DNA from: Ischnura elegans
Taxonomy: Eukaryota > Arthropoda > Insecta > Odonata > Coenagrionidae
DNA length: 64,000 bases
NCBI RefSeq assembly: GCF_921293095.1
Contig: NC_060254.1
Span: 62,356,069 to 62,420,068 of the forward strand
Direction of reading: 5' to 3'
Shown: positions 1 through 64,000 of the stretch, piece after piece
Layout: the number at the start of each line of letters is the position of its first letter
Position numbering within the stretch: the first letter of the stretch is position 1
The notes under the pieces: generated by a model
What the model saw: the letters and a program-made list of their open reading frames with translations, nothing else
The model's database searches: none
Told to the model about the DNA's origin: nothing
Position numbers and translations under genes: made by a program

Positions 1-2630
1 TTTATAACTCTCCAACCAAGCAAAGCATCACTAGTAGAAGCGAATTTCCAAGGGAAACCATGTTGGCGTGATGTTAGCGTCGCTATTCCTGTCTTTGCAT
101 GCGAGCGCGCATCTGCGTACAAAACTCATTGAATGCTTAAACACATAAGAAGATCTGGGCAAAACTCTTACGAACTTTATGAATGGCGCATCTCTCCAAA
201 CTCAACCGGTCATACTTATTGTTAGTCTTGCTTTCCCGATGTATTAAACATTGACAATCAGAAATCTGACAGGCGAAACAATGATCCTTCAGCATTCTTT
301 ATTTTTTACAAAGACCACTTTCTTTCTAATTCCACGCGTTGAAGCGCCACAATTTTCTGGAGGCACCAATAATCTTTTGGCGCACCATTCGCAACAACAA
401 TATACTGTTTTAGTAATTTTATATTGCATATATTTAACATGGTCATATATTAAACAAGATAGCAAATTCAAAATCTGCCGCGTTCACAGCTAGAGGTTGC
501 AAGGATTTTAAACGTCTACCTGACCTGCTTCAATCTGGGTTATTATTTGAAATTTTTCAGGGTTTACGGCGTAGACCCTAGTCTATATAATCATTTGTAC
601 CGCAAATATAAAAATGTATTGTAGTAAGTATAGGTTGAAAATACCTGCACATTATCTTTCACCTCGCTACAATTTTACATTTAAGACATCGGAGATAATT
701 TTATAATGGTCTATTCCTTACGTACCATGAAAATTTAAATGTGATAACGTAATTGTTAATTAAGCAATACTTCATGATAACAAAAGAGAGTAAAAATCTA
801 GCGGGAGTGAAGCCTTGCCGTAAGGTCATCCTCGTACCAGCACTCATACTTCCACGGCAGCGTCTCCCAGAAAAAAATTAATATACCGGAGCTCCCAATG
901 ATTCTTAGTCGCAGACAACTATTCACTACCCATGGAAAGCTTGGATTTTAACATAATGAGGAACCAAATGAGTTCTAGAAGGCTATTAATAAAACGAAGA
1001 TGAGAGGGTGTATTTGTGTAGACTGAGCAGGGCAAAAGATATCTTGGGCAGCGGGTATAGCGAGAGAAAGGATTCTTTATACCATCGTGGAGTCTCCCTG
1101 AGAACGAAAATTTGTCCGATTAATTAAATGATAGAACAATCAAATGAAAATATGTTGAAAATGTAAGATATTTCAATAGAATATCGACAGCTGTTTCAAT
1201 AAAATGAATAAAAGTGAAATAACAAACTCATAAATGGAACAAATTTCGGAAAACATCAACCTTGAGGGGAGGAAAGAACATTCCTATGGAAATAAAAAAA
1301 AACATATAAATAATCTAGGGCTGTAATACAATTATGACTACCTGTTACAATTATTGCTCAAAATTGCACATTCCCAAATTCTTTGATTATAAACCACCTT
1401 AATCAACACAAAATCAAAATAAAGATAGGAAAAATAGTATAGTTTGGAAACGCTAGGTAGTTTTACCGAAGATGGCAGGTTGTATTTTCGTTCTACGAAA
1501 GACATATTTTGAGACAGGGGCGATACCAATTTTCAAATGAAAATCAACCACGTGTGCATGAGAGAGGCGTTGGCAAAATGCATCGCAGAAAGTAAAAAAT
1601 GGAAATCTAAAACAAAAAACAGTCGAAGTACAACCAATATCCATTAAAATCCGAAAGTTTGCTCGAAATTGACGACTTTCAGGGAACCAAATTTTCAAAA
1701 TAGCATTTGAAAAACCCCCCAAAAAAAAGTCATATTCGTGAGCGACGACCAGCTACGGTTCTGGAGGAAAGTACCTAGCAATCAAATCACTGAAAGGGAA
1801 AAAAAATCATGATTGGATAAATTGAATTTGTAAAGACAAAATAATATTATTTACTGTGCATACTGATAAAACGAAACTGATAGACGATGTGTGATTCCAT
1901 GGAAACATCTACATATCCTACAAGGCTGCGGTTAAATGTTATGAAGAAGAAGAATTAAGAAAAGAAAAAGACAATACCTAATAGTTCATCCTTTGACAAT
2001 ATTTTTGGATCGGCTTGAATTCATAGGCCCATCACTTCGCTTCCATCTAATGAGAAAAGTTTTGTTCTCATTTGGTAAGTACATGAACTGCAAATTCTCC
2101 AAAGTGGATAACAGTTCAAACATAACTTTCATTATCAAGATAAACGGCCATAGTATGTTATCCATGGTGGTCACCATCCCACTGAAACATGCACGTTTTT
2201 CTATCCCACGCGCTTGCACAAGTTCACTAACGATGAAATTTTAAAAAATTGACTCCCTTCGCATGTTTCAAAATTAGCTCAAAATCAGATACGAAAATGC
2301 TACATTTATGAAAATAGATTCAATTTAATCCCATAGTTCAAGATGGTCAACTTCATGAAAGAGAACAACCCAAGACCAGAATGTTACGGGTAATTCCAAC
2401 CGAGTAATTTCAGCCATAACCACTATTATAGAATCTGCTGTTCGGTTTGATGCAGTTCTCCATTAAGTTCCACAACAATTTGATTCGTACCAGCCCATAA
2501 CCTTTCACACTTGACTGACATACAACCTCAGTAACAATAATAAATTAATAATATCACTCTATCATTCCCGAAAGTTGCTATAGCCAAGAGTAAACTACCA
2601 ACGCAACAACAAAGAGAGGGAGAGATTTTG
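1..2630. other. gene-free intergenic DNA
   Basis: AT-rich non-coding DNA. Short open frames here carry no recognisable domain and have no supporting splice signals. I see no tandem array or transposon end in it. Confidence 0.55.
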
Positions 2631-3180
2631 GATGACAAGAGAATCGGAAGATTCCCTGACCCTATCGCAACCCCCTAAAGAGGCCATTGCTGGTCGTAAG
2701 AGAATCTCAAGAGCTCCTTCGAAGAGAGCAGCGGACGGAGCAGAGAACAAGCGGCGGAAACGAGGGGTTATGGCCTTGCAAGGGCGGAGGTCGTCGGATG
2801 AAGCAGGCGGTGAACGGCTGGATTAGAAATAAAAGAAGGCCGGAAAAGCAGGTCACTGTACGCAGCCCCCCGGGGTTGGGACGTGGAGAATGAGGAAGAG
2901 AGAGGTGGCCGCGTGAGGTTAACTGGCGACTGACGGAAAACCAGACGCTCTTTCCGGGCGGATGGGTGAGCTGAGTTGTAGTTGGGGGAGGCAAGGGGGC
3001 GTGGCCCACGGATGAGGCGGGGTGGGGGTCGGGGAGGATGAAAGGTGATGAACGGCTAATGCGGCAATAACGAGGTTCCCAGGATTTTGTCGGAGATTAA
3101 AAAAAGTAGGAGGGTGAAAGTGAGGCATCGATGGGGAGAGAACAGGATGGAACTGGGCGAACGTGAAGGTCGGGGTGGAA
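2630..3180. other. GC-rich, purine-biased tract
   Basis: The plus strand is unusually rich in G and A compared with the AT-rich surroundings. Overlapping short frames are open on both strands, which is what composition alone produces when stop codons are rare. No protein motif is visible. It could be an old GC-rich repeat, or an unmethylated CpG-rich regulatory stretch. Confidence 0.4.
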
Positions 3181-4690
3181 GTTTGAATCCATTTTCGAAA
3201 GGCAACAATATTTTTAAGTACACCCTTCCACAGATAATATCATAGTCACAGAGCTCAAGCCACCATAATTTCAAGAGGAGCGACTACTATGTTACAGGGT
3301 GTCCAACCTATCTAAGCAGAAAAATTCATGGATAATTCCCGGTTTTTCATGGAAACTTTACAAAATTCCACGTTAACCTTACGTGATTACTGCGATAGAT
3401 GAGAATTTTAAAACAAACACCCAAAATTACTTCAATACTTTTTAATAAATTTATATGTATGTATTTACAAGAAATCGGTTAGTTAACAAGCATTGTATCA
3501 AACAGTTTGGGGGCACTTTTAGCCTCAACCTCGCCCGAATTAAGACATCTATCAGTACGCACAGGAAAGAGAACTTGTCCCAGAAAATAAAAATGGGGCC
3601 CAAATTAGCCATGAGTAAAAAATTTCGAGCCATATTAATGATTCTATGTTAATTCCATTCATAAGAGTTCCACTCAAATATTCTGAAATTTATATACGTA
3701 GCCATGTCACCCTCTAATAATTTCATGGCCCCCTCACGATTAGTCATTGTGCTACGCACCGTGTGTTCAGCCAGCTGAGGGCTTTACACGAATACTCCAC
3801 ACCATATAATAATGTGCAATATCTTTTTATTCCGTATTTACGACACATCACAAGTAATTCACCTCTAATTCTATTAAAGTTTTGATACACGCATAAATGA
3901 GTATATTAAACCGGTGGACACCGCATCATAGGAGGTGTAATTTTAACCCTGCGGTAAAATAATATCATCAACGTACAAATATTACAGGTATCTACAACCA
4001 GCACAGCAGGTAATTAACAGACAGTCAAACAAATTACTAACAAACGAGAAAATTCCGTGTACTAGTCGCCAAGAATGAATTACCTACTTCAAGGGAAAAA
4101 GATCTGCACATGATGATAGCAAAAAAAATCCCGAAATATTGGTTTATCGCCTTGAGTCGGACTCGACCCTCAAAGAGAAATCCGTGGGTAACCGTTTTAA
4201 CTGCATTTAGTGCATCATACTGAAAAAAAATTATCTTTCAGGCATACCAGAGGAGGCTAGCCAAAAAACTTTCTGATGTCCACGTACCATTTCATAATCA
4301 GAGTTATTTCACAATCAAACAACCTTCGTTGCAGAATAGGCACAACAAATGGTTATTCCTTTATCAATAATTGCACCTATTTATCGAGGAAAAAGGCTGG
4401 GGGTAAGTATTTCAAGTGACACAATATGCATCCTAGTCGTCATAGGGTAGATAGACGAGGACAACTCCTCAACGGCGTCACCCACCGTATTCCAGTCGAA
4501 TATGCATCCCACCAAGGAAGTGTGGGAAAAAATAAGGAAAGCGTTCAGGAGCTACGCTTTGGGGGAAATACGACCGAAATGGTCAAACATATTCTTCTGA
4601 CTGTACTTTATCGACTGGTAATCACTTCCGAGATAATTATCTGGAATTTTACACGAAAATACGTATTTTCAATAAGGGTTTTATCGCGAA
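3181..4690. other. gene-free intergenic DNA
   Basis: AT-rich sequence with only short, uninterpretable open frames. The 115-codon frame beginning at 4426 has no recognisable domain. Nothing else stands out. Confidence 0.5.
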
Positions 4691-4697
4691 AGTTGTT

Positions 4698-4737
4698 TCA
4701 GCCTGTCAGTTGTCTCAGCCTGTCAGTTGTCTCAGCC
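4698..4737 (+). repeat. 17-bp tandem repeat, 2.35 units
   Basis: Two perfect copies of TCAGCCTGTCAGTTGTC lie head to tail (4698-4714 and 4715-4731), followed by a partial third (TCAGCC). Confidence 0.9.
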
Positions 4738-4899
4738 AGCCAACGAAAAATTTCGATTGATGGAAGAATATAGTTATCGTTATGACAAAAAAGGCATAAG
4801 ATTGCCCACATTAGCGGCAACTTTTCATTACTTTATGACTCGGATGGTTGCCCTCTGTGCAAGCAGAACTCCGTTTCAAATGAAACATCCGAAAAGAAC

Positions 4900-5218
4900 G
4901 TGAAAGCGCGAATAAAAGGCATAGTGAAGAGTCTAGCTGCATGTTACGGTGCGAAAATGTGGCCGAGGAGGGAGGAGGACGATAAAATACTTGAGGCAAT
5001 CGAGATATTGGTACGGAGGAAAAAGGAGAAGTTGATAATTCTGGAGAGGAAGAGGACTGACGAGGTCCTAGACATAATAGGTGAGGAAACTTTCCGAGGA
5101 TACTAAGTACTTGGGCGTAGCGAGTACTAGGGAGGAAGGGATACTGGATGAAGTGTGTGAAAGCGGGAATAGAGTTATGCGGGGAATTAGGGAGGAAGAG
5201 GAAATGGTTTATGAATAA
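4900..5218 (+). pseudogene. RTE-like LINE relic (C-terminal part of reverse transcriptase ORF)
   Basis: The plus-strand frame at 4900-5106 reads IKGIVKSLAACYGAKMW, then a charged stretch with LERKRTDEVLDIIGEE. This follows the well-known tail of RTE-type retrotransposon ORFs, where a YGAETW-like motif is followed by RRMEK, then the (N/D)EEVL motif and a GE(E/K) motif. The reading frame stops at 5104. A second piece (5109-5218) continues in similar style, with ILDEVCESGNRVMRGI, and ends at a TAA. No polymerase catalytic motif is nearby, so this is a 5'-truncated, decayed copy. The clade is inferred from these motifs only. Confidence 0.6.
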
Positions 5219-5885
5219 CATGGAAAGGAATAGGCTTTACTTATAAATAAAGAAGGAATTCCAACTCGGGAAGGCGGAAATTCGTAAAACGCCTCATTTA
5301 AATCTACCTTAACCGGTAGGTTACTTTAATAATAATTTGTCGTGAGTAATTCACTCTTGGCGTAGGTATATTTATATGGTAGGCATGGAAAAAATAATCT
5401 GGAGAACAGAAAAGGGATCGGGAAAGAAAGGACGATGACGATAGACACGGCGTGATCGCAGAGAAAAGGACGAGGAGTGATGGGACAAGGAAAAGTCGCG
5501 AGTTAAAGAGGGACGCGAGGGAGAGGACAAACGATAAACACCAGCGAGGGAAAAGAGCCAAGGCCTGGGAGTCGAGGAGGGAAAACAGGGCCCTTGTGAA
5601 GTTATAGCTGCATCATTCCGTTAGTTTAAAGAAAGCAGAGTGTCCCCCATATTTAGCATGCAGGATAGGTATTTGGAGGATGCGGTCGACAGCTTAGGCC
5701 ATTCATGCCGTGGGGGACGGATGGGTGGAGAGAAACCTGGCGTCGGCGTTAGTCTGCTCTTGAATAAAGGCGCCAAAGGGAGCGCGGATTAACCTCCTAG
5801 CGGACGGACCGAGTGATGCGTTTGAAATGTCTATCAAAAAGACTAAAGCAGGGATTGGGCAACCTCTGCAATGCACCAATGCAAA
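5219..5885. other. gene-free, purine-rich stretch
   Basis: Purine-rich on the plus strand around 5400-5600, with no recognisable coding content. Confidence 0.4.
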
Positions 5886-5889
5886 CCAC

Positions 5890-5955
5890 CTCCGCCGGGA
5901 TTGGAACCCTATCCAACGGGGTGCGAATCCAACACTTTAGCCACCACACTCACCC
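5890..5955 (-). mobile_element. tRNA-derived SINE head (relic)
   Basis: On the minus strand, TGGCTAAAGTG (5933-5943) is a perfect match to the RNA polymerase III box A consensus TRGYNNARNNG. GGTTCCAATCC (5898-5908) follows at tRNA-like spacing and differs from box B at one position. No full cloverleaf or anticodon arm can be drawn with confidence, so this is a SINE head and not a working tRNA gene. Confidence 0.6.
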
Positions 5956-6100
5956 GATCCCCTTCAATTATATTCTACGACAACGTTCTGTCCCATGGAG
6001 CATCAATGGTACCATGCTAAAAAAATCAAGTCTAATTTTAAATGACAACTGAGCAACTGAAGGTTACTCAAGCAACATAAAACCATTACCATTAGCATAC

Positions 6101-6134
6101 GCATTAACATAAGCATTAACATAAGCATGAACAT
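6101..6134 (+). repeat. 12-bp tandem repeat
   Basis: GCATTAACATAA occurs twice perfectly (6101-6112, 6113-6124), followed by a diverged partial copy. Confidence 0.8.
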
Positions 6135-6919
6135 CTGTGACTTATTTTATAAACTTAGCAAATACTACAGACAATGAATGAATCCGAGCCAACACTCAAA
6201 AGGCTTATCACACAGAATAGCAAAACCGAAACTGATTCAAACATTGGGAACATTGAAAAATAGTAATCAGTACGATAATATTTACACAAAATCAGTTCCA
6301 CCTTTCGCTGCTTTATTAACGACAAAATTAAGTCCGATTTTCCGCTCGCAGGCTATTAGTTCCTTTTCATATTGACTCTGTTTTCCAATGAAATGTGCAA
6401 GAAAATCAAAATCTTCCATTCCGGTCAAGTATCAAATAGGAGCTTTAACACATAACGTCATCTTCAACCAAGACGTCACCTTGAAGCTTGTCAAACCAAT
6501 ACAGCTATATTAGAGGGTAGACGGAAACAGTAAATAAAAATGAGGCGAGGGGGGCAACAGTACTCGAGGGTGAAGAAAGCGGGAGAGAGGTAAGAAAATG
6601 AAGGGAGCGTAAAAATGTACACCGCAGGATGGAGGGATAAAGCGAATGCTCTAATTGGATCTAATCATATCACGTTAGTTACATGAAAATGACGCTACGG
6701 TCATTTCGCGAAGTACGAAAACGTATTAGTTTACAAAAATGAGGATTAAATTGTCAAAATTCTCTGCCATTCAAGAAAGGAAAATTTTCACCAAAAAAAT
6801 GCAAAAGTAACAAATGTTTTTGAATATTTCTGTTCAGTCAAGGCGGAAGTACCTCAAGAGGGCAGTCGCCTGGAGTAAGAATGAATGTGTTGCTTGACAG
6901 AGAAGTTTATAGGATAGTT

Positions 6920-7480
6920 TTAAGTTTCTCTTAAGGGTTGATTTCTCAAGGAATCGAGTATTCAGCTCATCAACAACGTTCCGACAATTAGCCAGACATT
7001 ACCGACCTCAGGGCATGAAAATTTAATTAGAAGACTCAAGTATTCAAAATCAATCATTTAGCATTTGCCATATCATATAAGAATAAAAAAACACACCTTA
7101 CCTGGCCAACCCTGAAGATTGACTTAAAACAATCCGGTAGGAAGAAAGAATAGGAAAGCGGTAACGGTAAGCATGGGGTAAGAAAAAGGAGAGAAGAAAT
7201 TTAGATTTCTCTCAAGGGCTAATCATTAATAGAGTAGGAGAATAATATTCAGTTCTTCAACAACGTTTTGGCAGATATAATACCGCCCTCAGGGCATGGA
7301 ACTTTAATTAGAATACTCGAAGAGTAAAAAGCAACCATTAAGTATTTGACAAATAATATAAGGATGAACAAAATACTATTTAATTGACCAACCCTCAAGA
7401 GAAACTTAAAACAATCCGGTAAGAAGTAAGGATAGGTAGGAGGTAACGGTAAGCAGGGGGGTAAGAGAAAAGGAGAGAAG
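6920..7480 (+). repeat. tandem duplication, about 283-bp unit, two copies
   Basis: The segments at about 6920-7200 and 7203-7480 are diverged copies of one another. Shared landmarks lie 280-285 bp apart: CAACAACGTT, CCTCAGGGCATG, and ACTTAAAACAATCCGGTA. The right copy runs directly into the purine-rich block at 7480. Confidence 0.8.
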
Positions 7481-7760
7481 AGAAAGAGATTGGGGGGAGG
7501 AGGAAGACGAAGGGAGAGAGGGGAGGGAGAGAGAGAGAGAGGCGGGGAATAGGAGGGAGTGCCCTGACGAATGGATCGATACACGAGTGAGACCCCCACC
7601 CTACCTCCCCCCTCCCCAACGGCGGGTGCGTGGGTGGGAGGAGCTGGGAAAGCGATGGGCACGGTGGATGGGGGAAGGGAGGGGAAACACGAGGAGTATA
7701 GTGGAGCGACCCAGAGAGAGAAAGAGAGGCACGGAGGGCGTGTGTAGTAATGCGCGGGGC
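7480..7760. other. GC-rich, purine-biased tract with GA microsatellite
   Basis: GGGAGA-rich sequence with a short GA run near 7530-7542. Long frames are open on both strands here (for example minus strand 7249-7824), but their translations are proline, serine or arginine-rich with no motif. This points to compositional openness and not to coding. Confidence 0.5.
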
Positions 7761-7764
7761 GGGG

Positions 7765-8350
7765 GTCGGGGGCCCCGCTTTCCAAGGACCCGGGTTCAAA
7801 GCCCCTGAGTTCGATCCCCCACACACGCTCGCAACTCGGGACAAAAAAAATTGCTACTTTCCTTGGGAAATCTCGGGCGTGTTTGGCATTGTAGGGGGGA
7901 GGATCTCTCCCTATCCCGAGGACCTAGGTTCAAAACCCCTAGTAAGTTCGATCTCCTGTAAACTGGCGCCCCGTAAATGGAATGGAAGCAATGAGTAATG
8001 TAGGCTCAGCTCGCGCGTGTAGGCATTGCAAGGAGGTCGAGTTTTTCACTGGGTTCCAAGAACCCGGGGTAATTACTCGATTACTAGCAACTCGTGATAA
8101 AAAAACTACCACTTTTCTTTAGAAATATCGGGCATGCTTGGCATGGCGGGGAAAAAGAGGGTATTCGGGCCTCTCCCCATTCCAAGGACCCAGGTTCAAA
8201 ACCCCAGAGTTCGATCTCCTGTAAGCTAACGACCCGTAAATGGATGTATGCAATGAGTAATCTAGGGAAAACTCGCGCGTGTAGGTACGAGTATTGCAAG
8301 TAGGTCGAGTTTATCACTGGGTTCCAAGAACCCGGGGTCATTACTTGAAT
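7765..8350 (+). repeat. tandem SINE-like units (about 260-bp period) with pol III box B motifs
   Basis: Three successive units share a block with GGTTCAAA(A/G)CCCC near 7792, 7927 and 8192, each followed by a GTTCGATC motif. The last two units also share CCCGTAAATGGA, GCGCGTGTAGG, and CACTGGGTTCCAAGAACCC. The segments starting near 7831 and 8090 are about 259 bp apart. The box B-like cores suggest a tRNA-derived SINE that was duplicated in tandem. No good box A was found. Confidence 0.65.
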
Positions 8351-8484
8351 AGTGCGATCTATTGAAAACATACTCTTTCTGGCTAAAATGCCGTCATGTT
8401 GACAGAATAGAACACTTGCAGCACCGAGTTCAAGACCAAGAATTCGGGTTAAGATTCTAATCAGCATTAAAAATTAGCGGAAAT

Positions 8485-8600
8485 GAAGTTGGGTTCAGTC
8501 CCGGACATAAAAATCTTACTTCCCGAGACCCGAAAATTTTTCTAGAGCCCCCAATTCACGCCGAATAGCCAATGCCGCTGAACCACGCCCCCGCTCAGAG
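8485..8600 (-). mobile_element. possible tRNA-derived SINE head (relic)
   Basis: The minus strand has TGGTTCAGCGG (8575-8585), a perfect box A consensus match. No convincing box B lies downstream on the same strand, while a box B-like GGTTCAGTCCC lies on the opposite strand near 8494. It may be a rearranged or partly inverted copy. Confidence 0.4.
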
Positions 8601-8639
8601 AATAACAAACACTAAGGCGTCGGGAGAGGCGCCTTATTT

Positions 8640-11600
8640 TCTGACGGTCAAAAATAATTTTGAAGCCCATGGAGGACATTTTGATTTTTTATGGCGGGGT
8701 GCGGAAAGAAACTCTTACCCACCGAGCGAGTAAGAATTCTTCATGGATACGAGTAACGAAGTTTCCGAAACTGTCCTTTGATCCGCAGAAATCATTTTCA
8801 TACGTATCATTAGGTAGCATATGCCAAAATAAAATAGAAGTTTTTCCGCAAATATTAGATGCGTAACTTTTCATATAATCAAATCCTGGGGAGTAGGTCT
8901 CAAAATTGAAATGCAAATTTCGCCGACACTTCGGATAGCATAAAAAAATAGCCATCATCAGGGCTTGACTTAAAATGAGGGAATAAATTTGGCATATAAA
9001 ATTAAACAATGGTTAAAAAAATTTCAACCCACCTAATTATTAAATTTAGTTACCTACTTAATTTGACCAAAAACTTGCATTTCGATTTTAAAATCTACAA
9101 ATATTTGGTATTGAATATAGAGGTCAGGAATAGGAGAAAAAACTCATCTTTTTATCAAATCCAATATCTATCGAGGATGCCCGGGATGTCTAACTTATAT
9201 GTTTCGTCAGTGGCAGAAGAGACAGGGAAGTGGGAAACATGAGGTGTGGGCAAATCCTTTCATTCCTTGACGTAAAATGGAGGTGACCTTTTTGTAGGTA
9301 GTGCCTCATTAGTATGAGATTCTTTTCTTTTGGTATAATCTTAGCTGCACCTAAAATTATGATGAAATGAGTAACTGCTTCCCTGTCACAACGTGGAAAA
9401 AGTTTATATTGAGCGAAATATCATGCATCCCGCACTCATTCTTCATCAAAAACTTTAAGCGCTGAATATGATTTCTCAGTTGTCATTTTTTTATTTGAGA
9501 GATGGTGGCGATGGGTTGAGTATTTGGCTAACGATCCAAGGCTCCCAGGTTCAAGTGTCCAAGCATATTTGGCCCTATGCGGCCTCGAACAACATCAAGA
9601 TTTATCATTTAACTTATTTTCAGCCGTTGCCTCGTGAACTAGTGGATTTATCTTTGAGAAATGATACAGTATGGAGCCTAATATCGCAATTACCGAACTC
9701 ATTCTTCACTAATAACTGTCATAAATAACATTTGTTTGTTTGTTAGTTTTTTTATTGTATGCATTTTAAATAACTCTGGGTTTGGAATTTTATCATCAAC
9801 AATTTGGGTACTCAGCATCTAAGAGTACCCTAAAGTGTCTGAAACTGACTCACACGGGTTATTTCAATGTAAGCTCAAGCAGTCAGCGCCCCTGGATATG
9901 TAAGTATCATGGATGAATTCCTCTCGGCTGGTCCGCCGCTCGAGCAGCAAAATTACTGTGGACGTTTCGGAGACCGATGTGGTTTCTAAAGCCTCGTTGG
10001 CGCAAACAAGAATCCCAGCTGGCAATCCGAGAAGAATACAATCGATGTGTACTCATTGAAGTGAGGATATATCACCGCGCTGACATGAAAATGGAAAGCT
10101 GGAAAAATTAGTTACCTTTCAGAGTCCATAAAAGTTACCTTTCAGATTGAATCGATGTAAATAATTTCCCCGTCATCAAATGCATCGCATAGTAGTGCTG
10201 AAGGTAGTTCTCTTGGATATTATATTCCCTGACAGAACGTTTAATACGCGTCATGTGAGACCAAGAAAAACGTGGAAAAAATACTTTCGTCCTTTTTGCT
10301 ACCTCAACTGCGGGCATTGTATAATTATTTCATGCAAATACACTATGTTAATAGATGAAAATTATTAATATAATTGAAAAATGATCAGTAATTTGCTAAC
10401 CGTGGCATTTTTAACAACAAAGCCTCGGTCACATATCTTAAATGTCTCTTATCAAGATAAATGTATCGGTGCATAATAAATCAAAAAGGTAATTTAGCGC
10501 AAGTTGAAAAAGGAAATAATTTCCAAAATAGCGGCCTCCCGATGGCGGCATTTGGTTTCCTGCAATCAAATAAATTAGCAATGAGAATTCTTGAGATCGG
10601 TGGTAGCTTTCCCAACCTCTACCATCTCATTTTCGCTAAAGGAAGTTGGGAATAGCATTGATTCAACAACCCAATCCTCTGGAAATAATGCGTTAGCAAG
10701 CCACTTTCTCTTTTCCTTCCCAAGTCTTTCCTTTGCCGTACAGGATTGGATTTTGTTCGACTGATGGGCAGACGAGAAGAGACCGCCTCGTTTGGGAGCA
10801 CCACGTCATAATAATCGCGGGTCAAACCGTCATCCTCCGAGGGCTTCAAAACTCTTTTTGACCGGTAGGGTAGAGAACTTCAATCAACGCTCGGAGCGCT
10901 TGTTGTCCTCGGCTTAGGGACAATTCGGGACTTCAAAAAAATTTCAGCCCCTGTGTGGTAAGATTTTTCGTCCGTGACAATATAATTACAGCAGATTATT
11001 ATCCTTCTTCAGCTATCTAACGATTTGATCGTTGGATTATTCTTCCTCATAGAATGATCCTCCAAAATCGTTAGAACATAAATAGCTTTGCTTGGTTTCG
11101 CTATTTAGTGGGCCTTCTTCGCTTCTATAGCGTTGAAGTGTTTTCCCCGTCCCATCCCTTCCGAACCTTTCCTTACCCAGAGGCGTCGACGGGCTCCTAT
11201 CGCGGCGGCGCCTCTTTCCTTTTTCCTTCCTCTACAGCCCCTCCCCGGGTGATCGGGCGTATAAGCCACTGGCTTGGTTCCCGGCCCCGTTGCGTTGTAT
11301 CCCTGAGGGGTCCACCTTGAACCCTCATACTCTCTGTCCTTCTTCAGCATTGGGCACTTGTATTAATACGAGTAGGTATAGTAAACAAGGTCTGTGTAAG
11401 GGTGTGGTAACTAGGATCCTGGCCCTGCCTCGTCGGTCCACCTTCGGGCCGGACTGGAAAATGATAAATTTATTAAGGACAAAAAAACTCGATTCCCCCA
11501 CGATTGACTAAATAGGCGCATGAAAGTCCTTTTCCGGGACAGGTCGACATTACACTCTCGACGAACTAAAGGTTTGGGTTGCATACTGACGAAAGCAAGT

Positions 11601-11745
11601 CTATTACCCACTGCAACACTTTTTCTAAACGTTATAAGTCTTAAACTATTTGTCGACACTCCCTGGTTGCATAATTATTTTCTATAGTTAACTGCCTTGT
11701 GTACCTATTCTCACTTAAATGGCGCACCGGGTAAACATAATAAAT
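8640..11745. other. gene-free intergenic DNA
   Basis: AT-rich sequence without recognisable genes. At 9490-9565 a weak tRNA-like stretch on the plus strand has AGGTTCAAGTGTCC as a poor box B. The part from 11110 to 11460 is GC-rich and may be a fragment of a transposon 5' region, but I cannot classify it. Confidence 0.4.
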
Positions 11746-11749
11746 AAAT

Positions 11750-11788
11750 GAATAGCGGAATCAATGTCAACCAATGATTCCGCTATTC
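11750..11788 (+). repeat. perfect 14-bp hairpin
   Basis: GAATAGCGGAATCA (11750-11763) and its exact reverse complement (11775-11788) are separated by 11 nt. There is no poly-T end to suggest a pol III terminator role. Function unknown. Confidence 0.85.
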
Positions 11789-11819
11789 TCGGCATTCCTT
11801 CCGATAAGATCTATTGGTT

Positions 11820-12855
11820 TTTTTATTTCCCAATATATTAGCCAGTCATACTCCGAGATAATAGTCTAAAACGGATAATCAGGTAAGCCACAAATTTACT
11901 TTACATCTAAAAATTGAAACCTTCTAAGGCAAAAGCTGGAGATAAGTTTATATTCTATCATCATTGGATTCCCTCTTTTGACCAGAAAATCGTTTAATAT
12001 TAACTAAATATCCAAATTTTCGCATCCAAATAAAAATTATAATATTTAAAATAATTTAAAAATATTAGCAAAGATTTTAATAGTTTGGAAGATGGTCTTC
12101 ATCGGCTCAAACCCATTTACCCCTAAGATTTCCACACGAGACAAGGCTTATCACAATTCCAGTGAAACATTCTAAGCAATCAAAACAAACTGTTTTTCCT
12201 ACATATTAGCCAGCCATACTCCGAGATAGATTCCTTACACAGATAATCATGAATGTCACAAATAACCATGCATCCACAAACTGAACCCTTCTGACGCAAT
12301 AGCTGGAGACAAGTTTATATTACAGCATCACTCTTTCCACATATTCCTTTTTTTACAATAAAAAATTGATTAATTTTTACCAAATTTTCATTCTATTTAA
12401 TTAATGCTTGGGAGTGTGATTAAATGATAGCCTCCATCGGCTCACACCCATATGCCTCTTACATTTCCACACGAGATGAGGCTTATCACTGCCCCAATGA
12501 CACATTCTTAGCAATCTAGATAAATTATTTTTCCTACATGTTAGTCATGTACGTCACCAATTCACCTTACATCTACAAATAAAACCCTTATTAGGGCATA
12601 GCAGGAGCTAAGTTTAAATTCCATTATCGTTCTTTCCACAAATTCTTTTTTCAACAAAAAAAACGAATAATTTAAACTCAGTATTTAGTTTGACTTACAA
12701 CTTAATATAGTATTTAAAATATTTTCTAATCAGTAGTTAATATTTGAATGATTTAGAAAATAGTATTCGGCTCACACCCATTTACCTCTTAGATTTCCTC
12801 GCGAGACGAGGCTTATCGCTATCCCAATGACACATTCTTAGCAATCTAGACAAAC
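11820..12855 (+). repeat. degenerate tandem satellite-like array, about 330-370 bp period
   Basis: About three diverged units can be followed by shared landmarks. A TCGGCTCA(A/C)ACCCAT block occurs at about 12103, 12437 and 12768, followed each time by a CGAGA(C/T)(A/G)AGGCTTATC block and an ATTCTTAGCAATC-like block. A further landmark, ATTAGCCAG(T/C)CATACTCCG, occurs at about 11836 and 12205, with a remnant near 12540. Between them lie shared AT-rich stretches and a GTTTA(T/A)ATT motif. Confidence 0.8.
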
Positions 12856-12859
12856 TGTT

Positions 12860-13380
12860 GGCGAAATTATACAGTGGTGGGGGGAGAGGAAAAGAAGACT
12901 CGGAGAGGGGGAACGCGAGAGAGAGAGAGAGAGTGTATACGAGATGAAAAGAACGGAGTGCGAAGCGGAGACGAACGAAACTCCTTCATTATTTCCTCTT
13001 TTTTTGCGGAGCAACACGGATGAGGATTGGACATGACTCGGGAGAACGCTGCTGCGAAAAGGGGGCAACACTGGGAGAAAGACAGTGGGCGGGGTAGGGT
13101 TGGAAAACGATAATTGGAGGAATGGGAATGTGTTCCGCGCGGGGAGAGGACGCAGAGGAGGGTGAGCTAAGGGTGGAGATGAGATGTCGCCCGCGCAGGA
13201 TACAGGTGGGAGGGGAGGAGGCGAGAAGGAGAGGGGTGTCTGGGCGGGAGAGGGTGGGGGACACCCATATTCATCTGATTATCATTTTCCAAGGCGGGAT
13301 ATACGGCACAGAGCAGGGGCGGAGAACGGCGACACGTGGGGGCGAGGAATGTGGAGCCCATACGAAAAGTACTGTTTTTC
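12860..13380. other. GC-rich, purine-biased tract with GA run
   Basis: It carries a GA microsatellite near 12916-12934 and GC-rich DNA at 13030-13370. Frames are open on both strands, without motifs. It resembles the tracts at 2.6-3.2 and 7.5-7.75 kb. Confidence 0.45.
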
Positions 13381-13749
13381 GAAACGCAAAATCTTCGCGT
13401 TTGAAAAACTAAATATTCGCATATCACCACGCTATTCGACTATGACTAGGCTTATTAACGCGCTAGGATTAGATTGCTTGAGGAATTGGGAATAGATATC
13501 TTTATGAGCGACTCGGAGTACATCACAAAAAATAGTCGCATACCACTACGCTGTTCCATTACAGCTAGGCTCATAACATCATATTAGAACACCACTATAT
13601 TTCCAGGTCCGAAAGAAACGATAAATTAAGAGAGATATTTTGCCGAACGGATAAGTATGGGAATTCGTTTTTCCCCCGAGCAATGAATGACTTTGACAAA
13701 TGCTAGGCGTAATTTCGTCAGAGCTTTACCTTTTCATTTGCGAGAACCT

Positions 13750-13806
13750 GGTGCCCCTGCAACCCCTGCCACACGCCTATGGAGGCGGCTTGAGGGGTGC
13801 ATGTAG
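13750..13806 (+). repeat. short dispersed repeat with conserved hairpin, copy 1
   Basis: The sequence around CCCCTGCCACACGC, then a GGCGGCT-like strand, then GGGGTG and ATGTAGAT recurs at 22990-23060. The CACGCC and GGCG parts can pair, giving a small stem. It is probably the 3' end of a transposon family that I cannot name. Confidence 0.55.
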
Positions 13807-15508
13807 ATTTAAGGGATTTTTTCCTTTGTTTCTTACAACCTGAAAAATTACTAAATTTCACCTAATAATGTTAACAGAAGGGTACGAATGCAATAAGGTC
13901 CGAACGTCCTACCAGCGATGGTATCTCCGCTCAAAACAATAGTTAATTTTTTAATGACGCATGAAAATATTTTTGGGTAATCTTTCAACAAGTATGGCAG
14001 CTTTATATTGCTCAAGAAGAGTACAGATTAATTGTTTTTAACGCAAACCTAAAGGCAATTTATTCCGTTATCCAATGTATCAATCTAAGGTGGCGCTTGG
14101 TTAAAATGTCGATCACGACTACCAAGGAGAATTTGGACGTGAAATTTAAATCTTGATATTAAAGCCATGAATTTCGATAAAAATGCCCAGGGGCTGAACG
14201 ATTGACGCTTTGTGGTTCCAAAAAAAAATTAAATGGAAGAATCAACCCCCATAGAAAGTCAATTTTCAGTCCGCAACATAAATTGATTACGGGATAATAA
14301 TTATTGTTTCACAGGTACAACATTTACACTGCATGTCGTTTTTAGCACCCGTTGCGATGAAAGACAACAACTGCTACTAGATAAATAATTGAAAACCCGA
14401 CTGCCAACCATTAAGAATTAGTTAATTTTAGTCATCATTCGATCTATGACAAGCGGCAAGGCATGGATACTTTTTCCCGCACAAGTTAAACAATGGTATC
14501 TGGTAACCTTGGTGTGATCTACTACCATGAACTTCAAAAGTAGATTTGAAAGAATTATAGGTATAAATAACAAAGAATGTACATGCAATGATGAGAACAG
14601 AAGGCGTTTCTAGCGAAAAATAGTCTCTGGCACCTACATAAAAGCATTAATCAACCGATTTTTTTTATTTTACCATCAAAGTCGTACAGAGTCGTGAAGT
14701 AGCTTCAGCGAGAGAAACATGAAACCACAGTAATGGAAGAAACAAAACTCAACGCTCACTCACCTGATAGTAATTTTAAATGGCACTAATGGACAAAAAA
14801 TTATTTATACGATTCTATGCATAAACTTCATTACCTCATACGTGAGGTTGTCAAATTCGCTTAAAAAATGTCGCAGTGACAAAACTCAACAAACCATGAA
14901 ATGAGGTAAAACTATCAAAATTTGCGATGAAAATCTCCTAAGACTGAGGTACGTATACTAACATTTATTGAATTTTCACGTTCACAAAATAAAACAATCA
15001 TACTAACAATAGGGAGTCATGGGAGGATTGTGAACAATTTTTTTTAAAGGTTAGATCCAAAAAATATTTTTTAAATAAAAAGATGGCCCGCGAAACGTGT
15101 GAATGAACAGTGGATAAGGTAGTTTAAAAAATGAGATTCGAATTCGAAATGATAAGATAAAAACCTATTCCAAACTAAAATCGATCTTGAACTGACCAGC
15201 GATAGCATTTGATAGCAGCAATGTCAAACAAAAAAAAACTCGAGAGATGCAACGAAGGCTAGATAAGATCAGAAGACCATCCAGGCACAACAGACTAGAT
15301 AGACACAAAACCGCGAGGGATATAAAAACAGATCTCGGTGATGCCCTAACCTCACAATCTCTTCAGGTCGATATTCCAACTCTACAGCTAAAATCCGGCT
15401 TGATGTTTTATAATGTAGCAACCTTTTCACGTAGCTACCTTACCATGTAGTTATCTTTTTATCCATAGCTTACTTAGCCAGTGCTTTAACACGAAGATTG
15501 GTTAAAGA
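13807..15508. other. gene-free intergenic DNA
   Basis: AT-rich sequence. I see no gene, repeat array or transposon end. Confidence 0.5.
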
Positions 15509-15807
15509 GAGTTGTTTTAGGAAACCTAATAAACATACACTGTGGTATGTTCCACAGAAGGTTTAATAACCGACCCAGGTTTCGACAATACACTATGTCA
15601 TTATCATTTAGGAAGTCATTTAGGTAGTCAAGGTAGTTATTATCAAGGTAGTCACTATGTCGTTATCAAGGTCATAGTGTATTGTCGAAACCTGGGTCGG
15701 TTATTAAAACTTATGTAGAACATACTACAGTGTATCTTTAATATGTTTCCTGTGACCAAGATCCACCAAATATCGCCGTCCAGCCTTGTGTTGAGGAGTT
15801 GTTTTAG
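15509..15807 (+). mobile_element. fold-back retroposon, family 1 copy A, with 12-bp target-site duplication
   Basis: The 12-bp direct repeat GAGTTGTTTTAG flanks the element (15509-15520 and 15796-15807). Between the repeats lie an inverted pair of arms (left about 15521-15611, right about 15665-15750), a loop with short repeated pieces, and a 45-bp tail at 15751-15795 that is not part of the palindrome. Each arm contains GACCCAGGTTTCGACA or its complement. The tail matches, in reverse complement, the tail of the copy at 38.8 kb. A long, variable target duplication plus inverted arms and a one-sided tail is the layout known for Penelope-like elements. The family assignment is inference, as there is no ORF. 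Confidence 0.8.
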
Positions 15808-16505
15808 ATTTGCTGCGTGAGTAAAGTAAGGGAATATAAAACATCTTAGGTAATACTCCTCATGGTAGGGATTTAAAAATGAGAAAATGCATTAAGTTAA
15901 CTCACAGTCCCGTTATTCCACTAAGTTCCCGCCTAAATGGTATGTTCGATTCAGAGTTAGAGCAGAGGTCACTCCGAACTGAGCCGCATGCGTGTGATTT
16001 CCAAGTACTTGGGGAAAGGAGTGAGTCCCTTTCCCTGGACCAAAACAAACCTCGAGGATTTTCGTTATGAGAGTCCACCTTCCCAGGCAGGCGCAAATGT
16101 AAATATACGGGCCAAAAGGGAAGACACGTCAAAATGGGGGAGGGAGAGGACGGCGGGGGAAATATGGATAACCCACGGGCAAAGGCCCAGATAAGAGGAT
16201 GTATCAGTCTCTCGACCAGTAATTTATCCTTATACCATGCCAAAATCTCAAATATTAATATTTTAACTCATTATTTTCTCAGAGAAATAACGACGGGGTG
16301 AATAGGGGTAACCCACAGCCAGATGCCAGCTAAAGAAGACGCACCACTCCCAAGCCAGAGACCTTTCATTATTGTACGTGGTATTAATTGTTTAAAAAAA
16401 TTAAGCTAACATCTTAATATGCTAAGGGTATACAGAGTTGACCCTTTTTACACCCTCATATGATTGTGCGAAAATTCCACAAAGAAAAAATCATTCGCCT
16501 AGACC
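15808..16505. other. gene-free intergenic DNA
   Basis: Two similar stretches (near 16150-16185 and 16295-16330) share GGGTAACCCAC-like text. No gene was recognised. Confidence 0.4.
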
Positions 16506-16560
16506 GTGATTTGAACCCGTGCTGACGAACGCTTTAGCCATTAAAGTTACCGAGGCGTCA
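16505..16560 (-). mobile_element. tRNA-derived SINE head (relic)
   Basis: On the minus strand TGGCTAAAGCG (16530-16540) matches box A perfectly. GGTTCAAATCA (16507-16517) matches box B except at the last base. The spacing is tRNA-like. The box A is almost the same as that of the element at 5.9 kb, so the two may belong to one SINE family. Confidence 0.6.
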
Positions 16561-16779
16561 TTCCTCTCAAGTCAAAATTCGTGGACTAAAATCAGCCTGT
16601 AACTCTTAGTATGAAATTTTTGCCCCATAAAGTGCTAGGAGGTAACGTTACCTCAAGAGTTATGAAAATGTTGAAATGAGTCCACCGTTCGAGCGAAAAA
16701 AAAATTAATACGATACCGTAAGTTTTACATTGGTAATCGGTGCGTAAACAAGGCAAAATACGACCGATACAAGGGGGAG

Positions 16780-17040
16780 CAATGGTTCCTCTGCAGCACC
16801 CTCCCCCACGACCAACCTTCCCCCTCCCACACAATTTCGAGCAGCCCAAGGCCGGTCAACCACGCCCCGATCGCAGGTCGTGTCCGGAGAGATAGAATAC
16901 GGGAGGGAAGCCGGCGCCGGGAGGGGGGACGGCCGACACAGGCGCAGGCGTGGAGGTAGGACAGTGGGGGTCATGGTCCGTGCCGGACACCGGGAGAAGA
17001 AGAGCAGACGCGCAGAGGCCCGGACCGAAGTAATGTAAGT
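16780..17040. other. GC-rich, CpG-rich tract
   Basis: Locally high GC with many CpG dinucleotides inside AT-rich DNA. Frames are open on both strands, but no protein motif is seen. Confidence 0.4.
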
Positions 17041-17371
17041 CAAAACTCGCTTTCACTGATAATAGGGAGAAGACAACACTTCAAACAGAGGAAGGAGTTG
17101 GAGTGGACGCACCCCCCAGCCAGACCAGTCTCTTTTGCGATGTATTAACTCAATAAAACTCACACCATCATGTAATATTTCAAGGTCTGCCGCGTGAACG
17201 GCGGTGAAATATACATGAATTGCCCGCAATGCGTGGCATTAGCGCAGGTTTGAGGCTCTCGAGAGGTTGTGGCTTCATTGAAGTAATTTCTCCCTCGCGT
17301 TGCCATCCTTGATAGACCGCGAGGGCCTATCATCTAGTATAATGAGTCTCCGTACAATTGAAATAAAAAAG

Positions 17372-17450
17372 GAACGTGGATAGCACAGTGGTCTGCGCAG
17401 TGGCCCAGTAATCCAAAGGTCCGTGGAGCGAAGGCCGGTTCAGGGGAATT
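17372..17450 (+). mobile_element. tRNA-like SINE head (relic)
   Basis: TAGCACAGTGG (17381-17391) matches box A perfectly. GGTTCAGGGGA (17437-17447) is a weakened box B 45 bp downstream. The sequence is too diverged from a tRNA to be a gene. Confidence 0.5.
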
Positions 17451-20400
17451 TTTCTCATGGCAATTCAAGTATATTACGCCATCATGTTGAAATCTTCAGG
17501 GAATCTAGATCATACGTATTTCTACGTACACTTTTTCGTGACGCATTCATCGCGTAGCACTTACGCTTTCATCTTATACTTTGCACAGTTTATAAAGGAG
17601 AACCTTGTCAACATATGCCTGAATTTTAAATACGACAATTTTACCTCAGTTTTCTCTTTGAGGTACTTCTGTAATGCATCAGGTGATGGCAAATGTAAAA
17701 AAGGGCCTTGTTTATTAACTATGAAATTTGCAAGATGATCAAATCAAATTAGACACCCCCAATGACATTAAAAAAATACAATAATAACCAGTCGATCGGG
17801 AAGAATACGTGATTTTACAGTGAACAGCTGATTTGCTTAGCCAACTTCGGACATTTAATTTCACATTTCGATGGGGATAACGGATATTAACTTCACCGAA
17901 AACTAATAGCATAAAACGGTTTAACACCGCCGAAGGGGAGGATGAGCAGCGAAAATACAGCCTCATTTCCAGTATCTTTTTGTCGTCATCGCGGATGAGA
18001 ACAAACTCGGAAGTAAAGCATATCGCAACAAAAAGAAACAAGATAGGAAGCGAAAAGCATCTCACATGCCAGTGCTTCCCCAAGAATAAATTTTACAAAA
18101 TATTGGACTATATCGGAACGAGCACATATTTCCTAAGAAACTGAATAAAGAGAAGTAACGATAACTACGAACGGTGCCAAAAACCTGTTAAAAAAAGCTC
18201 TTTCGTCAACTTTCAGCGCTCAAGGGCGGTTTAATTATTTTTTATTTTGTCGAGCAATGATCTGCGTTTTAAACAAAGAGACACTGTAATACTGACATCA
18301 TAAAAATATTGTCTTTTCTCTAATCAAAAGCTCCTATTTCCACCTCCTCCTGGACACTTTACCATGTCCGAGAAATTATAGATTTAAATAGGAGAGACAA
18401 GCCATTTCCGAAAAAAAACACATTACAATTTAAAATATAGCACATAGTGAAATGCAAATATATTAATGGCGCATTTTATGAGTACTAACAACGAGGAAAC
18501 AGTTAACTAAAAATTATGACACCTAAAAAGCTTTTGAAAGACACTGGGGTACTCAATTATAAAATTGAATTTACCTTTCGTAAGCAAAACGAAATCCAAA
18601 CCACAAATCAATCACAAGACTTAATATTATTATCGACCACGTAGACACTATGCCATTGACACTGGCATTAAATTAGATGAACTAAAATATAATTATTAAC
18701 TGACGTAAAACATTGAAACAAGTGATAAGAACTCAATTCAAACGGCACTGCTTTGAAGAACGAGTAACGTAGAGCAATCAGGCGAAGAAATATATGCAAT
18801 TACAATGAAACTAAACGGAAAAAACGATCAAAATCTCGAATAAAATTGAGTTATAAACTACGGGCCAATAATTTCAACTGATTCAGGCGTTATTTAGTGC
18901 TAGTTCCATATATTTAAATAAAATGAATTTGCACTTTTCTATAAGTATTGTGGAAAATACGGATTAAATGAGGATAAAGTATATCTTGGTATTATGTCGT
19001 AACATTTAATATCTATTTATGGAAAACTGCAGAAAATAAAGACTAAACCAATACCAGGGTCACCTTTTCAATAACTGAATGGGTTCTGGTAGGCCACGCA
19101 TAGAACTATGACAAGAGTAATCTCTTAAGTCACGGGTTGGTCTCACGATTTCCATTATAATGAAACGTATCATTTAACATTTCATTCAAAGGACGGATTT
19201 TCTTTAGAAAACACACTCCAAGAAAACTAAAATTTCGTTTCAGATGGAAAATGAAAAAATATTTGAAGGCCACTGCGTTTCTGATCCACGCAACAGATAT
19301 CACATCGCGTATATTAAACCACCAACACCAAAAGGATAAATTTTCAAGCCAGCGACTCACAGACCCAAGTTTGATAAACTAAATTTATGGACGTGAAAGC
19401 CAGCTTTTAGAGAATTCAAATATCCCAGCCGATGCAGGGGACGGTCAAGCACTGTCCAAATGCTCCACAATGGAATCGAAAATAACCGTACGATACGTTA
19501 AAGAAGTAAATTCGAAGATACCTCAATAATATTGATGAAAACACGAGAGAGAGAATATTTCGAAAAAAGTCTCAAAAAGATAGACAGGACAGAAGATGAC
19601 ATGAGAGATTTTCGATTAACACACACTTAACGATCGATGAAGCACCAAACAGGGTGAAAGTGAACGGCACAAACCCGATATTCCCAAGCTATCCCCGATA
19701 CAAAGCCCACCATCTAATGTGATGGATTTAGGAATCAGCAGAATTAGGAGGTCTTCAGGATTCAAAACCCAATCAATGAGAGTTACATCGAATATTGCGC
19801 TCCAATATCTCTCCGCTAGACAGCGCCAACCTTTTTGGACGCGCGTAGCAACGTCCAAAACTCGGAATTAACCCATTATTCCCCAGACTGTATGTAGGGC
19901 TTTTAATTTCGGTTGTGTCACATTTTGCGATTTATTTTGGTCCAATTAAGATGAATTTCTGGAATAAAAATATTTACAACATATTATAAGATTTTCATAA
20001 TGCTGCGTATATGCACACGCAGGGAAAACTCCGGTAAACAAATACAAAAAAAAGTAATTTTAAAAACTTAGGTTACATCTTTTATTTTTTAATCTTGATT
20101 TGCACACTCGACATCTTCGCCGGGAGTTAACAGTATTCCTTCGGAGGAAATTCCCCATTCTGCCTTAACAGACATGCTGGGGTATGTCATTTTCTCTAGG
20201 GTACCTCGTATGTGCGCACCGATTTTTACGCCAAACGCCATCAGTCATAAAAATACAATTACATGAATGAAAATGTTGGTGGAAATAAGAAAATTAGAAC
20301 TAGGGATACTTAAAAAAGTTAGTAAATCGAAGAAAATATTATTCTGAAATAGAAACTTGTTCTGAATATTATGATTCGGTAATGTTGCGTTAACGCAACG

Positions 20401-22985
20401 CTGGGGATTGATGGGTTAAAAAAAGAACTCCGAAATAATACCTACAGATAGTAGTCGTAGAGTAAATGAAACAAAGTAGAGTTACCTAGAAAAAAAATAG
20501 CACTGGCAATAAACATAAACGTGACCAATAAGTAACATACAATAAAATACCATCTAGTCATGCTGGTACAATGTTCAACGGAAAATGTATCTATTGAGGA
20601 AAAGGATAAAATCTATTGATATTTCTTCAGTTGTGAAACAAACGTGATGAGTAGGTACACTTTATTCATGAAAATGGTAAAAGAATACTTCTCCAAGCAC
20701 TGCAGTCAGAGCACATACTGACTGAACAACTAGGTGGTGTTAAAACGCCAAACTTTCTACTTCAAAAACTGACCTATTATATTTCCTCAAAAAGTTGGTA
20801 TTACACAAGTAAGACGCCTGAAGATCCGCATACAAGGAAGAAAGATCACCAATTATTCACAGTCCCTAGAAATATTGTCGTCTCGCCTTCAAATTACTGC
20901 TTCAGAAAACAAACATTGCAAGTCAAAAAGAAGGTATAGCATAGTATCACAGGAGGATCTACAAACAACTTTAGATATAGCCTTTTAGAAAATATTTTTT
21001 TTTAAAGGCTCTGTAGAGAACACTCTGCATAGATAACGTGACCAACTTTCAATATCCTGATGAGAACCATTAGCATGTGTCACCAGATCTTTTCAAGGCA
21101 TTTGATAATAATCGTACCAGATTATACCCTTGGCAACACCATCATAAACCCAAACTGAGACTCCCCACAATTGTAGAATAAGGCCAGAAGTAGTACGGGT
21201 ACGTAAATGAACTACAAGGTATTTATTTCACGAAGTTGAAAAGTGAAAACGGTTGCTCATTTTCTCAATTTAAATTTTTTCTCTAGAAAAACGATAACGC
21301 TCGAAGAAAGAGTGATTAAGGAACAATGACTAGCCGAAGAGCTTAATTCCCCGCGAGCCATCTTCGCATCGTTCTATTTTCACATGATTCAGATCATTTC
21401 CAAATTCTGCGAATGGTAATCGATTAAACTTCCATAGGTAAGAGGGCTAAGGCTTTAGGCAATCCAGCAATTCACGACCGAAACCCTATTCATCAAAACT
21501 TTGGCGAATACTAATTCCCCGTAATTGCCCCATTAATGCCGCATATTCTGAAAGGAAAGGAATAAAAGACGAGTGGAAAAATTACTAAACGCGAGATAGA
21601 GAAGTTAATCTTGCGATAGAGGTTAATCTCCACCTGCTCAAGAGGACAGACAATTCCAAGAGGCTAAAAGGATCGGCATACCTTCCACTAATGACGACTT
21701 TGATAGAATAATGACCGAGTGGTCGAACCGATATTCGAACCGATGGTATCACATAAAGGCTCTTAAAATTCATAAAGAGATTCAAAATACAAAAGGCACT
21801 CCTCAATGAGATAGAAAAATCACCAGGTACCTAATTTACTCTTTTCTTTTAAAAAGCGAATTGTTCACCAGTGAAACATTACAATAACATTTCAATGTCA
21901 TAATAACTATTAAATCGTCGAAAAAATATACCTGAAGTGAAAATTCGAGATGGAAGAAAACGAAACAAATCTAATAAGGAACGCGGCCCTAACTCTTTGA
22001 GAAAAGGAAAAATAAATATTGATAAACATAAATAGGCATGCAAAAATGGCCCAAGCAAACTAATCGACAAATTCTGCAGGAGTAAGATGTAACTCCAAGG
22101 TCACAATGTACCACTTCCATGAAAGGGATAAGAATTACGGTGATCATATACCATAAAACTTGATAAGAAATTGAGTTCATTTATAATGCAGAAAATTCAA
22201 ATGCGCAGCAGGGTTGATTTTTTAAACCAGGATCAAGAAACTAAAATTAAAGGCAATGTAAAACGAAAATAGTCTGATTGCACATGAAAATACATGCCTG
22301 TGGCCAATACCAAAAAAAAATGCTGGAGTAAAGAATAACTTTAATACGTGACAGAGAATTTGGGTTTCTCGCGAAATAGAGGTACCTCAGCAGCACCGCG
22401 GAAAGTAGATGACATTTCAGAGAGACAAGTTGCGTGCTATCCTTTGCCAATCGAAAGTGAAAAAAATATCGCTAAATGATTTAAGACTATGTCCCGCTCG
22501 GTTAAGTAGGAAATGGCTAATTTAAAAACCGCAACCGCAAAGTATACATCATAGAGAGTTAGGATGCCGACACAGCCACTAAATAAAGATCGCAATGGGC
22601 CCCTAGAAACGCTGCCGTTCTGTCTCGACTATAGCAATCATACGTCAATCACAAATTACTACAGTAAATATTTAATTAAATATAAATTATAAAAAATAAT
22701 ATATTTTCTTCGAATTATGGCACTGCAGACAAATACACATTACGGATCCATCACAATTAAAATTGAGGCATAAAATCAGAAAAGCGGAGGCTGACTAATA
22801 AATTAAAAAATTTACAATTCTTACTTGCATTACCACAAAGAAAATTGCAAGATCAACTAAATAGTTAATTTTTACGTAAGCAGCATTTAAAATAAATGAA
22901 GTGTTTAAAATCTATTACATGAACAAGATGTGACAGCTCCATTGACGAAAACACTAGGAATCACCTTACGAGCACTTTCTTTTTA
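17451..22985. other. gene-free intergenic DNA
   Basis: About 5.5 kb of AT-rich sequence. Open frames stay below 120 codons and show no domain. I see no array, transposon end or RNA gene. Confidence 0.5.
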
Positions 22986-22989
22986 ATAT

Positions 22990-23062
22990 TAAACGGCTGG
23001 TGCCCTAACACCCCCTGCCACACGCATTTAAGGCAGCTCGCGGGGTGATAGATGTAGATGAA
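22990..23062 (+). repeat. short dispersed repeat with conserved hairpin, copy 2
   Basis: It matches the element at 13.75 kb: CCCCTGCCACACGC, a GGCAGCTCGCGGGGTG strand and a GATGTAGATG end. The short GATGTA iteration is typical of the simple-sequence 3' end of a retroposon. Confidence 0.6.
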
Positions 23063-24165
23063 GTCGTAGTACATGCTTGGCTGAATTCCCCTGGCAACCG
23101 ATAGTATGCGTATGATATTTTAGTTTAAAAACCAAATTTCCATATCACTACAAAAATAATTCTTTACGTAAATAGAACATAAAACAAAGAATATAAACCA
23201 GTAAACAAAACCTACCAAGAGAAAGAGGCTATAATCTTCATCATCAACATAATATAAATATATACCGATTAACAGCAAGGAAGTGATGATGTCATTGCTA
23301 ATCCTAGAAGCTAATGGAAAAAAAACTCCAACATCAGTTCATTAGGATACCTCACCAACTAATCCAGAATTGTTCAATAACGAACTTAAGCATCACTCCT
23401 GATTGACCAGGAGTATTCTGTCATTTTGATGACGCAATACTATTAAAAACTTTGAGCTACCATCTTAGAATGTTCAGGGTATGCGAAATAGACCCTAGTC
23501 AACAATTTTCATTTATAACTTAAATTTCAAAATGTCATCTCAGTATTATAATAAGTGTAAATTGCTAGATTTGAAAAACAGGCAAATGTTAGCAACCGAC
23601 TCAACATAATCTGAACATTCCAAAACGATTTCTCACATTACAAGCGAAGTAATATGCTACGAGAAAAGATCTTTCAAGGGGTTGTGATTCGCCCTCATAA
23701 CACGAGCCAAGCAAATGTAAATACAAAACGTATTCACACAGAAACATTATCCCCAAATAATCACTCCTTCTTTGAGGAGAGAATAATGGTCTGATTGAAA
23801 TGAAGACTCGGAAAACAGAGAAACAAATCGCCATGCGACAGAGACAGTGTCCTCTCTTTGGGATACCGCCTCACTCATACACAGGTGGGGATAAACGCAT
23901 GAATGCCACTCGACAGAGAAATTTCCCATCGACACCGAGGCATCAACGCCCGGGACGACCATTCTTCTCCCTCGCCTGCCTGCTTCGCACACGCTTGCGA
24001 TCTTTCTACCGTTTACCCTTTTTTTTCTCCAACCCCAACCTCGATCCCATACCACCTCAGGAGCCCCTCCCACAAAATTTTCCCCCAGCTTGAATATGGC
24101 CATTGAAACACTACACCCAATCACATACATCAATTCAGGCAATCGATGAAAACGTTCGCAAACAG
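23063..24165. other. gene-free intergenic DNA
   Basis: No gene recognised. The frame on the minus strand at 23747-24178 and its plus-strand shadow have no motif. Confidence 0.45.
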
Positions 24166-24490
24166 GGCCGCCTTGCACATTACGAAAACCCCTCCTCCTC
24201 CATCCGTCTCACGCTCCGTGTGCTCCTTGCACATACATAACGGCCGCCTCCACTCCCAGTTCTCCCAGACTACGGGAAACACCGTACCTCCCACTACCGT
24301 ATCTCTCCTTCGCGCCCCCTCTCGCACTTTCCCCGCTAGCGTCGACGGCGCCGAAGGAGGAGGAGCCGGCCAGAGCACAGACGACCCGTGACCGAGGCGG
24401 GAGGAAGAGGGTCGCCCGCGGGACTGGCTCGCGGAAACATTGGCGGATAAACGGAAGAACGTCGGGTGGCGCGGCAGACTCGGGGCCACG
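24166..24490. other. GC-rich, CpG-rich tract
   Basis: CpG is dense, and all frames are fairly open without recognisable protein content. Its right end (24430-24487) is a partial repeat found again at 24826-24880. Confidence 0.45.
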
Positions 24491-24880
24491 AATATTACAA
24501 AAGAGGATTCTCAAGTCGGCCTCTAAATGTCTTGAGATCCACCACGCATTTAAATGGGTTTACTAAAGTCTATGGGTATACTAAGGGATGTAAACAGAAA
24601 TTTATATACATGACGATATGATCTATCATATTCATAACTTTATAATGCTATTGGTCACAATAAGAAACATAATAATGCAAAATATTGGGAAAAAAGTGGA
24701 CCGCGTTGCACTCATCACCGCGTCGCGGTCATTTTTGAAAAACCGATTAAAATGCCACCGAAATGGCTACAGAAATCAGCCTTCTAGGTTACTGAATTGG
24801 GCCACCTCTTTGCACTCCTCTTGGTGGAAACATTGGCGGAGAATAATAAGAACATCGGGTGGCGCGGCAGGCTCGGGGCA
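24430..24880 (+). repeat. pair of direct repeats about 400 bp apart
   Basis: GGAAACATTGGCGGA followed by GAAC(G/A)TCGGGTGGCGCGGCAG and CTCGGGGC occurs at 24432-24487 and 24826-24880. The first copy differs by small insertions. Confidence 0.8.
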
Positions 24881-27800
24881 GTGCCGCACGAGAATGAGTG
24901 AAAACACTACCCTCGGGCTACCACTGATTCTTCCCTTAGAAAAACGAACAAAAAGACAAATGGTAACCTACCTAGGCACACAGGCGTCAGGCCAAAATGG
25001 TACATACTACACGCATCACACGAAACATGCGCCGTAATTTTAATATTCCATAACATTGTAAATAATGTAATTAATGAATATTAAATATTTCACAATGCAA
25101 GTTCAAAATTGTTGATTTTTCTATTTACGGTACCCAAAAAATGTAATTTTTTTTTGTTCTTAAGGAGTATATCCCCATGACTAATAATAAATTTCATTCA
25201 TGACATAGGTTCTGAATTCTTACCCCTTAAGACCTGAAATATTAAACATTTATTACGTGACCCTCAATAGTGATGCACATCAAAATTCAAAGTTCTACCA
25301 GGGTACCGTTTTTTACAACGGAGCATTAAAAAATCGCACATTTCACTACCGACTGGTTCACTCATGCAAACATCGAGTAAATTTATTTAATACTTCTCAC
25401 CAAGGAAGAAGGTTTGTGGGATTTTTCGTCTTCGAGTGTAAAAAAATGAATGAAAATCGAAATCTGACTTGGACCCCTTCCACGTAGGAATCGGCAGAAG
25501 AATATTATTTTTCCATTCGAAAATATATTAAGTACGGTTTCAAACGCAATATCTTGATAAGAACATTGCCGACATATGCTTATTATATCATAAAATTTTT
25601 CGACGCTCGGGGGATTAGAATTGAAAATCAGAACCCCTCGAGTACATAAATAAGAAAATAATAAAAATAACAGCATTTAGAATTTTACATTCGAACACGA
25701 TTTGAAATCCAAATAGGGAAAAATCAATTCCATCAGATATTTCAAAAGAGGGACAAGCCAAATCAACACCACTATTGAGGATTATCATACGTATGTTCAG
25801 AAGAAGCATGTTGACTGTACCAGATGCTCGTATCATTAATTACAATTTTCACAGTTATTCGAAAACTTACCCCCACTAAGGAAGGCTAATTGCAATTCAA
25901 ACAACTTCCCAACAGGAATAAAAAAAAGTATCAACTTCGACTAACAATAAGACCACGCTTGGTTTATAATGAACGGCATTAAAAAGCTTTACGTAGGGAT
26001 GAGATAGATGCAAAGAGAAGCCGGCCGGTATATACACAAACCATGCCGTAGCCCAACTTTAAGACAATACGACTTTGTTACCACATTGCAAACCACTCAT
26101 CGCAAAGTACTGCGCAGATAACCACGAGAAAAATGATAGCCAGAACTTTAAAAGATATAAGATCCCAATCAATGCCGAAAATTTGGAGTATCAATCACGG
26201 ATAAGCCGAGTTAATCCAATGAAAAAGTCATCCAGTACTCGGGACGCCCATGTAAACCCCTGGGGGACTAATCCAAACTCCCATGCATCAGTAAACTCTG
26301 ATTGCGCTAGTGCCCTATTGCCTCCTCTCAATTAGCAACGATCGCGTTTGAACCCCATCGCAAATCCAACCCATAGGCTTCACCCAAATAAATTATTACC
26401 CTCCCCACCACCTTATGTACTTACGATTTGGTGTCGACTGAATCTCATTCAAAGGCGGGCTCCGCCTCTCAAAAAATCACCCATTTCCACCAATCGACCC
26501 TCCCTTACACGTGCCGGCAATTACAACCAATTCAATCGCTTTGAAGCACAAAGTAACCATTCTGGCAAACGGAAGAAGTGAGTGGGACAAATACGTGGTC
26601 TCGTACATAGGTAGAGGACTGACTAATTACCAAAAAATCGAGATTCGCGCTCGCCAACGGGCCTCGCTATTCATTTAATCCATTACCTAACACACCTCGT
26701 AGCTCCATTAAAATATGAATCACGAAAATAGCATAGTTACGACCCATGACTTATGCAGGGCTGAAACTGGGGCGGGGAGGGGGGACACGTGCCTCGGGTG
26801 GCAGATTTCACGAGGGTTTTGTTTTGAAAAGTTTATCTTAAAAATTAATTTCAGTATTCTAATGAAGTTATTTAACAATATTTATTAATTTATAAATTAT
26901 CATGCAATATTATTTATAAAACCTCTTAATAGCAAACATATGGTACGTAATTTCAACTACCGCATCTAGAAAAAAGTATTATATTTTAGTGATGGGGGAC
27001 CAGCGAGGGGGAGGTATAGGGAGGGGGATCAGGGCAAACTGATGTTTGACCCCCCCCCTCGGCGACACTCCTAGTTCCGACCTTGAACTTAGGAATCATT
27101 TTACAAATCCCACAGCCGAAAACGCTGAGGTGCTGGGCGGTAATAAAGAAAAACATTGCTTTCGAGAGATAATTTTTTCCGCCGAAACGAGCCCATTCTT
27201 TACTACCCCATGCCGGAGAGATACATACGTCAATTAGTAATCTGTACCATTTAGCAATAGCCCATCACATATGTAATTGATTTAGTGTAAAATTTCCCCC
27301 TCAAACACATTTACTGCAAGCGCAAAGAATTAAATTTTTTATAAGAAATACGAGTCTCGAAATGACGCGATTTTAATCATAGGGACCTTGAGCATTTCCA
27401 TGTATGCAGAAAGGATTCTCGGGTTTTCCACCGCGTAATTGACTGCATGAGTACCAAAGTTTCAAAGAACGACATGCTCTTCATCCACAGTGAATCTTTT
27501 GAATGCAGAAAGAAGGATCCCTGAGGTTAAAGAGCAAGTCGTTCTTCGAAACTTCGGGAGACATAAGCCAGCTAATCGAGAGAAAACCCGAGAATCCTTT
27601 CTATGCTTGATACGCCAGGAAAATCTAATATCTTACATTTCCATGTATGCCATTGGAAAAAGCTTAGTGAATTAGACCCTAAGGTGATATTTTCTAGGAT
27701 CTTTCGCGTATATTTCTCATCACATTTAGTTCCAGGAGCCAACCCTACGTTCAGACACATACCCCACGGATCCATTAACGGCACGCCAGGTTAACGTCAC

Positions 27801-28605
27801 TCCGAACATATTTCCTACCAGGCAGGTTTCAACCACTAATCACAACTATTCTTCTGCCTTAAAAAGCTATCCGAATTTAAGAGCCTAAGCGTTCAACACG
27901 CACGATATGACCTGAATACATTATGGGCAACATAGGTTTCATTCTTAAAGATTAGCAAGCACTTCCAATGCTTCTTGCTGCCCCCTTATGATTTCTGCAC
28001 ACGACCCTCGAACATCTCATCCGTTATGCATCACTACTGACGGCGACACTACTCAAGAAAATGATCTCATCCCATGCGAACGAAATGGGGAAGTAGCATG
28101 ATTACTAGGATGAACCTTAAGCCGGGGACTCGATTACGGACAAGAGGGAATTCCGCACGTCAAGGTCATTTGACTTATCCCAAGGAGCGCATAAGGCGGA
28201 GAGACGTGATACACAAGAATTGTGAGATCTGGGTCCGATATATCCAAAAGTCATCTGATCGTAACTAACGCCAAAGATCTATGCAGTATCATACACATGT
28301 CACACGATGGTTTACAGGCAAACTATGTAATCCAAACTGTCCCACTGTGACATTATTTCGCGCCCTGCTAATTCGTTAGCGTTAAATAGGGCTATAATCA
28401 GAAAATTAACACACACAACGTAAGGCTACCACAGTAAATTTCGAACTATGAATGAGAAACTATATTTTTTTCTCAAACCGTTCCGAAATACCAGCAATAA
28501 AAATAAAATCACTGCCTTAATAATGTCACAGAAATTATTTATCACCGTTAAATTGCATTCATAACAAGAGAGGAGAAAAAGATACTGTGTAAAATTCATA
28601 TTATT
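24881..28605. other. gene-free intergenic DNA
   Basis: Mostly AT-rich. A G-rich or C-rich patch lies at 26765-27060, with a run of C near 27050. No gene or transposon end was recognised. Confidence 0.45.
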
Positions 28606-28655
28606 TTACACACACACACATATCTATATATATAAAATTATATATAAATATTCGT
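28606..28655. repeat. CA/TA microsatellite
   Basis: A short CA run is followed by TATATA and AT-rich text. Confidence 0.8.
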
Positions 28656-30905
28656 ATAGATTCTTGGTCAGGGAACCGGGTAAGACTTATGAAAGCCAAC
28701 ACTTTGATAAGATTCCCTCACTGTTTGTGATATAAGCGTGACCCCTGAAGATGAAAAGGGAGTCACTACATGGAAGATTGACCTCAAGAAACGTTCCCTG
28801 GAGCCACCCTCCAGAATATTTTACGAAAACGACAATGTCGGCGCCTGCCTCTTTCCAATGTATTCTGAGGAACGCCTAGCCCAGTGACACATCCCCGATT
28901 TTGGTATGTCTTGTGCTCCTGTAATTACACAGGGTTTACCCTTAATTTACACATGTTACTTGTTTTCGTTGAGCGAAGGGTTCATTTGCCTTATTAGTAT
29001 GTACAATTATTTTTCTGCAATGTAACTCCACCAAATTTGTTGCTCTCCTTCACGATGAATGACGTTTCAGTAGACATTTATCCATTGGTTATGGCTCTTT
29101 TTGCTGTTGGTTCAATATATTTAAAATGGTGGGTCGCTATTCGCCTATCAGTAGAATAAAAAAATTGGCCATTGTCGGTGGAAAAGACACTTAATGTCAA
29201 ACTCATGCGCAAAGAGAAATGTCGAAATCCTGAGTTAATCATTTATTCCTCTTTCATAAGTGACATTTAACTGTGGTGTTTGAAAGCATTAACAAGATGT
29301 TTCAACGAGAGGCAAATAGAGGCAAGCCACAATCAATTCATGTATCTCCACTGCAGTGTTTCTCTTTTGCAAAACTCTAGCAACACATGCAACAATATGA
29401 CAGACATCAGCGCCACAACGACAGGTGACAAGGCAACGACCGGTAGCGGAGCAGAGTGAACCTGGTTGTGGAACGGGCAGGTTGGCACTGCCAGTCATCC
29501 AAATTAGTTAACATAACTATTATTTATTTGGAACAAATTTTCCTCCAGAACTTGACCTGAAAACTAAACGAATTTACATCTTTCATTCATTTCTTATCGG
29601 CGAAAGATCCAAACCTTTACCTTTTAAACGCACACACTCGCCCCACGATCCGCCCTCATTCCCCCTCGCGACATTTTAAGTCATCACGTCAGGGGGAAGC
29701 AAAGCCATTAGGATGGTCGTTTCGCGTTATCCGCCCTTCCACGAATAAACCCAGCTGCTCCTTCGAATTCGGCTTCCGCCCCCGCGTCCACGCAGCGCAA
29801 TAAAACATCCCCAAAACCGACTCTGCTTTCCAAAGCCTTGAGGCTGGAAAAAGGAGACTGTGTAAAACGGGATCACTGCGAGATACCGAGAGGGATATCG
29901 CAAATAAGCAAAAATACATGCAATAAGGCTACGGGGTGTTCCAAATATACTGTGGTCGACACTTAAGCTTCTCGACGTGGAAATTACAGAAAACTGTAGC
30001 AAGCTCATTAACCCCTTGCGCTGAAATGACGAGTCTAGCTCGTCATGAACCTCCAATGTCAAATCGGGAAATCGGATTTCCATAATTTTAGCAGTAATTC
30101 TAGCATATTTCATGAAAAATGATGCATTGGTAGTAATAAAATTAATTTATACGAGTAGCGATAGCTGTGTTCTAGATATATTTAATTAAATACTTTACGA
30201 TACGAAATAAAAATAACTTTTTATTTCACTACTCTACGTTGATTATAAACTACAAAATATCATTTCATTGCCTAAAACTCCGTTTAAAAATAAACACATA
30301 AAGAATAGAAGAGGATAGGAGCTCGATAATCAGAAAAATTGAAGTGAATGGGGCTAATGCGGGGCTGCCTTATGAGTATTAGTTTCAACATCGAGTGTGC
30401 TAATAAATAGAAATGTAATTGTTTATGAACACGATTTTGAATAAAAAATTAATAATTTCCATTGAATTAACTTTAAAAGGGAATTCTATGAGATAAACCA
30501 GGTTCAAAGCCGATTTAATTGAACTGAGCCATTCTGTACTCTTTCTCGTTAGTTTAAATTCTCATTAGTAAGGTAATTCATGTATAGCTATTTACGTATG
30601 ATTAAGTAGCAGAATTCTAATATCCTGAACTTGACTGAACATTTCACACTAACCAATTTTAATGCTATGCAATTGTTCCTGAGAGAATGTGTATTTGTCT
30701 GGCTATCCGAAATTCTAGAATTTAGTACATCACATTCACATAGCCTACGGGACTTCCTAAAAATAAAGTACCTATTGATGGATAAAGACGCTCAATGTGA
30801 AATACAGAATTTAGTTTAATATTTACCAGGAATTCCAACAAGGAGGAGGAAAAAAAATCTTCCGATTGCTCTACCAAGCCACTTGAAAGTATTCCCAATT
30901 AACAG
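28656..30905. other. gene-free intergenic DNA
   Basis: No gene recognised. The minus-strand frame at 29727-30113 lies in a mildly GC-rich patch and carries no motif. Confidence 0.45.
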
Positions 30906-30907
30906 GC

Positions 30908-30945
30908 AGGCTACTTACAATTATTTCAGATATTGTAAGTAGCCT
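30908..30945 (+). repeat. perfect 13-bp hairpin
   Basis: AGGCTACTTACAA (30908-30920) pairs with TTGTAAGTAGCCT (30933-30945) across a 12-nt loop. Confidence 0.85.
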
Positions 30946-31274
30946 ACTCACAAATATTTCAAATATTTTCTCACGAGCCATCCGTATAACAGGACATTAA
31001 TTTATATTAATTTCCTAAGCTAATAATCCGTCGCATTATACTAGTAAGCGGCCGTAAGCATGCCTCCTTTTAGCTTCCCCAGCTACGGAAGTTACCTACC
31101 GGTTAGAAATTCAAGACCCATTAGACACATCGGTGGATACGAGAGAGTCATGGATAGATTACTGAGAAGAGCAAAAAAAAGGAACGAAAGGAAGCCTATG
31201 AAAAATAAGTACTAAGGTGAATAAGCGAGAATCAAGACGGTATTCAATGGCTTCCATAGAATGACGAAATAAGG

Positions 31275-31421
31275 ATCAAGATGCAAGAAAGAAAAACAGT
31301 GGCTTTCAGTCCTAAAATGATTTCACTATTCTCATGGTATAATGCCTCGGAAGAACCCTTAAAATGGCGCCGTGGAATGGAACCTATAAACTGAAGTCAT
31401 TTGTTGAGGCTTTTCCAAACT
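31275..31421 (+). repeat. 147-bp dispersed repeat, solo copy
   Basis: It begins ATCAAGATGCAAGAAAG and ends TTTTCCAAACT. It matches 32844-32990 at roughly 94 percent by eye, but here it lacks the inverted arms that enclose the other copy. Confidence 0.85.
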
Positions 31422-32736
31422 GAGAGTGATTGTACCGCCATCGAAAGGACGCTACGACAGAGAACCACGATTCTTTTCGAGAACTTCGGATCTACAACGT
31501 ATAAGGAACGAGATAGGTCACTGAAAGACCTCGATTAGACAAACCTAGACGAAAGGAATGTTGCTGTTTCGGCCATAGACGATAAATAAATGCTCGCCGG
31601 GGATTATATGTGCTATTGTGCTAATCTTGGTCCAGGAATTGTTTAAAAATAACCTCGCACGCTTAAGAAGACCATCAATCTGTTTAATATTGGATAACAT
31701 AAGGCCCCGATGTGCACACACAATCATAATATGAATAGTAAAGGAAGGAACCTCAAAATTAGACCACGAAAAAAATACATAAGCTTTTTGGTCAATAGCC
31801 AAATATGAAATTAACACTGACCATAGACCAAATATCAATTTATACGTCAAGACTAATAGACGACATAAAGATTCGCCACTTTTTCTTCAATATTACTAGG
31901 CAGCGCAGCACGACGTTAGATTTCAATCTCTTGTCAGCTCCAAAATTACCCATCCTCTTCATTTCCCTCGATCACGACTTCAGAGGAAAGTACACCTAGG
32001 TCTTCAAGTGCACACTCCCTTTGCCAAGAATAACCAGGAGTATCATCGAATTAAGTTGTGAGTTTGTGCACGAAAGAGAAGATCGCATATAAAGAATACA
32101 AAGTGCGTATGATAAGGCCCACATATTAAATATACTTTATTTACTGGCACTGGCCCAATCTAATACTGGCACTATCCGAATTAGTTTTTACACCCAAGTA
32201 TAAAGATATTAAAATTAAGCAATTATGACGCTGAGAGGAACAGGTCATTGTGGGCATGCTGGCTGAGCGGAGAATATGTCCATCTCTGCCAAGGTTTCCG
32301 GCAAGGCAGCCCTGTTCAAATAAACTCAGTGAGTGATTCAAGAGGACGGCCATCAAGATTCCCTTAATACTGAGATCCTTACGGTCAACGAGGGATTAAG
32401 GGTCAAGTCCCTCGGATCTCACAACCAAGAACATACATCTGCGCGAACGGTTACGTACCATAATCTTAACACGCAGAGCGGGTTTGGCTGCTGATATATA
32501 TACCTCATCCCTGAGGTTACACGAGCAAATATTGAGTCGCAATCCCTTGACATATATATGCAGATTCGGCAAAGGATACGAGAAAAAACAATAGACGAGT
32601 CAATGCCATCGCGAATATTTTGGTATCTCCACATGAAATATCTTCACTGACATAAAAGTCGCGAGTTAAACCGATAAAATCAACGCCCAACAAATGCCAA
32701 CGGCATACTCAAATAAACGCTAATCTGATACTCAAC
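31422..32736. other. gene-free intergenic DNA
   Basis: AT-rich, without recognisable coding sequence. It separates the two copies of the 147-bp repeat. Confidence 0.45.
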
Positions 32737-33124
32737 AATAGATTCTACAGGCTGGTGATGGTTTTCCGGGTTTACACCGCGTTGATTCATGTTTTTGCGG
32801 ATGACAGTTTCGGCCGCGTTCCAGCTCCCGTCTTCGGGTCCAAATCAAGATGCAAGAAAGAAAAACAGAGGCTTTCAGTCCTTAAATGATTTCACTATTC
32901 TCATGGCATAATGCCTCGGAAGAACCCTTAAAATGGTACCGTGGAATGGAACCTATAAAACGAAGTCATTTGTTGATGCTTTTCCAAACTTTTGGACCCG
33001 AAGACGGGAGCTGGAACGCGCCCGAAACTGTCGTCCGCAAAAACATGAATCAACGCGGTGTAAACCCGGAAAACCATCACCAAACAACTCACCGCGGTAG
33101 CCTCCGTAATAATAGATTCTACAG
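32737..33124 (+). mobile_element. fold-back retroposon, family 2, with 14-bp target-site duplication and captured 147-bp core
   Basis: AATAGATTCTACAG occurs perfectly at 32737-32750 and 33111-33124. Inside, a left arm (32751-32843) and a right arm (32993-33085) are inverted copies of each other at about 95 percent by eye, from GGTGATGGTTTTCCGGG to CGTCTTCGGGTCCAAA. Between them sits a copy of the 147-bp repeat of 31275-31421. A tail of about 25 bp (33086-33110) lies only on the right. The architecture (arm, core, arm, one-sided tail, long target duplication) is that of the 15.5 and 38.8 kb elements, although the sequence is unrelated by eye. Penelope-like origin is inferred. Confidence 0.8.
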
Positions 33125-33156
33125 TTTTATAAATAACTACAGTTTTATAAATAATA
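33120..33156 (+). repeat. 18-bp tandem repeat, 2 units
   Basis: CTACAGTTTTATAAATAA is repeated head to tail at 33119-33136 and 33137-33154. The first unit overlaps the right target duplication of the fold-back element. Confidence 0.8.
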
Positions 33157-34540
33157 ATAATTAACGACACGATCAATACTTCGAAAATCAAACAGCACAA
33201 ACCTTTCCATCGGATTTCCAGTTTCCCACCTACAGCTGATGTTTCAGCGCAGAAAGATAAATATTCTTTAAGTAATGAATGACAAATTTACTCTTCTTAC
33301 GCGAACGGTATGAATAATAATAAACAAAAGTTTAACAACAATACCATAGGGTAGCGTGCATCCGTTTTTTTTTTTTACTTTTAAAAAATTTCAAATGATT
33401 AAAATTCGATTTGTAGAATGAAAAAATATCAAAAAATGTTCACGTTAAATTCCACATTTACAAAACGTAAAAAAAAAACAACCATCCAGAAATCTTTGAA
33501 ATTTCGGATCTATAAGGAATAGATGGGATGTACCATCAAAGTCAATTAATTAATTGGAACACTCTTAACTCGAATGAAATTGGATACCAGATTTCTGAGG
33601 ATGCAAACGAAAGTAAAACAAGTTATCACTCGAGAATCAACCTCCATTGCAACTCTCAATTTTTCAAAGGCTTCTGAAGCACAAGTGGCAGAGCAAATGT
33701 CATTCAAATTATTATGAACTCAACCAGGCCTGCAAGCCAGTATACCACTTTAAGTCCACGGGGAATTCCATCAACACAAGATGCCTACAAGAAAAATTTC
33801 ATTTGCGAAAAGCCGTTCACCCACCTCAGGATTCCAAACCTCGAAAAAAAGACCGGTCAGTAAATAATATCTCATATAGAAGTGCTTAATACGTAAATTC
33901 CTTTAAAAATAATCAGGTGTAACTTAAATGTGTATAAAATAAAAACTTAACCATTTTTACTACGGTTTCAAATACATATTAGCGAAAATCATTAGAAAAA
34001 GGTTTTCGATCAGTATCTTCCTGAGGACGCAACGGTGTACTCAGAATGTCATTACAACACTAATTGTAAGCAAATTTTTCACTCAATAATTACAATACAA
34101 TGTTCCATAACCGCTACAGATATAGTTTTCTTCATACTCATGTAGCATACTCATCTGTCATTCCACTTTTCAATAGAGGAAGTGAGAAGCCTGGGGGTAA
34201 AATTGATTATTTAATCTAAATTGAGTTAGGAACAGACATTAGGTAAAGAAAACGAAAGAGGTCAACTAGATATTAGAAGTGCATTTGATTTTCCACCCGA
34301 TGCCAGCACAGAACAGAGACTCACTCGTATCCCTTAGCCTTAAAGTTTGTGTACATTGCTTTTATCATTTTCTGTACCAAACTCTTCTGAGAAAGGAAAT
34401 CACTCGTACACATTGGTTTATCACCCCCTCAATTGAAATAACCTACTTTTTCTCCCAAGGTCATAACATTTAACAAAGCTCTTTTAATCGTAACTTTCGC
34501 TGCAATTCGCTCAGGCCAACTGATCGGAAACGAAAAACTT
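33157..34540. other. gene-free intergenic DNA
   Basis: AT-rich, with a T run near 33366-33377. No gene recognised. Confidence 0.5.
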
Positions 34541-34925
34541 TTGGACCGAATCAAACGCGAGCATATAAAACACGCCATCTGTGGTGTCGGACGGCGGAGG
34601 CGCGGCCCGGATGCCTAGGCAACCGTAAATTGTTCATGAGCCGACCAAGTAAATGTAATCCTCGTAATGGACGGCGGATGGCCCCGTGAGGAATGCGAAA
34701 GGAGGAATGCGCGGAGGTGGCGGTGGTTGTTCCGCGGCGGATCCGAATGCCCCCCGGAGGCGTCCCTTTCGCTCCGCGGATTCCATGGGAACAAAATCGT
34801 TCCACTCGGACTAGCACGGCGCGTGGTGGGACACGTATTAGACCGACACCAGCGCTCGCTTGCGCCCTCCCTCCACCCGTGCACAGGAGCGGAGACAACA
34901 AGAATGCAGGACGACACGGAGAACT
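34541..34925 (+). promoter_or_regulatory. CpG-rich tract with upstream TATA-like box (candidate promoter)
   Basis: CATATAAAAC at 34562-34571 is followed within 30 bp by a strongly CpG-rich block to about 34900. Frames here are open on both strands, but the translations are arginine, proline and serine-rich without motifs. A TATA box before a CpG-rich start region would fit a promoter. It could equally be the start of a GC-rich repeat. Confidence 0.25.
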
Positions 34926-36655
34926 GCGGAAAACAGCTGCACGGCGAGCGGTGGACGGGTTTTTTTGCAAGTTCCGAAGGAGACTTCCGTAAGAGAGGTA
35001 GTACCCAGGGTGGACAGTTTCCAATGGACACTTATTGACAAAAAAGAAATTACACGATCATTCTAGAATTTCAAGCCTACTTTCACAGTCATCCAGATCA
35101 TTTGATACACTGCATTTTGCCAAAACTCATCCTTTGAGTAATAGGGTAGTTTCCTTCATCAAAGAAAACGAAAAGCATTGATTGCGATTCGTTACCCACC
35201 ATTAGTGTATTCAAAATATACGAATTATTTCGTTTTAGAAATAGCGGTTTAGACGAATGGCAATGGTCCATTTTTATCCTCATTTGAAAAGGGCCAGATT
35301 GGCGCCCATGCGATGCCACTCCACGTGACGTCACAGGGACCTAGTTTCTATACGAGAAGATAGGAGTTATACATCGTCTGAGGTTACCAATGCATGCATG
35401 AGGCGTAGAGCTCAGGGAAACATGTCTTAATAATCACTTATTAAAACTGGCTAAGGTCGGAAAGTTTTCTTCATTTGATAAGGTATTAATAATCCTTATT
35501 TAAGACAAGCGCTACCAGCCAGCAGAGTACTCAGCTACCTGCTAGCAGCCTGCGTCGTATCAGCGCTAAGTCTCGCCTCAAGGTCACCTCACAGGGGGGC
35601 AGCGGGAACCAGAAATAAGTCTCACGGAGAGATTTCCCGGCATTCATACTTACGCGTCGCGTTTTCGCGCGCTTGAAAATTTTCACTTTTCATTTAATCG
35701 CGAAAAATAGATATCGTCATTTAAAAATTTAAATGCGTGAAATACGTACTCCAGGTGTAATAATCTTTCGATTTAGGCAATAAAAAAATAATAGGAAACC
35801 ACCCTATTGTGATATTTTCAGAGGAAAAATCATGCCCTGACCATGATTCGAGCTTCTAAATTCGCCCCAGGTGTTCTAACATTTGAAGTAGGTATCATTC
35901 AAAGTATCATCTTTCTCTGGGGCGTTTTTCTGCTAAATAAGGGTCGACATAGATCGTGCAGCGGAAAACAGCTGCAAGGCGAGCGGTGGACAGGGTTTTG
36001 TGTGAGTTCCGAAGGACACTTAAGCAAGGGACCCAGGGTGGACACTTGATGACAAAAATTGAATTCCACGACCATTCCAGAAATTCCAGCCTACTTTCAC
36101 CGTCGTATTGACTATTTGATACTTTGTATTTTGAAAAAACTCATCCCTTGAGAAATATAGAATTTTCCGTAAAATCATTTCTTGACAAGATTTCGAGCTC
36201 ATGAAATAATGAATTTTCCAGAGAGGGAAAAGTATGTCTTGACCAAGATTCGAGCTTCCAAATTCGCATCAGGTGTTCCACCATTGGAATTGTCAAGGTA
36301 TCTTCTTCGTCTGGGGTTTTCCTACTAAATAAGGGCCGACGCAGTGCGTGAAGCGGAAAACGGCTTCACGGCGAGAAGTTGCCGGGATTAAGAGAGTTCC
36401 GATCAAGAATCCGGGGGGTGAGACACGTGGTATCCCTGGGGTGCAATTCATATATCAAATGGAAATCCCCCGACTTACTTTTCCAGAATTTCCAGACTAC
36501 TTTTATAATTTTTCTAGACTATTTGATGGTGTGTATTTTGCCCAACACCCATATCTAATAAAATTCCAAGGGGGAAAAATCATTTTCCTTAACCGGGATC
36601 CGAACCCGAATCTCCCGAATGCGACTTCGATGCTCTACCACTCAAACTACTGAAG
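34926..36655 (-). repeat. array of three SINE-like units (about 350-400 bp spacing)
   Basis: Blocks with GCGGAAAACAGCTGCA(C/A)GGCGAG or a close variant occur at about 34928, 35960 and 36352. They are followed by TTCCGA, then a CCAG(A)ATTTCNAG(C/A)CTAC block and a CATTTGATAC-like block. A second module with ATTCGAGCTTC(C/T)AAATTCGC lies at about 35845 and 36248, and its counterpart at 36596 is tRNA-like on the minus strand. The order suggests minus-strand SINE copies, tandemly arranged and diverged. Confidence 0.65.
35322..35333. promoter_or_regulatory. overlapping E-box and CRE palindromes
   Basis: CACGTGACGTCA contains the perfect E-box CACGTG (35322-35327) and the perfect CRE TGACGTCA (35326-35333). 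No gene starts nearby, so it may be part of a repeat and not a working enhancer. Confidence 0.35.
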
Positions 36656-36715
36656 TCAATTCCTCCTCTAGAGAGTTTTTCTACAAATTCGGGAGATACG
36701 AGTTCGAATCCCAAG
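36581..36715 (-). mobile_element. tRNA-derived SINE head with inverted partial copy
   Basis: On the minus strand a box A with one mismatch (36639-36649) is followed by GGTAGAGC, then the box B GGTTCGGATCC (36596-36606). This is the clearest tRNA-like layout in the window. A second, plus-strand copy of its 3' half (36687-36711) has box B AGTTCGAATCC. The 25-nt arms face each other, from TTCGGGAGAT to the box B, and form an inverted repeat. Confidence 0.6.
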
Positions 36716-38813
36716 CAATACCAATTATTTTTTATAATACCAATTAAGTTGAGCACCATAATGTGGTCTTGCGGTTGTCACCGTAAAGGTTGGCAGCTGG
36801 CTAGACCGCAGTTATTTCTTTTTACTATAAATCGAGTGAAGGTATAATGCATTTTAGGGCTCCTATGTACCAACCTTAAATTATATGAAGATAAATTACG
36901 ACAAAAAATAGTTATAACAATTATGAAGCACCACTTAAACGATATATAGGAATAGAGATGTTCAAATATCGAAGATATACATAAATGCAAGAGGAAACGA
37001 AAAAATTACGGTTTGACTTTTACAACAAATATGACTTTTCCAGATTTAGTGTAATTATCCTTGATATCCCAAGACCATCCAGTTGAAATGTAATTCATGA
37101 CTACACCCGACATTTCAGGTTTTCTTTAGAAGAGCATCCACCCTGGAATGGGAGGGAAGGGGAAAAATGAGAAAAATAAAGGTGATGAGAAGATCCTAAG
37201 TGTAGTTTTTTGAAGCCCTAGCACGATAACTTTCACACCGAAAAGGTGAAGGCGTTGCAAAACATATACTTTCACCGAGCGCCTTTGAGATACACACCCA
37301 CAATCGTTCCTGGCGGCAGGATTATTTTAATTAGAGAAATAAGGGTGGCCAAACAAATATCAAGCGGCATTACAAAAACTTTTACCGATTTTCCACACTG
37401 TCTTCGTAATTTCACCAAAATTCTTAATTATATTTACATCCCCTTTCATAGATGATAGAAATATAATTAAATGCATTAACGCATTTCCTCAAACAAATAA
37501 ATAAAAAATGGGATGTTAAGTACATTTTAACAGTTATGCAGCACCATCCGAATAAGTTTTCAGTCTTCAAATACCGACAAATAACTTCGCGTTAGAGAAA
37601 TGATAACTTCTACTGCAAACATTTTTCCAGATTGATTTTTCATTTTCCGGAATTCCATGACTTTAGGAAATGTATTGGCACATGAACACTCTAAGACTTT
37701 GCATCGGTAAAATGATTCTAATATCTTTAAAGAACCTCGTAGGGGTAACAAGAGTTTCGCAACGTCGAAGAACGTACCATCTCCATATGTCTTTTAAAAA
37801 TGTTCATGCCCATGCCCATTGAAAATCAAACATTTAATTTAATAATAATTTAATGTTCAATAAATTAATAAAAACCCCATCGGATTAAAGAATTTATGTT
37901 CATTGTTGTTAATTCATGCAATCGACTGGGGTTACGAATTCTTCACGTCCAACACATTTCACTCATTACCTGAATTGAATTTCGTCCGTCTGTATGCAAT
38001 ATAACACACACGTACGAGCATTAAAACTTCCATTAAATGTCAACGACCTAAATGCGTGAAGAAATTAAATAAATCATGCATTGAATTCAATTTAAGCATG
38101 AAAAATTTTGAACCACCGAATATTAAAGGAAGCCCGTTATTTGGCACTCCTGTAACGTAGGCATAAAGCGAGACACCTTGAACAGACGACTGCATATATC
38201 GAAGGGGCTCTAAGCGCACTCGGATACGCTTGGGGAATGTGAAAATTAGGAACCAAAGGTTCATTTAAAGAATTAATTTTAAAGGCAACTGAACCGATTA
38301 AAAGCGACCCTTGCTAATATTAATCGCTCGGAAAATCCGCGCAAACAGGGATAACTAAAGACGATTGTGTAAAAAGTACGTATTTGATCAATTGAGGTAA
38401 CGAGCAAAAGAAGCACACTGCGTCGGTTTAACAATGCTTAGCAGAGAATAAAGAGGGGATAGTTGAAACGGAAAGTTTCCAAGTTATTCAATATTTTTCC
38501 CAGTCAATCTGTTTCCAGGGCTGCGACATTTGCTTTAGCTTATCCAAGTGAAACCAGTGGCATGGCCTTTATCACGTACCAACCATCCACGATCATAGGT
38601 CAAACACTTCCCATAATACCACAAAATTTTTCATGTAATTTTCAGGCAATTTAGAAGGAAGCACGACACAATCAAAGAGAAAAATTAAACGTGATTAAAT
38701 GATAATCAGATATGGGCAGCTCAAACCATAAGGCTAAGACTACCAATTCGCGGCTTTGATGGCAACGAGGATTTTGGATTTTTCTTCCAGTTCGCGAGAA
38801 TAGTAAACATACT
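36716..38813. other. gene-free intergenic DNA
   Basis: AT-rich sequence with no recognisable gene, array or transposon end. Confidence 0.5.
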
Positions 38814-39054
38814 ACGTTAGAGAAATCAGCTTAAGGTTGGATGGCGATACTTGGAACTTGTTGACAGGAAACATAATGAAGACACACTTTTGTATGTTCC
38901 ACAAGAGTGTTTAATACCGACCCAGGTTTCGACAGTACACTATGTCATTATCATGGTAATAATGACATAGTGTACTGTCGAAACCTGGGTCGGTATTAAA
39001 AACTCTTGTGGAACATACAAAAGTGTGTCTTCATTATGTTTCACGTTAGAGAAA
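38814..39054 (-). mobile_element. fold-back retroposon, family 1 copy B, with 12-bp target-site duplication
   Basis: ACGTTAGAGAAA occurs perfectly at 38814-38825 and 39043-39054. The 42-bp tail (38826-38867) is followed by a nearly perfect palindrome (38868-39042) with arms of about 84 nt and a loop of about 7 nt. Arms and tail match the element at 15.5 kb, which lies in the opposite orientation. The palindrome edge touches the target duplication on one side and the tail does so on the other, exactly as in copy A. The high arm identity suggests this copy is younger than copy A. Confidence 0.85.
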
Positions 39055-42000
39055 CATTTCCTAGGTACACTAACCGGTCAAAAAGACGAATCCATAATCC
39101 CGTACCATGAAAACAGTGGATCCAAAATTAATACGGTGGTTGGAACTATCAACAGCACGAAAGTAAAAAGATAAACAGTAGACAAAACGGATTTTACAGA
39201 TAACTAATAAATTTCTAATAAACGGAAAAGACGAAAGTTGCACGGTCACAGGCGCACTATAAAATACTGGATAACCCCTCAGAGAACAGGCGTCTCATTT
39301 TCAGCAAGATATCTAACTTGCTCAAGGTTAACAAACAGATAACCCCCACATCATATTTACAAAGCTCTATTAAAGGGATATGGACAGGACCACCTCCAGA
39401 ATAAGGAAGATACTTGTTGCTCCTATTCAAGTAAGAGGCTTTCCTTACGTGCAACTAATTAAATGACTCGAAAGAAGTCAATATAGGCATCTGCGGAGCA
39501 CGAGATTGTCACCGAACCCTAGGAGGAAGTTAATTTAGACAACGAGTGTGAGAAACTACTCCATATTAGTGTAACAGTAAAGCCTAGCAGTAATACCACA
39601 AGACATTGACCAATAAAAATAAATTGAGAGAGCCAAGGATATCCCACTTAAATCTCAATACGACAATGACGGATCATTTAATAGCAAAGAAAGACAAAAA
39701 TCAACTTTTACAGTTTTTCATTGCGGGTTACCTTATTAGACTTCATAAAAGGTAAAGTAATAACTACTTTTATGTTTCTGACGTTTCCGGATAACTTAAA
39801 CATTGCCTATTTAAGATGAAGATACCGATGTCGATAAAAGCTTCGTGATTATAGAACAAGGGTCAACTAAATTGAACTGATATAACGCTGATGACTCGTC
39901 TTTAAAAATTTTCTAAAAAAAGGCAACAGGGATCAAAAAATAAATTAGAGCACAACTAGAACCACTGCGAAAATTATTTTATATTTCTAAAATCATACGT
40001 CACCACGATCAAGAAGTATTGGAGGCCGCGGCACGCCTTGCAAATTCTGAGATAACGATAATAAGACGACTTTCCTTTAAATCAGCCTTCAACGCAATTA
40101 ATAAGAATTCTTCAGCCATTCAAAAACATAGCACATAAGTATTTATATATACCGTTTATTTTTCCCCATTTTACACCGTCACTGTCAGGACTGTATATTA
40201 GCACTCAAGTTCCAGTCACATGTTATTTCTCTGGTACCCGTAATCTTTCAAGACGACACGCATAACATGAGGCTAAAGCAAACAAGGTCCGCTATCAATT
40301 TAAACTACCGACTTTTACCAAGTAAGACTTGAAGTTCGGCTAGACTTATTTACATAAATCATGAGTTCCAATGCCGAAGAATGCCACTCGTTTTTCAAAT
40401 GCTTATTCCACAGGATCACACATTCTGTATTCTCGTGACGAAGTAAACCATTCCGTTTTCAAGACCACCACATGAAACATCGCGACGATGATGGTTTATA
40501 TTCCTCCCTCCAGCACATTATGTAAGAGAAATCGGATATCAATCAAAATAGTAATGCCAATCGCTTACCGTATATAATGGTATATTACCTTCAGACAACT
40601 GATTCTTAGGAAAGAGCAATGGTAGTTATCACCTCGAAAAAAGGCAAAGGTAGTGAGAATCAGCATTACGGGGATTTTTTCTCCGAGATTTGGATTTTAC
40701 TCTGGGCATGTGGGCATCCCAATATAATGGAGCAAAGCCCTCGTTATTTTACAGAAACCATTCATTGCGCAGATTAATCCTTTTAAAGTATAAAAACTAT
40801 TTCTTTGTTAGATTGCATTGAGGTAATAATACTTTGGACAGTAATAAAAACAGCATTTTCTAATCAAAAAGCACATACACTTTCGTTAACAAAGATAAAA
40901 TTACAAGAGACTTATTATATAATAACCTAATATAATAAGAGACTTATTTGAGATGCACATTACCTTGGAGCACTAAGGTTTTCCTACTACGTTCGCAGAA
41001 ATTATTTGGCCACACTGCATAACTATATCTCTTCACACTAAATATTCTTTACCAAAAATTGGAAGCAACAATGCAGCCTTACATCTGGAAGTGACAAACA
41101 TTAACTATTTCAGAAAAAAATAATAATCTACAGAATCCTCCTAGGTTTTGCGTTCCATAAATAAAATCGGCCATTCCTAGCGAGGGATTACTAAAAACAG
41201 AAGGCATATTCAGCATTAGAGTTTTAACACGGGAGGAATAGACGGAGATAGGAACGATGAAAAAAATGTCGAATAAATACGGTTTTGAGCGCGAAAATTC
41301 CAACATTCCGCAGCCCTCGCTTTCTCATTTGTTAAAAGAAGAATATACCACCCGCCTCCCATGTCTATCGCCCGACAGAAGCAAAATCTCTCACAAGGTG
41401 TCATGGCATTATTTCAGAAACTCCTTTCACTGGAATGTTCTCCCACCCCATGACGTGAGTAGATTTCCAAAGCAGTAAAGCCGATACTATCTTCCAAGAG
41501 AAGGTTAATGGTGAAGCAGAGTGGTTGACGTCGTACATTAATATAAATATAAATGATGAAGTAAGCGCAGCAACTGGTTAACAGAAAGGTAACATTTCGA
41601 TGGTCGGCTACGTAAAACAATTTTCATTGAAACTACGGCAATAGAAAATAGAAAAAATTCGCTGTTAATAAATTGATGAGTCAGATAACGCTTATTTAGC
41701 TTCCTATCATCAAACAAAAGAGCTCAATATATTACTTAGCCAAAAACAAACGCTCAGATATGCTGCACTACGTCAGGATACGACTAATATTGAAAGGGTA
41801 GTCGCTGACACAGGCCAATGTCCTTTACTTCCTACCTTAAAATTGAAATTTACAGTCCAGAGACCAGGTTTAATGCTAGCAAAAGCATTGCAGAGATTTT
41901 GGCACTCTTAAAGAAAATTCTTACAGATTTTCAACGAAATTGTCGCCAAATCCTCAACGCCAGCGGAAATTCAAGTCGTACAACCACAAATACATGGCGC

Positions 42001-45000
42001 GTACGGGCGTAACTTTTAGTCCGCTTTTTCAATGTTTTCCCAAAAGCAAATGAGGACAACTTCCATAGAAATCAACCAGCTGAGAACAAAAACAGACGCA
42101 GAAATTAATGGAGAGAATTGACGACTGGTTCACTGAAAATACATAAACAACCACAATTCGACCACAAATTAGGAAGTAATACATTTATGAAGCAAACACA
42201 CAAAATGAAACTTTACCATTTAAAAAATCAATTTTCAAATTAATTGGTTGGAGAAAACAATCAAGAACATAAAGAACGTTTTTTTTTTATTGCCAAAAAA
42301 AGTGACCCACACTTCAATCATACTCTCGTCTTCTCTTCCCTCGCAAATTGATGAAAGCCAGCCATTCCGAATCTTACGCCTACCTTCATGGAAAACTCTT
42401 GGCATTGTTCCCTGCATTTCATCACTTCACTCATTTACAGATAAAAATGCCCACATCCGAACGTTTTACTGACACAAATTTTTTATGTATAACCTCACAT
42501 TCGTATCAAAATATTCCGCGGCGCAATTGAATGCGATAATTATTGATGTGCAGTCATATAGATTAGCTTTCGAATTATTTTTTTTAATAGCATTTGAGAG
42601 CGTATCAGCACAGGCAGATTCTGTGATTCGAATAATCTTTCAGGATTAAATCAAGCATCTATCATTGATATTCCACTTCTATAATTTAAGCAAAAAGGAA
42701 TAAAATTAACTTTTGCCAATATCGCCCACGTCTCCGGTGCAAAACCGGGCTTGCTATTAAATTTCACTCCAATAGAACAGATCTTAGCACCATTATGTTA
42801 AATCATGTCTCACTCACTCGTTACGTGCTATCATGCAAGGATTGGATTATAATTCAGAGCGAACAACGCTTAGAGCCAACTTAACACACAGATAACATGA
42901 TTTAAAGGAGATTTTCGCAACGTCTTTTACGTCCCTAACATCCTTACGTCCAACAGTACAACTAAGTCCGTTCGCAAAATCACACTAAAAATGGGCATCG
43001 TTGCATAACCGCGCCTACAATTCTTAACCTGAACCGTGAAATGTAGAGCGTTAAAGCATTCGAAAAAAATCTTAAACTAAATAATATTTGACGACCATGA
43101 AAGTAAATTAAAGGAAAAGTATTACTACTCTGAAAAGTCCTGTTAAAAATTACAAAAATGCATGAAATGTTAGCAATATTATGCCACAAACTTATTATCA
43201 AATCCATTCGTCAAATGAGACACAAACACGCCGTGATTAAAGCCGGGCGACACGCTGAAAAAAAATTGGGAGTCATATACTACCGAAGGGTGTGACCTCA
43301 CAGCTGTTTGAGTTTTGTAAGTGCTCAACACGGCGAGTATGAAGCTGGACCACTGGCGATTCAACAACAAGAGAAAACTAAAGAAACGAATTTGATAATA
43401 CATATCCCTCGTGTCTTCGCACGAACCATATCATTAAAAACAACAAAGGCCTAACAGGATTATAGGCATACTATATTATCACCATTTATGCCATGCAATA
43501 GAATGATTAATAAAAATCTACTACAACAATCATTAAGGCCAAATTTGCAAGAAATTTCACCACTAGTGTTATCTCCACTGGCTTGGACTCAGGATATCTA
43601 ACGGACCTCTGCGAGAACGCGGAGATCAACAAAAATCGTGAATAAAATTCCCTATCTTCTCCCAATTATTACCTAAATATGCATAGATTTACGATCGATA
43701 AATTATCAAGTTAAGTCTAGGTAAGTCATTAATTACTTAGACCTGTTTCCGGGTGGTTGGAGAACCATAGACAAATATTTGGTCACTGCAAATTGCCTTA
43801 GAAACAGCAACTTTCCCTCGTTAGGCGATATAATCGAAGGATGTTTATCTGAACTTCATTTCTTCTTCTAATCACAGACAAGTCTGAAGCAATCGTGAAT
43901 GACGGACGTGGACTATCACTTCCAAGACGAGTATTCGAAAGGAGAGGATTTTCTATTTGCTATACCAAATTTTTAAAAATATCGATTCCGTATAATTACG
44001 TCAAGTATGCATTCCATTCCTCGTGTACATTCCAATGCAATACAACTGGGAAACGAAAACAGGGTGATCGCGGCACGTCGGATAAACCGGACCGAATAAC
44101 AATGTTTTGTGTGTAAACATAATGAATAGACGATTAAAAGAGATGGCATGGAAATAATGAAAGCATCCGAGTCTTAAAGTGACTCGACGATATAATGAAA
44201 AGAACAGAAGAAACATGGAATGCATAAACAAATACGGAAATGTGAAGGCTCTGGTTCGCAATATATCACATAGATATGGAAAATCGATATGCAATGGAAT
44301 GAGATTGCCATCTGCTAGTGTTTACATAACTTGCAGAGACAAAAAAATGTAATGCACCATGGCCTACGAATATGTTACCGGTTATAAGTCGTACACAACT
44401 GTGAGAGAGGTATATTAAGCTGCCATGAATAAAATACCATTCACTGGTGCATCTCTCATGATAACATTTGACACCGCTTGTGAAGTGCCTCACTATTTTC
44501 AAGAAACGCCCGAGGTGCATTGGATAAATAAAAAAAGGAATACCGGCATGATCGACTCACTCTAATGCCACCAACGAAAGGTTTTAGAGAGTCGTACAAA
44601 AAATAGTTCCAAATAAATGCTGCAAATGAATGATACAACAACATAGAAGGATCCAGGATTCTATAGACGCATCGTTTTTATCATAAAAATCATATGATAA
44701 CAAACACCGATGGTCCCATGCCCCAAATTTCAGTCAAGAAAGAAGTTCATGTTTACATTTCCAAGCCTAGTGTCATCTAATTGATAGTGCTCTTAATGAA
44801 CAAAAAATATAATCCATCGTGAAATGTATAATGATCGACGGTCACGAAACTGCAAAATTTACCAGCATGCAAATGCAGAACTAATACTACAAAACATAGC
44901 TTGAAGTTGACAGAAGCTAAATAAACTGAGAACGTTTAGGGTTTCACTAGGACTACTTCTGGTCCCTAAAAGTACTATATCCATACGAAAAGTGATTAAT

Positions 45001-45315
45001 TGTGACAAATAGGCAAATTTTCAGACAAACTTAATCGATACTATGCGCTAATGCTTAGTTGTACGTCTTTGCATCGCTGATATACCCCAATAAGCTGCGA
45101 GTGGCGGTGTTTACAGCGAATCAAAACACCAAATACACATACTTAAGCAGCCAATAATCCAGAGACGTCGATACACGTTTGTTTCAGAGTAAAGAAATTA
45201 GTGATCTTGCTCTGACAGCTGTCATGCAATCGCCGTCGATGAATTGTGAGGTTCCCACGCTATTTACAGGCCTGGAAAACACGGGGACTGAAAAAAATAA
45301 CTTCAAAATAACTTC
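39055..45315. other. gene-free intergenic DNA
   Basis: About 6 kb of AT-rich DNA with ordinary CpG density. Open frames are short and motif-free. A short direct repeat around AAGAGACTTATT lies near 40905 and 40937. Nothing else was recognised. It could be a long first intron if the minus-strand start at 45.3 kb is real. Confidence 0.4.
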
Positions 45316-45321
45316 ACTTAC

Positions 45322-45347
45322 CCCATGGTGTCTTTTCCTGATGTCAT
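45322..45347 (-). CDS. possible first coding exon of a minus-strand gene
   Basis: On the minus strand an ATG at 45347-45345 opens a frame reading MTSGKDTM plus two further bases. It then meets a perfect donor, GGGTAAGT, whose intron would start at 45321. An in-frame TGA lies just upstream of the ATG. The putative leader, up to the CRE/ETS sites near 45411-45430, would be about 65-80 nt long and has short upstream ATGs. No second exon could be found to the left, and the region there does not show the CpG depletion of the other gene bodies. This is a weak candidate and the protein is not recognised. Confidence 0.3.
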
Positions 45348-45404
45348 TCACACAATAAAACACGAAATTTCACAATTTACTTCTACTACCATCGTCTGAG
45401 GGTC

Positions 45405-45435
45405 ATACCGCCGGAAGTGACATTACGTCACGAAG
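45405..45435. promoter_or_regulatory. CRE/ETS-type promoter signature
   Basis: CCGGAAGTGA (45411-45420, an ETS or NRF-2 site) lies next to TTACGTCA (45423-45430, a CRE half-palindrome, TGACGTAA on the minus strand). Pairs of this kind mark TATA-less housekeeping promoters. It sits about 0.8 kb before the plus-strand start at 46222 and 65-85 bp before the minus-strand ATG at 45347, so it could serve either gene or both. CpG density drops to the right of it. Confidence 0.5.
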
Positions 45436-46221
45436 GTCTACACGAGCACAGGGGAATGGTTCGGCACCGGGATTTGGCAAAATTAATCAGCAGGGTTCAA
45501 TAAGCGGACCAAAAGTATTATTTTGACATAATTTAGCATTTTTTCCGTTATTTTTAATAAAACTGACAACCTTATTACTACACAATAATCGTTAATAGTT
45601 TTGATTTTCCAATGTTTCAGCAGTTCATAAAATGGCGGGAGATTTGTGAAGGGCCTTCATACTCCCATGACTTAATGATTTACATTCATCTTAAACTTCA
45701 TAATTTAATGATATTAAGTTAGTAATAGAAATTTTATAGATGCTCATAATTACCATTACTCAAATTCCGTCCATCCTATACGTTTTAGAACAGAAAATGC
45801 GCGAGTAGACTGCTCGCTGACATTTATTTTTTTTATATTGCAACATTTTACATATACAACAATAGTCAGCATTTGATACTATCAGTGATGATTATCGGTA
45901 GATTATTTTATTATCATTTACCTTAAACACGATCTAATCTAATGAAATCATAGATGAAGTATGAGTAAAATAATGTTCCTTAGAATTTCCTTAATTTTTA
46001 TTGTGACGAACTGCAACAATTTCAAGTAACTACGACATTCAACCGTCGATTATTGATGTTAGGGATGTTAAGTTTGAATGAAAACGACAAAGGCACCCAT
46101 AGTGATATTCAACTGTTTCATACAGTTTATAAACTAACATAAAAGTCCATGCAGAAGTCATTAGTGAAAAGTTTAGTCAGTAATCAGAAGATATTCAAGA
46201 AGCATCTTGATCAAAACTTAA
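45436..46221 (+). other. 5' flank or leader of the plus-strand gene
   Basis: AT-rich and increasingly CpG-poor. It probably holds the transcription start and any non-coding leader of the gene at 46222. An in-frame TAA directly precedes that ATG (46219-46221), so the coding sequence does not extend upstream in this exon. Confidence 0.4.
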
Positions 46222-49200
46222 ATGAAAACGTTGCCCAAGAGTATGGAAAAATTCAAATTAAACAGTCAAGATAAGTACCATTTCTACAAGCTAGAAAGAA
46301 ATAAAAAGAGAAATCGTAGAGGTCAGGTACAATACCAGTGGGACACTCTTCATAAAATGATACAAATCAATAAGATGAAGAGTGAAACAAGTTTTGATGA
46401 TCTATATAAGGTAAACACTGCCTGATTGCTTAGTCAATATATGGATTAGTGTTTTCATGTTAACACATTCACCCTGGCCAGTGTCATAACAGTTCTTGCT
46501 CTAAGGTGACATGACTCACCAGCGATGTACACACCCCCATGGCTGTGTAGCCTATGTATTTGAGGGTCAAGCTGTTCTTAAATTCTAATGATATATTTCA
46601 GGGCAGTCATTGAATCAGATTTTAATTTATATTTTATCCTGCCAGATAAATGGTTTAATACTAAAATAGGCAACTTATACAACTTGGTGGATGTGTCCTT
46701 AAAACTTTGGGACTTGACAAGGAATGAAAATTGATATAAGTGATGAAGTGATCTACCTACTGATACAAATGCATTCTCCATTTATTGCAACAGGATACCA
46801 CACTAAGCAAGAGTGTTGATGACTTTATAAAAAAGGCATATGGACAAATACCTGATGTAGAGGGTAAGTATACCGGCAAACATACTTGCTTTGAACATGC
46901 TGGACATAAAATATATTTTGCTTGTAACACTTAAGATGCAAATTCTTGTATCCTTTATCGCTATTTCAATTTTATGTCATTAATCTTTAAAATCAATCAA
47001 TCCTATCATTTCCAACAGAACAAGACCATCCTGACGATTTAACTATCCATGAAAATGCAATGCCAAAAATAAATGTTTCACCAGATAAAAAAATTAATAC
47101 CAAAACATTGAACCAAATACAAGATAGTAAAATGGAATTAAATAACAAAGTTCTCATCAGCACGAGAGATAATGATATTACCTCAAGAAAGGTCATCAAA
47201 GTAAATAGTAGTGAAAATTCCAAAAATTCAAACATTTTGACAAATAATAGTCGCAGGACTCATCCAATTCAAGAGAAGAAGGAGGATAAACAACATTCTT
47301 ATTCAAGTAAAAATGGTCCTCAGCCATCCACAAGACAAACAGCAAAGGAATGTGAAATCAACAAGAATCAACAAGTCAATAATAAACTAACACAAAATGT
47401 TTCACCGACAGCTTTAGACCTAAAATTGAGGACAAATGATGAGAAAGAGATAACTCACCTTAAAACTCCACAAAAAAATGCTAATTCAGACAAAGATGAA
47501 TTATGCACCAAAAGCCATCAAAAAGACACATTAATCTTGCACCCAAAAGGGTTGTTGGCAGATAAGAAAATGCCCATTTTTCCAAAGGGCCATATCTCCA
47601 CAGGAAAGCTAAACACCCCATGTCAGCAGATATTCCTACCAGCTGTTCTAATGCCGCCTCAGAATAATTCCAATATTCCCATTACAAATAGAAAATCTAT
47701 CTCCTCCCTCCGTAAAATAGCTCCAAGTCATACAACGAACCATATTGGCTCAGGGAGTGGAGACCCAGGATATATAACAAACAGCTTGAATAGTGGTTTT
47801 TTTGTCAATGGAAGACATAGAGGTAACTTGGAAGCACCTATGATTTACTACAACTCACCACTCTTGCCTCAAATGTGTAGACAAGAAAGAGTCAACGATA
47901 TTCAAAACCCTTATATGAGCTACATGATGAACGAACATCTATGCCCTTCAATGACACATTTAGCCCCACAGGGCTTCTTGGATTGGGAAACAAATTTAAG
48001 TGTGAACACATCCAATTGTCAGCTTCCCAATCAACATTTCATTCCACCTTACGATGAAAATACTCCATTTTGGGATCTAACTTGGATACCAACTTGGGTA
48101 AGTGCATTCTTTATTACTTCTTTACTCCTTAAAACCCAAGAGTTATTAACAAGACTGATGAAGGGTATGCCATCTTACATAAGAAATGAAAGAAAATTGT
48201 TCTGATTTGTAAATAATCAACATTAACTGCTTTAAGCTTGGTAGTTATCAAACCAGATCTAAAACACACTTGCCCTCATGATATAGTCATTGATACATTT
48301 CCCGAAGTCTATTGTATTAATATTATCCAACTATCCATGCTAAATTCAACTTTTGATCAATGCATCATCCATGCTACTTCATTCTGCAACTGGTCCCAAA
48401 AAGAATGTAAGCAATAAATTCACTTGCATAGCAGTGAGTAAACGAGGTTATGACCAAGGAAGGGTAGAGGAGGGCATTCAAAAGAGTTCTTCCATCACAA
48501 TGCATTCCAAAAAAGACTATTTATAATGCTAAATCTACAGCATTAGATAAAAGAACGTAGACTTATCACTTAACGAACTTAATTTAACCACTCCTCGAAC
48601 AATTACTGATATGCATTCAGGGAGGGCTTTGGCATTCAAGCCCATGACACTCCGACTAGACCCAGGAGAGGCCACTCAAATGTTTATCAAACTGAAAGTC
48701 CCAACACTTTTCCACTCTCTCCAGAACAATTCTGAATATTTGAAAGTGTTTCATGGTATTAATTTTAACGTAAATCTTCATGTGCAAAAAAATCTTATAT
48801 TAAAAGGGATAATAATCTTAACCTCATGACAAATTACCACATGATTAATTATGAATTTCAAAACTTTTGGAGGATCTTGTGAATGACAATTAGGGCTTGG
48901 GATGACCAAATATTGGTAATACGTCTACTGCGAATGGGGTAAAGGAATCTAGTCATTTGAATTTTGAAGCAAATGTCACTTCCTGACCATTTGGCATTTT
49001 CTATGACTTACCAGGTTTTCCATAGAAGTACCTACCCTATAAACCACATAACTCAATGAGGCAATATAGGATATATAGGCAAATCCTCAACTCCCATTAA
49101 CCTAAGAATCAATAACCACAGGGCATCATGCACTTCCTCTGACTTTGCATCCTTCCCGGTGGCAAAACATGCGGGCACTCATCAGCGTCAATTCAATCAT

Positions 49201-52200
49201 TGTTACAATGTATCAGTTTTAGCCTCCCTTCCCCCCACAGACCACCCAATCAAACTTAATTCTATTGAATTAAGTTACATTTGGCTATTCAAAGCATTTC
49301 TTTTCTTAAACATCCACCGATAATCCCTTAATTGCCTCAGCTCACTCTTTTCTCCCCCTCTTTGGACCCTACCTCCCCTCTATTTCCCCTTCCCTCAGCT
49401 ATCCTTTACCCTCTACCTACAGTCTTTTACCTAACTCCGAGGAAGGTGGTAATGCCACCGAAAATTCAGTTCTTAATGTGAGTTTTCCATCTTCGTGCTC
49501 TGTGAGGTACTGCCCATCCTAGGGTTTTTTACGTTATATATAAAAGGATATAAATTACATTACTAGTTGTACAGGTGGGGGATGGAGTGGAGGGAAGCGG
49601 AAAAGTGAGAAATTTGTTAGGAAGTGACTGGGTAATGAGGATAGCACACGTTTTGCACCAGGTTCGTTGGCAAGGGATAGGTAAAGAGCTAGTACGGGTG
49701 GTGAACTTTGAGAGTGGTTTAGTCGTTTTGAGAATGGAAGATAGATTTGGCGGCCGACGGAAGGATAAGGATGGACAGCTAGAGAAGATTTTTCCAGTAG
49801 TGACATTGTTAGAAAGAATCGGAAAACGGCTTTTGATGATTCTGTTCAAAGCCTGCACGCCCGGGAAGTATGTGGTGGAAAGGGAGAGATGTGTGGTTTG
49901 TTTCTTGGTATGAATTTTGGGTTTGTAAGTATTGTGTAGGATTTTCTTACGCAGAAGGTTCTCAGGATATCCTCTACGAAGAAGGGAGTGGTGAAGATTA
50001 TTAAGAAAAATGTCCAAGATAAGCACACACTGCAAATGGAATGCACGCAGTACATATCTTTCAGGGACAAAAGGTGGCGGCAATCTTTGGCACCATAGAT
50101 TTTCTTATTCCCAAAAATGACTGGAACAAGAAGATCCCTTACAATCAGAAGCAGACAACTAAAATAAGGACAATAATAATAATAATTAACTCATTCATTG
50201 TTTTCGGAGTGAACTCCTTTGGAACATAGAAATTATTAAAGTGGTGCGCGGGACAATTAATACGGTAATAAACCAATCTGAAAACAAATAAAGGAAGTGG
50301 TCATATGCATTCCTACTAATAGACATATACAATGTTATCATTTAACAATTAACTGGGAAATAACTTAATTTCTTTTTCTAACAGAAAAAAGAACATTAAA
50401 CATACCAATAAACAAATAACACAACTTTTAAAAAGGAAATTTAGCTGTTTTTAGTGTTTACAACTAGGGAGAAAAAGATCCTTTAAATACAGAGGGCTAC
50501 CATATTTGAAGAGATTGAACATATAACAAGCCATGTTATATTTTCTCCTTGATTTAAGATCAAACCAGGACAGCTTTTTAAAATAAGGGGTAATGTGTTC
50601 ATTTCGCCGTAAGATGAATCTCACACAGGCGTTCAACAGACGTTGTTGCTTAATATTCAACTCCTCAGTTAAGTCATTGTACACAAGACTACAGTACCTA
50701 GTCTTAAGTGAGGGAGAATGATTGCGGTGACTAGTTCCTTTTTTAGCTGAAGTGGCAGTAGATTTCTATGGATTTTTAATTGATGTAGAATTGCATTTAT
50801 TTTGTTGGATATCCTCATCGTGTGTTCTTTCCAAGAAAGATTCATGGTTAATGTCGGCCCCAAATTTTTTACCCTGTTACAGAACGGTATGCTTACTTCC
50901 TCGACCATTATCATTGGCAGTTCTGTGAAATTTAAATTCGATACTATCTTGCTGTTGCCAATGATAATGGATTTAGATTTTAAGGAGTTTAACACGAGGA
51001 AATTTAACTTAGATCAAGATGTGATAGCAGATACGTCCTAAATAACCTTATTGATGGATTCACAGAGTTTCTTTGGAAGGCAATGGCAATAGATTTGCAA
51101 ATCATCTGCATAGATCATGTATTTGCAGTGAGCAATACAATTTGGAAGGTCTCTGATATACAACAAGAACAAAAGTGGCCCTAAAACTGAACCTTGTGGA
51201 ACACTACTAGATGTTGTTACCCAGTTAGATAAGTCTCCTTTGGAATCTTTGACAGATTGATGACGTCCATTTAGGTAGGAAAAGAACCAGTCAAGGGATG
51301 AACTTGAAAATTTGAGATTTTTCATTTTTTGTAGGGGAAGAGCATGGTTTACACTATCAAAAGTCTTACTAAAGTCAAACAAGACCAATATTGTCACCAC
51401 CTTTTTATCAATAGCGAGCCTAATATCTTCAGTGACTTTAATTAAGGCTGTCCATGTGGAGTAGTTCTTACAAAATCCTGACTGAAATGGGTCTAATAAC
51501 TGATTAGCAGTTAGATGATCTACTACCTGTGAATACACTACCTTTTCTAGATTTTGAGGTGGAGCAGAGGATGGATATGGGTCGATAATCTCCTGGAGAA
51601 AAGGGAGTTTTAACTTTACAGATCGGTCGAATCAAAGATGATTTCCAAACTGGGGGAAATATGCTAGACATAAGACAACAAGATGAAAATATCAAGTAGA
51701 GCTGGAATCACAGATGTGGGTGAGGCTTTTAGGTATTTTACCGAAATGTCATTAATTCCAACAGAATTTCATTTAGCGTTTCGTAGGATATTCTGCAAGA
51801 CATGAGGGGTTATATGGTTAAAGTAAAAATTTGAGTCATTGAACGGAACAAAAGGTTCAATAGATTGATGTTAGGAGTATGGACATCATTGCCGTTTGGC
51901 AGGGGGGAGCCACATGATGCAAAGTACTCATTCATGGCATCTAATGATAGCCAGAGAACTGAACTTTTATTAGTCTGTCTTACTAGACCGAGTTTTTTTA
52001 CCTCACACCAAAGGTCATTTGAATTCGTGAGGTTAGAGAGAATACTAGTATAATACTGTTGTTTTGACTTGATCGCCAATCGCTTAACGAGATTGCGTTG
52101 CCTTATAAATAGTTGTTATATTGCATTAGTTTTGGTTCAAATAAGAGTTAATTCTCAGTTTATCCCTCACTTTCGTTTGTGCCTTTAACTCAGATGTAAT

Positions 52201-52756
52201 CCACGGAAATGTCTGTCTTTCAAGCTGGATTGTTCGTTTCGGAGCGTGATGATAAAGGCAAGTTAAGAATGTTATATTCAATTGTTCCACTTTCAAGTAA
52301 AAGTTGGTGGATTCTAGCATTTTTTTCCAATCTGTTTCAAACAATTCTCTCTGAATGACATGACAATGAAAGACATTGCCATACAATTATTAAAATAATA
52401 AGCCCTGAACATGCCTCTCATTCTGCCAACCATTTATTTTTAAATAGCCACTTCACAGGAAGATTTCAAAACAAAATATCTTTTTAATCTGATGACTTAT
52501 GCTTTGATTTTCTTCTGGGAAACTACTTACTAAAGTAACTATTTTAAAAACTCTCTTACAGAATGATCAAGCAACCTACAGTGCAAATCAAACAAATACC
52601 CCAAATATTAATGATGCCAACAAGATCTGTAACCAAAGTGAGCCCTCAAAAACATACTTTGGGCCAGCAGAAACAATTCTTCATAGCAAGCCAGGAATGA
52701 TTAGACACACAGGTTTCAATGTTAAACCTGCACTGATTACACAATCTCACTGTTAG
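46222..52756 (+). CDS. uncharacterised four-exon protein (510 aa, mostly disordered)
   Basis: Function not recognised. Exons by my reading are 46222-46410, 46794-46863, 47019-48097 and 52562-52756, all with GT-AG introns (donors GTAAAC, GTAAGT, GTAAGT; acceptors CAACAG, CAACAG, TTACAG). The phases join without a stop, giving 1533 nt including the TAG at 52754-52756. An in-frame TAA just before the ATG supports this start. The first exon encodes a basic segment with ERNKKRNRRGQVQYQWD. The second is short, with SKSVDDFIKKAYGQIPD. The long third exon is rich in Asn, Ser and Lys and looks disordered until an aromatic end, FWDLTWIPTW. The last exon adds 64 residues ending in SHC. No membrane segment or signal peptide is visible. 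A nuclear or scaffold role is only a guess from the basic start. An ATTAAA at 52819-52824 is a possible polyadenylation signal. Confidence 0.75.
48098..48205 (+). other. possible alternative 3' end by read-through of the last intron
   Basis: If the GTAAGT donor at 48098 is not used, the third exon stays open for 35 more codons to a TGA at 48203-48205. AATAAA lies at 48413-48418. A shorter isoform that ends before the transposon-filled intron is therefore possible. There is no evidence that it is made. Confidence 0.3.
48206..49310 (+). other. intron sequence, first part of the last intron
   Basis: CpG-poor intronic DNA of the plus-strand gene. No transposon motif or array is seen in this part. 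Confidence 0.5.
49430..49530 (+). mobile_element. Penelope-like terminal piece with hammerhead-like core
   Basis: CCGAGGA (49437-49443) is followed by GGTGG, a 5-nt loop, CCACC and GAAA. This resembles the hammerhead ribozyme core order CUGANGA, helix II, GAAA. Such motifs are known in the terminal repeats of Penelope-like elements. It abuts the coding fragment on the opposite strand, so the terminal piece is inverted relative to it. The core is imperfect (C for U, and one extra base before the stem) and is unlikely to cleave. Confidence 0.5.
49529..50083 (-). pseudogene. Penelope-like element, reverse transcriptase thumb to start of GIY-YIG
   Basis: A minus-strand frame of about 184 codons holds, in order, LLRRGYPENLL, then FRRPPNLSSIL, then CQRTWCKTCAIL, then TCTTSNVIYIL. 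This is the order in Penelope-like proteins: the end of the reverse transcriptase, the linker with its CxxxxCxxC motif, and the first strand of the GIY-YIG endonuclease. It stops after the NVIYIL strand, so the nuclease is cut off before its catalytic Arg and Glu. The polymerase catalytic core upstream is absent. It is a truncated copy in the last intron of the 46-52 kb gene, antisense to that gene. Confidence 0.75.
50241..52386 (-). pseudogene. 5'-truncated non-LTR retrotransposon (LINE) with reverse transcriptase, frameshifted
   Basis: On the minus strand, successive pieces in different frames cover one LINE polymerase. FPWITSELKAQTKVRDKL (52386-52126) lies in the endonuclease-polymerase linker. 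FPPVWKSSLIRPICK with DYRPISIL (51695-51504) is the polymerase start. DFSKTFDSVNH, VPQGSVLGPLLF and YADDLQIY (51538-51038) are the catalytic palm motifs. LNACVRFILRR (50684-50451) is in the C-terminal tail. The endonuclease domain is missing. The catalytic YADD is intact, but frameshifts and stops break the ORF. It resembles Jockey/CR1-type LINEs; the clade is not settled. A 10-bp AT-rich repeat, AATTATTAAA, at 50231-50240 and 52385-52394 might be its target duplication. Confidence 0.85.
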
Positions 52757-55700
52757 AGGAACTAGCATAAGTATGTATTGAATGTTTATACTGTGATGAC
52801 ACGTAATTAGGCATGAATATTAAAATATGTAATAAGTGATGCAGGAACATGTGAAGCAGCAGCAGTATTTAATTGAAATATGGTTAGGACTAGCAGTTAA
52901 ATCATAACAACAGGTGAAGTCCACTTCAGAGCGAACCTCATCACTGTGGAGGAGTTAAATCCAGTGTAAGAATATAAGGTATTACATATATAGATATAGG
53001 GACTTTTTAAGACTACTGATGCACTCAACTAGAATCAACCCCCCACCTGACCTGCCAGTGAACCACATTATGATATATCTATCGTAGTAACGACACAACC
53101 ATCATTGATGAGGGACCATAAGAATTTTTACAGACCCCAATTGACTATAATAAAATTTTTATAATTAGCCCATTCATAACTTTTACCACTTCCTTCTAGT
53201 AACTCTTGTGAGGACTCAGAGCTTTTATGGCATTATGTAAATTATAATGGTAACCAAGAACTTAACTGGTTATTCTGATGCAAAACATGAAATTTTAGCC
53301 AGAAGAAAAATAAGTTTCTTTAACCATGCTTCTTACAACTCAACCATCAAATTCTACTACACCATCTTCTGAACAGAAGCCCGCAATCACAATCACACAA
53401 CAAACGAAGTTCTATTCTGTCAACCACAACTTTATATAGGGCTGAAGTGGAAAAATAAAAAAATAAAAAATAAATAAAGCAGAACATGTCGCAAAGAAAT
53501 TTCCCCACTTTTATCCTAACTTTAGATCACCAACCAATTCTGATCATAACAAAAATAACTGCCAAGAGTAGCTAGGTAATTCACTTCACTTTATTCTGCA
53601 AAAAATTGCAACAAGACAGGACACTGTGATGAAGACAGTGAATAGCTGCATACAATAAATTACAAAACCAGTAGTAACAAAATATTAAGAAACTGAAGAA
53701 CACACAAAGGCTTAGCAGACACACTAAAAGAGGACTAAACTGACATAACAAACATAAGTCACAATAGGTTCAACACTATTTTACAAATAATTCTGACAAA
53801 CACATACGCATTTGGAACAATAAGAAACATCAGGAATGGGGTTATTTATTGGTTAAACACACTGTATCCAATAATTGGAATTCAGTGAGTGTGTATCATG
53901 TACACGCCAAATTGAAAACTAGTTTCAATCAAAAAAATTAAGTACTTTCTCTGCTATGTACATAGTAGTAAAATATAATCTCCAACCTCTTCAAAACAAA
54001 ATAACTTTACATGCATACAGTAAGCAAATCAGCCTGTTTCCACCCAATACCAACCATAAACTTCAACCTCGCGCACAAAAAAATTCTGGTGTTTAGATTT
54101 CTGTTTCCGGAAACTTATGAATAAAAGTACCATTCATACTGAAACACAAGATTTCCCAGAACTGATGATGTTCTTCATACAGATGCAAGAAAACATAAAA
54201 ACTATTAAAACCAATTTAATTTGAAATTGATACGGGGCAGTAAGCCCAAAAAAAGTAATATTTCACTTGAAGTTGAATAAAGACAACAAATTATTCTCAC
54301 CCTATGAACCACGATAGAAAAACAAATTCAAATATCTTGTGGAAAAAATTAAGATGAAGAAACCATAAAGCATTTACCTTCCCTCTGGAGAAATAAAATT
54401 ATCCTCACATTAGTAATCATTACCAACATCTAGCATAGCTGCAAACACATTTCAAAAAGGCAACTACCTTCAATTACACTAATAAAAATTGCACACCACA
54501 TTAGGATAAGTTACAGGAGGAGTATAACTGCATGTGCCTTTAATTATAAAATACTTCGATCAGTTGATTGGCAAGTATTTATGCCAATCAGACCACACCA
54601 GGACAACCACAAGACGCAAGTTTGTGAATCAGCTCACAGCAGAATCAGCACAAGAAAAGATCTAACAATGATGCTGAATGGCTATGCCATACAAGCATCT
54701 GAAAAAACCTCTTTTCAAGAGATTAGGCAGGTATTAAATCTCTTCTCAATTATTCACAGCAACCATGAAAGTGATTTCAATCATTCGATCTTTCATCATT
54801 AAATGAAGAAATCCACACATATTGAAATGTCACTCTGATAAAAATAGAGACATTATTAACTTCTTTTATCTCTTAGAATCCAGTATGGGGAGAATGTTAC
54901 AAAAATAGACAGACTTTATAGAAGCAACTTCTAGCACTTTACATCACAACTTCCCTCGTACAATTTTTTGCATTAAAACAAGGGCTATGGATATATATTC
55001 TGTTTGACTCATATAAACTTTAACAACATTTTTTATGACTTACCTTCATTATTTATATCGATTGGTACAGTACCTTTCACAAAATAATACAACGCATATC
55101 ATTTTTTAGGCCACAAAATCTTTTATTACTAATAGTAATTTGCGTTTCATTGGCATTTAAATATACTTATTTCAGTATATTGGTAAACGGACTAGACTGA
55201 TTCTCATTGACCCTTGCCCTAGAATATTTAGTATTGCATGAGACTTTGGCTGTTTGATACTACACCAAAATGCTAAGCAAATATATACTACACAACCAAA
55301 GTGATTATTTTATATACATAATGAACAATTTAATACCAAATGGAAAATAAATATTATCCGAATATAATCTCAGAGGGCATAAGCAAGTCATGCGAAAAAT
55401 TATTGATGCTATTAATTACCAGTATCTTGAGTATGAATCTAGCAGTTTCACATTTTATAGCAACTGATTGTGACTGACCAAGTAAAAACTCTTTGCAAAA
55501 CAGAACACAAGCTCATTCTTAACACATTTAAATCAAAGACATAAACAATAACCTCAATACTTTCACCAAAACAGATGAAGTACCTTTACCACATACAATA
55601 ATCCTAGAATTTGAGTGTCATTAAAATTCCAAAAACGATACTGAAATATCCTTGTATAGATATACTTTCACATTTCACCCAGCTTGAATAAAAAAGTCGT

Positions 55701-56244
55701 TTAATGAGAAAAATCTCTCGGACCCTGAGGTATCTAGGAATAAAACTATAACAAAAACAAAACCATTCTAGCACAATAAGGCTTTGACAAACTGGCATTT
55801 AGCTTTTGCCAGGTTATATATCACATTTGCATCATGAAGCATATGATTAGATCACATTTGACATAAAATAATATGTTCTAACAAAAAAGCTCTTAAATAA
55901 ATAGTACACTGGCTTTAGAAGCCAAAAAAATATTCTTCCCTGAAATACAATGTATTATAGGTTTTATATATGTTTTATGAGTATTACACCTACATAATGT
56001 CAAAAGGCAATTAATAATTTTAATGGACAATAAACATAGCATCCTTCAAACTAAAAACTTCTGTAGATGCCAACACTGAGCATTAACTAACCTCTAGCAC
56101 CCTAACTGCAATTCCAAATCTGTAAAATTGAAACCTAAAATGTCATGTTATTAGTCCCAAACCATGTCTTTTAATGATACAACAGTCATTCAAGTACAGC
56201 AATGAAAAATTTGCCCGCTGGAAAAATCAATTGTAGGTTGCAAT
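52757..56244. other. intergenic region between convergent genes
   Basis: CpG-poor, AT-rich DNA that should contain the 3' untranslated ends of both genes. An A/T-rich simple stretch with AAATAAA repeats lies at 53450-53478. On the minus strand, an ATTAAA at 56174-56169 lies about 70 nt after the stop of the DUF229 gene and is a possible polyadenylation signal. No other gene was recognised. Confidence 0.45.
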
Positions 56245-58254
56245 CTAAACCAATGGTAACGAAGAGTCACAGAAACAGTATAATTTCATCATTAAATCTT
56301 CAACACAAAATGACTGATTTCCATATTTGTTGATGCGATTTACATCACCAATGACATGCCCTCCGTTTTCACTCCAGGCATCCCTTTTCAGGATAGCCTC
56401 CAGTTGAGCTCCACCAGGAGATGTTTCCACGGAGACTCGAGTTTCAATAACTAAACCAGCAGGGGAAATAATTGGGGCACTTGGCAACATTAACTGAGCA
56501 TTCAACACTTTTACAAGTTTCAATTCTGAACATTTAAAACGGAAACCAGATTCTATAATCATTTTGTTAACATGGGATACCAAAGCCTCGGCAGCTTCAA
56601 TTGCATGAGGGTCTTCAGGGCTCATCTCCTTCTCATTTCCACAAACACAGTACGTGCGTGGTATGCCAATTTCAAGACAAGATCGATTCTTTGGTAAGGG
56701 CCTAAAGGGAGATAAACCAACTGTTCCCCAGCGAGGTACCTTTGACACAGGACCAAGATTGTCCATAGCAATATCCATGAGAAGCTCGTAGATATCAAAC
56801 CAGCTCATTAAAGTAGCTCTATTCAACATGAGGCCCTGGTGCAAATGAGAATGAGATTGCTGAAAAGATTCAGGAAGTGATATAGAAAAAAATGGCATTC
56901 TTTCTTCTACCCTCCCTATCACAGTGGAACGGATATTATCATAGCGATTGCCATGATCTCCCATTACGATGGTAATTGCATTCTTAAAACCACCACCTGT
57001 CCATATGCGTTTTAGCATGGATACTATATCATTGTCCACCACTTTGATTGAATTTATATGATCATGGCTTAATGCAGTAAGAAAAGAAAATGCAAAGTAC
57101 CGAACATGGGACATCTTTCTCACAAATTCCTCGGTGTAATTGAATAAAAACATATGCTGTGGAATGTTGCCATAACACCTCGAATCTGAAGACTTGAATG
57201 TCTTGATTTTGTCAATAGCTAACCAGAATGGACGCATGTAGTAATCAGTCGGAGGATTAAAAAATCCTTTGGCAAGATAATTAAAAATAGAAAATTCAGG
57301 TAGATCTTCAGCAAACATGGTAACATACCCAGCTTGGCTAAAATTTTTCCAAACAAATGGGACATCGTCAAAGTTCTGATGACGAGATTGAGTATCGCCC
57401 CAAACTGGTATATGGAGCTTTTCATCAGGTAATACATCGTCTTTAAACAAATGCTTGTAAGCTGCCATTCCAGATAACATTGGCATCATGTTTGGATAGG
57501 TATTGTCCCCAGTTTTAGTCAGGCCTTTAAAGATGTGCGCTTTTAAAATATTGGTGAGAAAATTGTATGTTTTAGGTAACTGGTTGATAAAATTCAACCT
57601 AGACATAGAATCAAAAACTAATATAAAAACACTAGGTTGATTTGGCTTGCTTCTATCTTCAAATTCATGTGCAATGGGTTTCAGACCTTTTGATGCAAGT
57701 GATGGTACATAAGCATGGGCAGTCTCATAAACAAGTCGACCATAAGGAAGCTGATAACATTTAACGACAACAAATTCTGAAAGAAGAATTTCTGGTTCAT
57801 TGAAGATGAGAGGAGGACGAAGACGTACACGATTATCAGTGTGGTTGCCTCGCTCTATATCTTGATAAGCACACTGAAGATCTACGTTTGGAATGCCGCT
57901 GGATTTAATTCCGGAGATATTTCGACGAATGAAACCATCACTATCAACATAGGTCAAATAAGGCTGCGTCTGTCCACAGAGAATTTTTTGCCATGGGCGT
58001 ATGTACTGTAAAATACTGGGATCGAAGGGATCATAGTCTGGCAGTATGCATGGATGGCTGTCAGGCACAGAAGATGAATTCCTTTCATCTCGGAGCAAGT
58101 ACTCTTCGACGTGGATGCGATAAAATTCTGCTTCAACAGATGATATGTACGATCCATGGATAAAAAAACAGATCAAAACAGAGCATACAGCAACGATGAA
58201 GAAAAAAAATTTTTTCAGCGTAATCCCACGAATGCTGGACTTCAAATTTTTCAT
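56245..58254 (-). CDS. DUF229-family sulfatase/phosphatase-like type II membrane protein
   Basis: The product has about 669 residues from the ATG at 58254-58252, which has a G at -3. Residue numbers here count from that Met. A hydrophobic segment at about residues 16-33, just after a basic stretch, predicts a type II signal anchor with the rest in the lumen or outside. The DUF229 domain (alkaline phosphatase/sulfatase fold) follows: FDSMSRLNFI (214-223), the NTYPNMMPMLSG block (251-262), LSHDHIN (395-401) and MGDHGNRYDN (431-440). The Asp and His residues of these blocks fit the family's metal site. CVCG and a Cys-rich end (CVED, CFC) follow. All of it lies in one exon. The frame is open to 58305 without another ATG, and a good minus-strand acceptor (TTTGTTTCTCAG) ends at 58295, so an upstream exon that is non-coding, or adds a few residues, is likely. 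The substrate is unknown; the length is normal for the family. Confidence 0.9.
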   Translation of the reverse strand: MKNLKSSIRGITLKKFFFFIVAVCSVLICFFIHGSYISSVEAEFYRIHVEEYLLRDERNSSSVPDSHPCILPDYDPFDPSILQYIRPWQKILCGQTQPYLTYVDSDGFIRRNISGIKSSGIPNVDLQCAYQDIERGNHTDNRVRLRPPLIFNEPEILLSEFVVVKCYQLPYGRLVYETAHAYVPSLASKGLKPIAHEFEDRSKPNQPSVFILVFDSMSRLNFINQLPKTYNFLTNILKAHIFKGLTKTGDNTYPNMMPMLSGMAAYKHLFKDDVLPDEKLHIPVWGDTQSRHQNFDDVPFVWKNFSQAGYVTMFAEDLPEFSIFNYLAKGFFNPPTDYYMRPFWLAIDKIKTFKSSDSRCYGNIPQHMFLFNYTEEFVRKMSHVRYFAFSFLTALSHDHINSIKVVDNDIVSMLKRIWTGGGFKNAITIVMGDHGNRYDNIRSTVIGRVEERMPFFSISLPESFQQSHSHLHQGLMLNRATLMSWFDIYELLMDIAMDNLGPVSKVPRWGTVGLSPFRPLPKNRSCLEIGIPRTYCVCGNEKEMSPEDPHAIEAAEALVSHVNKMIIESGFRFKCSELKLVKVLNAQLMLPSAPIISPAGLVIETRVSVETSPGGAQLEAILKRDAWSENGGHVIGDVNRINKYGNQSFCVEDLMMKLYCFCDSSLPLV

Positions 58255-58294
58255 AACTGGTTCAGCTTTCTTGAAAGGGTCCTTCCCAGGGGAT

Positions 58295-60099
58295 CTGAGA
58301 AACAAATTTTAGAGCTCATTTTAGTATAGGTAAAAGAGTTGTATGTTTTCCTTAGGATAGGAACAAAACAAAAAACTGTGTGAAACAGCAGCAATATTAT
58401 TTAGTTTAAAATAAAATAATATACATACTCAGGAAGGAAATGAAGGTTAATCAGAGACAAGGGTTACCTAGTTCAGTTGATAGCCATGAATTTCATCCAT
58501 TAAGGCAAAACCAAAGAAGTCAATAAGAACCATGCATGACCACTATATTATTTACAGTGAAATAATTTTTTTAAACAATATTATTCAAACATGTGAGAAC
58601 TTGACAGTCAGTCAGTAAGTACTTTGAGTAAAGAGTGAACTATATAGAGCCTAATTCCAGCACTTCAAAATAACAAAAACATAATAGAAACTCAAGATAT
58701 CATAGAAATTAAAATAAATGATAGAATTAGGTAAGGCTTGGTCTATACTTTCTTACTAAATGCTACAGAAAAGATATGATTTTAGAGTCGTTAAGCAACT
58801 AAACTTACAACAGTATTGCTCATGATTAAATCCAGTAAATGGGAAAAAATTTGAAATTGGTATAATGAAATATTTGTGACCATGCACATACAAATAAAAA
58901 TACTTATACTAGCATCACAATTACTTTTCCCAAAATTAATTATTACCTCAATTGTAAAGATATATTTCCCTTACATAAAAAATGAATATTGACGGGTCAA
59001 GGGTTGTCATGATTATTATTAATTGATTGCAATTAATAATATTCATGACAACCTGATTGTGTAAAATTTAACATCTGGTAGTATCCATTTATGCGTGCAA
59101 AAACATAATTTTGCACTCTACACGGATTTCAAGGATCTAAACTAGGGCCAGAAGAGAACCCAAACCTTACAGCCCAAGTGTCTGTGTGTTCAATACATAG
59201 GAAAATATTAATGTACTACACATGCATTCGACAAGATGTAAGTGTGATGGGTAATGAACTACTATTATTAACATCATCAGTGATTCACTGATTAATGAAG
59301 GTACTTAAGGAAGCAGAACATTTCTACAGCATGAAGAAAAATGTACCGTTTTATAACATTCCAGTTTTTTGCCTGAGTGATAAAGCATGCCTATTCTGAC
59401 CCTACATCTGTTTCAAAATATAAATGATGAGAAGGCACATATTCAAGCAAAATATACTACTGCAAAAATAAAATATTTATCAATCGAAATCTTGTTTCGT
59501 GTTACGTAAAATATTATCGATTATAATGCACTTCACTCAACTTTGGGCATCATCTATACGCTAAGATTTAAAAGAGAGCCCAATTTTTGTACTTTTCAGC
59601 ATTAAGTGTACCTTTGACAACTCCATCATCGTTTCAAGTACCATGTTATCTTGCAGAAAATAAGAATTATAGTATTCCTTACATTAATGCAGAGTTTGAG
59701 CATAAAATATCAAATGCTTGGTTTTCAACTTATAAATTACTAAATCAATGGCATTGCCAATATTAAGGAGTTTACATCATGAGAATAAATTCCTACCAGA
59801 AGAGAACATTCGTATAACATTTTTTTTTGTATAATACGTTTTTGAGATCCCTAAAATTGCAAGTTATAAAAGACATTTTTTGACAGAAAAGGCCTTTCTC
59901 ACATGGCTGTGCCCTCAGATTTCATAAGAGCTACTACCCCCTTCTGGGATTCCAATGATGAATGGATAAAATAAGATAAGACAACTGAGAAATCGCTGAG
60001 AATCCAATGTACAAACCATTGCACAGGCTTTTGATGCAAAGTCGCTTGAATTTTCAAACACATTTCAATGAGAACAAGTGGGAGGAACCCATATGCTTA
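58295..60099 (-). other. probable 5' intron of the DUF229 gene
   Basis: The acceptor at 58295 implies that the transcript begins further right. The region is AT-rich and CpG-poor, like the gene bodies to its left. I found no convincing upstream exon. Confidence 0.45.
59002..59053 (+). repeat. 23-bp hairpin
   Basis: GGTTGTCATGATTATTATTA is the start of a left arm (59002-59024) that pairs with 59031-59053 across a 6-nt loop, with one mismatch by eye. It could be a tiny MITE or a stem-loop RNA precursor. Confidence 0.8.
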
Positions 60100-60412
60100 A
60101 TTTGATGCAGTGGCGTAACTACGGGGGGGGGGGAGGATGAGGGGATATACCCCCCCAAATCTTCTGAGAAATCAAAAAATTATATGAAAATCTTGTCTGG
60201 ATTTGATACACATATATTATCTGAATCTGCTAAAAGTTAAATTTTAAGCACCAAAATGATGTAAAATGCATTTTCAGGCAGGCTATTTTTCAAAACTTTT
60301 CCTGAAATCCCCGTTTCCTGGGGGGGGTAGCCCCCAATAACTTCCCTCATCCTCCCCTCCAAAGCCCCCCCATCCCCCAAAGCATATTCCTAGTCACGCC
60401 ACTGATTTGATG
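60100..60412 (+). mobile_element. hAT-type MITE with perfect 8-bp target-site duplication
   Basis: ATTTGATG occurs exactly at 60100-60107 and 60405-60412. The 297-bp element between them (60108-60404) has the terminal inverted repeat CAGTGGCGT(A/G)ACTA, with G-rich sequence inside the left end and C-rich sequence inside the right end. An 8-bp duplication and a CAG(T/N)G start are typical of hAT transposons. It has no ORF and is non-autonomous. Confidence 0.9.
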
Positions 60413-61089
60413 GATATCATCGATGGAATTAATGTGAAATCAGTTACCAGATCCACAAAATATCCAACAAGATACCAAATTTCCATGTGAGATGCACACT
60501 GAAGCAACTACTCTGGATACATTCATTGTAGAGACCACTATCCAAACACTAATTCTCAGGCAAATTAACTGCTCCACAAAACAGTAAGCAGGAAACTTAA
60601 CCAATGAGAAGAGATTGAAATGGGCACAATAAATGTAAATATCAAATACTACAAAAAAATTAAGAGATTTATCACATTTTATCACCAAATTGGGAAGGCC
60701 AATCAGATATTATGGTCACATTACACCCTGATCCAAACCCCCCTAAAGAAAATCGCTGACCATGTATGTGCAAACAATATTACTTGAACCGAAATGAAAA
60801 CTTTCATTTAAGACTAAGTTTAAAAAAAAACAATTACTTAATAACTATTCACGAAAATCCACATTTTCCTTCCTTAGTGTAATTATACTTAGCTTTGGGA
60901 ACTTTCATATCCAGATTACTTCCCAGGTGGGTATTTGATGGAGATATGATAATTTCTCTCTCAATCTAAATCTTGCAGACACAGGTGGATTCCACATGGA
61001 GCCCAGTTGGATTCAAGTATCTGGGTGGTGAATGAATTACTGAATCACAGCCTATGGAACCAAACTGGCATCAATTTGGTAGGAAGGTG
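60413..61089. other. probable intron or flank of the DUF229 gene
   Basis: CpG-poor, AT-rich DNA without a recognised gene or repeat. Confidence 0.4.
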
Positions 61090-61786
61090 CAGTAAAACCT
61101 CTATGTAGTGAACCTATTTAAATCATAAACCTCCATACTTCATACCCCCCCTCCCAACTGTCCCGTCAGATTTACATGTAAATTTATAGGCAAACCTCTT
61201 TTTAGTGAACCTCTTCATCTCGTTAAACCTCTACTTATCATACCAAGGAGACACGCCTGAGGTGGCCTAACTACCGCCGCAAATTCTACCGAGACAACTA
61301 CAGACCATTAATGCAGCCACGATTGCATACATGGAATGAAAATATCAGCAATAAATGCTTCACACTTATTTTTTTCTTATACACCTTTAATATGCTGTAA
61401 TTTTCATGTTAATCATTAGTTATGGTCATTTTGTTCCATATGAGAGCATACCTAACAGTAAATAAGAAAAAAGGTATCCAACTATTCTAATCATTTTAAG
61501 TGACTGTTGAATTGATAGAGATCACATCCTTTTTTCTCGAATTATGGTAAAAATCACATGAGAGCACTCGCTTTATGAAATTATTAAATAATAAATACAT
61601 GTTCACTAATGTAAGCATGTTTGTTTAAACACATAAATATAATGGTTTAAAACAGAGTAGAGCCTTTCATTTCCAAAGGATATGAACAAATGGTGCCTAT
61701 CACTAAAACCTCTTTACAGTGAACCTCCATACAACAAATTGCCCAAATTTTGGTCCTCTCCATTACGATGTAAACAGGTTTTACTG
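61090..61786 (+). mobile_element. pogo/Tigger-like non-autonomous DNA element (tentative)
   Basis: CAGTAAAACCT (61090-61100) and AGGTTTTACTG (61776-61786) are perfect 11-bp terminal inverted repeats. The start CAGT with AAACCTC resembles pogo/Tigger ends. A TA follows on the right, but the left flank is TG, so the expected TA duplication is not seen. The motif AAACCTCTNNNNAGTGAACCT recurs near 61095, 61192 and 61705. There is no ORF. Confidence 0.5.
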
Positions 61787-64000
61787 TATTTGGTAGAGGT
61801 TACCAACAGCTTTGGTCATTTTTTCCAGCGGGAAGGGAGGGAAATGAAGGTTACATAAAGAGAGAGAAATCTAGCCCACCCTTAACAAAAGCACAAAGTG
61901 GACTATAGCTTAACATCTTATCCAATGGACAGAGAGCTGTATGTGCTCTCCACCAACTACTAAGCAGGGATCAAGCAGTCACTGAAAATCTCCACCATTA
62001 CTGATTTTTGGACCCAGGCCCAGACGGTGGAAAGCCTCAAACCAACCCCAACCCGATTGACCTTTTAGCCCAACTCAATGCACACTAAGGTGCCAAATAG
62101 TGTGATCATGGACCTGTTCTACTCAGAATAGTGTCTTGAGCAGGTTTTTTTTCCATGACAGCTCACATCTTAGCTCTGGTATCAGAAGTATCTGGCATCA
62201 CCCTCTGTTCCTAAACACAAACTGGTACTCTCCCACTAGAGTCATTGATATCTAGTCATTTGGTTATGATGAGGGATGAGAGAAAATGGTTCTCTAATTG
62301 CATGTAATGTTTAGCTTACAGCATATACCTCAGAATCTGGATTGTTATCTACAAGTGTGATGCAAAACATTTTTACCGGATAAAACTTTTAAGCTAATAC
62401 TTTTACAGGACTGAGGAGTGAGGTGTGCCATGCCATAGCCAATAGTGTGGCTGCCAGCAGATGGTAAGGGTGACGGGGTTTGCACCGAGCGCCTTCACTT
62501 CAGCATTTTTGCATTGAAGAAATAAACATATGATACAATGGATGAGATTTTCACCCAAATGACTGGTAGCGGTACGTGGGAGATTCCACTTTTAATGATT
62601 TTTTAAACGTTCAAGAGGCTTCAAACCAATTATAATCCACACCAATCCAGAAAATACCTTACTTCTCTACCCATTGGGCTAATCCCTTCCCTCTCATTTA
62701 ATGATTAAATGGAAACTACAAGTGAAACCAATTATTACACTGAAAAACTACTATGTTAATATTTTTCCATTACATTTATAGTTATCCATGGCAAATTTAT
62801 CAGAAATACATAGTGGGCTTGTTCAAATCTGGTCCATTAACTTGATATAACTTAAATATCCTCAAATAATCCTGACATGATATAAGCTTCCGACTCAATG
62901 AGGGAGGAGGAATCACATGCATTGTCGATTAAGACTTCATTTACAATAACATATAAATGTAGTCGCAATGAATACATTTTTTAGATAATTAGATATGTTA
63001 ATCTATCCTACAGGACCAATCAAACCAACAAAATATTTGGAGAGAATAGGTTTCATAACATCTCATACATAATTATAGAGATTTTTCTGGGCTAAAACAT
63101 TCTGCTGATAATTGCCAGGGTTAGAATGATGAATTGATGTCCAATTATGAGGGTGAGAGTCGCTTAAGTTATGGCTCACTCTAAAATAATCCTAACATGC
63201 ACATCGCTAAGTGAATCCATTCATCATATACTTAGTGGACCACGAGTAAAGAAGGGGACTACTGTATGCATGAAGTCCTAATATATATCTTTTGACTGGT
63301 AAAAAACACAAATCACTCTTTGTAGCTGTGCAGAAGTGTCCCCCTTCCATTTTATGGGTTTACAGTTTCATTATGAAAATTTTAGCATTTTACGATATTT
63401 GCAATGGCCAAGTTAATTTGAAAGTTTTAATGAAATAGGCTGACGAATGTAATGAGAATCTGGTTGAGCTAGAAGCAGTAATAAAATGCTACAAATGTGT
63501 AGTGTACGTATCAGCATTGCAGAGACGCAATAGCAGTAGCCTCAAATAATATATTTAAATTGAGCCATGGTAAAGCAAGGATTTATTTCGTTACTCCTCA
63601 GCTTTTCTGGGCTTAAGGATATATTTGGGGGGATATCTGAACATGTGTGCTGATCATGATATTCTACTTTCCAAGATCTTATTAATATTTCAGAAGTCAC
63701 TGCACAACTTTTGTACACCTAAATAGAAGATGAAATTTGATAAAAAACAAAAGTGAAATGATCGTAGGATAAAGGGTTTCACAGGTTAAAAGGCTAACTA
63801 TAGAAAAAATATCACTGAAGACTACATGACAAGCAGGTGGATTTGTCTTTCAAATTTTTTAAAGATAAAACAAGTGAACCTGAGATTGGGAATTATATTG
63901 ATGACAAATATAAATTATAGCTAACAAAAGGAGTATAACAGAAACAATTTAACCTTTACAACCATCCGCCTCCATAATTTTCAGAGAAAAACCGAGATGT
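61787..64000. other. gene-free, CpG-poor DNA
   Basis: Probably intron or upstream flank of the DUF229 gene. I see no exon with both splice signals and coding content, and no transposon end. Confidence 0.4.

Follow-up and report, generated by a model that had tools for sequence, protein, structure and literature searches.

A very small insertion of a Penelope-like element (PLE), two-headed and enclosing a 147-base copy of the neighbouring chromosome between its mirrored ends, occupies positions 32737-33124 of the window (the whole 64,000-nucleotide stretch of the Ischnura elegans genome that was analysed). The explanation that fits it best, and that we consider probable, is that two target-primed PLE cDNAs, one for each strand, were started at the internal sites A and B and were joined head to head. 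The first-pass annotation, made from the letters of the sequence, had described a 14-bp duplication, inverted arms of about 90 nt and a tail on one side, all of which were confirmed (Table 1). It had also proposed a retroposon-like insertion, which held. It had missed that the insertion is a truncated PLE end whose relatives carry reverse transcriptase (RT) and GIY-YIG domains, and that two target-primed cDNAs are the best explanation of the mirrored arms.

Table 1. Features of the PLE insertion and of the source of its core (positions in the window).
Feature	Positions	Strand	Remarks
Left TSD, AATAGATTCTACAG	32737..32750	.	Exact 14-bp repeat
Left arm, inverted PLE end, unit positions 92 to 1, tail-less	32753..32844	-	Self-comparison, tblastn
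Captured core	32844..32990	+	95% copy of 31275-31421
Right arm, PLE end, unit positions 1 to 92	32991..33082	+	
Minimal type I hammerhead-like motif	32994..33036	+	Fold; canonical counterpart in L079/L080
ATG, probable start of the PLE reading frame	33045..33047	+	In frame with L034
One-sided tail, 28 nt	33083..33110	+	Right side only
Right TSD	33111..33124	.	14/14 identical to left TSD
Source of the core, apparently single copy in the genome	31275..31421	+	

The right arm and the tail together (32991-33110) are called the unit, and their nucleotides are numbered as positions 1-120. In the self-comparison of the window, the two 92-nt arms were 98% complementary, with two differences. The left arm would be the cDNA begun at start site B and the tail would belong to the cDNA begun at start site A, while the ATG in the right arm may serve as the start codon.

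Judged by sequence, the unit is the end of a PLE and includes the hammerhead-like region, the probable start codon and the first part of the reading frame, in which the tail is contained. This assignment was made because the unit of locus L034 leads without a break into an open frame that has RVT_1 and GIY-YIG domains (142-2607 of L034; 822 aa read from unit position 1) and because the protein encoded there matches the arms and the tail. Pfam scores for this frame were 53.3 for RVT_1 (cut-off 29.6, 3.9e-14) and 23.0 for GIY-YIG (cut-off 22.6, 1e-4), and among proteins of known structure the encoded one weakly matched RTs (E 0.004) and telomerase (E 0.11). A tblastn comparison of the L034 protein with the window matched the right arm plus tail (E 1.1e-13) and the left arm (E 2.6e-8). 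Beyond the arms and tail the only match in the window was a weak one at 49066-49182, to the GIY-YIG part of the frame (33%, E 0.012), perhaps a remnant of another PLE. Immediately upstream of its unit, locus L018 has a frame with the RT motif YVDD and a GIY-YIG-like motif; the Pfam score of this frame for RVT_1 was 28.3 bits, just below the cut-off of 29.6, and the Pfam search found no GIY-YIG in it. Relatives sharing the same ends therefore have the single frame of PLEs, with telomerase-like RT and C-terminal GIY-YIG, and the remaining PLE traits found were a pLTR, often inverted, with a tail at one end (28 nt here), and short TSDs. The window copy itself has no RT or GIY-YIG coding sequence, retains residues 1-41 of the 822 of L034, and is presumably a truncated element that was mobilised in trans. 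At 1-261 of L034, upstream of the open frame, there is an inverted piece of the PLE sequence that normally precedes the unit, and a coding copy thus shows a similar head-to-head design.

The genome was searched with the complete element, with a 22-base pattern from the arm and with a 26-base pattern from the tail. The element search returned 133 matches (40 of 1,550 candidates scored). Apart from the element, which matched itself on both strands, and the place from which the core was copied, these fell in the arms or the tail. The arm and tail patterns had 763 and 254 exact matches, respectively, and the reversed control of each had none. A total of 61 loci were annotated, namely the 20 best element matches, 20 tail-pattern loci, 20 arm-pattern loci (17 fetched as pairs and three as singles) and the window. 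Head-to-head pairs were present in 47 of them (14 from the best matches, 14 from the tail pattern, 18 from the arm pattern, and the window copy), and the other 14 were unpaired by the criterion used. The outer ends of the pairs were almost invariant. The smaller one lay at 91-97 in 47/47 pairs and the larger one at 118-120 in 46/47, the exception being L047, in which the tail restarts after 19 nt. Every one of the 47 pairs had one tailed and one untailed outer end (displaced in L047), and neither a two-tailed nor an untailed pair was found among them. The 18 arm-selected pairs, which were picked without regard to the tail, had one tail in 18/18 cases; independent choice of the start site gives one tail at most half the time, which puts the probability of this outcome by chance at no more than 0.5^18 (about 4 in a million).

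Orientation was also counted between neighbours. Among the first 100 of the 763 arm-pattern hits, those less than 12 kb apart were head to head in 31 cases, on the same strand in one and tail to tail in none. Of the 28 head-to-head arm pairs less than 3 kb apart in these 100 hits, 22 were annotated and six longer ones (334-1,594 bp) were left out. Pairs of open reading frames were head to head in 15 cases, on the same strand in two and tail to tail in none, a count that covers 65 of 99 rows, chosen by eye for shared contigs. TSDs of 6-18 bp (median 13) flanked 45 of the 47 pairs, L024 and L025 being the two in which none was found. These repeats are not a product of chance, because swapping left and right flanks between copies yielded a repeat of at least 10 bp in 1/300 trials, compared with 39/47 real pairs. 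TSD-like repeats also surrounded a single arm in L013, L014 and L075, and in L050 the partner ends near 77.

Inverted ends, a TSD and a captured insert would also be expected of a DNA transposon or foldback element that has 92-bp terminal inverted repeats and picked up host sequence. However, the ends of the pairs are asymmetric, with one tail per pair, their inner ends are variable, and in relatives the arm is contiguous with an RT/GIY-YIG frame, which makes such an origin very improbable. A metazoan retrozyme was considered and does not fit, since the units are paired, inverted and contiguous with a PLE frame in relatives. Metazoan non-LTR retrozymes are described as small, with type I hammerheads, and PLEs have been suggested as their mobilisers, but they consist of tandem repeats of about 300 bp with canonical ribozymes (PMC7229834), whereas the window element is a non-tandem PLE end.

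The first-pass annotation had noted that the element has the same design as another group of insertions in the window, family 1, without similarity in sequence. This was borne out: the self-comparison of the window detected no sequence similarity between the element and family 1 (15519-15751 and 38868-39042), and both occur as pairs with one tail. The family 1 copies at 15519-15795 and 38826-39042 have 84-nt arms, 12-bp TSDs and one tail each, on opposite sides. There were 1,522 family 1 candidates in the genome, and of 40 full matches scored, 21 had a tail-less mirrored partner ending at 65-96 of 132. A second tail nearby was not found for any of the 40, a tail-biased sample, and all 21 partnered copies have one tail. 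The comparison of family 1 with the PLE pairs concerns the design only, not protein. An old fold-back with arms 77% complementary over 52 nt and an exact 15-bp flanking repeat, CATTTCCATGTATGC, occupies 27408-27602.

The core of the window element differs at 8 of its 147 positions from its source, has the same orientation, and lies to the right of it, with 1,315 bp between the end of the source and the TSD. That the segment also exists alone and without arms, about 1.4 kb to the left, had been seen in the first reading of the sequence and was confirmed. A 401-bp query around the source found two candidates in the 1.72-Gb genome, the source itself and the core, in a search that passes over very common words. 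This makes the core a copy of DNA that is apparently single-copy. Its divergence from the source exceeds that between the arms (2/92), with a difference that is not significant (Fisher p 0.32). Four of the eight differences form two adjacent doublets, at 31368-31369 and 31391-31392, possibly a trace of error-prone copying. A rival reading takes the 147-bp segment as belonging to the element itself and its solo copy as a truncated element. Nothing was found in favour of this possibility: the two candidates genome-wide stand against the 763 exact matches of the arm pattern, and in the element search (with 40 of the 1,550 candidates scored) the core was matched at these two places only. We give it practically no weight. 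The first-pass annotation had proposed that a variable core between constant arms and tail would distinguish capture from an internal part, and the outcome among the 47 pairs favours capture.

The space between the arms varied considerably: the arms overlap in 17 of the 47 pairs, are 0-20 nt apart in 20 and are farther apart in 10. The core is thus not conserved, which supports capture, with long local capture being rare in the sample. A local source was looked for in the 17 cores of at least 12 nt, with flanks of 1.3 kb on the left and 0.4-0.5 kb on the right in seven, 0.2 kb in two and 2.3-4.9 kb in eight; the core of L028 (2,037 nt) was too long for shuffles. A convincing local source was identified in 2/16 shuffle-tested cores, those of the window and L027. 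In L027, 17 nt of the 47-nt core were copied exactly from 114 bp to the left (0/100 shuffles). The window copy is then the sole clear large local capture among the 47 pairs, and L027 a short one. The earlier suggestion that the mechanism can enclose local or foreign sequence stands as far as capture goes, but a local origin is convincing in those two cores only. The cores of L038, L039 and L042 were rejected as local copies, their nominal p of 0.01-0.03 resting on 9-10 nt. Among the longer cores, that of L021, and that of L028 in part (by its frame), are PLE sequence, and L016 and L039 contain pieces of the element, as do the shorter cores of L059 and L045. Those of L060 (76 nt), L026 (246 nt), L048 and L051 had no placed origin.

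The joins between arms carry a signature of their own. At least four exactly shared bases were present at 6/18 filler-free joins, compared with 1.3% of random joins. A looser count that allows mismatches to the reference copy gave at least four overlapping bases at 14/18 joins and is not comparable with the 1.3% null. In L041, L044, L058 and L067, which have 0-1 nt of filler, the tailed arm is 11-21 positions shorter inside than the tail-less arm, a shortfall that exceeds any overlap. The inner ends have a hot spot, at -2 to 1 in 18/47 right arms and at -3 to 1 in 10/47 left arms. This hot spot at unit positions -3 to 1 (32844 and 32991 in the window) could mark the 5' end of the RNA or a stall of the RT. 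The two arms of a pair also resemble each other in sequence: 52/97 left-arm variants were common to the right arm of the same element, compared with 5.9 expected when arms of other elements are used (L047 excluded). Many of the shared variants recur across elements and may mark subfamilies. The two cDNAs therefore derive from one RNA or at least from one kind of source.

The mechanism that we propose is read from end products only. A GIY-YIG enzyme would cut both target strands in a stagger, and each target 3' end would prime reverse transcription of PLE RNA. In both arms the side that corresponds to the RNA 3' end faces outward, so that each side of the staggered cut can have primed one of them as a cDNA. 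One cDNA would start at internal site A (position 120), giving the tail, and the other at site B (about position 93), 27 nt away on the RNA, giving the tail-less arm. Both would be templated by the same RNA or by RNAs of one source, and a single RNA may serve the two. Their 3' ends would then be joined, often at short shared sequences, or by means of filler for which the element or DNA close by served as template. For the window copy, the model has both cDNAs ending near position 1 and being bridged by the 147 nt of unique DNA from 1.3 kb to the left, copied presumably from DNA rather than RNA. In a variant of this last step, the core would have been taken from a nearby transcript by template switching of the RT, not from chromosomal DNA. 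Template switching is a plausible activity of an RT, and the core is in direct orientation. However, an RNA donor need not be local (by arithmetic, a donor drawn at random from the genome would lie within 3 kb about 2 times in a million), and no open frame of 130 aa overlaps the source, a result that is compatible with a transcript there. We regard the transcript as an unlikely donor, with a share of probability that deserves mention.

Some of these steps have been observed in another PLE. The PAc protein was reported to cut and extend both strands in vitro and to start reverse transcription at two internal sites that bound the tail, with a start site that is alike between strands (PMC11167929). 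This parity neither demands nor forbids one start of each kind. A stricter form of the two-cDNA model can be offered tentatively, as a possibility of less than even probability: a paired enzyme on a single RNA would use sites A and B once each, one per strand, which would leave exactly one tail, and the cDNAs would then be welded head to head by an end joining that is able to copy local single-copy DNA. Two cDNAs are not obligatory, because 14/61 loci are unpaired and the TSD-like repeats of L013, L014 and L075 flank a single arm. The partner of L050 that ends near 77, the hot spot of inner ends and the small share of cores with a convincing local source (2/16) also weigh against the proposed mechanism.

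The main alternative is self-priming, in which a single cDNA, folded back at a palindrome, serves as its own template for the mirrored arm. It was proposed, and argued for, as the source of inverted PLE structures (Arkhipova et al. 2013; PMC3846280). Several observations agree with it: the inner-end positions of paired arms are correlated (Spearman 0.89 over 43/47 pairs, the four pairs with far-upstream ends being dropped), the arms share variants, and some joins lie at palindromes (CATG in L040, GATC in L066) or at imperfect palindromes near TGATCTGCAGATCA, upstream of the unit. A defined 5' end of the RNA near position 1 would also account for part of the correlation. On the other hand, a fold-back copy should extend through the tail into target DNA, whereas the second arm stops at 91-97 in all of the pairs, adjacent to a second start site of the type reported for PAc. 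Self-priming would also need the tailed arm of L041, L044, L058 and L067 to be shorter inside than the tail-less one, which a single fold-back cDNA would not yield, and by itself it does not put chromosomal DNA between the arms. Priming on two strands followed by end joining is therefore preferred over self-priming, which we consider improbable.

The right arm includes a string that reads GGAC-CCGAAGA-C-GGGAGC-TGGAAC-GCGCCC-GAAACTGTC-GTCC. Its minimum-energy fold has stems I and II, with a z-score that is not significant. At the corresponding place, L079 and L080, relatives 58-59% identical in protein, have GGAC-CTGAGGA-A-GCCAAC-TGGAAC-GTTGGC-GAAATATC-GTCC, with a canonical core. Counted from the letters, the window family and these relatives have the same stem I and loop; three pairs of stem II are changed on both sides, and a fourth is mismatched in the window family. 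No homologous hammerhead was found in the 411 bases inspected of each of the relatives L078 and L081. Two of four relatives thus support homology of the motif to PLE hammerheads. Among the 94 arms, many of which stop short of the motif, 45 motifs were matched; U4 is C in 45/45, CCGAAGA is present in 43, and the canonical CTGANGA in none. Changes of U4 impair hammerhead cleavage. Ribozyme activity of the motif in the window family is therefore doubtful. The view that the arms are hammerhead-like, taken in the first-pass annotation, agrees with the fold and the position of the string. Inner ends were not concentrated at the hammerhead cut (42-44), where 2/47 left arms and 0/47 right arms end. 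Searches with the Rfam hammerhead models gave no match in the element at E up to 10 or in five loci at E up to 5, and at the gathering threshold no Rfam model matched the window. The hammerhead negatives are uninformative, since the canonical minimal hammerheads of L079 and L080 were missed as well. A weak ribozyme need not stop mobility, because insertion in vitro persists in hammerhead mutants of PAc (PMC11167929).

Inverted pLTRs, one-sided tails, TSDs, captured unrelated sequence and minimal hammerheads are all in print for PLEs (PMC3846280, PMC11167929, PMC7229834, PMC6155905). The element resembles those of the Penelope/Poseidon group (Drosophila virilis Penelope, Anolis PAc, Adineta vaga Pen1-6), as reported, in its frame with RT and GIY-YIG, its TSD, its inverted pLTR with a hammerhead-like motif, its one-sided tail at the start of the ORF and its head-to-head inserts (PMC3846280, PMC11167929). 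The tail of PLEs, 30-40 bp long, is described as optional (PMC3846280, PMC11167929), and the 2013 paper places it on one of the inverted pLTRs (PMC3846280). In PAc, tail and hammerhead are reported to lie where the ORF begins, a placement similar to that in the unit (PMC11167929). Unlike published PLEs as presented in these sources, the I. elegans copies compared are mostly a few hundred bp long and have a tailed and an untailed end in every pair examined. A strict rule of one tail per pair was not found stated in the titles and abstract openings searched, a set that subscription papers are mostly outside of. For A. vaga Pen1 and Pen3a, host sequence unrelated to the element is also described between pLTRs, with flanking TSDs in some cases, but as spacers of 0.9-1.5 kb or a whole intron-containing gene (PMC3846280), whereas the inverted truncated arms of the window copy enclose 147 bp of single-copy sequence whose source is 1.3 kb away. 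The 2024 study reported two-strand extension and internal starts in vitro, the later steps not being validated there (PMC11167929).

Hundreds of short, well-preserved insertions in one genome make steps of PLE integration readable from their end products, namely the fixed outer ends, the single tail per pair, the joins at short shared sequences and the templated filler. A model of one RNA, two start sites and two strands thereby becomes directly testable, and PLE insertion can duplicate nearby single-copy DNA. In twin priming of LINE-1, the second target strand primes on the element RNA and an inverted 5' part results. That process brings about an inversion but no repeat of the 3' end, whereas the window element has the same end twice. 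Two open frames on the minus strand of the window were noted as well: one of 197 aa at 51038-51631 that by eye resembles a LINE reverse transcriptase, with the motif YADD, and one of 687 aa at 56245-58308, possibly a host gene.
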